Assembly: GCA_902826615.1 (NCBI GenBank)
Contig: CADEFN010000006.1
Coordinates: 248,001 to 312,000, forward strand
Reading direction: 5' to 3'
Source: an uncultured Gemmatimonadota bacterium
Lineage (GTDB): Bacteria > Gemmatimonadota > Gemmatimonadetes > Gemmatimonadales > Gemmatimonadaceae
Length of the DNA stretch: 64,000 nt
Below, one piece after another: positions 1-64,000 of this stretch. The notes under the pieces were generated by a model that was not told the origin of the DNA, did no database searches, and worked only from the letters and a program-made list of their open reading frames with translations. Position 1 is the first letter of the stretch. Each line of letters opens with the position of its first letter. The position numbers and the translations under genes were made by a program.

Positions 1-505
1 CGAAGTAGGCCCCCGAGTTCATGAGACGTGGCCCAGGCGTTTCGCCGCGTTCGATGCGGAGCCGCAGCGCCTGCATGTCTTCCGGATCGTACTCCCCGGC
101 GGGGAAGGTGGTGGTCACGCCATTGGCGAGAAAGACCACCGGCTGCACCGTGGTTTCATCGCGTCGTTTGCCTCCGAAGAGGTTGACGTTGTAGTGGGCG
201 TGCAGGTCAATGAAACCCGGGAGCAGATAGGCTTCGTCGTCGAGCTCGAGGACCTGTCGCGCGTTAGGCACGGGACCAGCGGCGAGCGAGGCGTCGACGG
301 CGAAGATCTTCCCGGCGACCACCACGATTCCCGTGTTGCGGCGCACGGCATCGCTCACCGCATCAAAGAGCCAGCCTCCGCGAATCACCAGGGCGCCATC
401 GGGCACCGTGCTCTGGGAGCTGGCAGGCGATGTGAGCCCCAGCAGACCCAGGAGGGTCAGGGAAAGGGCCTTGGCTGTATGGGGGACGGCTCGGAGCAAA
501 CGCAT
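1..505 (-). CDS. Secreted amidohydrolase, N-terminal part (runs off the left edge)
   Basis: The reading frame starts at the ATG at 505 and is still open at base 1, so only about 168 residues of the N-terminus are present. A hydrophobic signal peptide (around residues 10-30, ending near ASSQ) is followed by the small beta-sandwich that opens metal-dependent amidohydrolases (GALVIRGGWLFDAV) and then the strand bearing the metal-binding pair in PGFIDLHAHYNVN. This HxH motif is the first metal-ligand set of the superfamily. The protein is probably exported and hydrolyses a cyclic amide, peptide or similar substrate; the substrate cannot be read from this fragment. A GAGG sits about 7 nt upstream of the ATG. 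The remaining catalytic His, Lys and Asp residues lie outside the window. Confidence 0.85.
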   Translation of the reverse strand, partial: MRLLRAVPHTAKALSLTLLGLLGLTSPASSQSTVPDGALVIRGGWLFDAVSDAVRRNTGIVVVAGKIFAVDASLAAGPVPNARQVLELDDEAYLLPGFIDLHAHYNVNLFGGKRRDETTVQPVVFLANGVTTTFPAGEYDPEDMQALRLRIERGETPGPRLMNSGAYF

Positions 506-665
506 CGGGCCTCGAAGGGGGGAGACAGAAGCCTACGCGCAAGGCGGACGCAGCGCTGCACAGTTGGCCGATCTTGAACCCCTGGGCGGGTTCGACTGAC
601 GGTGGGCGGGGGGACTCCTGTCCGAGCCCTCACCCTACGTCGCGCCAGCGCTGCATTCCCGTCCT

Positions 666-1202
666 GTGACGTCCCCTCGCGATCGCCTCGCCGCCGCCCT
701 CGCCGACCGCTACCGCCTCGACCGCGAGCTTGGCGCGGGCGGCATGGTCACCGTCTATCTCGCGCACGATCTCAAGCACGACCGCGACGTCGCCATCAAG
801 GTCCTGCACCCCGACCTCGGCGCCGCGTTAGGCGGCGACCGCTTTCTCACCGAGATTCGAACAACCGCACGACTGCAGCATCCCCACATCCTGCCACTGC
901 TCGACAGCGGGGAGGCGGATGGCCTGCTGTACTACGTGATGCCGCTGGTAACGGGCGAGACGCTCCGCGCGCGGCTGGAACGCGAGAAGCAGCTCCCGAT
1001 TGCTGACGCCGTCCGGATCGCGCGCGAAGTGGCGAGCGCGCTCGACTATGCCCACCGGCAGAATGTGATCGATCGCGACATCAAGCCGGAGAACATCCTG
1101 CTGCACGATGGCAGCGCCCTCGTCGCGGACTTCGCGATCGCACTGGCGGTGCAGAGCGCCGGCGGACAGCGGATGATCAGCGCAGCGCGGGTCGCCCCCT
1201 GA
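666..1202 (+). pseudogene. Truncated, degenerate Ser/Thr protein kinase
   Basis: The frame starts at a GTG and encodes about 178 residues that match the N-lobe and catalytic loop of Hanks-type kinases, closely resembling the intact kinase at 9411-10325. Key residues are changed: the glycine loop reads GAGGMVTVYLA, the catalytic-loop His is Asp (VIDRDIKPEN, residue 136) and the DFG glycine is Ala (DFAIA, residue 157). The frame stops just after the DFG region, so the activation segment, APE/SPEQ motif, the C-lobe helices and any sensor domain are missing. The end of the similarity falls within a few bases of the stop codon of the convergent aminoacylase gene, so a deletion joined the two. The lysine in VAIKVL is kept, so nucleotide binding is conceivable, but a decaying gene is the simplest reading. 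Confidence 0.8.
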
Positions 1203-2751
1203 CGAGGAATGTGCCGGGCCGAGCCCCGGTGATGGCACCGTTCTCCAGCACCATCGTCCCATTCACGACCACATGTCGCACCCCCTCCGGGTAGTGGTGT
1301 GGGTCGAGGTACGACGAACGATCGCTGATCGCTGCGGCATCGAAGACGACGAGATCTGCTACCTGTCCCTCGGCCACGACGCCGCGATCCGTCACGCCGA
1401 GCCAGCGTGCGGAGTGGGAGGTCATCCGCTGCACAGCGCCCTCGAGCGTGATGACACCACGATCGCGCACGTAGCGCTCGAGCACCCGGGGGAATGAGCC
1501 GTAGCTGCGAGGATGCGGGTGCCCCCGGCTGGGGACCACCAGGTCGCCATCGGTCTCGATCATCGTGGCGGGGTGTTCGAGGAACCGTACCACGTCGCCC
1601 TCGTCCATGCCGTGGAAGATCCCGATGAATCCTCCGGCCCGCTGCAGTTCGATCAGCCCTTCGACCGCCCCTTCGATGGTAAGGGGAAGCCCGCGGGCCA
1701 CCAGGTAGTCGGCCAGGGTCTTCCCCGCGAGCGACGAGTCGTGCGTCACCTCCCGGAACTGGATGGAGGATGGCTCGGCGCCGGTCTGTCGCGGGAAGAT
1801 CTCGCGCATCTCACGCGCCAGGCGCCGGCGGGTGGCGGCATCGGCGACTCGTTTTCGGAAGGCCTCGGCACCGTCGGCCAGTGCCCACGCCGGGAACATG
1901 ACGTCGGAGTACGTGCTGTAAGCGGTGTATGGATAGATGTCGAAGGCCACCTCCTGTCCCGCGGCGCGCGCGGAGTCGAGCAGGGAGAGCATGGCGGTAC
2001 TCCAACCCCATTGTGCAGCTCCCGTGACCTTGAGGTGGTTCACCTGCACGGGAATTCGGGCCCGGCGCCCGACCTCGAGTGTCTCTCGAAGGGCCGCCAT
2101 GATCGACGCGCCCTCATCGCGCATGTGGGTGACGTAGATCCCACCATGCCGGGCGGCGATCGTGGCGAGGGCGGCGACTTCGTCGACCGTGGCGTAGGTG
2201 GCCGGCACATACTCGAGCCCCGTCGCAAGGCCGAGGGCACCCTGCTGCATGGACGAGTCCACGAGGGCCTCCATCCAGGCCAGCTCGGTGGTGGTCGGGG
2301 CGCGATTCGCCAGTCCCATCACGCGCTTGCGGATCCAGGTGTGGCCGGCAAACAGTCCCACGTTAGGCGCCATGCGCACGCTGTCGCGATAGGCATCCAT
2401 GGGGAAGGGCTGGTCCTGCGAGTGCTGTGGCGCGAGGATCGTGGTGATGCCCTGCCGGATGAAGTTCTCGGCGAGGGGATGCTCGTGCAGGGTCACGAGG
2501 TGGGCATGGTTGTCCCAGAAGCCGGGGGCGACCACCAGGCCCGACACGTCGATCACCCGGCGCGCACCGCGCCTGGAGAGACCGGGGGCCACAGCAACTA
2601 ACTTCCCGTTGCGCACGCCGACATCGGCGATTCGGCGCGGCCCCCCGGTGCCGTCGACCACGGTGCCGCCGGCCAGGACCAGATCATACGAGGGTGCGCC
2701 GACGCAGGCGGTCGTCAGCATCAGGGCGACAAGGCCTGTGCGAGCCCTCAT
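1177..2751 (-). CDS. N-acyl-D-amino-acid deacylase family lipoprotein
   Basis: A 524-residue amidohydrolase of the D-aminoacylase/D-glutamate deacylase type, which removes acyl groups from N-acyl-D-amino acids using active-site metal. The N-terminus is a lipoprotein signal (LMLTTAC, Cys about residue 16), so the enzyme is probably anchored in the envelope. It then has the typical opening (DLVLAGGTVVDGTGG), the metal motif PGFWDNHAH in place of the usual DxHxH, a conserved internal YVTHMRDEG segment, and a C-terminal GQVADLVVFD and VVVNG closing strand. Length is normal for the family. Its ATG overlaps the TGA of the upstream TetR gene (ATGA), so the two are one transcript and the repressor probably controls this enzyme. 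The substrate is inferred only from family resemblance. Confidence 0.85.
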   Translation of the reverse strand: MRARTGLVALMLTTACVGAPSYDLVLAGGTVVDGTGGPRRIADVGVRNGKLVAVAPGLSRRGARRVIDVSGLVVAPGFWDNHAHLVTLHEHPLAENFIRQGITTILAPQHSQDQPFPMDAYRDSVRMAPNVGLFAGHTWIRKRVMGLANRAPTTTELAWMEALVDSSMQQGALGLATGLEYVPATYATVDEVAALATIAARHGGIYVTHMRDEGASIMAALRETLEVGRRARIPVQVNHLKVTGAAQWGWSTAMLSLLDSARAAGQEVAFDIYPYTAYSTYSDVMFPAWALADGAEAFRKRVADAATRRRLAREMREIFPRQTGAEPSSIQFREVTHDSSLAGKTLADYLVARGLPLTIEGAVEGLIELQRAGGFIGIFHGMDEGDVVRFLEHPATMIETDGDLVVPSRGHPHPRSYGSFPRVLERYVRDRGVITLEGAVQRMTSHSARWLGVTDRGVVAEGQVADLVVFDAAAISDRSSYLDPHHYPEGVRHVVVNGTMVLENGAITGARPGTFLVRGRPALR

Positions 2752-3422
2752 CGCGTCACGGCCTCCTTGCGGCGATTGGCGGGCGGCGTGAGCCGCTGCG
2801 GCCCTGTGGCGCGGCGCCTGCCTGGTACCGGCCGCACCAGTCGGTCGACCTGCTCGCGTGCAAAGGCCAGCTGCCAGCTGGCGCTCATCGGAGGTTCCAT
2901 CATCGCCATGTGCACGGCCATCCCTTCCACCATGAAGGCGATGGCCATGCCGATGCGCGACGTGTCGGTACCCGCAGGGAGGATGTCTGCGGCCACGAGC
3001 GATGCCACGAGGTCATCGAAGAGCGTGAACCAGCGTCGCATGCGGCCGTCGTGCGCGCGCCGCATGGCGGCCGACGCGACGGCACTGCCATGGAAGGCCA
3101 CCAGGACTCGCCAGCCGGTGCGGCGCTCCTCATCCACCGGGAGCATGTCCCCAACGACGGCATGCAGGCGGTCGATCCCCGTGACCCCATCAGCGGCCTG
3201 CCGCGCCCGTTCGAACCGCAGGTCGAAGACCAGTTCCTTGGTGTAGCCCACCAGCGCGTCCTTGGACGGGAAGTAGTGCGTGAGCACACCGGTGGTGACG
3301 CCGAGCTCGGCTGCCACGTCACGCAGGGTGAGCTGGTCCAGCCCGCGGGTGGCAATGATCTCGGCGGCTGCGAGCCCGATCAGCTCCCGCCGTTCGTCGT
3401 GGTCTCCGCGGGGGCGGCTCAT
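2748..3422 (-). CDS. TetR/AcrR family transcriptional regulator
   Basis: A 224-residue regulator starting at the ATG at 3422. Residues about 10-60 form the TetR helix-turn-helix (ATRGLDQLTLRDVAAELGVTT followed by LTHYFPSKDALV), and the rest is the all-helical ligand-binding and dimerisation domain. Longer in-frame starts exist, up to 3674, but the extra residues are basic, low-complexity and overlap the divergent gene, so they were not used. The gene overlaps the aminoacylase by 4 nt and is divergent from the gene at 3526. A perfect 16-bp palindrome sits 30 bp upstream of the start. I infer autorepression and control of one or both flanking genes. The ligand is unknown. Confidence 0.88.
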   Translation of the reverse strand: MSRPRGDHDERRELIGLAAAEIIATRGLDQLTLRDVAAELGVTTGVLTHYFPSKDALVGYTKELVFDLRFERARQAADGVTGIDRLHAVVGDMLPVDEERRTGWRVLVAFHGSAVASAAMRRAHDGRMRRWFTLFDDLVASLVAADILPAGTDTSRIGMAIAFMVEGMAVHMAMMEPPMSASWQLAFAREQVDRLVRPVPGRRRATGPQRLTPPANRRKEAVTR

Positions 3423-3451
3423 GGGTGCCGAGGGGTGTGGTTGCAGGTTTT

Positions 3452-3467
3452 CATAACGGCCGTTATG
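3452..3467. promoter_or_regulatory. Perfect 16-bp palindrome, probable TetR operator
   Basis: CATAACGG is followed directly by CCGTTATG, a perfect dyad with no spacer. It lies in the 103-bp gap between the divergent starts of the TetR regulator (3422) and the unrecognised gene (3526). Position and symmetry are those expected of an operator bound by the neighbouring TetR dimer and able to affect both promoters. Confidence 0.7.
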
Positions 3468-3525
3468 GTAACGCCGCGCCGTCCCTGGCGCCACGGCGCT
3501 CACCCTGTCCTCTTCCGCTGCTCCC

Positions 3526-4869
3526 ATGCCCCGACACGACCGTACCTGGACCACCCAACCGGCGGCTGCCACTCTCGTGACCCAGATCCTCGCCGACGCC
3601 CTGACGCGTGTACCGGCAGCTGCGGCGCTGGCCACTCGCCTCCGCGAAGACATCGGGGTGCGCCTGGTGGACATCCTGGACCACCTGCGTGTGGGCGATC
3701 CCGCCCTGCTGCGCGCATTTGGAGAGGCCGGGTGGGATGCCGATCCGGTTCAGCCGGGCGTGTGGCGGAACCCGACGGGGCTCTTCCCCGCCGTGCTGGA
3801 GGGTGCGCACGGGCTGACGGTCGGGTTCAAGGTCGAGTACGCCGAGGAGTTTGCGACCGCGCAGCGCCTGTCAGCGCCGATCGATGGCGCCCGTCACGCG
3901 CCCTTCCGGCGCGTGCGCCTGGCTGAGGAAGGCGGCGTCGCGTTCGATGCCATCGAACGACGGGGTGCCGCGGGTTTCGACCCCGCTGATCCATCGCCGG
4001 CCACTCTGCGTGCCGCGCGCATCCACCTGCAGGCTTTCCGCGCCCGCCGCCGCGAGTTCTCCGACATCTCGGCTGCCTACGACCACACCGATGCCCTCGT
4101 CGCACAGGCCGTGGCCGACCTGGGGAAGGACTGGGCCTGCTGGCTCTGGTTGCGCTCCGAGCGGGAGTACTGGGAACGCCGTAACCACGCCGGCCGCGTG
4201 CAGAAGGCGCGACAAGACTACCACGGGATTGGATGGGCCAACCAGGACCATCACACGTATGACAGTTCGCGGGAGTGGTTCCACCGCTGTGTGGGGGTCC
4301 TCGAGGCGTTGGGCTTCGAGTGCCGCGAGTTGTTCTATGCCGGCCATGCCGCCGGCTGGGGGTCACAGATCCTGGAGCAGTCGGCGTTAGGCTCGGTGAT
4401 CTTTGCCGACATCGACCTCGCACCCGATGAACTGGACATCGACTTTGCGCACCTGCAGCTCGAGCCGCTCCCCTTCCTCCGGCGTGCCGGGCTGTGGTGC
4501 GCCCTGCACGGCGAATCGATGCTCGAGGCCGGCATCAATCACCTGGAGTGCATGTACGACCACGTCCGCATGCAGTCCCGCCTTGAGGCCGCCGGCGTGT
4601 CGTTCATGCAACCGTTCTCAGACTTCCCCCACCTCTACCAGGCCCTCACCGAAGGCGAGTGGTGGGCAGTTGATCCGGCCCGCATCGACGCGCTGGAGCA
4701 GAAGGGCCTGATTACCGCCGAGCAGGCGGAGGACTTCCGGCTCAACGGCGCGATCGGTTCGCATCTGGAAAACCTCGAGCGGAACGACGGTTTCAAGGGT
4801 TTCAACCAGCCGGGGATCGACGGCGTGCTGAGGATCATTGATCCGCGCAAGAACCTGGTGGGGGCGTGA
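3526..4869 (+). CDS. Unrecognised protein, possibly VOC-fold metalloenzyme
   Basis: A 447-residue soluble protein with no signal peptide or membrane segment. I do not recognise the family. Two stretches look like the opening helix-strand units of the vicinal-oxygen-chelate fold: one around residue 240 (GWANQDHHTYDSSREW, then a LEALGFECRE strand and WGSQILEQ) and one around residue 335 (GINHLECMYDHV, then RLEAAGVSF). VOC enzymes bind a metal through His and Glu at such positions. That is pattern-based inference, not a family assignment. The gene is divergent from a TetR regulator, with a palindrome between them, which suggests inducible expression. A dioxygenase or lyase acting on a TetR ligand would fit but is unproven. 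Confidence 0.7.
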   Translation: MPRHDRTWTTQPAAATLVTQILADALTRVPAAAALATRLREDIGVRLVDILDHLRVGDPALLRAFGEAGWDADPVQPGVWRNPTGLFPAVLEGAHGLTVGFKVEYAEEFATAQRLSAPIDGARHAPFRRVRLAEEGGVAFDAIERRGAAGFDPADPSPATLRAARIHLQAFRARRREFSDISAAYDHTDALVAQAVADLGKDWACWLWLRSEREYWERRNHAGRVQKARQDYHGIGWANQDHHTYDSSREWFHRCVGVLEALGFECRELFYAGHAAGWGSQILEQSALGSVIFADIDLAPDELDIDFAHLQLEPLPFLRRAGLWCALHGESMLEAGINHLECMYDHVRMQSRLEAAGVSFMQPFSDFPHLYQALTEGEWWAVDPARIDALEQKGLITAEQAEDFRLNGAIGSHLENLERNDGFKGFNQPGIDGVLRIIDPRKNLVGA

Positions 4870-4965
4870 TCACGGGATAGTGGGCGCGGCACACCGGCAG
4901 ATCGCAATGGGAGTTGTGCTTCCGTTCTCAATGTGGAGTGCCGCGGCGGTGCTTCCACGGCCCGC

Positions 4966-6306
4966 TCACCCCCGCCGCGCGGCCATCACCCGGAGCGCCG
5001 CCACCAGCTTCGCCGCATCGGCGGGCGACGAGTAGAGCGCAGGCGTCACCCGCACGCAGTCACCCTTTGCCAGACCGGAGCGCGCCACAGTGAAGATCCC
5101 GAACTCGTCGAGCAGCGTCCGCGCGATGGCGATATTCCGTTCGCGCGAGCCGTCGCCGTGGAGCCGGAAGCCGGTGATCGCTCCCGCGAGGCCGGGCTCG
5201 TCCGGCGTGAGGATATCCACACCGGCAATGGAACGCGCCGGACCGACCCATGCATCACGCAGGTAGCGCAGCCGTGCCGCCTTGCGCGGAATGCCGATGC
5301 GGTCCTGAAAGTCCATGGCGTCGGGCACCGTCATGATCGCGGCAAAATCAGTCGTGCCGGTGTGAATGCGACTGTCGATGCGATCGAGCGGCCCGTCGTC
5401 ACCATGGGCGCGGTCGATGCGGTCGAGGACATCCTTCCTGATGTAGAGTGCCGCGACGCTCAATGGCGCGCCCATCCACTTGTGCAGGTTCACGGCGGCA
5501 AACGGTGCGCCGAGGTCGGGGAGCGAAAGCGGGAACTGGCCGAACGCATGTGCGGTGTCGATGACTGTGTCGATGCCCCGTGCGCGCGCCATATCGGTCA
5601 GTTCGCGGAGCGGGAGCATCAGCCCCGTCTTGTTGTTGGGGTGCGTGAGGAGGAGGAGTCGCGTGCGTGGATTGGCTTCGAGGGCCTTGGCGTATACGTC
5701 GAGGATTCCCTGACGCGATGCGGGCTCGGGGATGTTCAGGGTTGCGACCTTCGCCCCACGTTTGGCGGCGAGTGCATTCATCGCCATCTGCATCGCGGGA
5801 TAATCGAGGTCCGCGTACAACACGGTGTCACCTGCTTGCAGCCGGTTGTATTGTCCAATGATCGTCTGCAGCGCCTCGGTGGCGTTCCGCGCCCAGGCAA
5901 TCTCCCCCGCGTCGACGCCGAGTGCGGTGGCCACGCGTTGACGCGCGGCCTGTGAGAGGGCAGGGAACTCGCGTCGCGCGAACCAGGAGTTTTCGCGGTT
6001 CACGCGGTCCACGTGGCGGTGGTACGCGGCAAGGACCGGGTTGGCCATCATCCCCCAGTAGCCGGCCTCGAGGTTGGTGGCCTTGTCGGTGATGGCGTAC
6101 TGCGCCGCGACCTCGCGCCAGTACGCTTCGTCCTGCGCGACCGAGACGAGTGATCCGTTTGGCGGCGCAGGCAGCCCGCGATTGGTGCGGGCGATCTCGA
6201 GGATCTCGCGCGGCGGCACGAGCGCAGCGCGCGAAGCGATCAGGGAGGCGGCGGTGGCGGTGGAGCCCACGGCGGCGCGGCGGAGGAAATCGCGGCGGTT
6301 CGTCAT
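4966..6306 (-). CDS. Tat-exported class V aminotransferase-like protein
   Basis: A PLP-dependent, class V aminotransferase fold protein of about 446 residues, related to the isopenicillin N epimerase/cysteine desulfurase group. The N-terminus is a twin-arginine signal (MTNRRDFLRRAAVGST) followed by a hydrophobic stretch, so the folded protein is probably exported with its cofactor. Visible family landmarks are the ARNATEAL cofactor-binding turn, the Asp of DTAHAFGQ that pairs with the pyridine nitrogen, and the Schiff-base lysine in AVNLHKWMGAPL. The start at 6306 was chosen because it places the RR motif at residues 4-5; an upstream ATG at 6330 adds eight residues. The reaction is unknown; epimerase or lyase activity is as likely as transamination. 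Confidence 0.85.
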   Translation of the reverse strand: MTNRRDFLRRAAVGSTATAASLIASRAALVPPREILEIARTNRGLPAPPNGSLVSVAQDEAYWREVAAQYAITDKATNLEAGYWGMMANPVLAAYHRHVDRVNRENSWFARREFPALSQAARQRVATALGVDAGEIAWARNATEALQTIIGQYNRLQAGDTVLYADLDYPAMQMAMNALAAKRGAKVATLNIPEPASRQGILDVYAKALEANPRTRLLLLTHPNNKTGLMLPLRELTDMARARGIDTVIDTAHAFGQFPLSLPDLGAPFAAVNLHKWMGAPLSVAALYIRKDVLDRIDRAHGDDGPLDRIDSRIHTGTTDFAAIMTVPDAMDFQDRIGIPRKAARLRYLRDAWVGPARSIAGVDILTPDEPGLAGAITGFRLHGDGSRERNIAIARTLLDEFGIFTVARSGLAKGDCVRVTPALYSSPADAAKLVAALRVMAARRG

Positions 6307-6487
6307 GCCCGATTGTACACTGTCCCCCATGGCCGGGCGAGTCGCTGGCCGGCGGGCCCGGGGGTCATGGGATCCCCCTCAGCATCATCAAGCGCATGGA
6401 CCAAATGAACGGCGCACACCCCGCGTGAGCGTGCCGCGCCTTGCCTGCGCCGCCAACCGATGATAGGTTCCACCTACGGAGGTGCAT

Positions 6488-6763
6488 ATGGAGCTTTCCA
6501 AGAAGACCACCATCCTTTTCTCGCCGGACACCCACGAGCGCCTCACCGCGCTCGCCGCCCGACGCGGCACGAGCCTCGGCGAACTGGTGCGCGAAGCGTG
6601 CGTGGCGCAGTATGGCTTGGTCGATACGGACACTCGTGTCGCGGCCGCACAGGCGCTTGCCGCGTTGACGTTGCCCGTGGGCTCCCCGCATGACATGAAG
6701 CAGGAATCGGTCCCCAGCGCACGGATGCTGATACCGCGCGCTCGATCGCGCACCACGCGGTGA
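6488..6763 (+). CDS. Ribbon-helix-helix antitoxin (VapB-like)
   Basis: A 91-residue protein whose first 45 residues match a ribbon-helix-helix DNA-binding fold: a short beta strand (KKTTILFS) followed by two helices (PDTHERLTALAARRG and SLGELVREACVAQYG). The C-terminal part is of the disordered type that in such antitoxins wraps the toxin. A strong GGAGG lies 5 nt upstream of the ATG at 6488. A PIN-domain toxin gene follows after 25 bp. The pair is expected to be autoregulated by the antitoxin-toxin complex. Confidence 0.82.
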   Translation: MELSKKTTILFSPDTHERLTALAARRGTSLGELVREACVAQYGLVDTDTRVAAAQALAALTLPVGSPHDMKQESVPSARMLIPRARSRTTR

Positions 6764-6788
6764 TCCCTCAGCGTCTCGTGAGCGCCCC

Positions 6789-7187
6789 ATGATTCTCATC
6801 GACGCCAACATCTTCATGTACGCGGCCGGTGCGGCGCATCCTCACAAGGCGCCAAGCGCGCGTTTACTGGAGCGCGTCGCTCGCGGTGAAGTGGCGGCCA
6901 CGATCGACGCAGAAACGCTGCAGGAAATCCTGCATCGCTATCGTGCCATCAAGCGGTGGCGCGATGGACGCCAGGTGTACGATCTCGCGAGGCAATTGTT
7001 TCCCAGCGTTGTGCCCATCTCGGCCGAGATGCTCGACCGTGCCCGCGCCTTGCTGGACCTCCATCCCGCCCTGATGGCACGCGACGCGTTGCACGCGGCG
7101 GTGGTGATGCACGAAGGACTCGATGCCATCTGCAGCTACGATCGCGACTTCGACGTGATCACGGCCCTGTCGCGCATCGAGCCGTGA
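6789..7187 (+). CDS. vapC: PIN-domain ribonuclease toxin (VapC-like)
   Basis: A 132-residue PIN-domain protein of normal length. The four acidic metal-binding positions are present: Asp5 in MILIDANIF, the Glu of ETLQEIL, the Asp of MARDALHAA, and the Asp of SYDRDFD. Such toxins cleave tRNA or rRNA with Mg2+ and are held inactive by the partner antitoxin encoded just upstream. Nothing in the frame is broken, so this is the intact toxin-antitoxin pair of the region; a second pair at 8576-9199 has a damaged toxin. Confidence 0.87.
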   Translation: MILIDANIFMYAAGAAHPHKAPSARLLERVARGEVAATIDAETLQEILHRYRAIKRWRDGRQVYDLARQLFPSVVPISAEMLDRARALLDLHPALMARDALHAAVVMHEGLDAICSYDRDFDVITALSRIEP

Positions 7188-7214
7188 CCGATCTGCGCAC
7201 GCACTCCGCGTGGT

Positions 7215-7385
7215 CCGGCTGCGAACGCGTGGACCGCGACTTGGGGCAGGCCGATCGCCGACTCGCAGCCGTATCCGCCCGACCGAATGCGGAGTCTCGT
7301 CGCGTCGCCCGATGGCGGGACCCGGTACTTCGGTGCGCAGCAGGTCGAGTCGAACATCTGGGTCGTACGGCGGGCCGAGACTAAT
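7215..7385 (+). pseudogene. Relic of a PD40/TolB-like propeller C-terminus
   Basis: One frame reads RSLVASPDGGTRYFGAQQ then VESNIWVVRR. This is the last-blade pattern (SPDGrtiYfgaqqvEsNIWvv) that ends many kinase-PD40 proteins in this group of bacteria. No start codon with a signal or kinase domain precedes it, and no stop follows where such proteins end, so I read it as a leftover 3' fragment between the toxin gene and the convergent kinase remnant. The extent is approximate. Confidence 0.5.
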
Positions 7386-7421
7386 GGTGGACAGGCCCAA
7401 GGCCGCCTGCGGCGACCGCGC

Positions 7422-8315
7422 CTAACGCAGCTTCTCCACCGGTGTCAGTTTTTCGAGCCGGCGCCCGGCTTCGGCCACCCGCGGTTGGAACTCGGGCTCC
7501 GCGTCTTTCCAGAGCGCGATGAATGTGCGGTAGTTGGAGACAGCCTTCGCGGTATCGCCCTTGGCTTCGTACAGTTGGCCGAGGCGCTCGTGCACCATCG
7601 CCCGCAGGAAGTGGGCGTCATTGACGTAGTTTTGCCGACGCGGTGGGATGGCGAGATACCGTTCCATGGTGGCAATCGTGGAGTCGGCCTGGTTCGCCGC
7701 GTCGAACGCCCGGGCGAGACTGATCTGCGCGCACTCTATGCAATCGGCCGGGACGCCGGAGGTATCGGTATCGCTGGCCCGAAACTCACGGATCGCGTCG
7801 GCGAATCGCCGTTCCGCGAGTGCGATGTTGCCGCGAGCTTCATGCCAGGATTGACTCGCTACTCGCTGCACCCCTCCCGGGGTCGTGGACTCGTACCGCG
7901 CCAACACCGCCTTCGCTTTCCCCACCTCACCGGCGCGCGCGTACAGATCGGCGACAGCAAGGCTTGGCTGCTTGTCGGCAACCGCATCGAGACGCCGCAC
8001 CCCCTCCGGCATGCGGCCTCGAAAAACGATATCGAATCTTGCGAGCCCGACACTGTCTCCCGCGGGATCACCGGCGGTGTGAACCGGGACGATGTTCGCG
8101 TGCTGGAGCGCAGCGACGGTCTGGATTTCCCGTTCGAATCGCTCGACGCTGAGGCCCTGGGCGAGTTCGGGCGACAGCACCTTCACCACGACTTTACGCC
8201 TGAGTCGCGTCTCCTCGGCCACGAACACCTTCGACATCCCACCGCCGCCGAGTTCGCGCTCGATGGTGTAGCTGCCGGTCAGGGTGGCCTGAAGCTGGTC
8301 CCGCAGCTGCGTCAC
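7422..8315 (-). pseudogene. Ser/Thr kinase-TPR gene with internal deletion of the catalytic core
   Basis: The frame (GTG at 8315, about 297 residues) starts like an intact kinase receptor: IERELGGGGMSKVFVA, then VVVKVLSPELA, then ALQHANIVPVHTAGD. At about residue 80 it jumps directly to a TPR-like region (LAVADLYARAGEVGKAKAVLA) that in full-length relatives such as the gene at 53535-55952 lies several hundred residues later. The catalytic loop, DFG motif, activation segment, C-lobe and transmembrane helix are absent. The join is in frame, so a fusion protein could still be made, but it cannot be a kinase. The TAG stop sits in a GTTAGGC heptamer. An upstream in-frame ATG at 8423 adds 36 residues of low-complexity sequence and was not used. 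Confidence 0.75.
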
Positions 8316-8489
8316 GGTGGGCGAGGTTGGAGTCGGTACGGCTGGCGGGGGCGCGACACGGGAGTGGCACAATCTAGCGTCGGGAAGCCGTGCCGGTGCG
8401 CGAGCCCGATTTACCCCTGCCACCGCAGTACACTAGCCGCTTGCCATCGGCGGAGCGGTGCGGCCAAGCGCCGGATCCCGGGATGATCG

Positions 8490-8545
8490 ACGGCAGCACA
8501 CTCCGACGCCGGCTTTCGCGCGTTGGTGAGGGCAGCGGCTAATAG
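8490..8545 (+). pseudogene. Possible relic of the ankyrin-protein C-terminus
   Basis: One frame reads DAGFRALVRAAAN and shares a 17-nt exact stretch with the end of the ankyrin gene at 11700-11745, where the protein reads NAGFRALVAAAARVK. Nothing upstream matches. I read it as a small leftover of a paralogous 3' end in a decaying region. The match is short, so chance cannot be excluded. Confidence 0.3.
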
Positions 8546-8575
8546 CAGGCGTCTTCAACGTACGTCACGGGTGCC

Positions 8576-8972
8576 TCAGGTCAGCACCTCGACGGTCGCG
8601 TGGAGCCCTGGCGCCCGGCTGAGCCGTGCATCGCAGGTAACAAGGACCGCTCCAAGCGCCTCCGCGAGAGCTACATATGTGGCGTCGTAGGCGGTGAGGT
8701 TGTCGCGGAGGGCCCAGATGCGCGTCAGCAATGGTGCGTGAGGATGCCGACGCATCGGGAGGACCTCGAGGAGGCTGAGCGCCGCCGCCGCCCTGGCAGG
8801 CTGCAATTCCCCGCGGGATTCCAAACGGCGCAGCACCTGGAGCACTTCCACATCCATACAGGTGTGGTCCGTGGAGAGCCACTGGCTCGGTGAAGAGTCG
8901 GGCCTCGACGCGTTCACCGAGAGGAGAGCGCAGCAGCAGTTCGATGACTGCCGAGGCGTCGACGACGATCAC
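8576..8972 (-). pseudogene. vapC: PIN-domain toxin (VapC-like) broken by a one-base frameshift
   Basis: The N-terminal frame from the ATG at 8972 reads MIVVDASAVIELLLRSP and continues to GPHLYGC before losing similarity. From there the neighbouring frame supplies the rest of a PIN domain: DVEVLQVLRRLE, NLTAYDATYVALAEAL and VLVTCDARLSRAPGL. Removing one C of the CC pair at 8854-8855 (an extra G in the coding strand) restores a continuous toxin of about 131 residues with all acidic PIN residues in place. The ATG overlaps the antitoxin stop by 4 nt (ATGA), as in intact pairs. The frameshift may be real inactivation or a sequencing error. Confidence 0.8.
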
Positions 8973-9199
8973 CGGGCGTCGCGTTCCGCTCGCACGGCTG
9001 CGGCACCTGTCTCGGTGGTCGCTACGGCATCCAGGCGCGCGAGCGCCTCACGCAGCTCCTCAGGCGTCATCTGCTCCCCCACGCGCTCCAACTCTCGCCG
9101 CAGGTAGTCGGAGAGTGAAAGGCCGTGGGCTGCTGCCCGCGCCTTGAGCCGCCGGTGCAGACGGTCCGGCACATGGCGAATCTGGATCATCTTTGACAT
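8969..9199 (-). CDS. Ribbon-helix-helix antitoxin (VapB/FitA-like)
   Basis: A 76-residue protein starting at the ATG at 9199 (MSKMIQIRHVPDRL). The N-terminus is a ribbon-helix-helix DNA-binding unit: strand MIQIRHV, helix RLHRRLKARAAAHG, helix SDYLRRELERVG. The C-terminal helix (PEELREALARLDAV) is of the kind that binds PIN toxins. It overlaps the downstream PIN toxin by 4 nt. The antitoxin is intact while its toxin is frameshifted, so it may persist as a repressor. The longer frame up to 9325 was rejected because the extra residues are unlike the family. Confidence 0.82.
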   Translation of the reverse strand: MSKMIQIRHVPDRLHRRLKARAAAHGLSLSDYLRRELERVGEQMTPEELREALARLDAVATTETGAAAVRAERDAR

Positions 9200-9206
9200 C
9201 TGCGTA

Positions 9207-9231
9207 ACATGCATGCAGGTGCAGCACATGT
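9207..9231. promoter_or_regulatory. Weak dyad upstream of the second antitoxin gene
   Basis: ACATG (9207-9211) and CATGT (9227-9231) form an inverted repeat, with an 8-bp palindrome CATGCATG at 9208-9215 inside. It lies 8 bp upstream of the antitoxin start, where ribbon-helix-helix antitoxins bind their own promoters. Support is positional only. Confidence 0.35.
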
Positions 9232-9410
9232 CAGCGAAACCTGATGCGCGGAGTGACCCCGCTGACGTTGGCTCGAACGGGGTGCCGTCGCGTGCCACCT
9301 GCGACACAGGAAAATTCCATGACAAATCTCACGTCCCATGGAAGGACCGACCGTGATGTGGCGGACGCGGCGCATGCTGTTCCTGTTGGAGGGCAGCGGC
9401 GCGCTGTAGG

Positions 9411-10325
9411 TTGGCCCTCTTGAATCTGATCTCGGAACTCTCCGCCGCCCTCGCCGGCCGATACACCCTTGAACGCGAAGTCGGCGCCGGGGGCATGGCC
9501 ACGGTCTACCTCGCGCGCGACCTCAAGCACGACCGCCACGTCGCCCTCAAGGTCCTCAAGCCCGAACTCGGCGCCGTCCTTGGCGTGGAGCGGTTCCTGG
9601 CCGAGATCAAGGTCACGGCCAACCTGCAGCATCCCAACCTGCTCCCGCTCTTTGACTCGGGCGAAGCGAACGGGCTCCTCTTCTATGTAATGCCGTTCGT
9701 GGAGGGGGAGTCGCTGCGTGCGCGGCTCGACCGGGAGAAGCAGCTGCCGGTGGACGAAGCGGTGCGCCTCGCGACGGCGATCGCCGGGGCGCTCGAATAC
9801 GCGCACCAGCACGGGGTGATCCACCGCGACCTCAAGCCGGAGAACATCCTGCTCCAGGCGGGGCAGCCGGTGATCGCGGACTTCGGCATCGCGCTGGCCG
9901 TGAGCAACGCCGGCGGGGCTCGCGTGACGCAAACCGGATTGTCGTTAGGCACGCCGCAGTACATGAGCCCCGAACAGGCCACGGGCGACCGGGTCATCGA
10001 CGCGCGCAGCGACATCTACTCGCTGTCGGCGATGACCTACGAGATGCTCGTGGGTGACCCGCCGCACCTGGGGAGCACGGCGCAGGCGATCGTGGCCAAG
10101 GTGCTGACCGAGCGGCCGGCGAGTGTACAGGTGGCCCGGCCGGCCGTGGGGGATGCGCTCGCCTTCGCCGTCGAACGTGGACTGGAGAAACTGCCGGCGG
10201 ACCGGTGGACGAGTGCGGCCGAGTATGCCGACGCGCTACGCGGCAAGCTCGGAGGAATGACCCCCCTCGATCAGCTCGCCGCCGCTGGCATCCCTTCAGC
10301 AACACGTCGCAAGGCGCCACGCTGA
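9411..10325 (+). CDS. Soluble Ser/Thr protein kinase
   Basis: A Hanks-type kinase of about 304 residues. All core motifs are present: glycine loop GAGGMATVYLA, ATP lysine in VALKVLKPEL, catalytic loop VIHRDLKPEN (His138, Asp140), DFG at 157-159, activation segment ending GTPQYMSPEQA, and the DARSDIYSLS helix. It stops soon after the catalytic domain, with no transmembrane helix or sensor region; relatives usually carry both. It could therefore be a soluble kinase or a shortened receptor. The start is uncertain: TTG at 9411 or TTG at 9420, as no ATG precedes the glycine loop. It is probably co-transcribed with the HIT gene 11 bp downstream. It is the intact counterpart of the decayed kinase at 666-1202. 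Confidence 0.88.
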   Translation: MALLNLISELSAALAGRYTLEREVGAGGMATVYLARDLKHDRHVALKVLKPELGAVLGVERFLAEIKVTANLQHPNLLPLFDSGEANGLLFYVMPFVEGESLRARLDREKQLPVDEAVRLATAIAGALEYAHQHGVIHRDLKPENILLQAGQPVIADFGIALAVSNAGGARVTQTGLSLGTPQYMSPEQATGDRVIDARSDIYSLSAMTYEMLVGDPPHLGSTAQAIVAKVLTERPASVQVARPAVGDALAFAVERGLEKLPADRWTSAAEYADALRGKLGGMTPLDQLAAAGIPSATRRKAPR

Positions 10326-10336
10326 GGCCCGAAGCG

Positions 10337-10759
10337 ATGTGTGTCTTCTGCGAGATTGTTGCCCGGAGGGCACCGGCCGCCATCGTGCTGGACGACCAGC
10401 ACACCCTCGCCTTCGCCGACCTCCGCCAGGCCAACCCCGGCCACTTCCTCGTCATCCCCAAGGCGCACATCCCCGACGTGCGTGACCTGGACGCCGAGCT
10501 GGGCGCGGCACTGATGCAGAGTGTCACTAGAGTCACCCGCGCCGTCAGCGCCACCTTTCCGAACGACGGGATCTCGCTCTGGCACTCGATCGGCCCGGCT
10601 GCCTTCCAGGAAGTGCCGCACCTGCACATTCACGTTCACCCGCGCCTGCCTGACGACGGATTGCTCCGCGTGTATCCCACACATCCGGAGATTACCAACG
10701 CCGCCACATTGCTTGATTACGCGGAACGATTGAAAGCGGCATTACGGGATCACGCCTAA
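10337..10759 (+). CDS. HIT family nucleotide-binding hydrolase
   Basis: A 140-residue histidine-triad protein starting at the ATG of MCVFCEIVARR. The N-terminal CxxC pair, the strand HFLVIPKAHIPDV and the C-terminal triad in VPHLHIHVHPR define the family; the middle His of the triad attacks the alpha-phosphate. Members hydrolyse AMP-linked substrates such as adenosine phosphoramidate or dinucleoside polyphosphates. The C-terminus ends with a short helix. It follows a kinase gene closely and its TAA stop lies in GCCTAAC, 7 bp before the next start. Confidence 0.88.
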   Translation: MCVFCEIVARRAPAAIVLDDQHTLAFADLRQANPGHFLVIPKAHIPDVRDLDAELGAALMQSVTRVTRAVSATFPNDGISLWHSIGPAAFQEVPHLHIHVHPRLPDDGLLRVYPTHPEITNAATLLDYAERLKAALRDHA

Positions 10760-10766
10760 CGCCTCC

Positions 10767-11753
10767 ATGCGCACGATCGGTTGGCTCCTGGTTGCCGCAA
10801 ACCTCATCGGCGCAGCGGCACTTCTCCTTGGCCGTGATGGCGGCGATGCCGCCACCCGCGGGCTCGGCCGCGGTGTCGGCGGGCTGCTCGCAGTCGTCGC
10901 CATCGCGGCAGCCGTGCTGCTCTGGTGGGGCGGCCGTGCGAGTGGGCGAGGGATCGCCGTCTATCTCGCGGGCGCCATCGTTGTGATTCCGCCAATCCTG
11001 CTCGTGCTCTTCACGACAGAATCCGGATTGGCCCTGCTGTACCCCTCACGGCGCGGCATTCCCAGGCCAGGGCCGGTGGTACGCTACGAGTTTCCCAATG
11101 CGGCAACGCGGGAGGTGGCGCTGGCCATCATCATGGAGGACTACGCACGCGTCGATAGCCTCATCAAAACCGCACAGCCGGACCTCGCCGCCCGCGACGA
11201 ACGCGGGCAGTCGCTGCTCGGGATCGCGACCCATCACGCGATGATTTATAGCGCCACCATGGAGAACCTCAGACCGCTCCGCGCCCTGCTGGCCGCGGGC
11301 GCTCTCCCTCGACCCGATGACGCGGGCCGCGACGACTTGATGATCACCAAGCTGGCGCAGGTCAAAGGTGAAGTGGGAACGGCGGCCCTGACGCTGTTGC
11401 TCGAGGCCGGGTTCTCGCCGGACGAGCGCGACAGCGATGGGCGCTCGGTGCTGTTCGACAACTACCTCACGCCCGAAGCTGCGCGAGTGCTCCTGGCCCA
11501 CGGCGTGTCGCGCACACCACGAGACACCGGTAGTGCCCGGCAGGAGTGGTCACCCATCACGCATCAGGCGGAGCGCGAGAACTGGACGACGGCGCATGTC
11601 CTGCTCGACGCCGGCTTGCCGCTCGACTACGCCACGCCGCCCGGCTCGCGATTTGCCCAGGTGATGGCGAATGCTCAGGAGATCGCCACCGAGGCCGATA
11701 GCACAAACGCGGGCTTTCGCGCGTTGGTCGCCGCCGCTGCGCGAGTGAAGTGA
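10767..11753 (+). CDS. Membrane protein with ankyrin-like repeats
   Basis: A 328-residue protein with three N-terminal hydrophobic segments (about residues 5-22, 38-54 and 64-85) followed by a soluble domain containing ankyrin-like units: LAARDERGQSLLGIATHHAM, LRALLAAGALPRPDDAGRD, LLLEAGFSPDERDSDGRS and VLLDAGLPLDY. Ankyrin repeats bind partner proteins. Its stop overlaps the sigma-factor gene start region, so it may be co-transcribed with the sigma factor and kinase and could act as a membrane partner for them; that link is inferred from order only. Confidence 0.75.
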   Translation: MRTIGWLLVAANLIGAAALLLGRDGGDAATRGLGRGVGGLLAVVAIAAAVLLWWGGRASGRGIAVYLAGAIVVIPPILLVLFTTESGLALLYPSRRGIPRPGPVVRYEFPNAATREVALAIIMEDYARVDSLIKTAQPDLAARDERGQSLLGIATHHAMIYSATMENLRPLRALLAAGALPRPDDAGRDDLMITKLAQVKGEVGTAALTLLLEAGFSPDERDSDGRSVLFDNYLTPEAARVLLAHGVSRTPRDTGSARQEWSPITHQAERENWTTAHVLLDAGLPLDYATPPGSRFAQVMANAQEIATEADSTNAGFRALVAAAARVK

Positions 11754-12511
11754 GGATTGACGACGGCGGCATATTGAGCTCGCCCTTCATCCACCGCACA
11801 CTGGAAAATCGCAGCTTCCCCCTCACCCGGCCCTCGATTGTGCAGGGGGCTCTGGACACCGATCCCCTCGCGCGCGAACGCGCACGAGACGCGATTGCTG
11901 CGACCTATTGGGCCCCCATCCACTCCTACCTCTGTCGCCGATGGCGGCTCGACGCGGCCGACGCCAGTGATGCAACGCAGGAGTTCTTTGCCCAGGCGCT
12001 CGAGCGCGATCTCTTCCACCGATACGAGCCGGAGCGTGCACGGCTCCGCACCTACCTTCGGCTGTGCGTGGACTCCTGGCTCCGCAATGCCTGGAAGGCC
12101 GAGGGCCGGCAGAAACGCGGTGGGCAGCATGACCATGTGGATGTGGACGACGTGGGTGACATACTCACCACCAACGATGAAGCACAGGAACGCTGGTTTG
12201 AGCAGGAATGGATGCGTGGCCTCTTCACGGCGGCGCTGATCGCCCTCGAGTCGGAATGCAAGTCGGCTGGGAAGGGGACACACTTCGCCATCTTCAAGCA
12301 ATACAATGTCGACGAAATCGATGCACCACATCGCTCGAGTTACGCCCAGCTGGCCTCGGCGCACGACATTCCCGTCACGCAGGTGACCAACTATCTGGCC
12401 TGGAGTCGTCGCCGCTTCAGGGCGTTGGTGCTCGATCGCCTACGTGCCGAATGCCGGAGTGACGAGGAGTTCCGTCAGGAAGCGCGGCTGATCTTTGGAG
12501 TCACGTCGTGA
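11750..12511 (+). CDS. ECF-like RNA polymerase sigma factor
   Basis: A 253-residue protein resembling the sigma-70 family factors found next to Ser/Thr kinases in planctomycetes, acidobacteria and relatives. Region 2 is recognisable (ATYWAPIHSYLCRRWRLDA, then ADASDATQEFFAQAL and RLRTYLRLCVDSWL), and the C-terminal helices (SSYAQLASAHDIPVTQVTNY, then RRRFRALVLDRL) fit region 4. It directs polymerase to specific promoters. The GTG at 11750 overlaps the previous stop, but the first 25 residues are poorly supported and the start may be later. The end overlaps the kinase start as GTGA, so translation is probably coupled and the kinase may regulate this factor. Confidence 0.78.
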   Translation: MRIDDGGILSSPFIHRTLENRSFPLTRPSIVQGALDTDPLARERARDAIAATYWAPIHSYLCRRWRLDAADASDATQEFFAQALERDLFHRYEPERARLRTYLRLCVDSWLRNAWKAEGRQKRGGQHDHVDVDDVGDILTTNDEAQERWFEQEWMRGLFTAALIALESECKSAGKGTHFAIFKQYNVDEIDAPHRSSYAQLASAHDIPVTQVTNYLAWSRRRFRALVLDRLRAECRSDEEFRQEARLIFGVTS

Positions 12512-13452
12512 AACCACTCTCCGATGCCGCCCTCGGCAACTTGCGGCAGCTCAGCGAGCGCCCTGTGGACGACGCCCGATACACCATTCACGAAGAGCTG
12601 GGCCGCGGGGGAATGGGGGTGGTGTACCGCGCGCACGATCGCGAACTCGGACGCGACGTGGCCCTCAAGGTGGTGGGCGAACTGCTGACAGAATCAGGTG
12701 TCGAGCGACTGCGCCGGGAAGCGCGGGTCCTCTCGCTCCTCGAACATCCCGGCATCGTGCCCATTCACGATGTAGGGGTGCTCCCCGATGGAAGGGCCTT
12801 TCATGTCATGAAGCGCGTGAAAGGGGAAACACTCAAACGCCGTATAGCCGCCGGTCTCACCCGTGGTGATGCGCTCCGCATCTTCACCCGTATCTGCGAT
12901 GCGGTGGCCTTTGCCAATTCGCAAGGCGTGATTCATCGTGACCTCACGCCAAACAACGTCATGCTTGGCGCCTTTGGTGAGGTGCTGGTGCTCGATTGGG
13001 GTGTGGCCAGGGTCCGTCATGCTGCGATGGTGGAGAGCGTCTCTGCTGGTGCGGGCGAGGGCGGGACTACGCGCGACGGGGCCGTGGTTGGGACGCCCGG
13101 GTACATGGCGCCCGAACAGGCCGCAGGTGCCGGCGAGGCCGATGAGCGGTCTGATGTGTACGCGCTGGGGTGTATTCTGCGCGACCTGATCAATGGAAGT
13201 GGGGAGATGGTCCGCCCCCTCGCGTCGGTCGTGGCACGTGCAACGGCCGCTCAACCAGCTGCGCGCTACCCCGACGCCGGTGCCCTTTCGGCCGACATCA
13301 CCGCATGGCTCGACGGACTCCCCGTGTCGGCTCATCGGGAAAATCTCATGGAACGTGTCGCGCGGCTGGCCAACCGGCACCGAGTGGCGCTCTCCCTGGT
13401 GGGGGTGTACCTCCTTGTGCGCTTTCTGATGCTGGTTTTCCTGAGACGTTAA
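12508..13452 (+). CDS. Membrane-anchored Ser/Thr kinase paired with the sigma factor
   Basis: A 314-residue kinase with the glycine loop GRGGMGVVYRA, ATP lysine in VALKVV, catalytic loop HRDLTPNN (His143, Asp145) and DWG (163-165) in place of DFG. The activation segment ends GTPGYMAPEQA. The usual lysine of HRDLKxxN is Thr147, a change that can lower but not always abolish activity; the same subfamily often has DWG. A single C-terminal hydrophobic helix (about residues 291-312) anchors it, with the catalytic domain inside and almost nothing outside. It overlaps the sigma-factor gene by 4 nt. Phosphorylation of the sigma factor or of an anti-sigma partner is the likely job, inferred from context. 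Confidence 0.85.
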   Translation: MKPLSDAALGNLRQLSERPVDDARYTIHEELGRGGMGVVYRAHDRELGRDVALKVVGELLTESGVERLRREARVLSLLEHPGIVPIHDVGVLPDGRAFHVMKRVKGETLKRRIAAGLTRGDALRIFTRICDAVAFANSQGVIHRDLTPNNVMLGAFGEVLVLDWGVARVRHAAMVESVSAGAGEGGTTRDGAVVGTPGYMAPEQAAGAGEADERSDVYALGCILRDLINGSGEMVRPLASVVARATAAQPAARYPDAGALSADITAWLDGLPVSAHRENLMERVARLANRHRVALSLVGVYLLVRFLMLVFLRR

Positions 13453-13515
13453 AGGACGTACTCGCCGGCGTTGTATCAGGTAGTGAGTGGTTCAACCCCC
13501 CAACCTCACCGTGAT

Positions 13516-13875
13516 ATGAAGAAGCCAGTCTACGGCATGATCCTGGGCGCAGTCCTCGGCGCGCTGGATGGTCTCAGTTCACTGGTCTCGGCCCCCGAGA
13601 CCGCACCCGGCATCATGGGCATTGTGATCGGCTCGACCTTCAAGGGCGTCGTGGCTGGTCTGCTGATCGGCTATTTCGCGGTCAAGGTCAAATCACTCGC
13701 GATGGGCATTCTCTTCGGGCTCGCCGTGGGCGCGGCGCTGGCCTACGCCATTGTGTATCTGCAGTCGCTGGAGCCTAACAGTCCGGGGTATTTCTGGGAG
13801 ATCATGCTTCCAGGGTCACTGGTGGGTGTGATCGTCGGGTACGCGACACAGCGTCGTGTCACTGCGTCGCCCTGA
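13516..13875 (+). CDS. Small glycine-rich membrane protein, unknown function
   Basis: A 119-residue protein starting at the ATG of MKKPVYGMILGAVLG. It has about four hydrophobic segments rich in Gly and Ala (GIMGIVIGSTFKGVVAGLLIG, GILFGLAVGAALAYAIV, GSLVGVIVGYATQ) and little soluble sequence. The pattern resembles small integral proteins with glycine-zipper helices. I do not recognise the family. It follows the kinase gene by about 60 bp and precedes the DUF4287/DUF5655 gene by 14 bp. Confidence 0.7.
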   Translation: MKKPVYGMILGAVLGALDGLSSLVSAPETAPGIMGIVIGSTFKGVVAGLLIGYFAVKVKSLAMGILFGLAVGAALAYAIVYLQSLEPNSPGYFWEIMLPGSLVGVIVGYATQRRVTASP

Positions 13876-13889
13876 ACCGGAGGCGGCCG

Positions 13890-14459
13890 ATGAGCACACC
13901 AGAGGATGCGATTGCCACACAGCTGGCCAACATTGAAAAACGCACGGGCAAGAAGCTCGCCGAGCTGGGGAAGTTGATTGCGGCGAGCGGGCTGGAGAAA
14001 CATGGAGAAATCCGCGACATGCTCAAATCGAAACTGGGCATGGGTCATGGGGACGCCAACACACTGGTGCATCACTTCAGGCAGGAGGCGGCGGGGCCGG
14101 CCTCCGCAGCGCCTTCAGCGGACGCGGCGATTGATGAGATCTACGCGGGCCCAAAGACGGCGCTACGTCCCATTCATGACGCCTTGATGAAGGCGATCGG
14201 CACGTTCGGCGACTTCGATATTGCGCCGAAGAAGGGGTACATCAGCCTGAGGCGCAAGAAGCAGTTTGCCATGATCGGCCCGGCGACCAAAACGCGTGTG
14301 GACCTCGGGATCAACGCCAGGGGACTTCCCGCCGATGATCGTCTGCTGGTGATGCCTCCGGCAAGTATGTGTCAGTACCAGGTTCGGCTGACTGATCCCG
14401 CGGAGGTGACGAAGGACGTGATTGCCTGGGTGAAGCAGGCGTATGAAGCGGCGGGGTAG
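13890..14459 (+). CDS. DUF4287/DUF5655 domain protein
   Basis: A 189-residue soluble protein with two domains. Residues 3-70 match DUF4287 (a helical unit with TQLANIEKRTGKKLAEL and HGEIRDMLKSKLGMGHGDAN), and residues about 80-187 match DUF5655 (IYAGPKTALRPIHDALM, DFDIAPKKGYISLRRKKQFA, and a C-terminal DVIAWVKQAYEAA helix). Fusions of these two domains are common in soil bacteria; their biochemical role is not established. The gene is 14 bp downstream of the small membrane protein. Confidence 0.8.
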   Translation: MSTPEDAIATQLANIEKRTGKKLAELGKLIAASGLEKHGEIRDMLKSKLGMGHGDANTLVHHFRQEAAGPASAAPSADAAIDEIYAGPKTALRPIHDALMKAIGTFGDFDIAPKKGYISLRRKKQFAMIGPATKTRVDLGINARGLPADDRLLVMPPASMCQYQVRLTDPAEVTKDVIAWVKQAYEAAG

Positions 14460-14501
14460 CGGGGCTCCATCATGTTGGCGGTCACGTGCCGGTGCGGGGT
14501 T

Positions 14502-15605
14502 CTAGGACTCCGCACTCTCCATCGCGAGGCGGTGTGCCTTGCGACCACCGCGATCCGTGCTCGCATGCGCCGTCTCATGTTCGAGCAGCAGCCGAGCATG
14601 GTCAACTGTGCGGGTGGCCAATGCGCGTGCACCGTCCCTGAGCTCCGCGCTGTGTTTCACGACGTCGATGTTGGTCTCCATGTCCTCGGCGCTCCACCCA
14701 CGCGAGTGCGCGATGTAGGGAAATTGCGGAAAGTGACAGCCGATCTCGGCGAAAAATCCGAGCAGCTGTCCCGCCACGCCCTGCACGTTGTCCTGCCCGC
14801 CCGTGATGATGAACGACGCGACCTTGTTGCGCAGCAGCACCTTGTTGGCAATCGTCACCTGGTTCTGCACGCAGTTCAAACGCTCGGCCATTTTGAAGTA
14901 GAGCGAGCCGGCCTGTCCCCAGCGAATGGGTGTTGCCAGGATGACGGCGTCGGCCCAGTGCACGAAGGCCTCGTACACCTGCTCCAACTGATCGCCGGGG
15001 TCCATCTGGGTGATGGAGCAGGGCCACGTGCAGGCATGTGCCGCCTTGGAGTAGTATCCCTCACAGGCCCGGAACTTGAGCTGCGCCAGACGGATGGTGC
15101 GCGTCTCTGCGCCTGACGAGGCGGCGTGCTCCATGGCGATGTCAAGCAGGGCATCACTAGTGGAGTACCGCGGGTTGTTGATGTCCATGCTGGTCGTGGA
15201 AATACCCACCACGCGAATGGGCCCATCGGCGCGCACGACCTTGCGGGCGAGCGGATGGGGCGGGTGATCGCCATGGGTGCGCCTGGTCGCCGCATCGGCC
15301 GAAACAAAGAGGTGACCCCCTTCGACTTTCAGATCGTAGCGCGGGACCGCGTCTGCTTCGTAACCCGGTTCCCCCAACCCGGTCTTGCAGTGGTACTTCC
15401 AGTTGTGCCATGGACAGGTGACATACTCGCCATCGAGCCGACCCTCGGCCAGCGGCCCACCGGCGTGGTTGCAGACACCGGAAAGCGCGCCGAATTCACC
15501 GTTGACCCATGTGATCACGATTCGCGCGGTGCCCGCCTTTGCCGCGGTCAGGGGAGCGCGCATGAACTCTTCGACCGGGCCGAGTGCGATCCACTGCGTG
15601 GTCAT
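14502..15605 (-). CDS. Rieske 2Fe-2S domain fused to NAD(P)H-dependent FMN reductase/flavodoxin
   Basis: A 367-residue fusion. Residues about 5-105 form a Rieske ferredoxin domain with both cluster motifs, Cys45-x-His47 in GVCNHAGG and Cys64-x2-His67 in VTCPWHNW. After a short linker, residues about 125-330 match an NAD(P)H-dependent FMN reductase or flavodoxin-like fold (RVVGISTTSMDINNPRYST, AVILATPIRWGQAGSLYF, SFIITGGQDNVQG). A cysteine-containing stretch (FRACEGYY, HACTWPC) lies in the flavin domain. A single chain would pass electrons between an FMN and a Rieske cluster, which suggests a self-sufficient reductase or electron donor to an oxygenase. No oxygenase gene is adjacent. There is no signal peptide, so it is cytoplasmic. 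Confidence 0.85.
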   Translation of the reverse strand: MTTQWIALGPVEEFMRAPLTAAKAGTARIVITWVNGEFGALSGVCNHAGGPLAEGRLDGEYVTCPWHNWKYHCKTGLGEPGYEADAVPRYDLKVEGGHLFVSADAATRRTHGDHPPHPLARKVVRADGPIRVVGISTTSMDINNPRYSTSDALLDIAMEHAASSGAETRTIRLAQLKFRACEGYYSKAAHACTWPCSITQMDPGDQLEQVYEAFVHWADAVILATPIRWGQAGSLYFKMAERLNCVQNQVTIANKVLLRNKVASFIITGGQDNVQGVAGQLLGFFAEIGCHFPQFPYIAHSRGWSAEDMETNIDVVKHSAELRDGARALATRTVDHARLLLEHETAHASTDRGGRKAHRLAMESAES

Positions 15606-15704
15606 AGGAAGGAGGGTAGAGGTGAAGCAGGGTCCTGCTGGTTCGAGTGAAAGCCACCGCGTCGTCGAAGCGCTCGGCGCAGGGGACGGCGCTTCAGGTT
15701 CGCA

Positions 15705-17675
15705 TCAGGTGCCAGACCCCCTGGGTCGCTCTCGTACCGCCACGACGAAGTGCTGCACCTGCAGTATCGAATAGCCATCTGCCCTCAGGGTCACTTCGAG
15801 CGCCGCCGCATCGCGATGCCCCTCTGGGAACACGATCGTCCGCAGCGCACGCTCACGCATCAGACGCACCGCCTCTTCGAATGGAATGGCGCGCGGAACA
15901 CTGGCCGAGTAGAGGAAGAGCGATCTGCGGTCGGCAAATGCCGCATCCGGAACGATGCCACGCAATTTGGACAGATACAGGTAGCGCACCCCGACCAGTC
16001 GCGGGGCATTGGGAAGACGTGACACGTACTCGGCCAGATCCTCGGGAACAAGGGCGAGGTCGTCCGGGCCGGACAGTGACGCGACGGTCTGCGCGGCAGA
16101 GTAGAGTTGGGGGTCCACCTTCAGGCGCCCGATGTTGGCGAAGGAGAACGGGAACTGTCCAACAACGGTGGTTCCGGCAAACGTGAAGGCTGCCACCCAC
16201 ACGGCCAGCGCCGTGAACGACCAGCGGGCCCACGCCCGGGGCAGCGATGCCACGAGCCCGGCTGAGAGGGCGAGCAGCAACGGCATGGGCACCGCCCAGA
16301 GCAGCCGCCAGCTGTACACGTGCCCGAGGAAGGCACTGGCGAGCCGACTGGCGAAGGGGCTGAGGATCAGAAGAATGACAACCGACACATAGCCGGCCAT
16401 CCACTGGTCGCGCCGTGAGGCTCGGAGCCGGGCCAGGGCGGGAATCACCAGTAGCGCGAGCAGGACGAGTGGCGTCCTCTCGGTCCCGAGTGTGGTGGTG
16501 TATTGTGGCAACACGTCGTCCAGCGCAAAGGCGCCCTGGTACGGGGCGAGGCGTGGCATCAGCGCCGCCGCGGGAGCGAGGCAGAGGATGCTGGCAGAGA
16601 GGCCTGTCGCGATAGTTCGAACGGAGGCCCGGCTCCATGGTGGGGCGATGAGGGCGAGACCTGCGGCCACAGGCGCCACGATCACACCGTTCGTCGTCAG
16701 ACCCACCGCTGCCACTTGCGCTATGGCGAGTATCAACCAGCGCGCGCCCGATGGACTCTCCCGGTAGCGTATTGCGCTCAGCAACAGAAAGGGAAGCACG
16801 ACCGTCAGGTAAATGGCCTTTCCCTGAAAGAGGCGAACCAACCCGTTGTAGCCAAAGGAGCGCTGCCCATCACCCCACGTCACCATGAGAAAGACAAACA
16901 CCGCAGTGCCGACGAGGGCTCCGTGTGATGGCAGAAGGAAGCGCAGCAGTCGCCAGGTCATGAGCACGCCGACCACCGCCCAGATGGTCGGGAGGACGAC
17001 GTAGTAGGTGGTGGCGGTGGGAATGCGGAGCAGGGTGGAGAGTAATGCCACGGCAAACTCGTACGTCTGTGGCAGGTGGAACGCCTGCTCGACGGGCGGG
17101 AGCCCGTCACGCGTGAGTCCATCGAAGCTGTACATGGCCTCAGCAGGAAACCTGATCGCAGTGACCGCTACATTGAGGAAGAAGGCATCGTCAGGATTGG
17201 GTCGGTTGATGCCGAGGCTGAGCACCGCCGCTGTCACGGCGAGAGCCCAGACCGCCAGCATCTCCTGCCCGCTCCTCTCCGCCTGGGGCTCGTTGGTGAG
17301 GACTTCCGATGTCGGCGCGACGAAGTGGAGCGCGGCGACAAAGGCGGCTGCCAGCACCCAGAAGGCCGTGACCGAATCGGTGAGGGCAAACGTCAGGGAA
17401 ACGACGACGCTGCCAACGATCGCCCACAGGGCGGTGCGGCCGGAGAGGATCCTGCTGTGCGCTGCCTCCGCCGGCAAAGAGCCACCGTCCCTGCCGCGCC
17501 TGCTGATCAGTAGCAGGAGCAGAACAGTGGCGAGGGCAGGGAGCCATGCGTAAGAACGCAAGGTAGCGAACGACGCCCGAGTGAGGATGAGGGCCTGGGC
17601 GTACAGCGCCCACATGCCCGACAACACGATCGCACCGCGAATGACCCGGTCGACCATCTGCTCGTGACGCGTCAT
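15705..17675 (-). CDS. Large polytopic membrane protein, GT-C-like
   Basis: A 656-residue integral membrane protein with about 12 or more hydrophobic helices covering residues 15-500, then a C-terminal soluble domain of roughly 150 residues. The first long outside loop after the N-terminal helices contains an acidic pair in NRPNPDDAFFLN, reminiscent of the DD/DE motif in lipid-phosphate-dependent GT-C glycosyltransferases. Another loop carries QRSFGYNGLVRLFQGKA. I infer a glycosyltransferase or glycolipid-related role; the exact family was not recognised. No cell-wall genes are adjacent. Confidence 0.7.
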   Translation of the reverse strand: MTRHEQMVDRVIRGAIVLSGMWALYAQALILTRASFATLRSYAWLPALATVLLLLLISRRGRDGGSLPAEAAHSRILSGRTALWAIVGSVVVSLTFALTDSVTAFWVLAAAFVAALHFVAPTSEVLTNEPQAERSGQEMLAVWALAVTAAVLSLGINRPNPDDAFFLNVAVTAIRFPAEAMYSFDGLTRDGLPPVEQAFHLPQTYEFAVALLSTLLRIPTATTYYVVLPTIWAVVGVLMTWRLLRFLLPSHGALVGTAVFVFLMVTWGDGQRSFGYNGLVRLFQGKAIYLTVVLPFLLLSAIRYRESPSGARWLILAIAQVAAVGLTTNGVIVAPVAAGLALIAPPWSRASVRTIATGLSASILCLAPAAALMPRLAPYQGAFALDDVLPQYTTTLGTERTPLVLLALLVIPALARLRASRRDQWMAGYVSVVILLILSPFASRLASAFLGHVYSWRLLWAVPMPLLLALSAGLVASLPRAWARWSFTALAVWVAAFTFAGTTVVGQFPFSFANIGRLKVDPQLYSAAQTVASLSGPDDLALVPEDLAEYVSRLPNAPRLVGVRYLYLSKLRGIVPDAAFADRRSLFLYSASVPRAIPFEEAVRLMRERALRTIVFPEGHRDAAALEVTLRADGYSILQVQHFVVAVRERPRGSGT

Positions 17676-17736
17676 GTCGGCTACCCGCCGCTGACCAATT
17701 GTCGCAGCGTAACTCGTGCGACATGCATGTCCCTGC

Positions 17737-18654
17737 TCACTTCGCGTAGAGGATGCGCAGTCCTCGCACCACCGACGTAAACATCACGTCGGAATGCCCC
17801 ATCCCCGGGTGATACTCAATCGTCAGCTTGAGACCAGGGTACTTTCGAGTGGCGAGCACTCCAGCGAAGTGCGACATCCCGCTCACGATCTCGCCGATCC
17901 CTTCGAGCATCGGGTCTGATGCTTCGAGAGCACCTGACGCGAGGTAAATCCCCACGGGGAGATCCTTGTGGGTGCTCGCAAATGCTGCTTCCTGCCGGTA
18001 GATCTCGCCGCGACCGTACGACATCGCGGGGCTCGAGATGATGTACTTCTTGAACGGCGTGTCTGGCTGGAAAATGGCAAACGATGTGAAGAAGCCACCC
18101 GCCGAGAGACCAAAGAGCCCGAGCTGGGCGGTGTCGATGGGAAACCTGGCCGCGAGCTGAGGGATCATCTCTGCTGCGATCGCGGTGAGGAACTTCCCGG
18201 CTCCGCCGGTGCAGCGACCCTCAGGAGACTTGAGCTGCTGGCAGAAGCCCTCGACGAGCTTGCCGAAGGTGTCGTTGCGATCCCAGCCTGGCGGCGAGAA
18301 CTCGTAGATCCGACGCCTCGTGTGTTCCAATTCGCCCTCGTCGAGAGCAGTGCCAACACTGATGATGAAGATCGGCGTGATGGCCTCGGCAAGAGACCCG
18401 GCTGCCTCGTGGACACCTCGAAAGGTGAAGTCGCCGTCGGTCACGAAGAGGGCCGGGTACTTCTTTCCATCTCCGGGCTTGTAACCCGTCGGCATCCCCA
18501 CGTTGAGGGAAAAGCGCACGCCCATGGAGGGCGACTGGAAGGTGAACGACTGCACCTCACCGGTCGGAACGGGGCGAGGCTGGAGTTGCTGGCCCTGCAG
18601 CCACGACGCGCAAAGGGGCAGAACGAGGGCCGCAGTGATGATCCTGACGTTCAT
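17737..18654 (-). CDS. Secreted alpha/beta-hydrolase esterase (IroE/Fes-like fold)
   Basis: A 305-residue exported hydrolase. An N-terminal signal peptide (hydrophobic about residues 5-20, ending LQGQ) precedes an esterase domain of the putative-esterase type seen in siderophore esterases and esterase D-like proteins. The nucleophile elbow is FGLSAGGFF and a C-terminal His is in PGMGHSDVM; the acid is probably in the segment before that. The sequence YPALFVTDGDFTFRG is the strand-loop that opens such domains. Substrate is unknown; siderophore or carbohydrate esters are typical. It is followed on the same strand by the permease gene on the far side of a 72-bp gap but transcribed away from it. 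Confidence 0.82.
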   Translation of the reverse strand: MNVRIITAALVLPLCASWLQGQQLQPRPVPTGEVQSFTFQSPSMGVRFSLNVGMPTGYKPGDGKKYPALFVTDGDFTFRGVHEAAGSLAEAITPIFIISVGTALDEGELEHTRRRIYEFSPPGWDRNDTFGKLVEGFCQQLKSPEGRCTGGAGKFLTAIAAEMIPQLAARFPIDTAQLGLFGLSAGGFFTSFAIFQPDTPFKKYIISSPAMSYGRGEIYRQEAAFASTHKDLPVGIYLASGALEASDPMLEGIGEIVSGMSHFAGVLATRKYPGLKLTIEYHPGMGHSDVMFTSVVRGLRILYAK

Positions 18655-18726
18655 TAGATGGCTCGTGACGGGTTGAAGAGGCGGTATGATGAATGTACCA
18701 CGCCGCTTCGCCGCCCGGTCTTCGAA

Positions 18727-21444
18727 TTACCCGCTCCCCTTCATCGCCTCCGTGGCTTCGATGGCCAGTACACGACGGCCAGGAACGAGTGTTGCGCACA
18801 GCCCAACGAGAAGAACCACTCCGGCTGCCATCGCCACCGAGGAGAGTGCGGCGTCGAGCGTCGATGTTGCCCCGCCGGTATCCTCCGCCAACTCGCTGAC
18901 GAACCGGAACGCCAGAGGGAGACCGATGAGCGCGCCGATCGCTACCTGGACCAGCGAACGGCGGAGGATGGTGTGCACCAATGTCCAGCGACCGGCCCCC
19001 AGCGCCGATCGAATGCCGATCTCGCGCGTTCGCTCGGAAACGGAGAGCGACAACATCGCGTAGAGCCCGCTGGTGGCGAGGGCGAGGAGGATCACCACGA
19101 GCAGCGCCAGGCCCCCGGCCACGGAGACCATGAGGAACCAGTCTCCCTGCCGAACATCGCTGAGTACGACCAAACGGCCCACGGTCACTTCGGGGTCGAT
19201 CGTTGCGGCGATTTCACGAACACGTGAGAAGGGCAACTCGGAACCTTCCGCTGTGCGAATCCCGATCTGCATGGAACGCAGCTGACCCGGTGCGACCGGG
19301 ATGTACACCGCCTCACCGCGGTCGGGATTCATCATGTTGACGCCGAGGTGCTTGACGACGCCAACGATTTCGTGCCAGACGGTATCGGAGGACCAGGGGG
19401 AGGTTGGGAATCGTATGCGTCGGCCGATGGGATCGCCGCCGTCGAGGTGACGGGCGGCAAAAGCCGAGTTGACGATCACGACAGGGCGTTCTGCCGGCGT
19501 ATCGGCAGGCAGGAAGTCGCGCCCGCTCAGCACGTGTTGTCCGAGTCCGGTGAGGTAACCCGGATCGACGCGGACACTTCGCACCCAGCGCGGCGGAAGG
19601 TCAGGGGGCAACTCCACGCCCTCAACATCGAGCGGGAGCATGCGATGCTCCATTCGCGGCAGCACATCGGCAACGGCCACGCCGATGACCGCTGGCTCAC
19701 TCGCCAGTGCCGCCACCAGCGAGCTCTGAATGGTGGCTGCGCGGCTCGACGTCGTGCCCGGGCCGCCGATCGTGTTGTCGTCAGGCATACGCACCTCGGC
19801 GGCGAGGACCTTCGTGGCCACGACACCGCTCGCCTGATCGCTGCGCATGAGCGTGTTGGCGTGTGTCGCCAGCGAGAGTGCCAAACCGATCACAGCAACT
19901 GCCACCGCAATGTCAGCGACCACGAGGGCGCTGATCCACCCACCGAAGCGTGTGTGGGATGGACCCCGGAGCGACTGCTGCACCCAACGGCTGGTGATGC
20001 GAATGGCAGGGGCGACCCCCGCCGCAGTCGCACTGAGCACCGCCAGCCCCACGGCCTGCGCGATCGTACGTCCCGTCACGCGAAGCGAGAGCCAGTATGG
20101 AAGCGTGGCTTCTCCTGCGATCGCCGCGAGGTTCACCCTCCCCAGGAGCCAGTCGATGGCCAGGACGCCACTCGCCGCGGCCACGGCGGCCAGCACGATC
20201 GTCTCCACGAAGATCTGGGTGACAATACGTGTGCGACTGGCGCCGAGTGCCGTGCGGAGCGCCATCTCGCGCGAACGGGTCGCGGTGCGGGCGTACACCA
20301 GCATCCCCACATTGCCACACGCCACCAGCAAGAGTGCCAGGGCCAGCAGCTGAACAAAGCGGAACTCCGGGAGTGCCGCGAGTCCGCCGCGGGGAAGTCC
20401 AAGGTATTGCAGTCCGAACGGGACCACTTCGGGACGCAAACGCGCGCGTGCCGCCGTGAGGTCCGACGGAAGTGGTGCGGCGTCGAGCTCGGCCTGCGCG
20501 CCTTCGGGGGTAGAGCGATCGTCAAGGCGACCGAAGATGCGGACCGCGCGTTCGTTACCGGTGTCGCCCCCGCGCGCACGCGACAGCGGGAGCCAGAGTT
20601 GCTCGTTGGCAGGGAAGCGGAAGTCCTGCGGCATCACCCCAACAACAGTGTGCAGCCGACTGCCCACACGAATGGTCGTTCCGACGATGCCGGGATCGGC
20701 ACCAAACCGCGCCGTCCAGAGGTCATGGCCCAGCACAAGCACGAGCGGCGCGCCCGGCTCACCGTCTGCGTCGATGAGCGCACGGCCCAACTGCGGCGTG
20801 CCGCCCGCAACGGAGAGCGCCGACTCTGACACCTCCGCGCCGGCCACCGGGGCTGTCTGCCCGTCGCGCGCTGCGACGTTGTAGGACGTGGTGCGAAACG
20901 CTGCCAGTCGTGAGAAGCTGCGCAGGTCGTGCGACCACCGTTCGAAGTCCGCGTCGGTCGTGGTGGCCACTGCGGATGTCACAGGATCCCACAGCCTGAT
21001 GGCTCGCACCCGATGCCCAGGGTCACCCGGAAGGGGCGATTGAAGGGCTCGCGCCGCGTGCCCGGGGGCGAGCCCGATCGGAATGCCAGCGGCGAGGGCA
21101 AACAGGGCGGCGAGGCTGAGCACCGGATGTTTGTACAGCATGCGCAGGCCCAGCTTCACATCGATCCAGGACGTATTCACCCTGTCGAACAGTCCCAGCC
21201 CGCGGGCCGACCGTGCATCCGCGCGGTGCGTCGCGATATGACCGAACTCTACGCGGGCAAGACGTTCAGACTCTTCCCGGGAAAGGCCACTGCGGCGCAA
21301 GTCCTCTGCGCGCAGCTCGAGATGCAGGCGAAATTCCTCATGCATTTCGCCTTCAGTGGAGTCACGATGAAAGAGGCCGCGGCCGAGTGATCGCGCCCGC
21401 GCGGTGAGACTCCTGATCGACAACCACTCATACGGGAACGCCAT
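18727..21444 (-). CDS. FtsX/MacB-type ABC transporter permease (ADOP family)
   Basis: A permease of about 905 residues starting at the ATG of MAFPYEW. Residues 25-70 are the helical permease prefix (EEFRLHLELRAEDLRRSG) typical of the long PadR-linked permeases. It has two MacB-like periplasmic domains and two FtsX-type membrane blocks of four helices each (for example LLALALLLVACGNVGMLVYAR and GGLALLVVILLALATSGLYAML), with EMALRTALGASRTRI and TREIGIRSALGAG coupling segments after them. No ATPase is encoded next to it, as is usual for this family. Its start lies 4 bp beyond the PadR stop, so it is in the PadR operon. The substrate is unknown; export of peptides or lipids, or envelope mechanotransmission, is typical. 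Confidence 0.9.
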   Translation of the reverse strand: MAFPYEWLSIRSLTARARSLGRGLFHRDSTEGEMHEEFRLHLELRAEDLRRSGLSREESERLARVEFGHIATHRADARSARGLGLFDRVNTSWIDVKLGLRMLYKHPVLSLAALFALAAGIPIGLAPGHAARALQSPLPGDPGHRVRAIRLWDPVTSAVATTTDADFERWSHDLRSFSRLAAFRTTSYNVAARDGQTAPVAGAEVSESALSVAGGTPQLGRALIDADGEPGAPLVLVLGHDLWTARFGADPGIVGTTIRVGSRLHTVVGVMPQDFRFPANEQLWLPLSRARGGDTGNERAVRIFGRLDDRSTPEGAQAELDAAPLPSDLTAARARLRPEVVPFGLQYLGLPRGGLAALPEFRFVQLLALALLLVACGNVGMLVYARTATRSREMALRTALGASRTRIVTQIFVETIVLAAVAAASGVLAIDWLLGRVNLAAIAGEATLPYWLSLRVTGRTIAQAVGLAVLSATAAGVAPAIRITSRWVQQSLRGPSHTRFGGWISALVVADIAVAVAVIGLALSLATHANTLMRSDQASGVVATKVLAAEVRMPDDNTIGGPGTTSSRAATIQSSLVAALASEPAVIGVAVADVLPRMEHRMLPLDVEGVELPPDLPPRWVRSVRVDPGYLTGLGQHVLSGRDFLPADTPAERPVVIVNSAFAARHLDGGDPIGRRIRFPTSPWSSDTVWHEIVGVVKHLGVNMMNPDRGEAVYIPVAPGQLRSMQIGIRTAEGSELPFSRVREIAATIDPEVTVGRLVVLSDVRQGDWFLMVSVAGGLALLVVILLALATSGLYAMLSLSVSERTREIGIRSALGAGRWTLVHTILRRSLVQVAIGALIGLPLAFRFVSELAEDTGGATSTLDAALSSVAMAAGVVLLVGLCATLVPGRRVLAIEATEAMKGSG

Positions 21445-21448
21445 CGTC

Positions 21449-21790
21449 CTAAGCCTCACGCGGCGTCGCCGCGAGTGCGAGTGTCATGGCGTCGGCGAGC
21501 CTGCCCCAGCTTGCCTTTTCTTCGCCAAACCGCTTTTTGCCGAGGGTGGTGAGACGATAGTACTTGGCTCGGCGGTTGTTCTCCGACGTGCCCCACTCAC
21601 TCTCGATCAAGCCCTGGTGTTCCAGGCGGTACAACGCCGGGTACAGCGCACCCTGCTGGACGAGGATGGCGCCTTTCGAGATACGCTCGATGCGGAGCAG
21701 GACCCCGTAGCCATGGACGTCCCCGAGGGAAATGGCCTTGAGGACAACCAGTTCGAGATTGCCTGGCAGCAGGTCACTCGGTTTCGGCAT
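21449..21790 (-). CDS. PadR family transcriptional repressor
   Basis: A 113-residue winged-helix regulator. The family pattern is clear: LVVLKAISLGDVHGYGVLLRI, then AILVQQGALYPALYRLEHQGLIES, then AKYYRLTTLGKKRF as the wing, with a short C-terminal dimerisation helix. The permease gene starts 4 bp after its stop, an arrangement that recurs at 49197-52255. An inverted repeat and half-site lie within 50 bp upstream. PadR proteins of this kind repress their own operon until a small ligand or envelope stress relieves it. Confidence 0.92.
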   Translation of the reverse strand: MPKPSDLLPGNLELVVLKAISLGDVHGYGVLLRIERISKGAILVQQGALYPALYRLEHQGLIESEWGTSENNRRAKYYRLTTLGKKRFGEEKASWGRLADAMTLALAATPREA

Positions 21791-21795
21791 CGACT

Positions 21796-21814
21796 CTCCT
21801 ATCGCGTATAGGAG
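21796..21814. promoter_or_regulatory. Inverted repeat upstream of the first PadR gene, probable operator
   Basis: CTCCTAT (21796-21802) and ATAGGAG (21808-21814) form a perfect 7-bp dyad with spacer CGCGT, 6 bp upstream of the PadR start. A further CTCCTAT half-site lies at 21830-21836. The layout fits autoregulation by a PadR dimer. Confidence 0.6.
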
Positions 21815-21844
21815 AAGGATGGCGATGCTCTCCTATGCTGTCAA

Positions 21845-21881
<37 letters not shown>

Positions 21882-21893
21882 TTCAGGCGCCTC

Positions 21894-22454
21894 TCATTGC
21901 CCGTGTGTGGCGAGCTTCTTGAGGCGCATTTCCAAGGTTGGCATCCATTGGGTACCGTCGCGGCTGAACTCCCCTCGCTCATGCCAGTCGCCTTCTGGCG
22001 TGAGGCGCACGGTATAGCGCACTCGGCCACCGGGGACTTCGAATCCCCAGACAATTCCCTGAGCCTCTGGCAAAAGCGTGACCGGGAATGTCCCTTCGCG
22101 GCCCTCGTGTGTCATGGACCGGAGCTGATATCCGCGGTCGGGACGCCAATCGAGGACTCCCAACGCCTGAAACGCAGTATCGCCCGGTACGTCCCCGACG
22201 AGCATGCGGCCGACGCCGTTGATCACCAGGGCCTGTCCGCCGACGGCCAAACGGACGTGTTCGGTTTGCCGGAAGTTCTCCATGCCTCCCGGCCCCCGCG
22301 ACATCCGCGCGTCCCCGCTCCAGTCGCCAACAAGGAAGCTGAGCTTCATGAGTGCCTCGCGGCGAGCCACGGGGTCTGACACGGCCAGCTGCGCGTGGAG
22401 TGGCGAGACGCGCACCAGCGTGCACAGCAGGATGAGTACTCGGTACCTTCGCAT
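21894..22454 (-). CDS. Secreted DUF1579-like protein
   Basis: A protein of about 186 residues starting at the ATG of MRRYRVLILL. A signal peptide (to about residue 21, SPLHAQ) is followed by a domain resembling DUF1579 and lipocalin-like proteins: LMKLSFLVGDWSGDARM near the start, a middle FQALGVLDWRPDRGYQLRS, and a C-terminal GDWHERGEFSRDG. The WxGxxxM opening is the family's hallmark; the function of such proteins is not known. Upstream in-frame starts up to 22622 add only basic low-complexity residues. It is 97 bp downstream of the AraC gene on the same strand and may belong to that operon. Confidence 0.75.
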   Translation of the reverse strand: MRRYRVLILLCTLVRVSPLHAQLAVSDPVARREALMKLSFLVGDWSGDARMSRGPGGMENFRQTEHVRLAVGGQALVINGVGRMLVGDVPGDTAFQALGVLDWRPDRGYQLRSMTHEGREGTFPVTLLPEAQGIVWGFEVPGGRVRYTVRLTPEGDWHERGEFSRDGTQWMPTLEMRLKKLATHGQ

Positions 22455-22551
22455 GGGATCGCTCCGGAGTGGAATCGAGTGGAGCTTACCCACGCTCCGG
22501 CAGTACGAGCTTGAAGAAAAGCGCCAATCCTGGCGCGAGGACCTGCGCGCT

Positions 22552-23364
22552 CTAGGGGCGATACGCCCCGTGACTGATGCGCCCGATGAGGCGCGCCACT
22601 TCTCGCGGGGGTGCACCCACAATATCCCGGAAGTCCCGGGTAAGGTGTGCGTGATCGGCGTAACCTACCTCGGCCGCTATGGTGCTCCACGTCGCGGCCG
22701 GGGCCTTCAGGTGTTGCGCGGCTGCCTCCCGGAAGCGCCGGACCTTTGCGTAGCGCTTGAGTGTGAGCCCGATCGCTGCACGAAATCGGCGCAACAACGT
22801 GCGCGCACTGGTCCCGGCGGTGGCGGGGACCTCCCGGATAGGGATAGTGCCACGCGACGCTGCAATCGCAACGACCGCCAGTCGCACGGCAGGATCCAGC
22901 GGCGCCGCTTGCGCCACGATGTCACAACACCAGTGTTGCAGGTGCTGGGGCACCTCGTCGGCTGAGACGACCTTCGCAAGGGCATCCGTCAGTGAGGACA
23001 GCCGATCGCCGAGTGCCTGCTGTGCTGGTCCGATGCGTCCGACCCAGGTGACGGCATCGAGATGCAGGCACGCCGCGCCGGCATCGGGCCAGAAGCGCAC
23101 CCCCCAATATCGGTCACCCGGATTGACGCGAACGGTAAGAGGACTGTCGTGCGCACCCACGACCGCAACGTCCACCCGTCCGTCACCGCGCCATGCGACG
23201 GAGATGCCCATGCAACCGTCAGGGGGCACGTGGTGCATGACAGCACCCTCCGTTGCCGCGGGCCCGTGGAACGTCCACAAGGCGAGGACGTGATCTCGCA
23301 GCGCCGCCGACGGCGAGGTCTCTTCGTAATACATGAGCGTTTCCTGCCGGCGTTTCTGTTTCAT
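22552..23364 (-). CDS. AraC family transcriptional regulator
   Basis: A 270-residue regulator. The N-terminal part (residues 10-150) resembles the DUF6597-type sensor domain (MHHVPPDGCMGISVAW, then NPGDRYWGVRFWPDAGAACL). The C-terminal pair of helix-turn-helix motifs is typical of AraC (TSARTLLRRFRAAIGLTLKRYAKVRRF, then WSTIAAEVGYADHAHLTRDF). The ATG at 23364 overlaps the TGA of the LytTR response regulator (ATGA), which fixes this start and makes a three-gene transcript with the sensor kinase. An AraC regulator as the third member of a LytS/LytT operon is unusual. Confidence 0.88.
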   Translation of the reverse strand: MKQKRRQETLMYYEETSPSAALRDHVLALWTFHGPAATEGAVMHHVPPDGCMGISVAWRGDGRVDVAVVGAHDSPLTVRVNPGDRYWGVRFWPDAGAACLHLDAVTWVGRIGPAQQALGDRLSSLTDALAKVVSADEVPQHLQHWCCDIVAQAAPLDPAVRLAVVAIAASRGTIPIREVPATAGTSARTLLRRFRAAIGLTLKRYAKVRRFREAAAQHLKAPAATWSTIAAEVGYADHAHLTRDFRDIVGAPPREVARLIGRISHGAYRP

Positions 23365-24071
23365 GGCAATCGCCCAACCCGCCTCACCGCCTCACTTACC
23401 TCTGCACTCCGGCGTCGGCTCACCGGAATTTTCACGCCATCGACGCACTCCAGGAGCACCGTGCCGCGATCCACCTGCCGCAGTCGCACCACATGCTGCA
23501 GGTTCGCGATCCACCCGCGATGCACCCGCACAAAGTGTGATGGCAGCGAGCGCGCCAGCGTGCCCAGATGTTCGTCGTGCAGCACACGCCGGCCGTCTGC
23601 GAGATGCAGCAGCACATAGTCATCGGCACTGGCGATTCGCCGGACGTCCCGGAGCGGGATCAGCTCGACGCGGCCCTGCGCGCGCACCGCCAGGGTGTCG
23701 GCGACTGGTGCCACATCCGGCGCCCAGAGCCGGGCGATAGCGCGCGACAACCGCGCTTCGCTCACCGGCTTCGCCACGAAGTCGAGCACCCCGTGCTCAA
23801 ACGCCTCGAGGGCACGATGCCCGCCGGCCGACACCACAATCGTGCGCATGCCTCCATGCCCGGCCCGCCGCAGCACCGTGAAGCCGTCACGACCCGAGAG
23901 ATCGAGGTCGAGCAGCAGAAGATCCACCGGTGCCTCGCCTAACGTGGCCATCGCCCCCTCGACACTGTCGGCGGTGAGGATCATCGCATCGCCCAGCGAC
24001 GGCTGCTCCGATACCAGACGTTCCAGTCGCCGCAGGGCAGGGGCCTCATCTTCCACGATCAGCACCCTCAC
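23361..24071 (-). CDS. LytTR response regulator
   Basis: A response regulator of about 236 residues. The N-terminus is a receiver domain (VRVLIVEDEAPALRRLERL) with the acidic pair in VEDE, the phospho-acceptor Asp in LLLLDLDLSGRDG, and the conserved Lys in FVAKPVSEARL. The C-terminal half is a LytTR DNA-binding domain (ADDYVLLHLADG, FVRVHRGWIANLQHV, KIPVSRR). The GTG start at 24071 overlaps the sensor stop by 4 nt (GTGA), so that start was preferred over 24107. It acts with the sensor kinase encoded immediately upstream. Confidence 0.9.
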   Translation of the reverse strand: MRVLIVEDEAPALRRLERLVSEQPSLGDAMILTADSVEGAMATLGEAPVDLLLLDLDLSGRDGFTVLRRAGHGGMRTIVVSAGGHRALEAFEHGVLDFVAKPVSEARLSRAIARLWAPDVAPVADTLAVRAQGRVELIPLRDVRRIASADDYVLLHLADGRRVLHDEHLGTLARSLPSHFVRVHRGWIANLQHVVRLRQVDRGTVLLECVDGVKIPVSRRRSAEVSEAVRRVGRLP

Positions 24072-25810
24072 GAACGCACCGGGGCAAAGGTGAGTATGGT
24101 GAGCCACCCGCCGTCATGCGGACCCTGCTGCACCTGCGCTTCGACTCCAAAGACGGCATGCATACGGCGTTGCACATACGCCAGCCCGTCACCACCGCCA
24201 ATGGCCCGTGGCGTCTCAGGGCGCTCCTCCGGTGCCGGCGCCGAAAAGCGCAACAGGATACGTCCGCTCTCCATCTGTTGGGAAAGCCGGAAGATGGCGC
24301 CCCGGCGGTACCGTCCGTGGGTGAAGGCATTTTCCACCAGCGTATGGAGTACGCCGGGAGGCACCAGAAGATCGGGGGTGACGCCTTCGCACTCCAGCGC
24401 GAATGGGCGATCCACGCGCAGCGACATGACTTCGAGGTGACGCTGGCAGAGTGCCAGCTCCTCGGCGAGTGTCACGGACTCGCGCTCGCCCAGCTGACTC
24501 ACCAGGCGAAACTCATCGGCAAGGGCCTCCACCATACGCACCGCCGTCTTCGGTTCGGTCTCGATCCAGCTGACAATGGCGTTGAGGGTGTTCATCAGCC
24601 AATGCGGTGCCATTCGTCGTTTGAGCAACTCGAGCTCCAGCAAGGCGGCGCGTGTGGTCGCGACACGCTCGGCTTCACGCACTCGCGAGAGGAGCGCGAG
24701 CTGGTCGAGCAGGAGCACCATCGACAGGAGCCCGACACCCACGAAAAAGCCGCGATCCATGAAGGCTTCACGTTCCACCAGCATCAGTCCCACATACAGC
24801 CCAAGCGCCATGGTGATCCACTTCGCATCGCGCCGGCCGCGCCATAAAGCGCGCGCGGAAATCACGAGCGCGACAAGGGCAGAGTACGCCAGAAGCAGAA
24901 AGGTCAAACCATCAAAACCTCTGAAGACTCCACCCAGACCGTGGTACCACCACGATGGCGGGGGCCGGGTGAGCAGGACTGTAGCAAGGGCTCCGACCGA
25001 GGTCATGACAAGAGCCTTTGCGGCTGCGGCCGAGGTGAACCGCCGTGTTACGTAGACGACCATGAAGAGCCCGAATCCCGATGCACAGACCACCACACCG
25101 ATCAGCCGCCACACCTGTTGCGGATATGTGAGCGGCGTGACGACACGCCAGAGCTCGAAGCTGAGTTGTGTCAGCGCGAAGAGCCCCATACCCCCAATGA
25201 GGAGTGCATCCCGGTTTGAGCGATCGCGCAGGAAGGCCACCAGGAAGTAGCCAATGGTGAGAAGGAGGGCACCGGCCGTGATGAGGGCAGGGAGATAGGC
25301 GACAAAGCGAGCGAGGAGGAGATCGACATCCGCGCCGACGATGATGGCGTGCACGGGGGTGCTCACACGAACCGGGGTATGCCAGCTGCTCAGATGTAGC
25401 GCCAGCACATGCTCCGTGCCCGACAGCTGGTCGGGCCTGAGGTGGAACGACACCTCGAGGAGGCCGGGCTCTTCCGACGCCGCACTGCCGGCCGGCGTTC
25501 CGTTGGCGCCCACCCGTTCGCCGTCCCAGAACACCTCGGACGATGCCATCGCAATCACGATCACTGCCACGGGTGTCGTCAAACGCGCGGTCCCTGCGGG
25601 AAGGACGACCCGCGCGCGTGCCCACACCTCGGTTTGCTGGGGGTCGATATCGTTGATGGCGCGTGTGGTGCATACACCAGCGGCTGATTCTGGGGCGAGC
25701 GCCGCCTCTCGCGTCGGGCAAACGTCGAGCGTTGGCACCCAGACATGTTGGGGCCGCACGGGTGACTCTACGACGGCCGAAGCGAGCGAAAGAAGGATCC
25801 CGAGTCGCAT
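24068..25810 (-). CDS. LytS-type sensor histidine kinase with 7TM region
   Basis: A 580-residue sensor. After an N-terminal signal or anchor and a periplasmic sandwich domain (about residues 30-165), there are seven hydrophobic helices (about 170-400), resembling 7TMR-DISM receptors. The cytoplasmic part begins with helix RVREAERVATTRAALLELELLKRRMAPHW; the phospho-accepting His is in MAPHWLMNTLNAIVSW, where the family usually has PHFLFN. The ATPase region has VENAFTHG (N box) and GGGDGLAYVQRRM (G box). It is the first gene of an operon with the LytTR regulator and the AraC regulator, each overlapping the previous by 4 nt. Confidence 0.88.
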   Translation of the reverse strand: MRLGILLSLASAVVESPVRPQHVWVPTLDVCPTREAALAPESAAGVCTTRAINDIDPQQTEVWARARVVLPAGTARLTTPVAVIVIAMASSEVFWDGERVGANGTPAGSAASEEPGLLEVSFHLRPDQLSGTEHVLALHLSSWHTPVRVSTPVHAIIVGADVDLLLARFVAYLPALITAGALLLTIGYFLVAFLRDRSNRDALLIGGMGLFALTQLSFELWRVVTPLTYPQQVWRLIGVVVCASGFGLFMVVYVTRRFTSAAAAKALVMTSVGALATVLLTRPPPSWWYHGLGGVFRGFDGLTFLLLAYSALVALVISARALWRGRRDAKWITMALGLYVGLMLVEREAFMDRGFFVGVGLLSMVLLLDQLALLSRVREAERVATTRAALLELELLKRRMAPHWLMNTLNAIVSWIETEPKTAVRMVEALADEFRLVSQLGERESVTLAEELALCQRHLEVMSLRVDRPFALECEGVTPDLLVPPGVLHTLVENAFTHGRYRRGAIFRLSQQMESGRILLRFSAPAPEERPETPRAIGGGDGLAYVQRRMHAVFGVEAQVQQGPHDGGWLTILTFAPVRS

Positions 25811-25940
25811 GCCGTATCATACGGGGGTCAGGTGGTGTGGGAGTCACCGTTTGCCGGGTGGCAGATACCGCTCGCCGAATTCCCACCCCGCCTGGGACGG
25901 GGGCTTGCCAGCTTCAGCATGTCCCCGACCCCTTTCGCCC

Positions 25941-27380
25941 ATGCGACGACTCCTCACCACCGGCTGGTTCCTCTGTGTGACCACCGCACTCGCTGCGCAG
26001 GGTGCGCCGCCGAGTGTGACCTTCGAGCCCTACACCTTCCGTGCAGCCAATGGCACCACGGTGGAGGCGGAACTGGGAGCATTCCAGGTTCCGGAGCACC
26101 GCGGAAAGCCCACTTCGCGGCGGATTACACTCCGATTCGTGCGCTTCAAGTCGACGGCCGCCTCACCGGGGGCTCCAATCGTGTATCTCGCGGGTGGACC
26201 TGGTGGTTCGGGGATCGGCACGGCCACCGGTCCGCGTTTCCCCATCTTCATGGCGTTGCGAGAGGTGGCCGACGTGATCGCCCTCGATCAGCGCGGCGTG
26301 GGACGCAGCAATGACCTGACGCTCTGTCCCAGCAAGGCAAGCTCGCTTGGCCGGCCCCTGACCCGAGAGGCCATGACCGCATGGTTTCGTACCGAGCTGG
26401 CACGCTGCTTTGACGAGTGGACGGCAAAGGGGATGGATATCGACGGCTACACCACGCGGGAGAACGCGGCCGACATCGACGATCTGCGACGCGCGTTAGG
26501 CGTGCCTCAGGTGAACCTCTGGGGGATCAGTTATGGCTCACACCTCGGGCTGGCGGTGCTCAAGTACTACCCAACCGCAGTGCAGCGCGTCGTGCTTGCG
26601 GGAATCGAGGGGCTGGACCAGACCGTCAAGCTGCCATCTGAAACCGATTCGCTCTTCGCACGTGTGCAGAAACTGATTGATGGAGACCCCGAGGCGCGCG
26701 CCGCGTATCCCGATCTCCCGGGTCTGATGCGGCGGGTTCATACCGCGCTCGATCGTTCACCGAAGATGGTGACCATCACACCAGCAGGTGGGGCGTCGCC
26801 GGTGACACTCACACTGTCAGCCTTTCCGATTCAGCTGCTCGTGGGCGGGATGATTGCCGATCCCGCCGGGATCGCCCAGGTGCCCGCGCTCTACCGCGCG
26901 CTCGATCGCGGTGAGTTCGACCGGGTGGCGCAGCTCACCTACCGGACAATTGCCGGCGGCCTTTCGGGATTCCGCGGCATGCCGGAAGCGATGGATCTGG
27001 CGTCGGGGATGTCGGCGGCACGCGCACGCCAGGTGACGGAAGAAGCTGCACGCGGTATTCTCGGTGATGCCCTGAACTTTCCCATGCCGCACGTGGCCGG
27101 GCTCAGACCTTCGCTTGATCTGGGGGATGCCTTCCGTGCTCCGTTCCGCTCCAACGTGCCGTCGCTTTTTATCTCGGGCACGTTGGATGGCCGCACAAAT
27201 GTGCGCGAAGCGCGCGAGGAGATCCGCGGCTTTTCACGCGGCACACACCTCATCGTCGAAAATGGCGGCCACAACATCTACGAGGCCGACAAACGTGTGG
27301 CCGATGCGGTGGTGCGTTTCTTCAAGGGGGAGAGTGTGCCGACAACACTGCGGCTGGAACCGCCGGTCTTCGTGAAGTGA
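25941..27380 (+). CDS. Secreted alpha/beta-hydrolase, S33/TAP-like peptidase
   Basis: A 479-residue exported hydrolase starting at the ATG of MRRLLTTGW. The signal peptide ends near LAAQG. The fold is that of the tripeptidyl-aminopeptidase group: oxyanion strand VYLAGGPGGSG, VIALDQRGVGRS, nucleophile Ser197 in WGISYGSHL, a C-terminal acid in ISGTLDGRTN and the catalytic His in VENGGHNIYE. A lid domain lies between residues 210 and 390. Such enzymes release short N-terminal peptides or amino acids in the periplasm. The divergent sensor kinase gene begins 130 bp away; no operon partner is apparent. Confidence 0.88.
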   Translation: MRRLLTTGWFLCVTTALAAQGAPPSVTFEPYTFRAANGTTVEAELGAFQVPEHRGKPTSRRITLRFVRFKSTAASPGAPIVYLAGGPGGSGIGTATGPRFPIFMALREVADVIALDQRGVGRSNDLTLCPSKASSLGRPLTREAMTAWFRTELARCFDEWTAKGMDIDGYTTRENAADIDDLRRALGVPQVNLWGISYGSHLGLAVLKYYPTAVQRVVLAGIEGLDQTVKLPSETDSLFARVQKLIDGDPEARAAYPDLPGLMRRVHTALDRSPKMVTITPAGGASPVTLTLSAFPIQLLVGGMIADPAGIAQVPALYRALDRGEFDRVAQLTYRTIAGGLSGFRGMPEAMDLASGMSAARARQVTEEAARGILGDALNFPMPHVAGLRPSLDLGDAFRAPFRSNVPSLFISGTLDGRTNVREAREEIRGFSRGTHLIVENGGHNIYEADKRVADAVVRFFKGESVPTTLRLEPPVFVK

Positions 27381-27422
27381 GCAGGCCACCCCTCGAACGT
27401 CGCAGGGCGCGCTGCCGAGGAG

Positions 27423-28322
27423 TCAGCGTGTGAGGCGATACAGCCGGTACCGCGCGCCATCCAACTTGTGATAGTAGAGCGAGCGACCGTCGGGCGTGAT
27501 GGTCGCTCCCTCCACAAAGCCTGTGGCGGCCACAATACGCCGCACATTCCCCCACGCCGACGACGGAGTGGCGCGTGTGGCGTGAAAGAGCTCGGCGGTA
27601 AAGGGGAGCGTGAGGCCGGTAAAGAAGAGTTCCAGGCTGTTTGCTGTCATGGCCGGGGCGTAAACCAGTGGTGCGCTCGCGTTCACCTCGCGAAAAAGCT
27701 CCTCAGATCGCGGGTCCCGGTCGATCCGGTTCCCGGTGAGCACACCAGACGCCAGGCGCGACTCCGCAGGCACAGGGCCCCCGGCGAACCGTGAATCCGC
27801 ATAGACAATACTCAGTCCATCGGACGCGACCTCCGCGTCCATGATGAGCCATCCGGGCTGTCCCCGGACCACGGAGCCCGCGACGAGCGCAGCTCCGGTT
27901 ACCGTTCCACCGGAAAAGGCACCGCGATACAATGTGGCCAGTGACTGATCGTAGCTGCGCACTGACACCCAGTAGAAGCGACCGGCGGCGTCCATGGAGG
28001 CCACACCATCCAGAGACCCCGTAACATTCGCCCCCGCGAGTCGCCCGGCATAGTGAAATGAGTCCGGGGTCACTGCACGTGCAATGTGGAGGTCGGTCTG
28101 GTCGGGCGGGTCGTTGCGGTTGTTGAAAAAAAGCCACTGACCGTCGCGCGAGAGGAAGGGCTCCATCGCATGGTCGTCGTATCCACCGAGAGCAACGCGC
28201 CGTGGATTCTTGAAGGTCGTGTCATCCGGCGCGCTCGGCGTCAACTTCTGTGGTGCACTACACGCATTCCCGGCCTGCGTGAGACAGAATACCAGCCAGA
28301 CGCGAATCGTGACGGAGCCCAT
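27423..28322 (-). CDS. PD40-type beta-propeller protein, probable lipoprotein
   Basis: A 299-residue protein starting at the ATG of MGSVTIRVW. The N-terminal hydrophobic stretch ends in a Cys (QAGNACSAPQ), a weak lipobox. The body holds propeller units of the PD40/TolB type: EPFLSRDGQWLFFNNRND, IMDAEVASDGLSIVYADSR, TITPDGRSLYYHKLD. These proteins bind peptidoglycan or partner proteins and lack catalytic residues. It is convergent with the S33 hydrolase gene. Confidence 0.75.
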   Translation of the reverse strand: MGSVTIRVWLVFCLTQAGNACSAPQKLTPSAPDDTTFKNPRRVALGGYDDHAMEPFLSRDGQWLFFNNRNDPPDQTDLHIARAVTPDSFHYAGRLAGANVTGSLDGVASMDAAGRFYWVSVRSYDQSLATLYRGAFSGGTVTGAALVAGSVVRGQPGWLIMDAEVASDGLSIVYADSRFAGGPVPAESRLASGVLTGNRIDRDPRSEELFREVNASAPLVYAPAMTANSLELFFTGLTLPFTAELFHATRATPSSAWGNVRRIVAATGFVEGATITPDGRSLYYHKLDGARYRLYRLTR

Positions 28323-28446
28323 GAAAATTGAACGGGTCACTTGCAACCCTCCACAATAATTGACACAGTTGGCTTTGCTGTGATGAACGATGCCTCGCGT
28401 GTGACCACCACGCCCACTCCCTGTGTGACACGAGGCACGTCTCGAT

Positions 28447-29094
28447 ATGACAGTCCCATCAAACACTCGCGTGACCCAGCCAGAGCCCACCCCTCGTACC
28501 TTCCGCACCGTCGCTGAACTCGAGCGGTGGATGGCGAGCAAACATTCCACGGAGCCAGTGCTCTGGGTCAAGTTCCACAAGAAGCACTCCGGGCTGGTCA
28601 GCATTTCCTACGCGGAAGCGCTGGATGTGGCACTCTGCTGGGGTTGGATTGATGGTATTCGCAAGGCATTCGACGAGCAGTCGTTTTTGCAGCGCTTCAC
28701 CCCGCGTCGGCCTCGCAGCATCTGGAGCCAGGTGAATCGCGAACACGTGGCGCGCCTGATCGCCGAGGGCCGGATGCAGCCAGCGGGCCAGCGTCAGGTT
28801 GATGCGGCCCGCGCCGATGGTCGATGGGACGACGCGTATGCTCCCATTCGCACAGCATCGGCAGACACGATGCCCGACGACCTCAAAGCGGCCATCCAGG
28901 GCAGCGCCCGGGCGCGCAAGACCTTCGCGACACTGACCAAGCAGAACCTCTTCGCGCTGATCTTTCGCACCAACAACATGAAGACAGCAGCCGGTCGTGA
29001 ACGAAAGATCGCCGCGCTGGTGGCGATGCTGGCGCGCGGGGAGACAATCATTCCGCAGAAGTCCGCGCCGGCGAAGAAACGGAAGGCGCGGTAG
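28447..29094 (+). CDS. YdeI/OmpD-associated family protein
   Basis: A 215-residue soluble protein matching the YdeI (bacteriocin-protection, OmpD-associated) family. Landmarks are the N-terminal FRTVAELERWMASKH and EPVLWVKFHKKHSG, the signature ISYAEALDVALCWGWIDGIRKAFD, FTPRRPRSIWSQVN, and the basic C-terminal tail that ends in KKRKAR. Such proteins are linked to resistance to antimicrobial peptides in a few species, but no enzymatic activity is known. It stands alone, divergent from the PD40 lipoprotein gene. Confidence 0.87.
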   Translation: MTVPSNTRVTQPEPTPRTFRTVAELERWMASKHSTEPVLWVKFHKKHSGLVSISYAEALDVALCWGWIDGIRKAFDEQSFLQRFTPRRPRSIWSQVNREHVARLIAEGRMQPAGQRQVDAARADGRWDDAYAPIRTASADTMPDDLKAAIQGSARARKTFATLTKQNLFALIFRTNNMKTAAGRERKIAALVAMLARGETIIPQKSAPAKKRKAR

Positions 29095-29126
29095 CGACGC
29101 TCGGTCGGAGCGGGCGTGACGTCAGC

Positions 29127-31055
29127 TTACCACCCGCCGCCGCCGCCACCTCCGGAGCTGCCTCCGCCACTGCTGCCGCCACTGCTGGAGCTCCCCGAGC
29201 TTGGCTTGGACACACCGGCCGCCATCACACCCACCGCCGAAGCGAAGCTTGCGCTCGAGCCGCCGCCCGAGAAGCCGCCACCACCTCCCATGCCACTCCA
29301 CGAGGTGCTACTCGACGAACTCCCGCCACTCGACGATCCAAACGATGACGTGCTTGTTGAGCGCATGGCAGCGGTGGTGCCCGCCGCACCAAACGCCGCA
29401 AACCACTTGTCCATGTCAGGGCCCAGCTCGAAGGCGATGAGCCATGGGAGCCACTCATCCCGGAGGGCCGGTTTGTCCTGACGCAGCTGATACCGGAAGT
29501 ACTCGCGTCCTGCAGCAAGTCGCTTGCGCAGCGCCACACGCTCGGCGCCCTGCCGGCTCTTCGCGATGTTGAAGACACTCCGCACGATCGCCAGCGCCAG
29601 CACCGCGAGGCCCGCCAGGGGCAGGAGACCGGTCCGCCACGGATTCCGCAGTAACAGGAGGCTGAGCCCGCCGAGCATGACGCCAAGTGGAAAAAGCACG
29701 CGGAGCGCGTGTGGTCCCAACGCCCACACCCGATGACGCCAGAAGACGGCTTGTGACGCACTGGCCGCCCAAAAGACAAATGCGGTCGGGAAGCTGAAGG
29801 CGACCACCGGTGCGTCCTGCGAATTGGTGACACCGCCGGCGATCAGCAGCGCAAACCCGGCCACGACCATCAGCAGCGTGGGGATCCACGAGGGCTTGGG
29901 CGCATCGGGGTCGTCGGGATTGGGTTTCCCCACGATGGCTTCAAGCGATGTCTTGATGGTGGACGCCGGATCGAATCCCGTTTTCCGATACCGCGCCCGG
30001 ATGGAGTTGGTGTCAGTGACGGAGCTGCCCGGCTCGAACAGCGCGTTGATGAGGTCGTGCTCGTGGCCCTTGAACTGATTGCGTTTGACCAGAAGCTTCA
30101 GATGCAAGACGTCGCTGGTGAAGATCCACCACCCGACACGCTGGACTTCGTTCGAGAGCTTTTTCTCCACCACCAGTCGCGCCAGCACGGCGGCGACTTC
30201 GGGGCCTGCCGTGTGGTTGTCCCAGGCTGCGCCAACAGCCTCGGGCAGCATGTGCAGCACGTGCTGCTTGAGCCAGGCTTCGTCGATGCGTTCTCGCGGC
30301 ACCAGCGGGGCAAATCGTCCCAGCCCGCGTTCGCGACGCCACAGAAGCGCCGCAGACAAGGCCACACCAAACCAGAGCAGCGCCAGAAGGGAAAGACGCA
30401 TCAGTCTCGGTGCGCCGAAGGTGATGCCGGGAGGCGCGCCAGCGCGAGTGTAGGTCAGCGGGACCGTGACAACGTAGCCGTTGCCGGGAAAGATGGAGTC
30501 GGCGGAATAGGAACCCGTAAAGCTGCCCGGCGCGCGCCAGGCAGGGTCGATGGCGAGCGCGAGGGTAAAGCGATGGATCAACCCCTCGCGATCGGGAAAG
30601 GCGAAGTCGTGATCGAGCACATACGCCGAGTCACGCGGTACCAGAACGTTGCCAAGGGAATATTCGAGCTCGTAGGTCAGCCGTGTATCAGTAAAGGGCG
30701 GGTCCGTTGGGAGGCGGCTGCGCCATCGAAGAACGTTTTTCCCTGACCACGAGTACTGGTCGACCTGTGACAGGTCACCTTCTTGTAGTTGGGCAAGAGG
30801 TTGTCCGAGCGTGGAGTCGATGCGTGAGAGGCGGTGCAGTGTGAGCCGCTGGCCGGCGCGGATGTTGAACGACCGTTCGCCTCCGTTCCAATCACCGGTG
30901 AAGGCCATGGTCTGGCGTTCGCGTACGTGCAGCACACCGGCGCTGTCGAGTCGCGCGTCAACCTGCATGACGGGCCAATGCAGGTAGCGCTGCGCCTCCA
31001 GTTGTGCGAGGGGGAGCGCGAGGGCCAGGAGGACGGAGAGAAGGTGTCGGGACAC
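29127..31055 (-). CDS. DUF2207 membrane protein with glycine/serine-rich C-terminus
   Basis: A protein of about 642 residues starting at the GTG of MSRHLLSVLLALAL, which gives a clean signal peptide ending LEAQ. The N-terminal exported domain (residues 25-250) matches DUF2207 (GVLHVRERQTMAFTGDWNGGERSF). Several transmembrane helices follow (near residues 270, 450, 500 and 525), with a cytoplasmic helical domain between. The C-terminal 80 residues are almost only Gly and Ser with GGGG runs, as is typical for DUF2207 proteins. Function is unknown. An upstream in-frame start at 31160 would bury the signal peptide and was not used. Confidence 0.82.
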   Translation of the reverse strand: MSRHLLSVLLALALPLAQLEAQRYLHWPVMQVDARLDSAGVLHVRERQTMAFTGDWNGGERSFNIRAGQRLTLHRLSRIDSTLGQPLAQLQEGDLSQVDQYSWSGKNVLRWRSRLPTDPPFTDTRLTYELEYSLGNVLVPRDSAYVLDHDFAFPDREGLIHRFTLALAIDPAWRAPGSFTGSYSADSIFPGNGYVVTVPLTYTRAGAPPGITFGAPRLMRLSLLALLWFGVALSAALLWRRERGLGRFAPLVPRERIDEAWLKQHVLHMLPEAVGAAWDNHTAGPEVAAVLARLVVEKKLSNEVQRVGWWIFTSDVLHLKLLVKRNQFKGHEHDLINALFEPGSSVTDTNSIRARYRKTGFDPASTIKTSLEAIVGKPNPDDPDAPKPSWIPTLLMVVAGFALLIAGGVTNSQDAPVVAFSFPTAFVFWAASASQAVFWRHRVWALGPHALRVLFPLGVMLGGLSLLLLRNPWRTGLLPLAGLAVLALAIVRSVFNIAKSRQGAERVALRKRLAAGREYFRYQLRQDKPALRDEWLPWLIAFELGPDMDKWFAAFGAAGTTAAMRSTSTSSFGSSSGGSSSSSTSWSGMGGGGGFSGGGSSASFASAVGVMAAGVSKPSSGSSSSGGSSGGGSSGGGGGGGW

Positions 31056-31219
31056 TCTGGTCTGGGCGTGCGGGAAGTGGCCGTGATATCGCTGTTCAAT
31101 GGTCGCTCCGCAACGGCGCGATGTCACTGGTCCGTACATTGCCTTGAAGGTAGGAACCACGGGCTGAGATGGAGTGGTTTTGCGGGCGGTACACTCACAA
31201 GTGAACGGGAGGTGGGCAC

Positions 31220-33436
31220 ATGGTGTCGCGTGAGAAGGACCACACTTCGGTGTCGTTGTATCCGGATGAAATCGTGGTGGGAGAGGTAAAGGTCACCATC
31301 ACCAGCGCGGTGCCGCTGGATGCCGAAGTGGCCGCCAAGGCCATCGGTGTAGTCGGCGTTGATGGTCGGGTTCGCATGGGCGATAACGGGCGACGGGTGA
31401 CCTGGACGCCCTTAAAGGCACTGGCTCCGGGGCAATACACCCTTGTGCTGGGAGAGCTGGCCGGTGCCAAGGGTGGGCGAGTGAGTGCGGAGCAGGTGCG
31501 GAAGTTCACGGTCGTGAAGTCGAAGGCACGGGTGCCGTCGTCGTTGGTGGTGGAAAGCATGGTGCGCCTTCGCGTGAAGGGAGCACACGTGGAGCGGCTG
31601 TCGCTCTCGGAGAGCGTCGAAGGCCCCTATGTGGAGCTGTTGAAGGCGAGCCGGCGAGCTACGGGGGCACCCGTGTCGCTGGCATTTGACGAAGGGGGAC
31701 GTGCAGTTGACGGCGATCGCATGTTGGCGGAGGCCGAGGTAGCGCGTGTCCGCCGGTACGGCAAGCTGCACCCGGCGCTGGCGCGCGCACGAAAGCAACT
31801 CAAGGGGAATGCTGTGCTTCCGGTGGCCGTCTGGATGTCGTTTGACCCGTCGGTGCTGGAGCAGCCGCGATCCACCAAACCGGTGCGTGCGCGCCCCGCT
31901 TCTGCACGCAAAGTGCACTCGGCGATCGAACGCGCGACACGGGAGGGACATCTCGTTCTCAAATCAGTGGAAGCACGTGTGACGCGTATCAGCACAACGG
32001 CGCCGGTGTTGTTTGCCCACCTCACTCCCGCACAGATCGACATCGTGGCGAAACACAACGCCGTGTCCGGGCTGTTCCTGCATGAGTCGTCGGGGCGCGA
32101 GGACCTTGTGGATTCCATGGCCATCGCCAACTCCGACGATGTCCACGACCTGGGGATTCGCGGCCGCGGAATTCGCGTCGCGGTGTGGGAGAATGGACCA
32201 GACTCCACCAGCAACCTCGCGATCACCGCGCGGTTTCGCAGCAATCCCAGTACCTCGGATCATTCCCGTCATGTCCACGGGATCATCCGGAATACCCAGA
32301 CCGGCCAGGCGCGTGGTCACGCGCGCTCGTGCGCTCTGCACTCTGCCAACGACAAGGATCTGGATGCGCTCGAGTGGGCGGTCGAAGAGCGCGTGTGCAC
32401 GGTCGTCAATCAGAGCTTCCATCGTGGTGAGGAGCCCGAGGAAGGCACACAGTCCTTTGACGACATCTACAAGGACTGGCTCGCCCTCAAGTGGCCGTAC
32501 CCGACCATTTGTCAGGCGGCGGGCAACTTCTGGGCCGACGACCCGGACGACATCGATCCGCCCAGCAGTGAATACGTCAACCACAAGGGCTACAACAGCA
32601 TTGCAGTTGGCAATCATGACGACACAGCCACGGCCATGTCGGCGAGTTCGGTGTTTCGCAATCCGACCACGTCTCATGGGGATCGTGAGCTTCCCGAGAT
32701 TTCGGCCAACGGTACCAGCGTTACCACGGTGGGGCTGACCAAGAGTGGCACCAGCATGGCCTCACCGGCGTGCGCCGGGGTGGCCGCCTTGCTGCAGCAA
32801 ACCGATGCCACCCTCGAGCACTGGCCCGAGGGCTGCCGTGCCATTCTGCTGGCCGGCGCCACCAGAAACGTGACGGCTCAAACCTGGTGGGCCGATGTTT
32901 CCAGCGGGGTGGATGCCTCTGATGGCAGCGGGGCGGTGAATGCCCTGGAGAGCAACGAGATCGCAAAAAATCGACAGGGGCGCGACAACACCGCACGTCG
33001 TCGTGGCTGGAATATCGGGCAGCTTTCAAATGACGATTTCGATCGTTCCGGTCTGTCCACCTGGAGCTATCGCGTGGCGGTTCCACGTACCGTACTTGGG
33101 CCGCGCAAGGTGAAGGTCGCCCTGGCGTGGACCAGCAAGGTGTCCACCTTTTCCATCCTGGGGTTCACCCTCCCGCTCACGTCGCGGCTCACGGTGGACC
33201 TCGATCTCAAGATCTTCGACTCGTCAGGCAACCAGGTGGCGTACAGCGGCTCATGGGACAACAGCTACGAGATTGCCGAGTTCACGGGGAGGCCGGGAGA
33301 GACCTACTTCATCCGGGTGCGGCGGTGGTCGGGTACGGACAAGGTGTGGTATGGTCTGGCGTGGACGGTGACGGGTGGTCTTTCGCTGTTGCAGGCCGTT
33401 GAGCGAGGCGCACTGGTGTTTCAGCGCGCTCCGTAA
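31220..33436 (+). CDS. Subtilisin-like (S8) peptidase with altered catalytic Asp position
   Basis: A 738-residue protein with an N-terminal Ig-like region (residues 1-120), a spacer, an S8 peptidase domain (about 310-570) and a C-terminal beta-rich domain of the pre-peptidase type (about 600-720). Catalytic positions: His351 in SRHVHGII, oxyanion Asn436 in CQAAGNFW and Ser512 in SGTSMASPACAG are all present. At the Asp position the sequence is RVAVWENG with Glu324, where subtilases normally have Asp. No signal peptide is visible at the chosen ATG, which has a good GGGAGGT about 8 nt upstream. Either the protein is non-classically exported or it acts inside. A hairpin terminator follows. Confidence 0.85.
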   Translation: MVSREKDHTSVSLYPDEIVVGEVKVTITSAVPLDAEVAAKAIGVVGVDGRVRMGDNGRRVTWTPLKALAPGQYTLVLGELAGAKGGRVSAEQVRKFTVVKSKARVPSSLVVESMVRLRVKGAHVERLSLSESVEGPYVELLKASRRATGAPVSLAFDEGGRAVDGDRMLAEAEVARVRRYGKLHPALARARKQLKGNAVLPVAVWMSFDPSVLEQPRSTKPVRARPASARKVHSAIERATREGHLVLKSVEARVTRISTTAPVLFAHLTPAQIDIVAKHNAVSGLFLHESSGREDLVDSMAIANSDDVHDLGIRGRGIRVAVWENGPDSTSNLAITARFRSNPSTSDHSRHVHGIIRNTQTGQARGHARSCALHSANDKDLDALEWAVEERVCTVVNQSFHRGEEPEEGTQSFDDIYKDWLALKWPYPTICQAAGNFWADDPDDIDPPSSEYVNHKGYNSIAVGNHDDTATAMSASSVFRNPTTSHGDRELPEISANGTSVTTVGLTKSGTSMASPACAGVAALLQQTDATLEHWPEGCRAILLAGATRNVTAQTWWADVSSGVDASDGSGAVNALESNEIAKNRQGRDNTARRRGWNIGQLSNDDFDRSGLSTWSYRVAVPRTVLGPRKVKVALAWTSKVSTFSILGFTLPLTSRLTVDLDLKIFDSSGNQVAYSGSWDNSYEIAEFTGRPGETYFIRVRRWSGTDKVWYGLAWTVTGGLSLLQAVERGALVFQRAP

Positions 33437-33448
33437 AACGTCGACGGG

Positions 33449-33484
33449 ACTGGCTCCGACCGGCGGTTGCTGGGAGGAGCCAGT
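33449..33484 (+). terminator. Hairpin after the S8 peptidase gene
   Basis: ACTGGCTCC (33449-33457) and GGAGCCAGT (33476-33484) form a perfect 9-bp stem with an 18-nt loop, 13 bp after the peptidase stop. There is no T-run, so it is a weak or factor-assisted terminator, or it simply protects the mRNA 3' end. Confidence 0.5.
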
Positions 33485-33589
33485 TCGCAGTCGATTCCCA
33501 GCGCAACGTTTACTGAGCGGAGATCTTCAATCGCAAGTGTGCGTTCCTGAAGCGCACAACCTTACTCCCGGTAAGCGGCTGAACACGCG

Positions 33590-34945
33590 CTACTTTGACA
33601 CCCTCGGCCGCAGCTCCAGATCGTTGAGCGGCGCAATCAGGGTGTCCGCATCGACATCGAAGATGCCAGCACCATCCCGTCGCGAGACTGCCACGCGCCT
33701 TCCATCGGGACTCACGGCGAAGTGCACCTCTACGGGATTGTGGAAGCGATTGCAGAAGTAGGGGCAGACATACCCGCGCTGCACACCCGACGCGCCGTCG
33801 ATGATGACAAGAATGTCGCTGACGAAGCGATACGCCACCACCCGCGATCCACTCGCTGCCACACGCAGCACTCCTTCGAAATCGCTGAACGGCGGCGCCG
33901 TCCGTCCCACGAGCGCACCGGTCGCGACATCGAAGGTGGAGAGTTGCAGCTGATCGCCGAGCGCAATCACCCGCGTGTCGCCGGCGGTGAAGGCCATCCC
34001 GCCCAGATAGTTGTTGCGCTGATGTTGGCCAGGGATGAAGAGAGGAGCCACCGCCCCGGGCGTACCTTCAACAGGAACGATCAATAGTCCGCTGGAGAGT
34101 CCAACGGCCAATGTGCGTTCGTCTGCGGAGAAGGCGAAGGCCGCGAGGTGGTCGCCGAGATGCGCGGCCGGTATCTCGATCGGTCTGATCTCTCCGGACT
34201 CGACATCAACAAGGAAGTACTGCGAGTGCGCGCCAAGCGGTTCGGACGGGGTCGCGGCGACGGCGATCCATCGTCCGGAGGGGGAAAGCTCCCAACAGTG
34301 CTTGTCGTTGTAGGTAGCGGGCATACCGCCAATACAGGCGGGCCACGTCGCGCCAAGGGCGGGCGGCGCAGTGATGACTCGCTGTCTGCCGCTGCCATCG
34401 AGCGACCATGTTTCGAAGGCGTCCTTCGTCAGGACAACGGCCAATCCAGTGCGCGTTGTCCCAACGGGCACGGCCCTCGCCCCAAGCGATTCCGGGATCA
34501 AGCCCACCATCGAACCGTTGCGGAGGTCCCAGATGCCGAGTCCGGGGGCCTCTTCCGAGGTGGGCGCGACGTTACGCCTGGCGAGCAGGCGATGATGGAC
34601 GCCGTCGACCACAAGCGGGTCATTGCGGTCGAGGGTGGCTGGAATGCGACGGAGCAGCACACCGGTACGGGGATCCCAGACACGGAAGCCGCTCCCTGCG
34701 GTGACGAGATACGTGCCATCGGCCGTGTACACGGCTCGGTCGAAGAGCGCATTGCCGCGTCGCTCGTCCGGGATGTCTCGCCGGAGGCCTTGATAGGGCA
34801 CCTCGGGGAGCGGCTTCTTCTCAAAGAAGAACTTCGGGTCGCCTTTGCAGGCGAGGGCGAAGAGCAGCGTGCAGCCGATCAGCAGTGGCGGCTTCTTGCG
34901 CCCCGGCCACGTCGCGGAACCCGAACGCTGTCGCGCGTGATGCAT
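33590..34945 (-). CDS. WD40-like beta-propeller lipoprotein
   Basis: A 451-residue protein starting at the ATG of MHHARQRSG. A lipobox (LLFALACKGD) places it in the envelope as a lipoprotein. The body consists of repeated propeller blades (VYTADGTYLVTAGSGFRVWD, WELSPSGRWIAVAATP, AFSADERTLAVGLSSGLLIV, HFAVSPDGRRVAVSRRDG). No enzyme motif is visible; a binding or scaffold role is likely. It is convergent with the S8 peptidase gene. The frame can be extended to 35176, but that adds low-complexity residues and removes the lipobox from the N-terminus. Confidence 0.78.
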   Translation of the reverse strand: MHHARQRSGSATWPGRKKPPLLIGCTLLFALACKGDPKFFFEKKPLPEVPYQGLRRDIPDERRGNALFDRAVYTADGTYLVTAGSGFRVWDPRTGVLLRRIPATLDRNDPLVVDGVHHRLLARRNVAPTSEEAPGLGIWDLRNGSMVGLIPESLGARAVPVGTTRTGLAVVLTKDAFETWSLDGSGRQRVITAPPALGATWPACIGGMPATYNDKHCWELSPSGRWIAVAATPSEPLGAHSQYFLVDVESGEIRPIEIPAAHLGDHLAAFAFSADERTLAVGLSSGLLIVPVEGTPGAVAPLFIPGQHQRNNYLGGMAFTAGDTRVIALGDQLQLSTFDVATGALVGRTAPPFSDFEGVLRVAASGSRVVAYRFVSDILVIIDGASGVQRGYVCPYFCNRFHNPVEVHFAVSPDGRRVAVSRRDGAGIFDVDADTLIAPLNDLELRPRVSK

Positions 34946-34998
34946 GGTTTCAGGATAAGGGGTGCGAACCGCGCCAACGAGCAGTATGGCAAGACGGC

Positions 34999-35068
34999 AG
35001 GCTAACCAATGTCTGCGGCCAACGCGACTGTGGGCGCGTTGAGCCGGGCGAACCCCAACTCCCCGATA
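34999..35068. repeat. attC-like element, copy A
   Basis: GGCTAAC (35000-35006) is followed by a stretch 22 of 25 bases identical to copy B at 36028, then a hairpin (GGCCAACGCG with CGCGTTGAGCC, one bulged A) and a GTTGAGC box (matching GTTRRRY). It ends with a 25-nt segment (35044-35068) that is repeated exactly at 36154-36178. The arrangement resembles a short integron recombination site. No integrase is in the window. Confidence 0.45.
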
Positions 35069-35259
35069 CTGAAGGCCGCCCGCCCTCTGGCGCCGGATTC
35101 GCCACGGTGGCCCGTGTCGCGCCACGGCGGCGTGGAACCCGTCTGGACGCGCTCGGGCGAAGTGTTCTTCCGCCAACCCGTGGCACGCGCATGATGCGTG
35201 TCGAAATGGGAGGCGCCCGTTCGACTACTGCACGTTCACCCCCAACGAGGATATCCCCG

Positions 35260-35697
35260 ATGGCCAGCCAAACGCAGAATCTCTCGAATCATGCGCAGTT
35301 CCGCCTCCTCTTTCACTACACCTCCTTACCGATTCTGCTCATCAACGCCATCGTCTTCATCGTGCAGGCGGGCCGTCATCCCGGGGCGATGGCCTACTGG
35401 CAAGCACTCGTATGGACGTTTGTCTTCCTCTTCGCCTTCGATAATCGCGGGTCAATTCTCACTGTGCAGGACCGAGTGATCAGAGACGAAATGTGGACGC
35501 GGCTCGAACGTGTGCTGGGTGTCGAGGCGCGGGATCAGATTGGCAAGCTGACCGCGAGTCAGTTGATCGGTCTCCGCTTCGCGTCTGATGCCGAGCTCCC
35601 CGGGCTTGTCGAGCGTGTCGTCAAAGGGGAGCTGCCGGATCGAAAGTCGATCAAGGCGGCCGTGCGGGATTGGCAACCGGACTTCATGAGGGCGTAA
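35260..35697 (+). CDS. Small DUF6526-like membrane protein
   Basis: A 145-residue protein starting at the ATG of MASQTQNLSNHAQF. Two adjacent hydrophobic segments (about residues 22-40 and 48-62) form a membrane hairpin, followed by an amphipathic cytoplasmic region (DRVIRDEMWTRLERVLG, GKLTASQLIGLRFASDAELPGLVERV). The pattern matches DUF6526 proteins, whose function is unknown. The gene lies alone between two attC-like repeat elements, as a captured cassette gene would. GAGG lies 9 nt upstream of the ATG. Confidence 0.7.
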   Translation: MASQTQNLSNHAQFRLLFHYTSLPILLINAIVFIVQAGRHPGAMAYWQALVWTFVFLFAFDNRGSILTVQDRVIRDEMWTRLERVLGVEARDQIGKLTASQLIGLRFASDAELPGLVERVVKGELPDRKSIKAAVRDWQPDFMRA

Positions 35698-36026
35698 GCG
35701 TGTCGTCAGGCTTCACACGGGGCCGTGAGCGGGACGTTGAAGCCCCTGCTCGACCTTCCGTTCACGCCCCCTGGTGCTGGCTGCGAGGCGATGGGCAACG
35801 GAGGCTCCCCTCTCCCGGGAGGTTCCTAATGCAGTCCGCCACTTGGCATGTCCTGTCCTGCTGCATCACGTGCGCGAGACTGAACGACTGATGAAGCCGA
35901 TGATGCCACCAAACGCCAGCCGTTCTGGCTGAGCTGGCGGCGGCCATGTCGAACGACGCATCCGATCGGGACAGTCCGATGCCCGTCGAGGTGGAGCACT
36001 TCATTCAGCGGTATGGACGGGCTGAC
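35698..36026. other. Gene-poor stretch with a possible short reading frame
   Basis: No gene of clear family is present. A short open frame ends at the TAA at 36030-36032; from the ATG at 35946 it encodes 28 residues (MSNDASDRDSPMPVEVEH, then FIQRYGRADD), and in the same frame the preceding residues read AVLAELAAA. It may be the tail of a truncated gene or a tiny cassette ORF, since its stop codon falls inside the left arm of repeat copy B. Nothing else was recognised. Confidence 0.35.
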
Positions 36027-36091
36027 GACTAACCGACGTCTGCGGCCGACGCAGCTGCGGGCAGGTGCGGGCGGGGCCGCGTCGATTAGAC
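36027..36091. repeat. attC-like imperfect inverted repeat, copy B
   Basis: Left arm GACTAACCGACG (36027-36038) pairs with CGTCGATTAGAC (36080-36091) at 10 of 12 positions. After four unpaired bases on the left strand only, CGGCC (36043-36047) pairs with GGCCG (36075-36079). Asymmetric bulged bases in a long imperfect stem and a TAAC...TTAG core are the structural marks of integron attC sites. The left arm is 22 of 25 identical to copy A. Confidence 0.5.
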
Positions 36092-36153
36092 GGGCTGCGT
36101 TTCCAGCCCGGGCCATGTGGTGACTTTGCGTAGCGGCGTCCCACGACGTATAT

Positions 36154-36178
36154 CCGGGCGAACCCCAACTCCCCGATA
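36154..36178. repeat. 25-nt exact repeat of 35044-35068
   Basis: The same 25 bases occur at 35044-35068 and here, in both cases at the right side of an attC-like element. Here the repeat ends at the first base of the ATG of the PD40-amidohydrolase gene, so it forms its leader. Confidence 0.9.
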
Positions 36179-39100
36179 TGCGCCGCCTTGTCCTCGCGCT
36201 CCTCGCCGCCGCTCCCCTCGCAGCACAACCTCCGGCGCCGACGCCGTGGGATGTCACCCAACCGAGGGGTCGCACACGCGAGATCTCCTTCACCACCGAC
36301 GAAGGGACCTGGATGTCGGTCGACCTCTCGCCCGACGGGCAGTGGATCACCTTCGACCTCCTCGGCCACATCCATCGCATGCCGGCCACCGGCGGGGAAG
36401 CCACCGCGCTCACGCAGAGCAGTGGCATCGCCATCAACACACATCCCCGCATCTCCCCTGACGGGACGCTCATCGCCTTCATCAGCGATCGACGGGGCCA
36501 GAACAACCTGTGGGTGATGAACGCCGACGGATCGAATCAGCGGCCCATCTTTACCGAGAACTACGTCCGCGCGGTGACTCCCGCGTGGACCCCGGATGGG
36601 CAGTACATCATCGTCCAGCGGCAGCAGCTGCCTAACGCAGGTGCGCCGGGTGGCGGCGGGATATGGATGTACCACAAGGATGGGGGAAGCGGGGTGGAGT
36701 TGCTGCCCTCGTCAAAACAGCCGGCCTCCTGGCCCGGCATGTCCCGCGATGGGCGCTGGCTCTATTTCCAGGTCACCAACCAGGCGCCCGCACTCGCGGG
36801 TTACGGCGGACGCACCGACTTCCTGGCGGGTTCCGTACAGGTGCGTCGGATGGATATGCGCACCGGCGAGATCGCGGCAATCTCCTATGGTGAACAGCAG
36901 CAGCAGGTGCAGACGTCGAGCGGTGGAATGGGGGCTCCCGAGCTGTCTCCCGATGGCAAATGGCTCGCCTTCGTGCGACGCATCCCCGACGGCACCATCA
37001 CCTTCAAGGGGCACACCTACGGCCCGCGCTCGGCACTCTGGCTTCGCAATCTCGAAACAGGCCACGAACGGCTCCTGATGGATCCCGTCGAGCAGGACAT
37101 CTTCGAAGGGGGCAAGGTGCTGCGGGCGTTCCCGGGCTACGCATGGAGTGCCGATGGCCGCAGCATCGTGCTGTCACAGGGCGGGAAGATCCGCCGAGTC
37201 GACGTGGCAACCGGCGCCGTCACGACCATCCCCTTCTCGGCACGGGTGCAGCGGACCATTAGTGAGTTGGCCAACTACCAGGTGCGTGAGGCGGATGGAC
37301 CGATGCCGGTGCGCTTCACGCGCTGGCAGTCGCGGTCACCTGATGGGCGGCGTCTGGCCTTTCAGGCCGTCGGACGCCTCTGGGTGATGGACCTGCCGTC
37401 CGGCACCCCGCGCCGGGTCACGCCTAACTCTTTTGTGCCGTTTGAGTATGCGCCGGCATGGTCACCCGACGGGCAGTGGCTCGCCTTCACCAGCTGGGAA
37501 GACAGCGTCAGCGGTCACCTCTGGAAGGTGAGCGCTGCCGGGGGGGCACCAGAGCGACTGACACGCGCGCCGGGCGAGTATATCCACCCGGCCTGGAGCG
37601 CCGATGGGCGACAGCTGGTCCTGGCACGAGGGGCCGGTGAGTCACGCCACGGGCGTGGCGTGGTGTGGAACGCCTTCTGGGATCTGGTGACGGTCAGCGC
37701 CAGCGGCGGCGACGCGCAGCTGGTCACACGGGTGACGTCCAGTCCCGATGGTGGCTCCGGCGCCGCGTTCAACGCGATCCGCAACCAGATCGTGCGTCCC
37801 TCATGGGGGCCGGAAGGACGCATCTACTACCCGCATATGACCATTGGCGCATCGGCGACGGAGACCATCCTCTACTCCGTGCGTGCCGATGGCTCCGATC
37901 GTCGCGCGCACCTCACCTTTCCCTTTGCCGACGAGGCCACCGTGTCATCCGATGGCAAATGGGTGGCCTTCGCCGAAGGCGACAATGTGTGGGTGATGCC
38001 ATTCCCGCTTGGGGGCACAGGGGGCACGACGCTGCGCGTCGATCGCAATCGCGCCCGCCTTCCCGCCACACGCCTGACGAGTGAGGGAGGGCTCTTTCCC
38101 ACCTGGACGTCGGCCTCGCAGCTGAGTTACGGGTCGGCTGACCGTGCCTACACATGGGATGCCTCCACCCGCCGCGCCGATACCACTCGCATCGATCTCA
38201 AGGTCGCTCGCGACATCCCCGAGGGCACCGTGGCCTTCACCAATGCACGCCTGGTCACCCTCAACAAGCGTCAGGTGGTCAACGGCACCCTCGTGGTGCG
38301 TGGGAACCGCATTACCTGTTTAGGCCGCTGCCAGGTGCCGGCCGGGGCCCGCGTATTCAACGCCGGGGGCAAGACCATCATCCCGGGGCTCATCGACGTC
38401 CACTCGCACAACTACCGGGAGCATCGCGGCATTATCCCCCAGCAGAACTTCGAAGGGGCCGCCTTCCTGAGCTTTGGCATCACCACCACCATGGATCCCT
38501 CCATGTGGTCGCAGAACCTCTTTCCCACGGCCGAGATGGTGGAGACGGGGGCGCTGGTGGGTCCGCGGGTCTTCTCCACCGGTGACCCGCTGTACGCCGG
38601 TGACGGCAATCGCCAGGAGGACTTCACATCGGCCGCAATGGCCGAGGCGGGGATCCTCAAGCTCAAGCACTGGGGGGCGGTGTCGCTCAAGCAGTACCAG
38701 CAGCCGCGACGTGATCAGCGCCAGTGGGTGATGGAGGCCGCGCGAAAGCACGCGATGCAGGTGACCAGCGAAAACGGCGATCTCGAGTACACGTTAGGCA
38801 TGGTGATGGACGGGCACACCGGTTTCGAGCACCCGATGAGTTATACGCCACTCTACGGCGACTTCACACGCTTTCTCGGGATGGCGCAGGCCACCTACTC
38901 GCCAACGTTCATGGTCGGCGGCCCGGGCCCGTGGAACGAGGAGTACTGGTACCAGGAGTCGGAAACCTGGAAGGATGCCAAGGCCCGCCGTTTCATGCCG
39001 TGGGTGACGCACATCCCGCAGGCACGGCGCCGCATGCTGCGCCCCGCCACGGACTATTCCTATGCGTGGATCGCCCAGGGAATGGCTGACATCATTGCCG

Positions 39101-39474
39101 CTGGGGGCTTTGGTGCCATCGGTGCACATGGTCAGCACAATGGACTCGCCTCACACTGGGAGGTGTGGATGGCGGCGGCGGCGACTGGCGCGATGGGAGC
39201 CCTCGAAGTGGCATCGCTGCACGGCGCACGCTTCATCGGGCGCGAGCAGGACCTCGGCTCGCTCGAAGTGGGGAAACTCGCGGACTTCCTGGTGCTCAAC
39301 GCCAACCCGCTCGACAACATCCGGAACACCACCAACATCCAGTGGGTGGTGAAGAATGGCACCGTGTACGACGATGACACACTCGACGAGGTGTGGCCGC
39401 GCCAGCGGCGTTATGGAACACCCTACTGGGTGAATGCCGACGCCCTCAAGATGGACAACAAGCCGATTCGTTAG
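36178..39474 (+). CDS. Secreted PD40 propeller-amidohydrolase fusion
   Basis: A 1098-residue exported protein. The signal peptide ends at about residue 16 (APLAAQ). Residues 40-680 form a TolB-like propeller with repeated SPDGQW and SADGR motifs (VDLSPDGQWITFDLLG, AWSPDGQWLAFTSWED). From about residue 690 an amidohydrolase domain follows: entry strands TLVVRGNRITCLG, the metal motif PGLIDVHSHNYREH, and the C-terminal SLEVGKLADFLVLNANPLDN. The combination is common in this group of bacteria and is usually listed as amidohydrolase or TolB-like protein; the substrate is unknown, with peptides or cyclic dipeptides possible. The leader immediately before the ATG is the 25-nt repeat of the attC-like element. 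Confidence 0.9.
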   Translation: MRRLVLALLAAAPLAAQPPAPTPWDVTQPRGRTREISFTTDEGTWMSVDLSPDGQWITFDLLGHIHRMPATGGEATALTQSSGIAINTHPRISPDGTLIAFISDRRGQNNLWVMNADGSNQRPIFTENYVRAVTPAWTPDGQYIIVQRQQLPNAGAPGGGGIWMYHKDGGSGVELLPSSKQPASWPGMSRDGRWLYFQVTNQAPALAGYGGRTDFLAGSVQVRRMDMRTGEIAAISYGEQQQQVQTSSGGMGAPELSPDGKWLAFVRRIPDGTITFKGHTYGPRSALWLRNLETGHERLLMDPVEQDIFEGGKVLRAFPGYAWSADGRSIVLSQGGKIRRVDVATGAVTTIPFSARVQRTISELANYQVREADGPMPVRFTRWQSRSPDGRRLAFQAVGRLWVMDLPSGTPRRVTPNSFVPFEYAPAWSPDGQWLAFTSWEDSVSGHLWKVSAAGGAPERLTRAPGEYIHPAWSADGRQLVLARGAGESRHGRGVVWNAFWDLVTVSASGGDAQLVTRVTSSPDGGSGAAFNAIRNQIVRPSWGPEGRIYYPHMTIGASATETILYSVRADGSDRRAHLTFPFADEATVSSDGKWVAFAEGDNVWVMPFPLGGTGGTTLRVDRNRARLPATRLTSEGGLFPTWTSASQLSYGSADRAYTWDASTRRADTTRIDLKVARDIPEGTVAFTNARLVTLNKRQVVNGTLVVRGNRITCLGRCQVPAGARVFNAGGKTIIPGLIDVHSHNYREHRGIIPQQNFEGAAFLSFGITTTMDPSMWSQNLFPTAEMVETGALVGPRVFSTGDPLYAGDGNRQEDFTSAAMAEAGILKLKHWGAVSLKQYQQPRRDQRQWVMEAARKHAMQVTSENGDLEYTLGMVMDGHTGFEHPMSYTPLYGDFTRFLGMAQATYSPTFMVGGPGPWNEEYWYQESETWKDAKARRFMPWVTHIPQARRRMLRPATDYSYAWIAQGMADIIAAGGFGAIGAHGQHNGLASHWEVWMAAAATGAMGALEVASLHGARFIGREQDLGSLEVGKLADFLVLNANPLDNIRNTTNIQWVVKNGTVYDDDTLDEVWPRQRRYGTPYWVNADALKMDNKPIR

Positions 39475-39489
39475 GTACACCCCGATGCT

Positions 39490-39539
39490 GCGGCCGTCTC
39501 TGGCGACTCGAAGACGCCATTCGGGCTGGGGACGGCCGC
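39490..39539. terminator. Bipartite hairpin between convergent genes
   Basis: GCGGCCGTC (39490-39498) pairs with GACGGCCGC (39531-39539), and an inner TGGCG/CGCCA stem (39501-39505, 39515-39519) stacks inside it. It fills the 88-bp gap between the stop codons of the amidohydrolase and double histidine kinase genes and could stop transcription from both sides. Confidence 0.6.
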
Positions 39540-39562
39540 GACCGCGCAACATCACATCATCT

Positions 39563-42500
39563 TTACGCCGGACGGGCCAGCGAGGCACGAGCCGCCAGCG
39601 GAAGCTCTACGACGAAGCGTGCGCCGGCCGTCTTGCCGTCCTCCACCCGGATGCGTCCCGAGTGGAGCCTGACGATATCGCGCACCACTGAGAGCCCGAT
39701 GCCGCTCCCTGCAGTGGTCCCCGCAAACCGACCCAGCCGGACAAACGGTTCAAAGAGTCGCCGCCGGCTCTCGGGGGGAATGCCCTCGCCACCATCCTCG
39801 ACTGCGAGCTCGGCCTCCTCGCCCGACCGTGTCACGTCGACGCGCACCAGTTGACCCGTGGGGCCGTACTTGAGCGCGTTGTCGAGCAGGTTCACCACAA
39901 CCTGCCGCATGGCACGTGGGTCCACGGTCACCACAATCCCTGATGGAGCGTCCGCCAGCAGGCGCATCCCCTTCTGTTCGGCGACCGGGACGTAGCTCTC
40001 GACGATCTCTTCGACGAGTTCACCCAGGTCGGTGCGCTCCATTTCCAGTTGCGTGCGATCGGCATCCAGCTGAGCGAAGATCAGCACGTTCTCCAGCAGA
40101 TCGCCCAGCCGACGTGTCTCTCGGCTGATGACGCCAAGCCAGCGATCGCGCTCCGCCAGCGAAGTCGCACGTCCAAGCAGGATGGTCTCGGTGAAGAGAC
40201 GGATTTGCGCCAGCGGCGTTCGGAGTTCGTGTGACACCGAGGCCACGAAGTCACGGCGGGCGCGTGCCAGCGATCGCTGGCGTGCCAGATACCAGGCCAC
40301 CGCGGTGGCGAGATTCAGCGTCAGGAGTGCGATCACCAGGTGCACCGGGATGCTGAAGGCACCCGCAGACATGAACATCCCGCCCCGCTGCGTCGCGTTG
40401 AAGCGTTCGCGGAGCCGCGCAACAAGATCCGGATGCAGCGAAGCGGTAGTGATCAGACCTCGGGTATCACGTTCGTCGAGGGTGCCCACGGGTGATCCGG
40501 GAAAGGCGGGCCGCGATACAAAGAGCGTTGCCCCGCGCGTGTCAGCCACCGAAACGGCGAAGAGGGAGTCCATCTCCACCGGATCGAGTTTCCAGCGCAA
40601 CGTGGTGTCGCCGAGCCACGGCGGCAGGAGTGGCAGGCTTGGCAGGAGCCGTCGGCCAAGGACCTCCCAGGCGCTGTCGCGCCGAACGGCGAAGCCTGCG
40701 ATGAGAGTGGTATCACGCCGCACGTAGCCTACCTCGTACGCCGGTCGTTCGGGCGGAGCGACCGCAACGACGCGGCCTTCGCTCCCCGGTGTCCCGCGAG
40801 CAGTGTCGCTCGCCAGCGCTGCTCGGAGCGCCGTTGTGGTGAGACTGTCACGCACTGCCCCCACTGCCTCGAGGTCACGGCCTTCGCCACGCAGCGTAAA
40901 GACACCGCCGCCCGGTGACTCTGCATTCAGTCCGAGGCGCGCGAGTTCCGGCAGGGCTTGTCCGGCAAGCGTCCGAGCGGTGAGGGTCTGTGGATCGAGG
41001 CCTGAGTCCGTGAGGCTCGCGAGTGAGAGAAGCCGGACCGATTCGAGTTCGGCGCCCACACCGGAGGTGACCAGCCGTGCTCCAAAGGCGGCCAGCTCCC
41101 CAATCGCACGGTCGCTGGCATCGATGTGTGCGCGCCATGCGCTGCGCAGGTTCCACGCCGTGGCGAACGAGAGCGCAATGATCCCGCCAAGCAGCGCCGG
41201 TACGGCAAGAGTCCGCAGCCGCTGCAGGAGCGGCATTCGGTGCGTTGTGCGCGACGCGGGCGCGAGGTCACCCGTCGGCGAAATGGGGAGCGTCACCACC
41301 ATGGATGCTCCGCGCACTTCGGCATCACGGATCTCCACGCGACCACCGTGTTGCTGCACGAGCCCCTGGACTACCGCGAGTCCGATTCCGGTGCCCGCCG
41401 TCGTTGTTGTTGATGCTGCCCGGTCAAACGGCTGAAAGATCCGTGCACGTTGCTGGGCCGGAATGCCGGGCCCCTCGTCGGAGACCGTGACCGCGACATG
41501 GTCTCCTGCACGTGCGAGAGCGATGCGAACAACCTGCGCTGCGGGGCCAAAGGCGAGTGCATTGTCGATCAGGTTACAAACAATGCGGCGAACGGCGCGC
41601 GGGTCGATCGACACGAAGATCCCGTGAGGGACGTCGGCGATGAGGCGCATCGCGCGGGCTGATGCGAGCGGCACGTACCCGTCGACGACCGCCTCCACGA
41701 GTTGCCCGATGTCCGTGGGTTCACGCTCCAGTCTCGCCCGCAACGCGTCGAGATGAGAGAAGAAAAGAATGTTCTCAACGCTGCTCTCGAGGCGTCGCGC
41801 TTCGCGCATCACGATCTCGGTCCATTGACGCTCCTCGGTCGCGTCTCGGCCGCGGCCGAGCAGGAGCATCTCGGTGAACATGCGCATCTGCGCGAGGGGT
41901 GTGCGCAGTTCGTGCGACACGGTGCTCACAAAGCCGCGGCGGGCCGTGTTCTGACGGTACACGCGCGCGACGTGCGCACCAACGGCGAGCACCAGCAATG
42001 CAGCGAGTAAGGGAAAGACGGCGGATGGAGGCCCGCGACGATCCGCGGCAGAACCGAGTAGTTGCTGCCGAAAGTCCGCCACGAGTGCGGGGTTGAGCGT
42101 GGTCACGATACGAACGCCGGCGCTGTTTCGCGCGTCGAACTCTCCCGCCAGTCCCCCGGTGAACGATCGGGGCGAACGGTAGAGAGATGGTCCCCCATAG
42201 ACATCGATCGTGAGGAGGGAATCGGTCCGCATGGGAAAGGGCCTGACGATGGCCGGATCCACGTACGACCCCGGCAACAGCGGGAGCTGCGCCAGTGACA
42301 AATTGCCGAGTGCGTCTCGCCACGCCACGCTGCTGAAGACCAGCGCGTAGAGGCGTCCCGCGGCATCACGACCAAAATCGGCAAAGGAGACTTCGAGCTC
42401 CGGATGTCCCACCTGGCGGAACTGGAAACGGGGATCCGTCACCTCGGGCGGTGGCGGTTGTCCCAGCGTCTTGAGAAAGGCAGCCGCCACGTCGGACGTG

Positions 42501-42838
42501 CGCGCATCCCCAGCGGTTCCCAGCACGCGCCCCGCCCGATCGACCACAAAGAAGCCAACCACCGCGGAGTCGAAGGCGGATGGCAGATGGGTGAGTTCTC
42601 TGCGCACCGCGCGCTCGAATTCGTCGAGGGTGAGCGGCGGCAAAGCCGGGATTGCCGCCCGCGCGCGCACGGGCCGCAGCAGTCGCACCTGGACCTCCCC
42701 ACTCAGCTCGAAGGTGTGCTGTGCGAAGAGCCGTGCGGCGAAGTCGGCATACTCCCGAATCGCGCGGTTGGCCGCGAGCGAGCGTTCGGCGCTCGCTCGC
42801 CGAGTCTTGGTCCACGCAAAGAGGGTGACGACCGCCAA
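39563..42838 (-). CDS. Double sensor histidine kinase (two complete kinases in one chain)
   Basis: A single frame of about 1091 residues encodes two membrane histidine kinases in tandem. Unit 1 (about 1-530) has a periplasmic domain, a TM helix near residue 275, a HisKA box with His309 (STVSHELRTPLAQMRMF) and an ATPase with NLIDNALAFG, DEGPGIP and GTGIGLAVV. Unit 2 (535-1091) starts with its own MPLLQRLRTLA and TM, another periplasmic domain, TM, His870 (ASVSHELRTPLAQIRLF), NLLDNALKYG, GEGIPP and GSGIGLSVV. The units are similar throughout, so they are a duplication. The codon just before the internal Met is CGA, one transition from TGA, which suggests fusion by stop loss. The only usual start codon in frame at the 5' end is the TTG at 42838, inside the first predicted TM helix. 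No response regulator gene adjoins it. Confidence 0.88.
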   Translation of the reverse strand: MAVVTLFAWTKTRRASAERSLAANRAIREYADFAARLFAQHTFELSGEVQVRLLRPVRARAAIPALPPLTLDEFERAVRRELTHLPSAFDSAVVGFFVVDRAGRVLGTAGDARTSDVAAAFLKTLGQPPPPEVTDPRFQFRQVGHPELEVSFADFGRDAAGRLYALVFSSVAWRDALGNLSLAQLPLLPGSYVDPAIVRPFPMRTDSLLTIDVYGGPSLYRSPRSFTGGLAGEFDARNSAGVRIVTTLNPALVADFRQQLLGSAADRRGPPSAVFPLLAALLVLAVGAHVARVYRQNTARRGFVSTVSHELRTPLAQMRMFTEMLLLGRGRDATEERQWTEIVMREARRLESSVENILFFSHLDALRARLEREPTDIGQLVEAVVDGYVPLASARAMRLIADVPHGIFVSIDPRAVRRIVCNLIDNALAFGPAAQVVRIALARAGDHVAVTVSDEGPGIPAQQRARIFQPFDRAASTTTTAGTGIGLAVVQGLVQQHGGRVEIRDAEVRGASMVVTLPISPTGDLAPASRTTHRMPLLQRLRTLAVPALLGGIIALSFATAWNLRSAWRAHIDASDRAIGELAAFGARLVTSGVGAELESVRLLSLASLTDSGLDPQTLTARTLAGQALPELARLGLNAESPGGGVFTLRGEGRDLEAVGAVRDSLTTTALRAALASDTARGTPGSEGRVVAVAPPERPAYEVGYVRRDTTLIAGFAVRRDSAWEVLGRRLLPSLPLLPPWLGDTTLRWKLDPVEMDSLFAVSVADTRGATLFVSRPAFPGSPVGTLDERDTRGLITTASLHPDLVARLRERFNATQRGGMFMSAGAFSIPVHLVIALLTLNLATAVAWYLARQRSLARARRDFVASVSHELRTPLAQIRLFTETILLGRATSLAERDRWLGVISRETRRLGDLLENVLIFAQLDADRTQLEMERTDLGELVEEIVESYVPVAEQKGMRLLADAPSGIVVTVDPRAMRQVVVNLLDNALKYGPTGQLVRVDVTRSGEEAELAVEDGGEGIPPESRRRLFEPFVRLGRFAGTTAGSGIGLSVVRDIVRLHSGRIRVEDGKTAGARFVVELPLAARASLARPA

Positions 42839-43126
42839 GCCAATAAGCGCCAGGACGACCAGGATCGAACCAGCGTCGATGCTCGGCGAGGAGGTACGGC
42901 GGATGGTGCGACGCGTTTGGGGGTGCGTCAGAGCGAGGAGGGGAAACGGGGTACGAAGAAAGCTCGTCGTGTGCGCAAAAATGGCATGGGTCAGGTGACC
43001 CAGCGACCGCGCGACGCGAGCGTCCTGCCCGCCTGACCCAGCCGACCCCGCGGCTGACGAGAGCGTGCTCCGACGTCTCGCTCGACGGGGAGTTGCGCTC
43101 GGATCGATATGTTACTATATAGACAC

Positions 43127-43972
43127 ATGTCGCCTCGTGCTCATCCTTCTGCGCCCCAGGATCCGCTCGAGCCCGTATGGCGCGCCTTGGGGGACGCCAC
43201 TCGGCGCGCCCTGCTCGACCGGCTGCGCGAGCGCCCACATACCACGGGCGAGCTGGCGGCGGCCTTTCCCCAGACCCGCTTCGCGGTCATGAAGCACCTC
43301 GACATTCTGGTCGGGGCGGGTCTGGTACTGGTGAGGCGCGAGGGGCGCGAACGATGGAATCATCTCAACCCAGTGCCGCTCCAGCATCTCTATGAGCGCT
43401 GGGTCAGGCCATACGAAGGGTTGTGGGCCGCGTCGATGGTTCGATTTCGCGAACGCATCGAGGCATCACCGCATTCACCCCTCACTCCGGACACTACACA
43501 AATGCAGCAACACGCCACGCCTCCAGCTGCCGGATTGCTCACCATCACACTGGAGATTCCGATCTCCGCCGGGCGGCAACGTGTGTGGGAGGCATTGACC
43601 CGCGAGGTCGCACAGTGGTGGCCACGCGACTTTCTCGTGGCGGCGGACCGCATGCAATTCCAGGCAACCCTTGGCGGGAGGTTGTATGAGGAAGGGGAGG
43701 CGGGTGATGGGGTCACCTGGTACACGGTGTACGCCATCGTCCCCAATGTGTCGCTCGATCTCGTCGGGCACTTGTCGCCAGCGTTCGGCGGCCCAGCGCA
43801 GTCTCTGCTGCGGCTTGTTTTGCGCGACGAGGGTGACCGCACCGTGCTCGAGTTGACGGATGGTGTGGTCGGGAAGGTCGGGTCGCAGTCGTCTGACACA
43901 ATTGCGGACGGCTGGCGCGCGATATTCGATGCTGGCTTGCGAGCCTTTGTCGAGGCGAATCTGCGCAACTGA
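43127..43972 (+). CDS. ArsR-type regulator fused to SRPBCC (AHSA1-like) domain
   Basis: A 281-residue fusion. Residues 10-100 are an ArsR winged helix (VWRALGDATRRALLDRL, then TTGELAAAFPQTRFAVMKHL, and LVLVRREGRERWNHLN). Residues about 125-280 are a START/SRPBCC ligand-binding domain of the AHSA1 type (TITLEIPISAGRQRVWEALT, GRLYEEGEAGDGVTWYTVYAI, and a C-terminal DGWRAIFDAGLRAFVEANL). Here a repressor and ligand pocket are one chain, while 47613-48947 encodes the same two modules as separate genes. An AT-rich promoter-like segment (TTACTATATAGA) ends 2 bp before the ATG. Confidence 0.85.
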   Translation: MSPRAHPSAPQDPLEPVWRALGDATRRALLDRLRERPHTTGELAAAFPQTRFAVMKHLDILVGAGLVLVRREGRERWNHLNPVPLQHLYERWVRPYEGLWAASMVRFRERIEASPHSPLTPDTTQMQQHATPPAAGLLTITLEIPISAGRQRVWEALTREVAQWWPRDFLVAADRMQFQATLGGRLYEEGEAGDGVTWYTVYAIVPNVSLDLVGHLSPAFGGPAQSLLRLVLRDEGDRTVLELTDGVVGKVGSQSSDTIADGWRAIFDAGLRAFVEANLRN

Positions 43973-44003
43973 GGCCGCTGACGGGCCCGCGAGCGGTAGT
44001 CGC

Positions 44004-44735
44004 CTAGCGCGCTCCCTGCCGGATCGCGCGCAACACGGCTGCTTGCCGTCGCCGACTGACGGGGATTACGGCACCAGTGCGCAGCACCAGTTCCCGCTGC
44101 TGGCTGCCCACCATTGGTCGCACCGACGCAATGCGCGAACGGGAGACGATCCACGACCGGTGCACGCGCAGAAATCCTGCCCCATCGAGTGTGGTCTCCA
44201 GGGTGTCGAGTGGCGTCCGGATGAGGTACCGGCGTGAGGCCACAATCAGCACGGCGTACACGCCGTCTGCCTCAATCGCGTCGATATCCTCGACCGGAAT
44301 CACGACGTCGCGATCGCCAACACGCGCAATGAGCGCTGGTGGGCCTGCCGGCAGTTCGGTGTGCTGACGCGCGGCCACAAGCCGTTCATGCACACGATCC
44401 ATCGCCTTCGCCAACCGGCTGGCAGAGACGGGTTTGGGCAGGTAGTCCACCGCATCCGTTTCGAAGGCGGTCACCGCGTACTCGTTGAAGGCGGTGACAA
44501 ACACGATGAAGGGGCAAGCGCGCGTCTCCTGTGCGCGGACAAGATCGAGCCCCGACATGCCTGGCATCTCGATATCGACAAAGGCCACATCGACGAGTGA
44601 GAGCAGTGGGGCCGCCTCGGCGGCGCTTGCAACCTCGTGCTGCACGTCGACATCAGCGCGCGTGTCGAGGAGCTGTCGCAGCGCCCGCCGCGAGAGTGGT
44701 TCATCGTCGACGATCAGGGCCCGCACCTGCGTCAT
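44004..44735 (-). CDS. LytTR response regulator
   Basis: A 243-residue response regulator with a receiver domain (MTQVRALIVDDEPLSRRALRQ; phospho-Asp in VAFVDIEMPGMSGLD; Lys in YLPKPVSASRL) and a LytTR DNA-binding domain (ADGVYAVLIVASRRYLI, FLRVHRSWIVSRSRI, VIPVSRRRQ). Its ATG region overlaps the stop of the sensor kinase at 44732, so the two are translationally coupled. Target promoters are unknown; LytTR proteins bind direct repeats. Confidence 0.92.
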   Translation of the reverse strand: MTQVRALIVDDEPLSRRALRQLLDTRADVDVQHEVASAAEAAPLLSLVDVAFVDIEMPGMSGLDLVRAQETRACPFIVFVTAFNEYAVTAFETDAVDYLPKPVSASRLAKAMDRVHERLVAARQHTELPAGPPALIARVGDRDVVIPVEDIDAIEADGVYAVLIVASRRYLIRTPLDTLETTLDGAGFLRVHRSWIVSRSRIASVRPMVGSQQRELVLRTGAVIPVSRRRQAAVLRAIRQGAR

Positions 44736-45835
44736 GCCGCCACGCGCTCCCGATGCAGCGGCAACCGCAGGGCAACACGTGTCCCCATGCCACCAGGGCG
44801 CGGCAGCAAACGCAGGCTTGCGCCGTCGCCGTACACCTGACGGAGTCTCGCCCGGGTGTTCGCGAGCCCAAGGCCGCCAGCGCTCCGCACCTCCCAGTCC
44901 GGAGCAAGGCCCGCGCCGTCGTCGTCGATCACAATCTCCACTTCGTCTCCGATGATGCGGGCACGGACAAGCACTGTGCCTTGCCCGGCGTGGGGTCGGA
45001 TGCCATGTCGCACCGCGTTCTCGACCAAGGGTTGCAGCAAGAGCCCCGGGACGCGCACCGCGGCGAGCGCCGGCGGCACATCAATCGCGATCTGCAGCGT
45101 GTCACCCAGGCGCATGCGCTCCAGCTCGAGATACCTGGTCGCGAAGGCGACATCGTCGGCCAGTGTCACCTCCTGGACCGTGCTCGAGTGGAGGGCATCG
45201 CGGAGCAGCTCGCTCAGTGTGATCACGGCGTCCGCCGCGCGCTGGTTGTGTCCGTCGCGAATGAGCGCCACGACCGCATTGAGTGCGTTAAAGAGGAAGT
45301 GCGGCTGGATCTGCGCCCGCAGCGACATCAGCTTCGCATCGGCGAGGGCGGCCGAGAGCTCGAGCGATTCCCGCTCGCGAGCGGCCACCTGGGCTCGGCG
45401 GATCTGGAGCAGCCGAAGCGCAACCACCGCCGAATACACAATGATGCCCGCCGGCATCAGGAGGAAGAGCCACCAGGCAAAGAGGTCGCCAAAACGGTCC
45501 TGCGATTCAAACAGGGCAAGACTGGCGGCGGCGGTGCTCGCGGCCTGCACGATGCAGGTAGTCAGGTACGCCGCCAGGTGGACGAGGACATTGCGCGCCC
45601 GGAGCGGTCGTTCAACGGGGAAACGCTCCGCGAGCCAGGCGACCGGGAGCGTGAGCAGGGCCCAGATCTCCCAGGTGGCCGCTGCTGCCAGTACGGCGCG
45701 CCATAGGGCCGGAGGATTGTCCCCTCGCAGCGAGAGGACGCTGAGCGGGAGAGCAAGCACCACGGGCACACTCCAGGCGAGAAGGATCGTGCGGAGGCGC
45801 CAGCGTGGAGGCATTGGGGAGGCAACGGAGTTCAC
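44732..45835 (-). CDS. LytS-type sensor histidine kinase
   Basis: A 367-residue sensor with four N-terminal hydrophobic helices (about residues 15-35, 45-65, 80-110 and 120-145) and little periplasmic sequence, so it may sense membrane state. The kinase part has the canonical QIQPHFLFNALNAVVAL phospho-His motif, N box PLVENAVRHGIRPH, DDDGAGL and a glycine-rich SAGGLGLANTRARLRQVYG. The start is a GTG at 45835; an ATG (MPPRWRL) at 45814 would also work. Together with the LytTR regulator it forms the second LytS/LytT pair in the window. Confidence 0.9.
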   Translation of the reverse strand: MNSVASPMPPRWRLRTILLAWSVPVVLALPLSVLSLRGDNPPALWRAVLAAAATWEIWALLTLPVAWLAERFPVERPLRARNVLVHLAAYLTTCIVQAASTAAASLALFESQDRFGDLFAWWLFLLMPAGIIVYSAVVALRLLQIRRAQVAARERESLELSAALADAKLMSLRAQIQPHFLFNALNAVVALIRDGHNQRAADAVITLSELLRDALHSSTVQEVTLADDVAFATRYLELERMRLGDTLQIAIDVPPALAAVRVPGLLLQPLVENAVRHGIRPHAGQGTVLVRARIIGDEVEIVIDDDGAGLAPDWEVRSAGGLGLANTRARLRQVYGDGASLRLLPRPGGMGTRVALRLPLHRERVAA

Positions 45836-46003
45836 CCTTGCACCTACGGGACTCGAGGGTCAGACGATTCACGCAATCTCGCGGGTTCATGGGGCCTGAG
45901 GTATGCCGCTCACAACACCCGGACCACCGCCGGGAACATGGGTGAATCTGCGGGGCGGTGTGCTCGTATCGTGCGCACACCCCTCATTCCCGGGAGTTGT
46001 TCG

Positions 46004-47668
46004 ATGTTGTTAGTCTGTTTGCGTCGCGCGCTGGCGGTCTGCGCCACTCTCCTGCCGATCGTCGCGCAGGCCGCCGAGTGCGATCCGAAGGTCAAATCGC
46101 CCCCAGGACACCAGGGGGCAGGGTGGACGGTGTGGGGCGGGGATCTGCAGAACAGCCGGTACCGCGCGTCGCGTGTTGCCGCGCGGCCGCCGGTTCCGCG
46201 TCTGCTGTGGGCGTTTTCGCTGGGTGAGAGTGTGAACGCCCGGTCACAGCCCGCTGTGGCCGGTGGCCGAGTGTTTGTGGGGAGTGAGCAGGGGCGGGTG
46301 TGGGCCATCGATGCGGCGACCGGGTGCAGCTGGTGGATGGCGCGCACCGATCTGCCGGTGCGATCCGCGATTGTCGTGGACACCGCAGCCAATGGCGACG
46401 CGGCGACGTTGTACTTTGGCGACCTGGCGGGCGCCGTGTACGCACTGGACGCCACCACCGGGGCGCGGAAGTGGAAGACAAAGGTTGATCCTCACTTTGC
46501 GGCGATCGTCACCGGCGCGCCGCAGGTGTATCGCGGCGTGCTGTACGTGCCCGTGTCGTCGTACGAGTCGGCGCTCCCGGCCCAGCCGACGTATTCGTGC
46601 TGCACATTTCGTGGCAGCGTGGTGGCGCTCGACGCCGCGACTGGGCGTGTGATCTGGCAGACGCACACGATTGCGGACAGTGCACGCCCAGCAGGCAATT
46701 CGATTGGTGGAACGGGGCACAAAGGTCCATCGGGAGCGGCGGTATGGTCAACGCCCACCATCGATGAGCGGCTGGGACGGCTCTACGTCGGCACCGGAAA
46801 CAACTACTCCGACCCTCCGACGAGCACCAGCGACGCGATTCATGCGCTCGAGCTGGCCACGGGCCGGATTGTCTGGGCCCGACAATACGCACCGCGCGAT
46901 GCCTACAACGTGAGCTGTGACATTCCGGGAAAGGCAAACTGTCCAAAGTCAGATGGTCCGGATGCGGACTTTGGTCAGCCTCCCATGCTGGTGACGCTGC
47001 GCACCGGTAGGCGCGCCCTCGTCGTGGGCCAGAAGTCGGGCGAGGTGCACGCCCTCGATCCGGATGCGGAAGGCGCGCCGCTCTGGACCACGAGGGTGGG
47101 ACCCGGTGGACGGCTGGGTGGAGTCCATTGGGGTTCGGCGACCGATGGGCAGCTGGCCTATGTTGCGTTAGGTGGACAGGGGATCCGCGCCCTGCCCGAC
47201 TCCACACTCAAGGAAGGCTTTCGCCTTGAGCCCGACCCGAAACAGGGCGGGGGACTCTTCGCGCTCGACGTTGCCACCGGGCGCATCGTGTGGCGCGCCA
47301 AGCCTTTCCCGTGCGGCGAGCGCCCGCGCTGCAGCCCGGCGCAGTCGGCGCCGGTGACCGCGATGCCCGGGCTCGTTCTGTCGGGCGCGCTGGACGGACA
47401 CCTGCGAGCCTACGCGTCGAAAACAGGGGTCGTGCTCTGGGATGTCGACACCGCACGGGAGTACACGGCGGTAAACGGCCTGCCGGCCCGCGGCGGATCG
47501 ATCGACGCCGCGGGCGCGGTGGTGAGTGGTGGGCTGTTGTTGGCGACCTCCGGCTACTCGCTGTACGGCGGGATGCCGGGGAATGTGCTGCTGGCCTTCG
47601 ACCTGAACCCGTCTACGCGGCGAGCACTTCCCGCTCGAGCCGCGCGTAACTCGTCTCCATCCCGGTAG
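46004..47668 (+). CDS. Secreted PQQ-type beta-propeller protein, dehydrogenase-like
   Basis: A 554-residue exported protein starting at the ATG of MLLVCLRRALAV; the signal peptide ends at VAQAAEC. The body is a quinoprotein propeller with repeated docking motifs (VYALDATTGARKWKT, VVALDAATGRVIWQT, IHALELATGRIVWA, LFALDVATGRIVWRA). A CC pair (YSCCTFRGSV) recalls the vicinal Cys pair of quinoprotein alcohol dehydrogenases, and the layout resembles polyvinyl-alcohol dehydrogenase-like proteins. No heme c motif is present. Whether it binds PQQ and oxidises an alcohol, or is a BamB-like scaffold, cannot be decided here. Its 3' end overlaps the convergent SRPBCC gene by 56 bp. Confidence 0.83.
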   Translation: MLLVCLRRALAVCATLLPIVAQAAECDPKVKSPPGHQGAGWTVWGGDLQNSRYRASRVAARPPVPRLLWAFSLGESVNARSQPAVAGGRVFVGSEQGRVWAIDAATGCSWWMARTDLPVRSAIVVDTAANGDAATLYFGDLAGAVYALDATTGARKWKTKVDPHFAAIVTGAPQVYRGVLYVPVSSYESALPAQPTYSCCTFRGSVVALDAATGRVIWQTHTIADSARPAGNSIGGTGHKGPSGAAVWSTPTIDERLGRLYVGTGNNYSDPPTSTSDAIHALELATGRIVWARQYAPRDAYNVSCDIPGKANCPKSDGPDADFGQPPMLVTLRTGRRALVVGQKSGEVHALDPDAEGAPLWTTRVGPGGRLGGVHWGSATDGQLAYVALGGQGIRALPDSTLKEGFRLEPDPKQGGGLFALDVATGRIVWRAKPFPCGERPRCSPAQSAPVTAMPGLVLSGALDGHLRAYASKTGVVLWDVDTAREYTAVNGLPARGGSIDAAGAVVSGGLLLATSGYSLYGGMPGNVLLAFDLNPSTRRALPARAARNSSPSR

Positions 47669-48587
47669 TCATGCCGGTGCCCAGGATCATGTCGCGCATC
47701 TCCTTGTTGGGGTAGGTGATGAGGGCACTGAGCAGTGTGCCACCCTGCAGCGGCACCAGGGTGAGTTCATTGTGCGTCGACGGCCCTGGCATCCCGATCA
47801 TTGCCTCGGTCGTCACCGCGCGGTACGGGGCAGCAATCTCCAGCAGTTCACCCTCGAAGCCGAAGCGCTGTGTGCCGTCATCCTTCTCCCACTCGTATCG
47901 GTACCGCTCCCCGACCTGCGTTGCCACCACACACACGGGCATGGTCCAGCCATCGGGTCCCAACATCCAGCGCTTCATGAGCTCCGGGTCATTATGTGCA
48001 CGCCAGACCTGTTCCACACTGCCGCGAATAACACGGCTGATGCGCACCTGCGTGTCGCTGAGCAGCTGTGTGTCGGTGCCTCGGCTGGCGGCAAACGATG
48101 CGAGGTCGGCGAGCACTGCGTCGATCTGACCCATGGCCGACTTCAGCCCTTCCATCATCCCCATCTTCACCAGCTCTTCCATGGCGTTCAGAGATGGGAA
48201 GGTGGTGACACTGGTGAAACGTGACCCCGTTGGCGTGGACTCGAAGCGGAAGACCATTCGCATGCTAGGCATCGCCGTGTCAGGTGCGCCTGAGGCGTCG
48301 AGAAAGCCATCCTCCACTTCGAAGCCCTTGAGGGGTTCGACCGCAAGGAAGCGCCACCAGCCGCCCGCCGTGGTCCCATCGGGGCCGGTCATGTGATAAC
48401 GCGATTCGCCGCCCACTGCCATGTCGTGACGCGTGAAGGTGGCCGGCCATTGTTCGGGGCCCCAGAAACGCTCCAGCTGCCTGGGGTCGGAGTAGGCGTC
48501 CCACAGCCGTTCGACGGACACGGAATAGTCGGCAACAATGGTGAGAGTGAGGTCCTGCGCGTTGGAGATGATCTCGGTGATGGGCAT
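47613..48587 (-). CDS. Tandem SRPBCC (AHSA1-like) protein
   Basis: A 324-residue protein made of two START/SRPBCC domains of the AHSA1 type. The first (residues 10-165) has VSVERLWDAYSDPRQLERFW and FRFESTPTGSRFTSVTTF; the second (170-320) has RGSVEQVWRAHNDPELMKRW and TEAMIGMPGPSTHNELTL. Both contain the large helix that closes the pocket. Each would bind a hydrophobic ligand or a partner protein. It lies 3 bp downstream of an ArsR gene, so the pair forms an operon under that repressor. Confidence 0.87.
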   Translation of the reverse strand: MPITEIISNAQDLTLTIVADYSVSVERLWDAYSDPRQLERFWGPEQWPATFTRHDMAVGGESRYHMTGPDGTTAGGWWRFLAVEPLKGFEVEDGFLDASGAPDTAMPSMRMVFRFESTPTGSRFTSVTTFPSLNAMEELVKMGMMEGLKSAMGQIDAVLADLASFAASRGTDTQLLSDTQVRISRVIRGSVEQVWRAHNDPELMKRWMLGPDGWTMPVCVVATQVGERYRYEWEKDDGTQRFGFEGELLEIAAPYRAVTTEAMIGMPGPSTHNELTLVPLQGGTLLSALITYPNKEMRDMILGTGMTTGMETSYARLEREVLAA

Positions 48588-48590
48588 GGG

Positions 48591-48947
48591 CTATTTCCGG
48601 GGAGGGCGTGGTTCGGCGAGTAGTGCGTCGAGCTGCCGGATGCGGGAGAACCAGAGTTGTTCGAGTTGCATGAGGAGGCCGCGGGCCTTGGCGAGTTGTG
48701 CGGGGTTGCCGTGCACGATGCGCTCGCGTCCCTGTGCGTGTTTAGTCACGAGCCCCGCCTCCTCCAGCATCGCCACGTGTTTCTGCACCGCGGCAAAGGA
48801 CATGTCGTAGCGCTTGGCGAGGGCTGACACCGAGGCCGGCTCTCCAGCGAGAAGCCGCGCGATGATGTCGCGCCGCGTCGTATCGGCGAGCGCCCGGAAG
48901 AGGCGGTCGAGTTCGGTGTTGGAGAGCGAACCACGGGCGAAAACCAT
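48591..48947 (-). CDS. ArsR family transcriptional repressor
   Basis: A 118-residue winged-helix regulator (LDRLFRALADTTRRDIIARL, then SVSALAKRYDMSFAAVQKHV and LVTKHAQGRERIVHGN). There are no paired metal-binding cysteines, so this is the non-metal ArsR type that accompanies SRPBCC proteins. The ATG at 48947 was chosen because an earlier TTG start (48995) lies within the 26-bp palindromic operator. The tandem SRPBCC gene follows 3 bp downstream. Confidence 0.88.
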   Translation of the reverse strand: MVFARGSLSNTELDRLFRALADTTRRDIIARLLAGEPASVSALAKRYDMSFAAVQKHVAMLEEAGLVTKHAQGRERIVHGNPAQLAKARGLLMQLEQLWFSRIRQLDALLAEPRPPRK

Positions 48948-48986
48948 GGACAGGGCTGGGCGAAGCGGAGCAGGAGTCTGGGGCAC

Positions 48987-49012
48987 AACGTACAACCATC
49001 TGGTTGTACGTT
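48987..49012. promoter_or_regulatory. 26-bp inverted repeat, probable ArsR operator
   Basis: AACGTACAACCA (48987-48998) and TGGTTGTACGTT (49001-49012) are perfect 12-bp arms separated by TC. It lies 39 bp upstream of the ArsR start and between divergent genes. Size and symmetry are typical of a winged-helix dimer operator. Confidence 0.8.
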
Positions 49013-49165
49013 ACTCCGGGGTCACCGCTCGCGCAAGGGGAGGGTACCACCTCGCGGTGCACAACAAAGGCGGCGCACGCTCCGGCGGGGTCCCCTGCAA
49101 CGACAGGTGTCCGCGTCGGTTACGTCGCGCGCACTCTGGCGCGGCGACGCAACCCGGCATATCCT

Positions 49166-49186
49166 CTATATCGACGATCGATATAG
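49166..49186. promoter_or_regulatory. Inverted repeat upstream of the second PadR gene, probable operator
   Basis: CTATATCG (49166-49173) and CGATATAG (49179-49186) form a perfect 8-bp dyad with spacer ACGAT, 10 bp before the PadR start. The TATATCGA core is AT-rich in a GC-rich setting and probably overlaps the promoter. Confidence 0.75.
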
Positions 49187-49196
49187 GCAATGACCC

Positions 49197-49553
49197 ATGT
49201 CCATTCGCACGACGACACCGAGTGACGCCTTTCTTCCGCTCCCGGTAGCGGAATTCCATATCCTCGTGACACTCGCGGCCGGAGCGCGGCACGGATACGC
49301 GCTCATGACCGAGGTGGAGCAGCGTACGAACGGCGCGGTGCGCCTGGGTCCGGGCACACTCTACACTGCACTGCGCCGCATGCTCGATCGAGGGCTGATC
49401 GCCGAAGATGCGGCGGAATCGCTTGAGCGCCGCCAGGCCTACCAGATCACGGCACTTGGCCGGGACGTGGTGGTCGCCGAGGTGGAGCGAATGACAGCCT
49501 GTGTGGCCATGGCGCGCTCGACACCGCTGGCCCCGCGGCTCGCCACGACATGA
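49197..49553 (+). CDS. PadR family transcriptional repressor
   Basis: A 118-residue winged-helix regulator (EFHILVTLAAGARHGYALMTEV, then VRLGPGTLYTALRRMLDRGLI and RRQAYQITALGRDVV). Its stop overlaps the start of the permease gene as ATGA. Together with the dyad 10 bp upstream this is a self-contained repressor-permease operon, the second in the window, transcribed in the opposite direction to the first. Confidence 0.92.
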   Translation: MSIRTTTPSDAFLPLPVAEFHILVTLAAGARHGYALMTEVEQRTNGAVRLGPGTLYTALRRMLDRGLIAEDAAESLERRQAYQITALGRDVVVAEVERMTACVAMARSTPLAPRLATT

Positions 49554-52255
49554 TCGCGCCCCGTCGTCGCGGGTGGCCACGGCAGTTCGCGCGGCTCATG
49601 CTCTGGTGTTACCCGCGACAATTTCGCGAGCGTTTTGGCGTCGATTTCACTTGCGCCATGGATGCCGTGGCGGGTGAGCCGCGTCATGCCGGCACACGCG
49701 GCGCGCTGCGGATGCTTTGGCTCGTTCTGGGTGACGTGGCGCGTACCGCTCCCGGGGAATGGCTCTACGCGTGTCAGTCGCCGCCACCTCTGATCGACCG
49801 ACCCCTTACCTCACGTGATCGCATGGACTCCCTCGTGCAGGACATCCGTTACGCGGTGCGAAGCTTCAGGCGTTCGCCGCTCTTTGTCGCCGTGGTCGCT
49901 GGATCACTGGCCCTTGGCATCGGCGCCAACGCGCTCGTGTTCAGTGTGCTCGATGGCATCATCCTCAGGCCCTTCGCCTTTCGGGACCCCGATCGTCTCG
50001 TGGCGGTCGGAGCCTCGTTCCCCAAGGTGTCGCCCGAGCGGCAGTACCTCGAGACACTGTCGTCACACGAGTTTACGGACATCAAAGCGGGCACTCCCTC
50101 GCTGGAGCACGTGGTGGCATTCGACCTCGGCAATCGCGCGATCTCTGGTGGCGATGTGCCCGAACGGGTATTCACCGCCTTTGTCTGGGGCGACCCGCTG
50201 CAAACACTTGGATTGACTCCCGCCCTCGGCCGCAGCTTTCGCGACGACGAAACCACGACACCGGGCGCCCGTGTGGCCGTGATCAGTCACCGGTTGTGGC
50301 AGTCGCGATTTGGTGGGGACTCGTCGGTGGTGGGGCGCGCGGTGCGCGTTAACGGCGAACCGCACACCGTCATTGGAGTATTGCCGGCGGCGGCCCTGCT
50401 GCTCGGCACCGATCTGTGGACACCGATGGGGGTTGACCCGCAGGTGATTCCACGCCGGGCGCGTCAATTCGCCGTGCTTGGCCGGATCCGGGAGGGCGGG
50501 TCGCTGTCGCAGGTGAACGCCGAGCTGCGTCGTGTGGCCGAACAGACGACAACCGCGTGGCTGCCCGAGCACGATGTCTACGAGCGATGGAGCCTGGAGG
50601 CCGCGCCATGGCATGTGGCCCTTACCAGCGAAGACGGTGTACGTTCGGCGGGCTTTCTGCTGCAGGGGGCGGTCTTTCTCATCCTGATTATCGCGTGGGT
50701 GAATGTCGCGGGACTTCTGGTGGCGCGTGCGAACGTGCGCCAGGGGGAACTCGTGACGCGACGCGCCCTTGGGGCGGGGTCGGGCCGAATCACCCGCCAG
50801 CTTGTGACCGAGGGCGTCCTGCTTTCGCTGATTGGCGCAGTCGTCGGACTGGCGGCCTGTCTGGCGCTGGCAACTCCGATCAACAGCGCCCTCCCTGATC
50901 AGATTCGCGGGCTCGGTATTGCTGTGCGCGTCAACGGGCGTGTGCTGCTGGTCACCCTCGGCGCATCTGTCCTCGTTGGGACAGCCTTCGCCGCGGTGCC
51001 CTCGGGTCAGTTCCTTCGCCGCGGCAAGGAGTCACTACTTGGTCAGCTCTCCGCTCGTACCACCACGAATCGCGGGAGCCAGAAATTGCGGGCCCTTTTC
51101 CAGGGAACGCAGGTCGCGCTTTCTGTGGTGCTGCTGGCCGCGGCAGGGCTCCTGGTGCAGTCGATGACGGCCCTCTCTCGCGTCGACGTCGGCTTCGAGC
51201 CGAGGCAAGTACTTACCATGCGTGTGACTGTGCCACGCGAGAAGTTCGCTGACTCATCCATCGTTCCCTTCATCGAGCGGCTTCAGGAGCGCGTGCTGAC
51301 GATTCCCGGCGTGAGGGCGGTGGGGGCAACCACGCAGTACGGACTCCCCAACTTCCAGTCAGCCCCGATCTCACTACCGGGCGAGCCCGTGGGGCGCGAC
51401 GCATCGCGCCGGGTCGATGTAACCAACGTGACGACCTCGCTGCTGCCCACACTCGGCTACCGTTTGCAAATGGGCCGGTTGTTCGGGGAGACGGACACCG
51501 AGCGTGCGCCGGCGGTAGCCGTGCTCAACGCCACGGCGGCGCGAAAGTGGCTTGGGGGGATCAACGTGCTTGGCCGCCGACTGGTCATTGGCGATTCCGC
51601 GCGTTCGGCCGAGGTGGAAGTGGTCGGTGTGGTGGCCGACGCGAGAAACCGCGGACTCGATGCGCCGGTCGAGCCCGAGGTATTCATTCCCGCGCGACAG
51701 TCGCGTGTCGGCTGGAACAATCAGTACTTTCTACTGGTGCGGGGCGAAGGCGATGTGATGGCGTTGTTGCCCTCAGTACGGGCGGCGATTCGCGACGTGG
51801 ATGCCGACCAGCCCGTGTACGCCATCAACACGGTGGAACGCCAACTCGGAGCTGCCATGATCCAGCGCACGGCGACGATGGTGTTTCTCGTGGCCTTCTC
51901 CGGCATCGCCCTGCTTCTGGCATCGGCCGGGGTGTACGGGATGGTTTCCTATGCGGTGAGCCAGCGTACGCGCGAGATCGGGATTCGCATGGCCCTCGGC
52001 GCCGACGCGAGCCGCGTGCGGCGACTGATTCTCATGCAGACGCTGCAGGTGGTTGGAGGTGGCGCGGTAGTCGGAGTGATCGCCGCGGTGGCGGGCTCCG
52101 GTGCTCTTGGTGCAGTGGTGTATGGAGTAAGTCCGACCGACCCGCTCACTCTGGCCGCGGCCGTGGGTGTGCTGAGTATGGTCTGTCTTGGTGCGGCGCT
52201 GCCGGCCATTCGTCAGGCGACGCGCGTGCCTCCGGTGGCTGTATTGCGTGATTGA
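49550..52255 (+). CDS. FtsX/MacB-type ABC transporter permease (ADOP family)
   Basis: A 901-residue permease. It begins with a cytoplasmic prefix (LMLWCYPRQFRERFG) of a different type from the permease at 18727-21444, then has the standard layout: an FtsX block (FVAVVAGSLALGIGANALVFS start), a periplasmic MacB domain, three helices with ELVTRRALGAGSGRI, a second periplasmic domain and a final set of helices with TREIGIRMALGADASRV. It ends PPVAVLRD, as these proteins usually do. No ATPase gene is adjacent, so it must borrow one or work without. It is translationally coupled to PadR. Confidence 0.92.
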   Translation: MIAPRRRGWPRQFARLMLWCYPRQFRERFGVDFTCAMDAVAGEPRHAGTRGALRMLWLVLGDVARTAPGEWLYACQSPPPLIDRPLTSRDRMDSLVQDIRYAVRSFRRSPLFVAVVAGSLALGIGANALVFSVLDGIILRPFAFRDPDRLVAVGASFPKVSPERQYLETLSSHEFTDIKAGTPSLEHVVAFDLGNRAISGGDVPERVFTAFVWGDPLQTLGLTPALGRSFRDDETTTPGARVAVISHRLWQSRFGGDSSVVGRAVRVNGEPHTVIGVLPAAALLLGTDLWTPMGVDPQVIPRRARQFAVLGRIREGGSLSQVNAELRRVAEQTTTAWLPEHDVYERWSLEAAPWHVALTSEDGVRSAGFLLQGAVFLILIIAWVNVAGLLVARANVRQGELVTRRALGAGSGRITRQLVTEGVLLSLIGAVVGLAACLALATPINSALPDQIRGLGIAVRVNGRVLLVTLGASVLVGTAFAAVPSGQFLRRGKESLLGQLSARTTTNRGSQKLRALFQGTQVALSVVLLAAAGLLVQSMTALSRVDVGFEPRQVLTMRVTVPREKFADSSIVPFIERLQERVLTIPGVRAVGATTQYGLPNFQSAPISLPGEPVGRDASRRVDVTNVTTSLLPTLGYRLQMGRLFGETDTERAPAVAVLNATAARKWLGGINVLGRRLVIGDSARSAEVEVVGVVADARNRGLDAPVEPEVFIPARQSRVGWNNQYFLLVRGEGDVMALLPSVRAAIRDVDADQPVYAINTVERQLGAAMIQRTATMVFLVAFSGIALLLASAGVYGMVSYAVSQRTREIGIRMALGADASRVRRLILMQTLQVVGGGAVVGVIAAVAGSGALGAVVYGVSPTDPLTLAAAVGVLSMVCLGAALPAIRQATRVPPVAVLRD

Positions 52256-52418
52256 CGGGGCGCGTCTCGAGTGAATCGTGGGACCGCGGGATGGTTCGTC
52301 CCGGAATTCGGCCGTCCCGCGACGTCTTTCACGCGCCGTGTCACGGCCACAGGCTCCTCCGTACTTGTTGGGTCGACCTTGGTCGGCGTGATCACCATCC
52401 TTTCAGGAGCGGCCTCAT

Positions 52419-52776
52419 GTGTCTCACCGGTCGGTACCAGGTGACGCAGTACTGTTGCGCCGAGTCATCGCCACGTTAGCTCTGACGCTTCTCTGGACCA
52501 CCATGGCGGGAGAGCTGCAGGGCCAGCCGTCAGTCCGCGCGTGGGGTGTTTCGGTTTTGCTGGGTGTCGGCTCTCCCGATGGCTTCGGCGGTCTTGTTGA
52601 CGGCAAAACGCTCGCAGCATCCGGGCTGATCGTCGACCACCGCGGGGTGGGGAAGCGTCTGGGATACCGGGTGGAATGGCCTGGCGCTGCACCTCGGTCG
52701 CTTTGCACCGTTTGCCGAGTCACGTATTGGTAGCGGTGTTGATCTGTTCTCGGTCGGACTCAGACTGCGGCCCTGA
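52419..52776 (+). pseudogene. Frameshifted remnant of a small outer-membrane-type protein
   Basis: The first frame has a signal peptide (VIATLALTLLWTTMAG, ending GELQGQ) and a Gly/Val-rich start (GVSVLLGVGSPDGFGG), then loses sense after GYRVEWPGA. A neighbouring frame continues with WNGLALHLGRFAPFAE and ends GVDLFSVGLRLRP, a C-terminal amphipathic strand like the last strand of an outer-membrane barrel. A single frameshift near 52670-52685 joins the two. The whole is only about 118 residues, so internal sequence is probably missing as well. Confidence 0.45.
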
Positions 52777-52839
52777 GCTGTTGCGCGAGCGGCGCCGGGA
52801 CTGCAGATAACAGGGTCCCGTCGAGATTGAGGTCTGTGC

Positions 52840-53538
52840 ATGCGCCTGATTGCCTGGAACTGCTGCGCCGGCCCGCTCGCGGAAAAGCTGCGGGCCATCC
52901 GGCCTCTCCGGGCGGACCTCATCGTCCTGCCGGAGTCTCCGCGCGTCGACACCGGTCCGCACGCAGTCTGGATTGGGGAGAACCCGAGAAAGGGGCTCGC
53001 CGTGTTTGCCACTCCGCCCTGGCGAGTCGAGCGCATCGACCTCTCACCCGTGGTGCTGCCTCGTTACTTCCTCCCCGTTCGGGTCACGGGGCCGGAGACA
53101 TTCGCGCTGTGGGGAGTGTGGGCGCACAACTTCGGTGCGGACCGCTACGTGCGTGCCACCCACCGCGCGCTGGACGAATGCCACGAACACTTACTCCGCG
53201 AACAACCCATCCTGCTCGGTGACTTCAACTCCCATACACAATGGGATCATCAGCACCCGCCACACCTGGGTCATTCGGCGCTGGTGGCTCGCCTGGCTGC
53301 CCTCGGCTACTCCAGCGCGTATCACCACTATCGCGACCGAGTGCATGGTGAGGAGGGGCACGCGACGTTCTACGAGTACCGTCATCGGCACAGACCCTAT
53401 CACCTCGACTACGTCTTTGCTCCGGCGGCCCTAACATCACGAATCGTGCGCGTGAGTGTTGGCCAGCACCGCCGGTGGTCGCGGTGGAGCGACCACATGC
53501 CCCTGACCGTGGAGTTTTCACCCAGCGTACCCGCCTAA
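52840..53538 (+). CDS. Endonuclease/exonuclease/phosphatase family protein
   Basis: A 232-residue cytoplasmic protein of the EEP superfamily (DNase I/exonuclease III-like). Motifs: MRLIAWNCCAG (Asn7), LIVLPESPR (Glu metal ligand), QPILLGDFNSH (Asp and Asn), HRPYHLDYVFA (Asp), and the C-terminal catalytic His in WSDHMPLTVEF. Such enzymes hydrolyse phosphodiesters in nucleic acids, inositol phosphates or lipids. The substrate is not evident. The TAA stop sits in GCCTAAC and overlaps the TAG stop of the convergent kinase gene. Confidence 0.88.
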   Translation: MRLIAWNCCAGPLAEKLRAIRPLRADLIVLPESPRVDTGPHAVWIGENPRKGLAVFATPPWRVERIDLSPVVLPRYFLPVRVTGPETFALWGVWAHNFGADRYVRATHRALDECHEHLLREQPILLGDFNSHTQWDHQHPPHLGHSALVARLAALGYSSAYHHYRDRVHGEEGHATFYEYRHRHRPYHLDYVFAPAALTSRIVRVSVGQHRRWSRWSDHMPLTVEFSPSVPA

Positions 53539-55952
53539 CGCTGCGAACTGAAGCCCACGGTCGTGAGCAGCGCAGGCCAGCTCGGCGTCGCCACCAGCGA
53601 AGCAAAGAGTGGTGATCGGAGTGGCTCGCTCGAAAAGAACGGGTCGCGCAACTCGGCGGCACGTTGCAGAGCGGCGAGTGCGGCACCGGTCTCGCCGAGT
53701 CCGGCATACACCTTGGCCAGGGCCGGTTGCGCGCCGGGGAGGTCAGCAGCGCGTCGCAGCTGCGTGACAAGGGCCCGGGCACCTGCCGTGTCTCCACTTT
53801 TCGCCAGCGCGAAGCCAAGGGTTCCGGTGACCGTGTGGACGCCGGGTGCCAGGCGGCTCGCTTCGCGCAATTCGCTCAGGGCTTCCACGTACTGACCTGC
53901 ATAACACAACACGGTGCCCAGCATGAATCGCGGCACGGCCTGCGACGGATCGGCGTCGATCACCCGACGCAGCAACACCACCGCGGCATCGTGTTCGCCA
54001 CCTAACGACATGGCAACGCCTTGGAGGGCCTGGGGCAGGGGAGCGCCGGCGTCGAGCCGCGCCGCCGCCGCAAAAGCATCTCGAGCCCCCGCGGCATCGC
54101 CCGTGAGGAGGCGGTTCTCTCCCAGCCACTGCATGGCGGTGGCATCGGCGGAGTCGAGCTGGACCGCCCGCGCCAGCGCGACACGCGACGCCTCCCAACG
54201 CCAAACGCCCATATGCAGGTATCCCAGTGCCGCGTGCGCCGGTGCAAGCGTACTGTCGAGGGCGAGCGCGCGTTCGGCGGCTCGTTCGATGCGCCCCGAC
54301 CGATCGATGGCCGCGCCGGTATACAGCGGCAGCACCGCGTGTGCCTGTGCGAGTTCAGCCCAGGCGCGCGCAAAGAGGGAGTCGCCCGCGATCGCCGACT
54401 CGAACCGGGTGATGGCTTCGCGAAGCGATGTTGCCCCACGGCGCTGGAGGAGATAGTGACCGCGGAGGTAGTGATCGTACGCCACCGGGTTGCGTGTGCT
54501 CTCGAGGTCGGGGCCCTGTCCCGCTGTCACTCCTGCGCGTACAACCGCAGCGACGCTGGCCGCTATGGCGCCCTGGAGCGCGTACAGTTCCGTCGCCGGC
54601 CGGTCATACGTTTCCGACCAAACCGCGACGCCATCTGACACATTGGAGAGTTGGGTGGAGATGCGCACACGGTCACCGCGTCGCTGCACGGATCCCTCGA
54701 GCGTCATGGTGACGCCGAGTTGCTGCGCGACGGTAGCTGGTGCGGTGGTGGCGGCCGCCATCGAACGCGCCGCCATGCGTGATGCGACACGAACACCCGG
54801 AACACGCGACAACGCGTTGATGATTTCGTCGGTCACGCCCTGGGCGAGGTAGGCGTCGGCCGTGTCGGATGAGGCCAGCTCGAGTGGGAGCACCGCGATG
54901 GTGGGAGGGCCGGCAGCCGCCTGCTCGCCGCGACCCTTCAGCGCCCATAGTCCCGCGACGGCCAGCAGGAGCACCGCGCCCGCGATGATCAGGGGACGCA
55001 AACGACGACCTGCCGCCGGGCGCGCCTGCGCCGGAATGGAGGCGAGTGAGGGCACGGCACCGCTCACCAGTGCCGGATCATCGAGCGACGCAAGCAGTGC
55101 CTCACCACTTGCCGGGCGTTCGGCGGGATCCTTTGCCAGGCAGCGAGAAACGAGGGCGGCCAGGGCAATCGGAGTGCCAGGCCGCGCAGTCGCCAGGGGT
55201 TCCGGCGTTTGGGTGAGATGCGCGGTCATCACCTCCGCAATCGACGCCCCCGAAAAGGGGGGCCGGCCCGCGAGCATTTCCCACGCCATGATGCCGACGG
55301 AGTAGATGTCGACACGCTGGTCGGCTGCCGGGTCGGCCACCACCTGCTCCGGCGCCATGTAGGCCGGCGTACCTAACGACATTCCCACTCGCGTGAGTGT
55401 GCGAGCGGTGTCCTGCGTCGCGCCGGGGCGAGAATCCACGAGAGCCTTGGCCACGCCAAAGTCGGCGACCACGGCCACACCGCCACTGAGCAGGATGTTG
55501 TCGGGCTTGATGTCACGATGTACGATGCCGCGACCATGCGCGTAGGCCAGCGCACGTGCCACGTCGCGCAGGATGGAGACGACATCGGGGATCAGGAGCG
55601 GCCGGCTGGCGATGCGAGCTCGCAGCGACTCGCCCTCGACCAGCGGCATGATGAAGTACGGGAGATGCCCGGACGTCCCCGCCGCAATCACCGGCACGAT
55701 GTTGGGGTGTTGCAGCCCCGCCGAGAGCATGATCTCGCGATGAAAGCGGTCTGCCGAGAGTCCCTCGGCGACACTTTCGGGGAGGATCTTCACGACCACA
55801 CGCCGGTCCAGCGAAACGTCCCGCGCGACAAAAACGCGTGACATCCCGCCGCCGCCGAGTTCCCGTTCAATCACGAAAGCAGCGCCGAGCGCCTCCTGGA
55901 GGCTGCCTTGCACGTGGTCGGTGGGAGGGGTGCCGCCGGTGGGGGAAGTCAT
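53535..55952 (-). CDS. Transmembrane Ser/Thr kinase with TPR sensor region
   Basis: An 805-residue receptor. The cytoplasmic kinase (residues 25-290) has GGGGMSRVFVA, VVVKILPES, IVHRDIKPDN, ADFGVAK, GTPAYMAPEQ and YSVGIMAWEML, all intact. A TM helix follows at about 322-340 (RPLIIAGAVLLLAVAGLW). The C-terminal part begins with a TolB/adenylate-cyclase-associated region (IAVLPLELASSDTADAYLAQG, then VAQQLGVTMTLEGSVQRRGD) and continues as TPR units (AWAELAQAHAVLPLY, ALGYLHMGVWRWEASRVAL, LGTVLCYAGQYVEALSEL). The gene is alone. It is the full-length counterpart of the deleted gene at 7422-8315. Confidence 0.92.
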   Translation of the reverse strand: MTSPTGGTPPTDHVQGSLQEALGAAFVIERELGGGGMSRVFVARDVSLDRRVVVKILPESVAEGLSADRFHREIMLSAGLQHPNIVPVIAAGTSGHLPYFIMPLVEGESLRARIASRPLLIPDVVSILRDVARALAYAHGRGIVHRDIKPDNILLSGGVAVVADFGVAKALVDSRPGATQDTARTLTRVGMSLGTPAYMAPEQVVADPAADQRVDIYSVGIMAWEMLAGRPPFSGASIAEVMTAHLTQTPEPLATARPGTPIALAALVSRCLAKDPAERPASGEALLASLDDPALVSGAVPSLASIPAQARPAAGRRLRPLIIAGAVLLLAVAGLWALKGRGEQAAAGPPTIAVLPLELASSDTADAYLAQGVTDEIINALSRVPGVRVASRMAARSMAAATTAPATVAQQLGVTMTLEGSVQRRGDRVRISTQLSNVSDGVAVWSETYDRPATELYALQGAIAASVAAVVRAGVTAGQGPDLESTRNPVAYDHYLRGHYLLQRRGATSLREAITRFESAIAGDSLFARAWAELAQAHAVLPLYTGAAIDRSGRIERAAERALALDSTLAPAHAALGYLHMGVWRWEASRVALARAVQLDSADATAMQWLGENRLLTGDAAGARDAFAAAARLDAGAPLPQALQGVAMSLGGEHDAAVVLLRRVIDADPSQAVPRFMLGTVLCYAGQYVEALSELREASRLAPGVHTVTGTLGFALAKSGDTAGARALVTQLRRAADLPGAQPALAKVYAGLGETGAALAALQRAAELRDPFFSSEPLRSPLFASLVATPSWPALLTTVGFSSQR

Positions 55953-56014
55953 GGGCTCGGGTTAGTCTACTGGGCTGTGACAACTATGACAGCCGAAAGG
56001 GACGACCCGTTTGC

Positions 56015-56370
56015 CAGAAGCCGTCCAGCGAAGCTGGGAGCGGCTGGTCACACCATCGCAGGCGTACGAACCTATGGACGGCGCGCGTCTCGAGCAGACC
56101 GCGGTGGAGGCGGTGTACGCCCCGCGCAGACCGGTACACCCACCGTCACACCTGTCATGTGACGGTTTTCGTCCCACGCGGAGCGGTGCGGATGGGGGTC
56201 CGTGGCGCGCCGGATGCCGTGTATCGGGTTGGGGAGGTGTTTTCATGAACGCCCCTCCGATGTACACCAGGGTCCGCGCCAATGCCAGCGCCACGGACTC
56301 GGCAGCATTCACTGCAACGTTTGTCTGTGACCGCGATGGCCCACTCACCTCGCAAGCTACGGACCGCTAG
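56015..56370 (+). pseudogene. Cupin pseudogene, paralogue of 57524-57958
   Basis: Three consecutive segments in changing frames match the intact cupin: MDGARLEQTAVEAVYAP in one frame, THRHTCHVTVFVPRGAVRMG with GAPDAVYRVGEVF in a second, and RVRANASATDSAAFTATF with VCDRDG back in the first. Two frameshifts are therefore needed, one at about 56122-56140 and one near 56243. The signal peptide is missing. The two cupins flank the SDR gene and are about 1.5 kb apart. Confidence 0.82.
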
Positions 56371-56397
56371 GCGAGGTGGGCAGTCACGCACCTGTGA

Positions 56398-57357
56398 TCA
56401 GGGGGCCTTGAGCCGCGCCAGCGCCTCATCGAGCATCTTCACCAGTGCTTCGCGGTCGTAGCTGAAGGCGTGCCCCTGATTGAGTTGCACGAGTTCCTCG
56501 ATCTGCTTGCGAATGGTGACCTCCGCCTGGCGAGCGGCGGGCACTACCATGTAACGCGCCTGCGGTTTGGGGTTGCGGATGGCGTCGAGTGCGGCGAGGG
56601 CCACGGCATCCGGCTCCGGATAATTGTCGTAGTTGCCCATGGCGGCCACCATGTTCTTCATCTGCGGTTCGAACGGTGTGCCCTTGGAGCGTTCGAGAGC
56701 GGCCTCGACCTGCGCCAGGGTGTTGCGTCCGATCTCGGAGCGGTAGTTGCCCGGCTCGATCGAGCTGACGCCAACCCCGAAACGTGTCATCTCGGCGCCT
56801 AGCGCGTCGCCATACGCCTCGACGGCGTGTTTGCTCATACTGTACGGGCCAAAGAGGGGGCCGGAGAGGATCCCCGAAATGGAGGAGATGTTCACCACGC
56901 GCCCTTTGGAGGCGATAATCAGTGGGGCAACGGCCCGTGTCACCCGCCACACCCCAAACACATTCACTTCAAACAGATCGCGGAGTTCGCGTTCGTCGAC
57001 GTCGATGAGTGGAGCGGCCATGGCGATGCCGGCGTTGTTCACCACACCATACAGTCCACGTCCGCGCTGCTTGATCAAGTCCACCACGGCGGCAACGTCG
57101 GCCGGGCTGGTGACGTCGAGGCGAACCCCTTCCATGTTGGGAATCTTCGAGAGGGCCGCGATGTCCTCGGGCTTGCGCGCACCAGCGTAGACGTGAAAGC
57201 CCTGCGTCGCGAGTGTCTCGGCGATCTTCCTGCCGATGCCTGAGCTGGCGCCGGTCACGAGTACGGCGGCTCCAGGTGCAGGCTGCGCGGCGAGGGACGG
57301 GGAAAAGGTTGTCGCGACGACGCAGGAAAGGGTGCCCAGCAGGTGACGAAGACGCAT
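56398..57357 (-). CDS. Exported short-chain dehydrogenase/reductase (SDR)
   Basis: An SDR of about 319 residues with an N-terminal signal-like segment (RLRHLLGTLSCVVATTF, ending SLAAQP) before the Rossmann fold. Motifs are intact: TGASSGIG cofactor loop, LDVTSP, VVNNAGIAMA, the catalytic Ser in NISSISG, and Tyr-Lys in YSMSKHA. Most SDRs are cytoplasmic, so the leader is unusual; it may be real export or a membrane anchor. The gene lies between a cupin pseudogene and an intact cupin, which points to a duplicated cupin unit rather than an operon. Substrate unknown. Confidence 0.87.
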   Translation of the reverse strand: MRLRHLLGTLSCVVATTFSPSLAAQPAPGAAVLVTGASSGIGRKIAETLATQGFHVYAGARKPEDIAALSKIPNMEGVRLDVTSPADVAAVVDLIKQRGRGLYGVVNNAGIAMAAPLIDVDERELRDLFEVNVFGVWRVTRAVAPLIIASKGRVVNISSISGILSGPLFGPYSMSKHAVEAYGDALGAEMTRFGVGVSSIEPGNYRSEIGRNTLAQVEAALERSKGTPFEPQMKNMVAAMGNYDNYPEPDAVALAALDAIRNPKPQARYMVVPAARQAEVTIRKQIEELVQLNQGHAFSYDREALVKMLDEALARLKAP

Positions 57358-57523
57358 GAGAGTCATGGGATGGAGTTCGTCGGGAAAGCTATTCGAACGA
57401 GGGGAGCTAGGGACCCGCGTTGGGGCAGGCCGTAACGGTGAAGGGACGTTCCCCGCCGATGCGTGCCGGTCATCCCGTGAGTGTTGTGCAATGCGGCGCC
57501 ACTTTCCTACCTTCTCCAGTCAT

Positions 57524-57958
57524 ATGACCCAACTTCGACTGGCAGTAATCGTATTCGGTGCGGTCGCCCTCCCCTGGGGAGCGTCCGCCGTCATCCCCTC
57601 GGCCAATGCTCGTCAGACGGGACGAAGCCGCCTGGTGTTCGAGCAAAAGCTCGACGTCATGGATGGCACGAAACTCAAGCAGACAGTTGTTGAGGTGGTT
57701 TATGCGCCGGGGCAGTCCGGCGCGCCGCATCGACACAACTGCCATGTGACGGTGTTTGTGACTCGTGGCGCCGTACGCATGGGGGTGCGTGGTGCGCCGG
57801 ATTCCGTCTACCAGGTGGGGCAGGTATTCCATGAGCGCCCGTCAGACGTACATCAGGTCGGCGCAAATGCCAGTGCGACGGACTCGGCGGCCTTCACCGC
57901 GACATTTGTCTGTGACCGTGATGGCCAGCTGACACTTCCAGCGAGCGCCACGCAATGA
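57524..57958 (+). CDS. Secreted cupin-fold protein
   Basis: A 144-residue exported protein starting at the ATG of MTQLRLAVIVF; the signal peptide ends near GASA. The cupin barrel is small, with a metal-binding pattern APHRHNCHVTVFVTRGAVRM (His, His, His) and later VFHERPSDVHQVGANAS. This resembles single-domain cupins that bind a divalent metal and may act on small molecules. An upstream in-frame ATG at 57491 would lengthen the signal. It is the intact twin of the pseudogene at 56015-56370. Confidence 0.82.
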   Translation: MTQLRLAVIVFGAVALPWGASAVIPSANARQTGRSRLVFEQKLDVMDGTKLKQTVVEVVYAPGQSGAPHRHNCHVTVFVTRGAVRMGVRGAPDSVYQVGQVFHERPSDVHQVGANASATDSAAFTATFVCDRDGQLTLPASATQ

Positions 57959-57985
57959 CATGACGCCGTGTACTCGCGTCCCGCT

Positions 57986-58010
57986 CCCCGCCTCGACTGC
58001 TGAGGCGGGG
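57986..58010. terminator. Bidirectional hairpin terminator
   Basis: CCCCGCCTC (57986-57994) and GAGGCGGGG (58002-58010) form a perfect 9-bp GC stem with a 7-nt loop. It sits 28 bp after the cupin stop and 16 bp before the stop of the convergent dienelactone hydrolase gene. Confidence 0.75.
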
Positions 58011-58026
58011 GAGGGCGCCACCTTGT

Positions 58027-58917
58027 TCAGCGAACGTGGGCGCGGAAAAATGCGAGCGTCCGGTCCCACGCAAGTTTGGCCGCCGCGGCGTCGAACCGTG
58101 GCGTGGTGTTATTGTTGAAGCCGTGTTGTGTGCCAGGATACAGGTGACGTTCGTAACGCACGCTGGCTGCTTTTAGCGCGGTCTCGAAGTCCGGCCAGCT
58201 GGCATTGATCCGCGGATCGTTTTCGGCGGACTGAATCATCAATGGCGCACGGATCTTCGGCACCTCGGCAAGGTCGGGCGAGGAACCGTAGAACGCCACG
58301 CCCGCCGAGAGGTCACCGCCCAGCCGCGTGGCGAGATAGTTGACCATCCCTCCGCCGTAACAAAAGCCGACCGCGCCGATTTTCCCGCTGCATTCCGGTC
58401 GCGCCTTGAGAAAGCCGGCAGCGGCAACAAAGTCCTCACGCGTTTTCAGCTGCTCCAGCTTGCCAAAGGCCTCACGCGCCTTGTCTTCGTCTCCGGGATA
58501 TCCGCCTAACGGGAAAAGCGCATCCGGCGCAAACGCCACAAAGCCATCGACGGCCAGACGTCGGGCGATGTCTTCGATGTGCGGATTCAGTCCACGGTTC
58601 TCGTGGATCACCAGGATGCCGGGTGCGCGCCCCGACGCGCCCGCGGGACGCGCCAAATAGCCGCGCATGGTCCCGGAACCATTCGGCGAGGGATACTCGA
58701 TGTGCTCCTGCACCATCCGCGCATCGTCGTGCTTCACGACCTGCGCTTCGACAAACTTCGGGCTCAGCTGATCGAGCAGCATCGCGGCCGTCACGCCACC
58801 CACCGCAAACTTCGACGCGCGGTCAAGAAAGGTTCGGCGATCAATGCCGCCATGGACATAGGCGTCGAACAGAATGAGGAGCTCCTGATCGAAGTCGTGT
58901 GCGGTCTTTTGGGTCAT
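58027..58917 (-). CDS. Dienelactone hydrolase family protein
   Basis: A protein of about 296 residues starting at the ATG of MTQKTAHDFDQEL. An N-terminal helical segment (DRRTFLDRASKFAVGGVTAAML) has the look of a twin-arginine or membrane-anchoring stretch, as in other dienelactone hydrolases of this type. The catalytic triad is visible: Cys in VGFCYGGGM, Asp in SAENDPRI and His in GTQHGFNN, with the Glu of VIHENRGLNP that positions the Cys. These enzymes open enol-lactones in aromatic catabolism; other ester substrates are possible. The upstream start at 58974 overlaps the DinB gene end. Confidence 0.9.
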   Translation of the reverse strand: MTQKTAHDFDQELLILFDAYVHGGIDRRTFLDRASKFAVGGVTAAMLLDQLSPKFVEAQVVKHDDARMVQEHIEYPSPNGSGTMRGYLARPAGASGRAPGILVIHENRGLNPHIEDIARRLAVDGFVAFAPDALFPLGGYPGDEDKAREAFGKLEQLKTREDFVAAAGFLKARPECSGKIGAVGFCYGGGMVNYLATRLGGDLSAGVAFYGSSPDLAEVPKIRAPLMIQSAENDPRINASWPDFETALKAASVRYERHLYPGTQHGFNNNTTPRFDAAAAKLAWDRTLAFFRAHVR

Positions 58918-58970
58918 CGGTGCACCTGCTGGCCGGTGGTGAGTTACACAGATGTAAGGTGTCGCTCGCA

Positions 58971-59474
58971 TCACGTGGGCGCAAACGTGCCTTCCCTCGG
59001 CCCTCTCGCGGCTGCGGCAATCTGCCGGATGGCCCCGAAGTGGTAGGCGAGGTGTGCAATACTCGAGATAATTCCTCGCAGCTCAATGGGATTGGTCTCC
59101 CGAGGTGTGGCGAGGATCTCTTTCCATAGTACAACCTCGCGCGCGAGCCCCTCACGAATCGCCTGCCAGTCGTCGTCACCGACAGCACGCACCTTCCACG
59201 CTTCGTCCCATTTGGCGTTGGCAAAGGGGTTGCCACCTTCGCGAGCCCACTGATTCATGAGTGCAAGACCATATGTCACGTGTGTGACGTGGGCCGCAAT
59301 CGATGCCCCCTCATGGACCGACGACGAGGCCTGCGCCGCTGTCAGCGCGTCAAGGGAGCGCATGAGTCCGGCGTCGCCCGAGTTGAGCATGTAGGCACCG
59401 CCGCCAGGGGGAGCTCCGTCAACGAGCTCGCGGAAAAGGTCGGCAAGGGCGCTCGGCAGGTGTGAATTGGTCAT
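58971..59474 (-). CDS. DinB-like metal-binding protein
   Basis: A 167-residue four-helix protein of the DinB/YfiT superfamily. Possible metal-binding histidines are in IAAHVTHVTYGL and IAHLAYHFGAIRQ. Such proteins bind a metal in the bundle and include thiol transferases and proteins of unknown function. It lies 54 bp upstream of the dienelactone hydrolase gene on the same strand and may be co-transcribed. Confidence 0.85.
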   Translation of the reverse strand: MTNSHLPSALADLFRELVDGAPPGGGAYMLNSGDAGLMRSLDALTAAQASSSVHEGASIAAHVTHVTYGLALMNQWAREGGNPFANAKWDEAWKVRAVGDDDWQAIREGLAREVVLWKEILATPRETNPIELRGIISSIAHLAYHFGAIRQIAAAARGPREGTFAPT

Positions 59475-59651
59475 TCCGGCGGTTGTAGAAGGCCTTGGCG
59501 ATCAAGATATCGCAAACTCCGCTGGTGTCATGCGCGGGGAAAGACAACACTCTCCTGACAAGTTGTCCGTCCACGGGTGTGGTGTCAGTCGAAGCGTCGC
59601 GGCATCTTGTGGAGTCCCATCGATGTCTCACCGGCCACTGCGAGAGCCGAA

Positions 59652-61439
59652 TTGCCCAACGGTTGGTGCTGCAGGCTGCTGCAGGTATGCGTGATCCTGA
59701 CTGCGCTCATCAGCCGTCCGGCCCTGATGGACGCGCAACAGCCACGATTCACGCAGCAGATCATTCTCGTCCCCGTTCCTGAAGGTCGCGACCGCAAGCT
59801 GGCGGATGCGATGGGAGATCGCCTGCGCGAACACCTGCAGCGCGCCTATCGCAAGGCAGAGACGAACGTAGTGAGTGAGCGATCCATGGAACTGCTGCTC
59901 GAGCGGGCCGGGATCGAACGGCTCGATTCGGACACGGTGCACATCCGGGTGATGGCCCGGCAACTCAGGGCCGACGAGATTGTGCATGCAAGCGTCGAGC
60001 GGGTTGGGCCGCAGCGCCTGCGGGTGTCGGGTCGACTCCTTCTGACAAGAGACATAAAACGACTCGTCCTCACGCTCACGTCGGCCGAAGGCCCGACGAC
60101 CGACTCCGCCGGTGCGCTCTTTGCGAAAGGTGTGATTCAGGCGCGACGGCAGCTGGTCTCGCATCGGCTCTGTGAAAACGCCCTGCGTGAGTTCGAGGCC
60201 GATAGCGCCATTGGTGTGGCACGCAACGCGATCCGTCAGGGCACCGATGGCGCCCTGCTGCGCACCTGTCTCGTCAGCGCCATGCTGATGAAAGGCGACG
60301 ACTCGCGACGCATCCTCGCCGAGGCCACCCAGCTCCTGGCGATCGACAGCACGTCGTTTTTCGGTCTCGATGCGGCTGCGCGTGCGCAGGATGTACTTGG
60401 GCAGCGCGATGCGGCGGCCTCGATGTGGCTTCGGCTTTACCGCGGATGGCCCAATGACACGTCGGTATCCCGCCGAGTGGTGCGCCAGCTCCTGGCCGGC
60501 GGCAACGCGTCGCACGCCCGGCCCGTGATCACGGCCCTGTCGGATTCCGCGCCTGACGACTTGGAGTTGCTCCGCATGCGCTGGCAGGTGCTCTACACCG
60601 TGAGAGCATGGGACGACGCCGGGCGCATTGGAGACCGGCTGGCCGCCGAAGACAAACGATCACAGGACGACAGCACCTTTGCGCTCGGCCTGGCGCTGAC
60701 GCATCGCAATCGTGGTGATAGCGTCAAGGCGGTCGCGATTGCAGCCACGGGCGCGACCCGCTTCAAGGGCGACGCGCGTCTCTATGTGTTGTACACCGAC
60801 CTGGTGCAGGCCGACGCGCGGGCGGCGGTCGTCCGTGGGCTCGCCCTCTTTCCACAGGCCGCGGAACTGCATTTGCTGCGCGCCCAGGAACTCAAACGCT
60901 CCGGCAAAACCAGTGAAGCCATCGCGCCATTCCAGCGCGCGATGGCACTCGACTCGACGCTGGGGCAGGGATATCTGGCCCTGGCCCAGGCGCACGCCGA
61001 ACTCGGACAAACTGATAGCGCCCTGGTGGTGACACGACGCGCACTGCGGGCCGGCGAACCCACCACCGCCGTTGCGCAATTCGTGCTCTCGCGCGGCAAT
61101 GCCATGCTCCGCGAGGCGGGGAATACCAAACAACGCGGTGATTATCAGCATGCCATGATGTGGCTGGGTCTCGCCGACTCATTGCAGACCACGCCGCAGT
61201 CGCGGTTCCTGCTCGGCACGGCTGCCCTCACCATTGCGCAGAGCGCGGCGACGGAAGCGCCGACCACCCGCGACTGCGAACTCTCGCGGCTTTCCGGTGG
61301 ACTGGTACCGCTGGCGCGTGAAAAGATCACGGCAGGCGCGGCGGCGGCCCCCGATGCCGCCCGACAATACCTTGGCTACCTGGACCAGCTGGAAGAAACG
61401 GTCGCGCAGCAGATCACCGCGTTGTGCAATCCGAAGTGA
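59652..61439 (+). CDS. Exported TPR protein, unknown function
   Basis: A protein of about 595 residues. With the TTG at 59652 the N-terminus is a signal peptide (RLLQVCVILTALISRPALMDAQ); a GTG at 59577 and one at 59691 are alternatives. Residues 30-150 form a TolB-like domain (QQIILVPVPEGRDRKLADAMGDR) similar to those in kinase-linked TPR proteins. The rest is helical repeats of TPR type (AAARAQDVLGQRDAAASMWL, LALTHRNRGDSVKAVAIAA, ALAQAHAELGQTDSALVV). It may be a periplasmic scaffold. It shares its architecture with the outer part of the kinase at 53535. Confidence 0.78.
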   Translation: MPNGWCCRLLQVCVILTALISRPALMDAQQPRFTQQIILVPVPEGRDRKLADAMGDRLREHLQRAYRKAETNVVSERSMELLLERAGIERLDSDTVHIRVMARQLRADEIVHASVERVGPQRLRVSGRLLLTRDIKRLVLTLTSAEGPTTDSAGALFAKGVIQARRQLVSHRLCENALREFEADSAIGVARNAIRQGTDGALLRTCLVSAMLMKGDDSRRILAEATQLLAIDSTSFFGLDAAARAQDVLGQRDAAASMWLRLYRGWPNDTSVSRRVVRQLLAGGNASHARPVITALSDSAPDDLELLRMRWQVLYTVRAWDDAGRIGDRLAAEDKRSQDDSTFALGLALTHRNRGDSVKAVAIAATGATRFKGDARLYVLYTDLVQADARAAVVRGLALFPQAAELHLLRAQELKRSGKTSEAIAPFQRAMALDSTLGQGYLALAQAHAELGQTDSALVVTRRALRAGEPTTAVAQFVLSRGNAMLREAGNTKQRGDYQHAMMWLGLADSLQTTPQSRFLLGTAALTIAQSAATEAPTTRDCELSRLSGGLVPLAREKITAGAAAAPDAARQYLGYLDQLEETVAQQITALCNPK

Positions 61440-61546
61440 ACCAGCGTGGCGCGTGGACCGAGATCGGCGGTTCTACGTGTGTCATGCGGCAGTGGGCTAC
61501 CGCGCTCCGGGAGGACGGCAACGTTTAAGCGGTGGTTCAGTGACTG

Positions 61547-62047
61547 ATGGTGCAACACCAACTACCGAGATTTTTCGTGACTATTGCAAAGACCCTCACC
61601 GCGCTGGCCATCGGGGCGGCGGCACTCGCTCCCCAGGTTCAGGCGCAGTCGAACCATCCCGTCATTGGCCGCTGGACCATCGAGTATGAGCAGGGCCGTC
61701 GCATGGAGAATGGCGTGGTGACGCCTATCATCGGCAAGTCGACGCTGGTCGTCGAGGCCGATGGCGCTGCACTCAAGGGCACAGTCATGGTGGGGCCGGG
61801 GCCAGATGGCGCGGCACGGCCACCGCAGGTCATGACTGGCGAGGTGAAGCCCGAAGGTGCGGTCTTCACACGCTTGACCAAGGCCCGGATCAATGCCAAT
61901 GGCGATGAGCGCGAGCTCGACGTGACGGTCGTGTGGACGCTGGTGGCCGCAGGCGACGAGCTGACCGGTACGATGAGCCGGGATATACCGGGTATTCCCG
62001 ATGCCAGCGGCACATCACCAGTGAAGGGAACACGCATCAAGTCGTAG
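61547..62047 (+). CDS. Small secreted protein, unknown function
   Basis: A 166-residue protein with a signal peptide (TIAKTLTALAIGAAALAP, ending VQAQS). The mature part is beta-rich (HPVIGRWTIEYEQG, GKSTLVVEADGAALKGTVMV, VTVVWTLVAAGDELTGTMSR), resembling small exported domains that bind ligands in a barrel. No family was recognised. A GTG at 61577 is an alternative start closer to the signal. The trmL gene follows after a 98-bp gap containing a hairpin. Confidence 0.7.
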   Translation: MVQHQLPRFFVTIAKTLTALAIGAAALAPQVQAQSNHPVIGRWTIEYEQGRRMENGVVTPIIGKSTLVVEADGAALKGTVMVGPGPDGAARPPQVMTGEVKPEGAVFTRLTKARINANGDERELDVTVVWTLVAAGDELTGTMSRDIPGIPDASGTSPVKGTRIKS

Positions 62048-62074
62048 TGCTGCGGTGGGGGCCCTGAGCAGGTA

Positions 62075-62120
62075 GGTTCGGCGCGCGCTGTCGCGTCAGT
62101 TTCGGCGGAGGTGCCGAACC
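62075..62120 (+). terminator. Possible hairpin between the secreted protein and trmL genes
   Basis: GGTTCGGC (62075-62082) pairs with GCCGAACC (62113-62120), 8 bp with a 30-nt loop that can fold further. It lies between two genes on the + strand, so it could terminate the first or act in the leader of trmL. No T-run follows. Confidence 0.35.
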
Positions 62121-62145
62121 TGCCAACTCCACACGAGTGCCCCAA

Positions 62146-62607
62146 ATGAACACGCACGTGGTGCTGGTGCACCCCGAAATCCACTGGAACACCGGCAATG
62201 CGGGACGGACCTGTCTCGCGGCCGGGGCGACACTGCACCTCATAGAACCCCTCGGCTTTTCGCTGGATGAGCGCGAGGTCAAGCGCGCGGGGCTCGACTA
62301 CTGGGAACATGTCGACCTGCGGGTGTGGCCCGGCTGGGAGGAATTTGAGCGTGAACTCCCGCACCTTGGCGAGCCCTGGTTTTTCTCGACAAAGGCGACG
62401 CGGCGGTTGTGGGATGCCCCGTTAGGCACGGCGCAGGATCAGGTGCTGATTTTCGGGCGCGAAACCGGGGGACTTCCCGCCGAGCTGCACGAGCGCTACG
62501 CCGCCCGGTTCCTGACGATGCCCATTCACTCGCCCCATGTGCGCTCGCTGAACCTCTCGACGAGTGTGGCCATCGCGGTGTACGAGGTGCTGCGCCAGCG
62601 CGGTTGA
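62146..62607 (+). CDS. trmL: tRNA (cytidine/uridine-2'-O-)-methyltransferase TrmL-like
   Basis: A 153-residue SPOUT methyltransferase, the usual size for TrmL, which methylates the ribose of the wobble base (position 34) in tRNA-Leu. Start ATG in MNTHVVLVHPEIHWN. The three SPOUT motifs are present: PEIHWNTGNAGRTC, VLIFGRETGGLPAEL, and MPIHSPHVRSLNLSTSVAIAV forming the knot with bound SAM. A GTG at 62137 would add three residues. Its stop is 58 bp from the stop of the convergent STAND gene. Confidence 0.92.
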   Translation: MNTHVVLVHPEIHWNTGNAGRTCLAAGATLHLIEPLGFSLDEREVKRAGLDYWEHVDLRVWPGWEEFERELPHLGEPWFFSTKATRRLWDAPLGTAQDQVLIFGRETGGLPAELHERYAARFLTMPIHSPHVRSLNLSTSVAIAVYEVLRQRG

Positions 62608-62665
62608 GCCAACACGGAAGCCGGAATGCGGGGCATGGCCAACATTCCGTCGTTGTCGAGTGGCG

Positions 62666-64000
62666 TCAGGGGCTCGGCGGCCCCTGGTCCGCTGCGGGCT
62701 GGGACGCGTCGAGCAACCGAATGAGTTTGCCGTTCGGTGCGTCGAACGCGTCGCGTGTCAGTGAGAAGCCGAACACCTTGCCCAGGTCATCCGCAGGGTA
62801 GGGAAGGGGGGGATGCCGATCGTCAAACTGCCAGTACGACCAGCCCAGCGCGCCGACGAGCAACCCACCGCCATCGCGAACAAACTGCGCGATGATTGGC
62901 ACGTCCCGTTCGGCAAATCCCTCGGGTGCAATCCAGTCACTCAGGTACCAGAGCACGTCAACGCACCGCAGTTCGTCGCGCAATCGTGTTTTGTCGAGCG
63001 CACTCATCGTCCAGCCGCGACGCCTGACAGACTCCTCCACGAGTGTCATGCGAGCGAGCGTCGCATACGTGCCACTCCACACCCCAACGTGCGGCGGACC
63101 GGCGGGGCACTCCCCTTGTCGTTGTGCAGCGAGACCACCTCCCGCGGCACCAAGCCAGCGCAGCGCATTCTCCGCGAACTGCAGATTGTCACCGTCGTAT
63201 CGCAACTCGTCGTCCAGGGTGAGCCCATCGTGTGCATACACGAGCACATGTCCAGCGCCAAAATCGCGCGCCACGATGAAATCCACCGCTTCGGCACTAT
63301 CGGCATTGATCAGCGGCAGTTCAGGCGGAATGCGACTGAGCGAGAGCCAGGCACCGCCGTCGCCGGCGGGTGCCGCTGCACACCAGGGCTGCACGCAGAC
63401 GCTGCCGGGATTGCCCGCCTCCATCGACAGATTGAGCGCCGAAAAGAGTCCACGGAGTGTGCGCACCTTTTCGGCTTCGGCGCGCTCGGCCTCTTGTTGT
63501 GCGATGATGCTGGCCGCCTCTGCGCGTCTCCACTGGACCGCGCTGACAATCGCGGAGACAGCGATCAGCGCCGTTACGCCCGCGGCGATGGCCATCTGGA
63601 TACGCCGTCCGCGGATGCTGCGCCGCGCGAACGCCCTCTCGCGACGATTCAGCCACGGTGCCTTGCTGCGCACGAGCGGCGACAACTGTGCACTGCGCGA
63701 TGCATCGCTCCAGAGCAAACCCGATTTCGCAGCCGGTGCCGCACTATCCCACTCCGCCGCCGACCGACCGAGCCGTTGCTGTTGCGCGAGTGGGAAGGGT
63801 TTCTCGTTCTCTTCGCGCAGCCATTGCAGGAGCCGTCCCCATGTACGCACGAGCGCGTCGTGCGCGGGCTCGACGAAGGGCTCGCCGTCGGGCTCTTTCC
63901 CTTCGACAAGCAATCGTGATTCGGTGAATTGGTGCACGACGGCCTTTGCTCGCTGCTGTTCCGCCTCTTCGGGGAAGTCCAGCTCGGCGTTCGTGGCGCG
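62666..64000 (-). CDS. STAND NTPase (nSTAND1-like) C-terminal part with GATase-like domain, runs off right edge
   Basis: The frame is open at base 64000, so the N-terminal NTPase is outside the window; about 444 residues are present. First comes the winged-helix-like segment typical after an nSTAND1 ATPase (VHQFTESRLLVEG, then FVEPAHDALVRTWGRLLQWL). A TM helix follows (MAIAAGVTALIAVSAIVSAV), then an amphipathic coiled region (ASIIAQQEAERAEAEKVRTL). In the nSTAND1 proteins I know, WD40 repeats come next. Here instead is a Rossmann-like domain (HVLVYAHDGL, CVDVLWYLSDW, DGGGLLVGALGWSYWQF) resembling the class I GATase-like domain in TCAF and M60-peptidase proteins. STAND proteins act as switches in signalling, cell death and defence; the role here is unknown. 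Confidence 0.82.
   Translation of the reverse strand, partial: RATNAELDFPEEAEQQRAKAVVHQFTESRLLVEGKEPDGEPFVEPAHDALVRTWGRLLQWLREENEKPFPLAQQQRLGRSAAEWDSAAPAAKSGLLWSDASRSAQLSPLVRSKAPWLNRRERAFARRSIRGRRIQMAIAAGVTALIAVSAIVSAVQWRRAEAASIIAQQEAERAEAEKVRTLRGLFSALNLSMEAGNPGSVCVQPWCAAAPAGDGGAWLSLSRIPPELPLINADSAEAVDFIVARDFGAGHVLVYAHDGLTLDDELRYDGDNLQFAENALRWLGAAGGGLAAQRQGECPAGPPHVGVWSGTYATLARMTLVEESVRRRGWTMSALDKTRLRDELRCVDVLWYLSDWIAPEGFAERDVPIIAQFVRDGGGLLVGALGWSYWQFDDRHPPLPYPADDLGKVFGFSLTRDAFDAPNGKLIRLLDASQPAADQGPPSP

Follow-up and report, generated by a model that had tools for sequence, protein, structure and literature searches.

The window analyzed here is a 64,000-nucleotide stretch of DNA (C6:248001–312000) from a Gemmatimonadota genome of 5.9 Mb in 98 contigs (G000). 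At its right end, a minus-strand reading frame (62666–64000) runs out of the window without a stop. On the host contig, the frame extends to a 1,036-aa open reading frame (ORF; L002:5667–8777), and the gene reaches what would be window position 65776. The part inside the window encodes the C-terminal 444 residues (593–1036 of 1,036) of a protein in which a caspase (Peptidase_C14), an nSTAND1 NTPase, a single transmembrane (TM) helix, and a 265-residue C-terminal domain, referred to below as GATase-like, follow one another. A Pfam scan of the 1,036-aa protein gave no assignment beyond Peptidase_C14 and nSTAND1. The GC content of the gene is similar to that of the flanking DNA. A preliminary description of the window had proposed a STAND NTPase with a winged helix, a TM segment, coiled segments, and a C-terminal domain with GGGLLVGALGWSYWQF, its N-terminal part lying outside the window. 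All these elements are present, the linker being charged and Ala/Glu-rich, and residues 1–592 were recovered from the host contig. The rightward extension suggested at that time yielded the NTPase together with a caspase effector that is not visible in the window.

The Peptidase_C14 match covers residues 10–260 (E 1.4e-16, Pfam, full protein). The caspase dyad His87/Cys139 is intact, within the motifs FAGHG (84–88) and DSCFSG (137–142), and both residues are kept in all four complete proteins of the GATase-like type; the predicted effector is a caspase with an intact dyad. The nSTAND1 module (PF20703) spans residues 292–679, with an E value of 1e-98 on the full protein and 1e-11 on the window part alone, and its Walker A (GASGAGKS, 331–338) and Walker B (LVIDQFEE, 407–414) motifs are intact, which bears out the STAND assignment. 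The end of the module, its winged-helix part (residues 593–679), lies at 63740–64000 on the minus strand.

Further along the same strand come one strong hydrophobic helix, predicted to span the membrane (residues 729–747; 63536–63592), an Ala/Glu/Gln-rich linker (63473–63535), and the GATase-like domain (residues 769–1036 plus the stop codon; 62666–63472). In every complete protein, the C-terminal domain contains exactly four cysteines, and all four are invariant across the five STAND C-termini available (see below). In the window protein, they are Cys794 and Cys799 in the motif CVQPWC (63380–63397), Cys890 (63107–63109), and Cys938 (62963–62965), all on the minus strand. Outside this domain, the window protein has only two cysteines, both in the caspase.

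The gene looks like a stand-alone one. The neighbors, named from sequence reading, are a TrmL-like methyltransferase downstream and, upstream, a divergent PadR-type regulator and a MacB-type permease, followed by HtrA and DnaK. A search with PADLOC matched the window gene to none of the known anti-phage systems, multi- or single-gene; the best match of its product was to a generic caspase model (E 5.3e-12), and the others were weak and located at the P-loop. Among two upstream neighbors, the MacB-type permease had no PADLOC match, and the HtrA-like protease had only protease-type matches. No defense or mobile genes adjoin the gene in the survey of its neighborhood. The role in defense or cell death suggested for it in the preliminary description is plausible from the domain set, but support from the neighborhood is absent at this locus. 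Elsewhere in the window, a gene for a small cupin-like protein (VYAPGQSGAPHRHNCHVTVFVTRGAVRMGVRGAPD...) lies at 57356–57958 on the plus strand. A second copy, about 1.5 kb 5′ of it on the same strand (about 55838–56370), is split over several frames and is apparently a decayed duplicate.

Genome searches of two groups detected the C-terminal domain in four further genomes at 49 to 54% identity. A genome of the same genus (G003, locus L015) carries a copy 50% identical to that of the window protein, and a search of a genome collection revealed the domain in a Vicinamibacterales genome (L014). When 396 genomes of the phylum of the latter were searched, two more carriers were found (G590 and G732), bringing the total there to 3 of 396. 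The domain is present in 2 of 60 relatives searched, and among 395 sampled genomes of the window phylum only the window genome and two doubtful fragments were recovered. Each carrier genome has one strong match. The four complete proteins agree in the order caspase, nSTAND1, TM helix, GATase-like domain; the L014 copy (L014:4343–8756) is broken: its caspase part falls in two separate frames, and a transposase ORF (6543–7829) separates the NTPase from the C-terminal domain. Recurrence at this level of identity in four genomes besides that of the window shows that the domain is conserved and did not arise by chance; the sequences form a real, rare family. Conservation across five genomes, each with a single copy, excludes a chance or mistranslated frame. 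Viral contigs, plasmids, and phages searched with the C-terminus gave no match, and a phage- or plasmid-borne origin of the domain was rejected on this ground. Next to the same-genus copy, on its 3′ side, lies a gene with a TM segment and WD40 repeats that is cut by the contig end (L015:6608–7630).

The preliminary description held that the domain occupies the place of a WD40 region. No WD40 model of Pfam matches the window protein, and an ordinary WD40 variant was rejected accordingly. The replacement itself became evident from a gene in another genus of the same family (G007; L082:4190–8821). Its product, of 1,543 residues, shares the caspase, nSTAND1, and membrane helix with the window protein and is 65% identical to it through this part, and then continues into about 780 amino acids with WD40 repeats (PF00400, E 4e-34), in contrast to the 265-aa GATase-like domain. 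Binned identity between the two proteins is 50 to 88% in nearly all bins and falls at the membrane helix and linker, where the similarity ends. Plasmid-borne caspase-nSTAND1-WD40 genes of Nostoc and Allocoleopsis have the same caspase and NTPase at ~45% identity.

A tree was built from the N-terminal part common to these proteins; its groups are named by the C-termini, which the tree itself excludes. In it, the window protein pairs with the WD40 protein of G007 (support 99/97), apart from the remaining GATase-like proteins. The tree comprises only eight sequences, including an incomplete one with a long branch, and its well-supported branches require the C-terminus to have changed at least twice. 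When the GATase-like rows were constrained to group together, p-AU was 0.00024 with five rows and 0.011 with four. Since the window gene pairs with a WD40 gene and not with other GATase-like ones, the C-terminus was probably exchanged more than once. The swap may have run either way, through acquisition of the GATase-like domain in the window lineage or of WD40 in G007.

We next consider the relationship of the domain to M60 peptidases, which cleave glycoproteins. In L029, a 1,241-aa ORF of the second phylum that was identified solely through its M60 domain and contains M60-like_N and Peptidase_M60, the stretch upstream of both aligns with the STAND C-termini, and a profile built on the five STAND domains scores this stretch above 5,000 shuffles. 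A mixed profile of six sequences (the five STAND domains and L029) then recovered two M60 proteins of Gemmatimonadota, L061 (4046–7060) and L062 (839–4969), in which the match is again upstream of the M60 part. To guard against circularity, hhalign and reciprocal comparisons were run with profiles built from each side alone; L061 and L062 had nevertheless been selected for similarity, via a profile that already contained STAND domains. The alignment of the five STAND domains with the three M60-linked domains gave E 2.9e-8 at a probability of 95% over 147 columns. The STAND-only profile detected the three M60-linked domains at E 2.1e-5, 0.0015, and 0.0019 (best of 9,000 shuffles, 0.29), and the M60-only profile detected the five STAND C-termini at E 2.8e-11, 2e-9, 6.4e-8, 4.8e-6, and 0.004 (best of 10,000 shuffles, 0.29). 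Both sets share the motif order of a G-[HR]-[VM] strand with (H)DG, an A-x-x-W helix, a GGL-x-W strand, and a [PA]-x-[ND] loop. These comparisons support homology between the C-terminal domain and the domain beside M60 peptidases, as had been supposed at the outset.

Six full matches of the mixed profile in Gemmatimonadota were inspected, namely the two M60 proteins and four ABC-auxiliary/GldG-like proteins; the latter share just one or two of the motifs and were set aside as superfamily-level or chance similarities. In L029, L061, and L062, the domain 5′ of M60-like_N is without a Pfam model, yet it is present in two phyla. The M60 relatives are large multidomain proteins that look secreted, and two contain Ig-like repeats. 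The window protein differs from them in that its domain is C-terminal and fused to the STAND-caspase, has four cysteines and an N-terminal extension of its own, and is accompanied by no M60 peptidase; PF13402 (Peptidase_M60) does not match the complete STAND proteins.

No Pfam model covers the C-terminal domain, and an NCBIfam search returned only noise. The eight STAND and M60-linked sequences gave weak Pfam matches to ThuA (three members, best 0.04), DUF4350 (0.011), ABC_transp_aux (0.086), and GATase1_like (0.16), all of which we take to be class I GATase-like families, and one stray match to Hjc (0.22). The preliminary description had also likened the domain to that of TCAF proteins, which are eukaryotic and combine an M60 domain with a GATase-like domain; a PDB sequence search with the STAND and M60-linked domains gave nothing meaningful, and no TCAF chain matched. 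A structure model built on three sequences (pLDDT 55) was of too low quality. With all eight sequences, the AlphaFold model (pLDDT 64) shows an alternating alpha/beta core with blocks at 80 to 93, and its first 64 residues, containing two of the four conserved cysteines, are below 50. A Foldseek search with this model of low-to-moderate confidence returned no match at E ≤ 0.001; peptidase E (3l4e and 7c9b) headed the list of matches, all at E above 0.001 and with TM-scores of 0.24 to 0.36. The weak Pfam matches and the alpha/beta order in the model make a class I GATase-like fold likely, though short of proven. The catalytic triad of that superfamily is not recognizable in the window domain. 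In all eight sequences, the elbow after the GGGL (GGGLLVG) strand has no cysteine, and a conserved His-Glu pair toward the C-terminus is likewise absent. The missing cysteine after the GGGL strand makes a working amidotransferase unlikely, and the domain appears divergent and probably non-catalytic.

The N-terminal flank of the TM helix in the window protein contains six Lys and Arg and no Asp or Glu; on the C-terminal side, there are two of each kind. In the G732 relative and the WD40 sibling of G007, the flank charges are nearly alike on both sides. Because the N-flank of the window protein is strongly positive, a cytoplasmic N side and a periplasmic C-terminus are favored; judged by this charge rule and the cysteine pattern, the caspase and NTPase most likely lie in the cytoplasm and the C-terminus in the periplasm. 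The four invariant cysteines could pair into two disulfides, and two periplasmic disulfides would explain the pattern.

Several described systems resemble the window protein in part. The metacaspase-NACHT-WD40 architecture, which is widespread (PMC3501461), has the same layout of caspase and STAND NTPase, in place of whose WD40 repeats the window protein has a GATase-like C-terminus. One described conflict system includes caspase proteins in which TM helices are followed by an extracellular periplasmic-binding domain (PMC7159879). In the membrane-associated, two-gene EACC1 caspase System 4, a constant caspase is likewise combined with interchangeable C-termini, including STAND and TM with a periplasmic-binding domain (PMC7159879). 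That system apparently differs in having a co-oriented EACC1 gene on the 5′ side; a divergent PadR-type gene lies upstream of the window gene, and reading of the sequences there showed no convincing co-oriented small EACC1-like gene. A search of the open literature, with subscription papers outside its scope, returned no description of a TCAF/GATase link or of the caspase-nSTAND1-TM-GATase-like architecture. Each half of the protein is of a known kind. The open literature searched yielded no account of the two combined, of the swap pair, or of the M60-linked domain at what is likely a sensor position.

Further caspase-like genes were noted during the analysis. The host genome has at least four more such ORFs (C1:1097767–1101673, C8:39924–40631, C5:378195–378899, and C6:86500–86967), one of which lies ~3 kb from another nSTAND1 ORF, of 1,471 residues. 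The caspase-nSTAND1 genes of G732, G590, and two cyanobacterial plasmids are each preceded upstream by a co-oriented second gene for a clan CD peptidase (L022:8593–9975 and L021:10381–13821, both on the minus strand, L083:1843–3855, and L084:1698–3830), encoding a clostripain (C11), a C14 peptidase with DUF7379, or a C14 caspase. Such pairs hint at a possible caspase cascade; the window gene has no second clan CD peptidase beside it.

In bacterial STAND systems, the C-terminal domain senses, the NTPase oligomerizes, and effectors are brought together (PMC7159879, PMC10907252). By analogy with this C-terminal position in STAND proteins, the GATase-like domain would have a sensing role. It is reasonably probable, in our judgment, that the window gene encodes a single-protein membrane receptor in which a periplasmic ligand-binding domain controls a cytoplasmic STAND-caspase switch. 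The caspase (His87/Cys139) and nSTAND1 would be held in the cytoplasm, tethered by one TM helix to the periplasmic domain, which takes the place of the WD40 sensor in the close relative. An envelope or extracellular ligand, such as a glycan, glycopeptide, or protein, would on binding free the NTPase to take up ATP and oligomerize; the oligomer would gather the caspase domains, and cleavage of cellular targets would lead to dormancy or death. Of this model, the sequence comparisons establish the order of the domains, the intact catalytic and nucleotide-binding motifs, the homology to the M60-linked domain, and the modular exchange with WD40, whereas topology, disulfides, ligand sensing, oligomerization, and outcome are inferred.

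The same domain set could also serve inside the cell. The tripartite effector-STAND-sensor layout is that of characterized antiviral STANDs (PMC10907252), PADLOC matches its caspase model to the protein, and the WD40-bearing sibling has the same membrane helix, which would suit an immune receptor whose cytoplasmic C-terminus senses phage or another intracellular ligand in the manner of Avs-type STANDs and whose caspase triggers abortive infection. We consider this unlikely given the strong hydrophobic helix with its positive N-flank, the four invariant cysteines of the C-terminal domain, the secreted appearance of the M60-linked relatives, and the lack of a defense neighborhood. It is far less probable still that the C-terminal domain is itself an amidotransferase or hydrolase acting on an envelope substrate, the protein being an envelope-processing enzyme regulated by the STAND-caspase. 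The weak similarity to ThuA, DUF4350, ABC_transp_aux, and GATase1_like and the many polar invariants (D82, N102, W175, S178, D179, and W211) are compatible with an enzyme; the elbow and His-Glu features described above speak against it, as does the location of the invariant cysteines away from the elbow.

A role outside death or defense, in which the caspase would cleave a specific regulator during envelope stress or development, also seems rather unlikely. The gene is single-copy, resembles its surroundings in GC content, and has no mobile or defense neighbors, and the PadR-type regulator and MacB-type permease upstream, with HtrA and DnaK further on, would fit such regulated proteolysis. However, the distribution is very patchy, both among the relatives and in the second phylum, and in the window phylum the domain is confined to the window genome and the two doubtful fragments; the swapping of C-termini and the broken copy, too, fit conflict genes better than core regulation.

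The membrane-receptor reading can be extended to a tentative idea, possible rather than probable, that glycan or glycoprotein signals are sensed in the periplasm by the M60-linked GATase-like domain and that this lineage has a one-component TM caspase death receptor, obtained through sensor exchange of an apoptosome-like STAND-caspase. The window and G007 genes form a natural domain-swap pair, one caspase-STAND engine of 65% identity with two C-termini. This pair allows a test of whether the response of a bacterial caspase-STAND switch is determined by its C-terminal domain. For the unassigned M60-adjacent domain, the STAND-caspase provides a further setting, in which it likely binds a ligand or acts as a sensor. 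Overall, these results point to receptor-like caspases reading the periplasm and suggest that different sensors can be plugged into bacterial cell-death switches.
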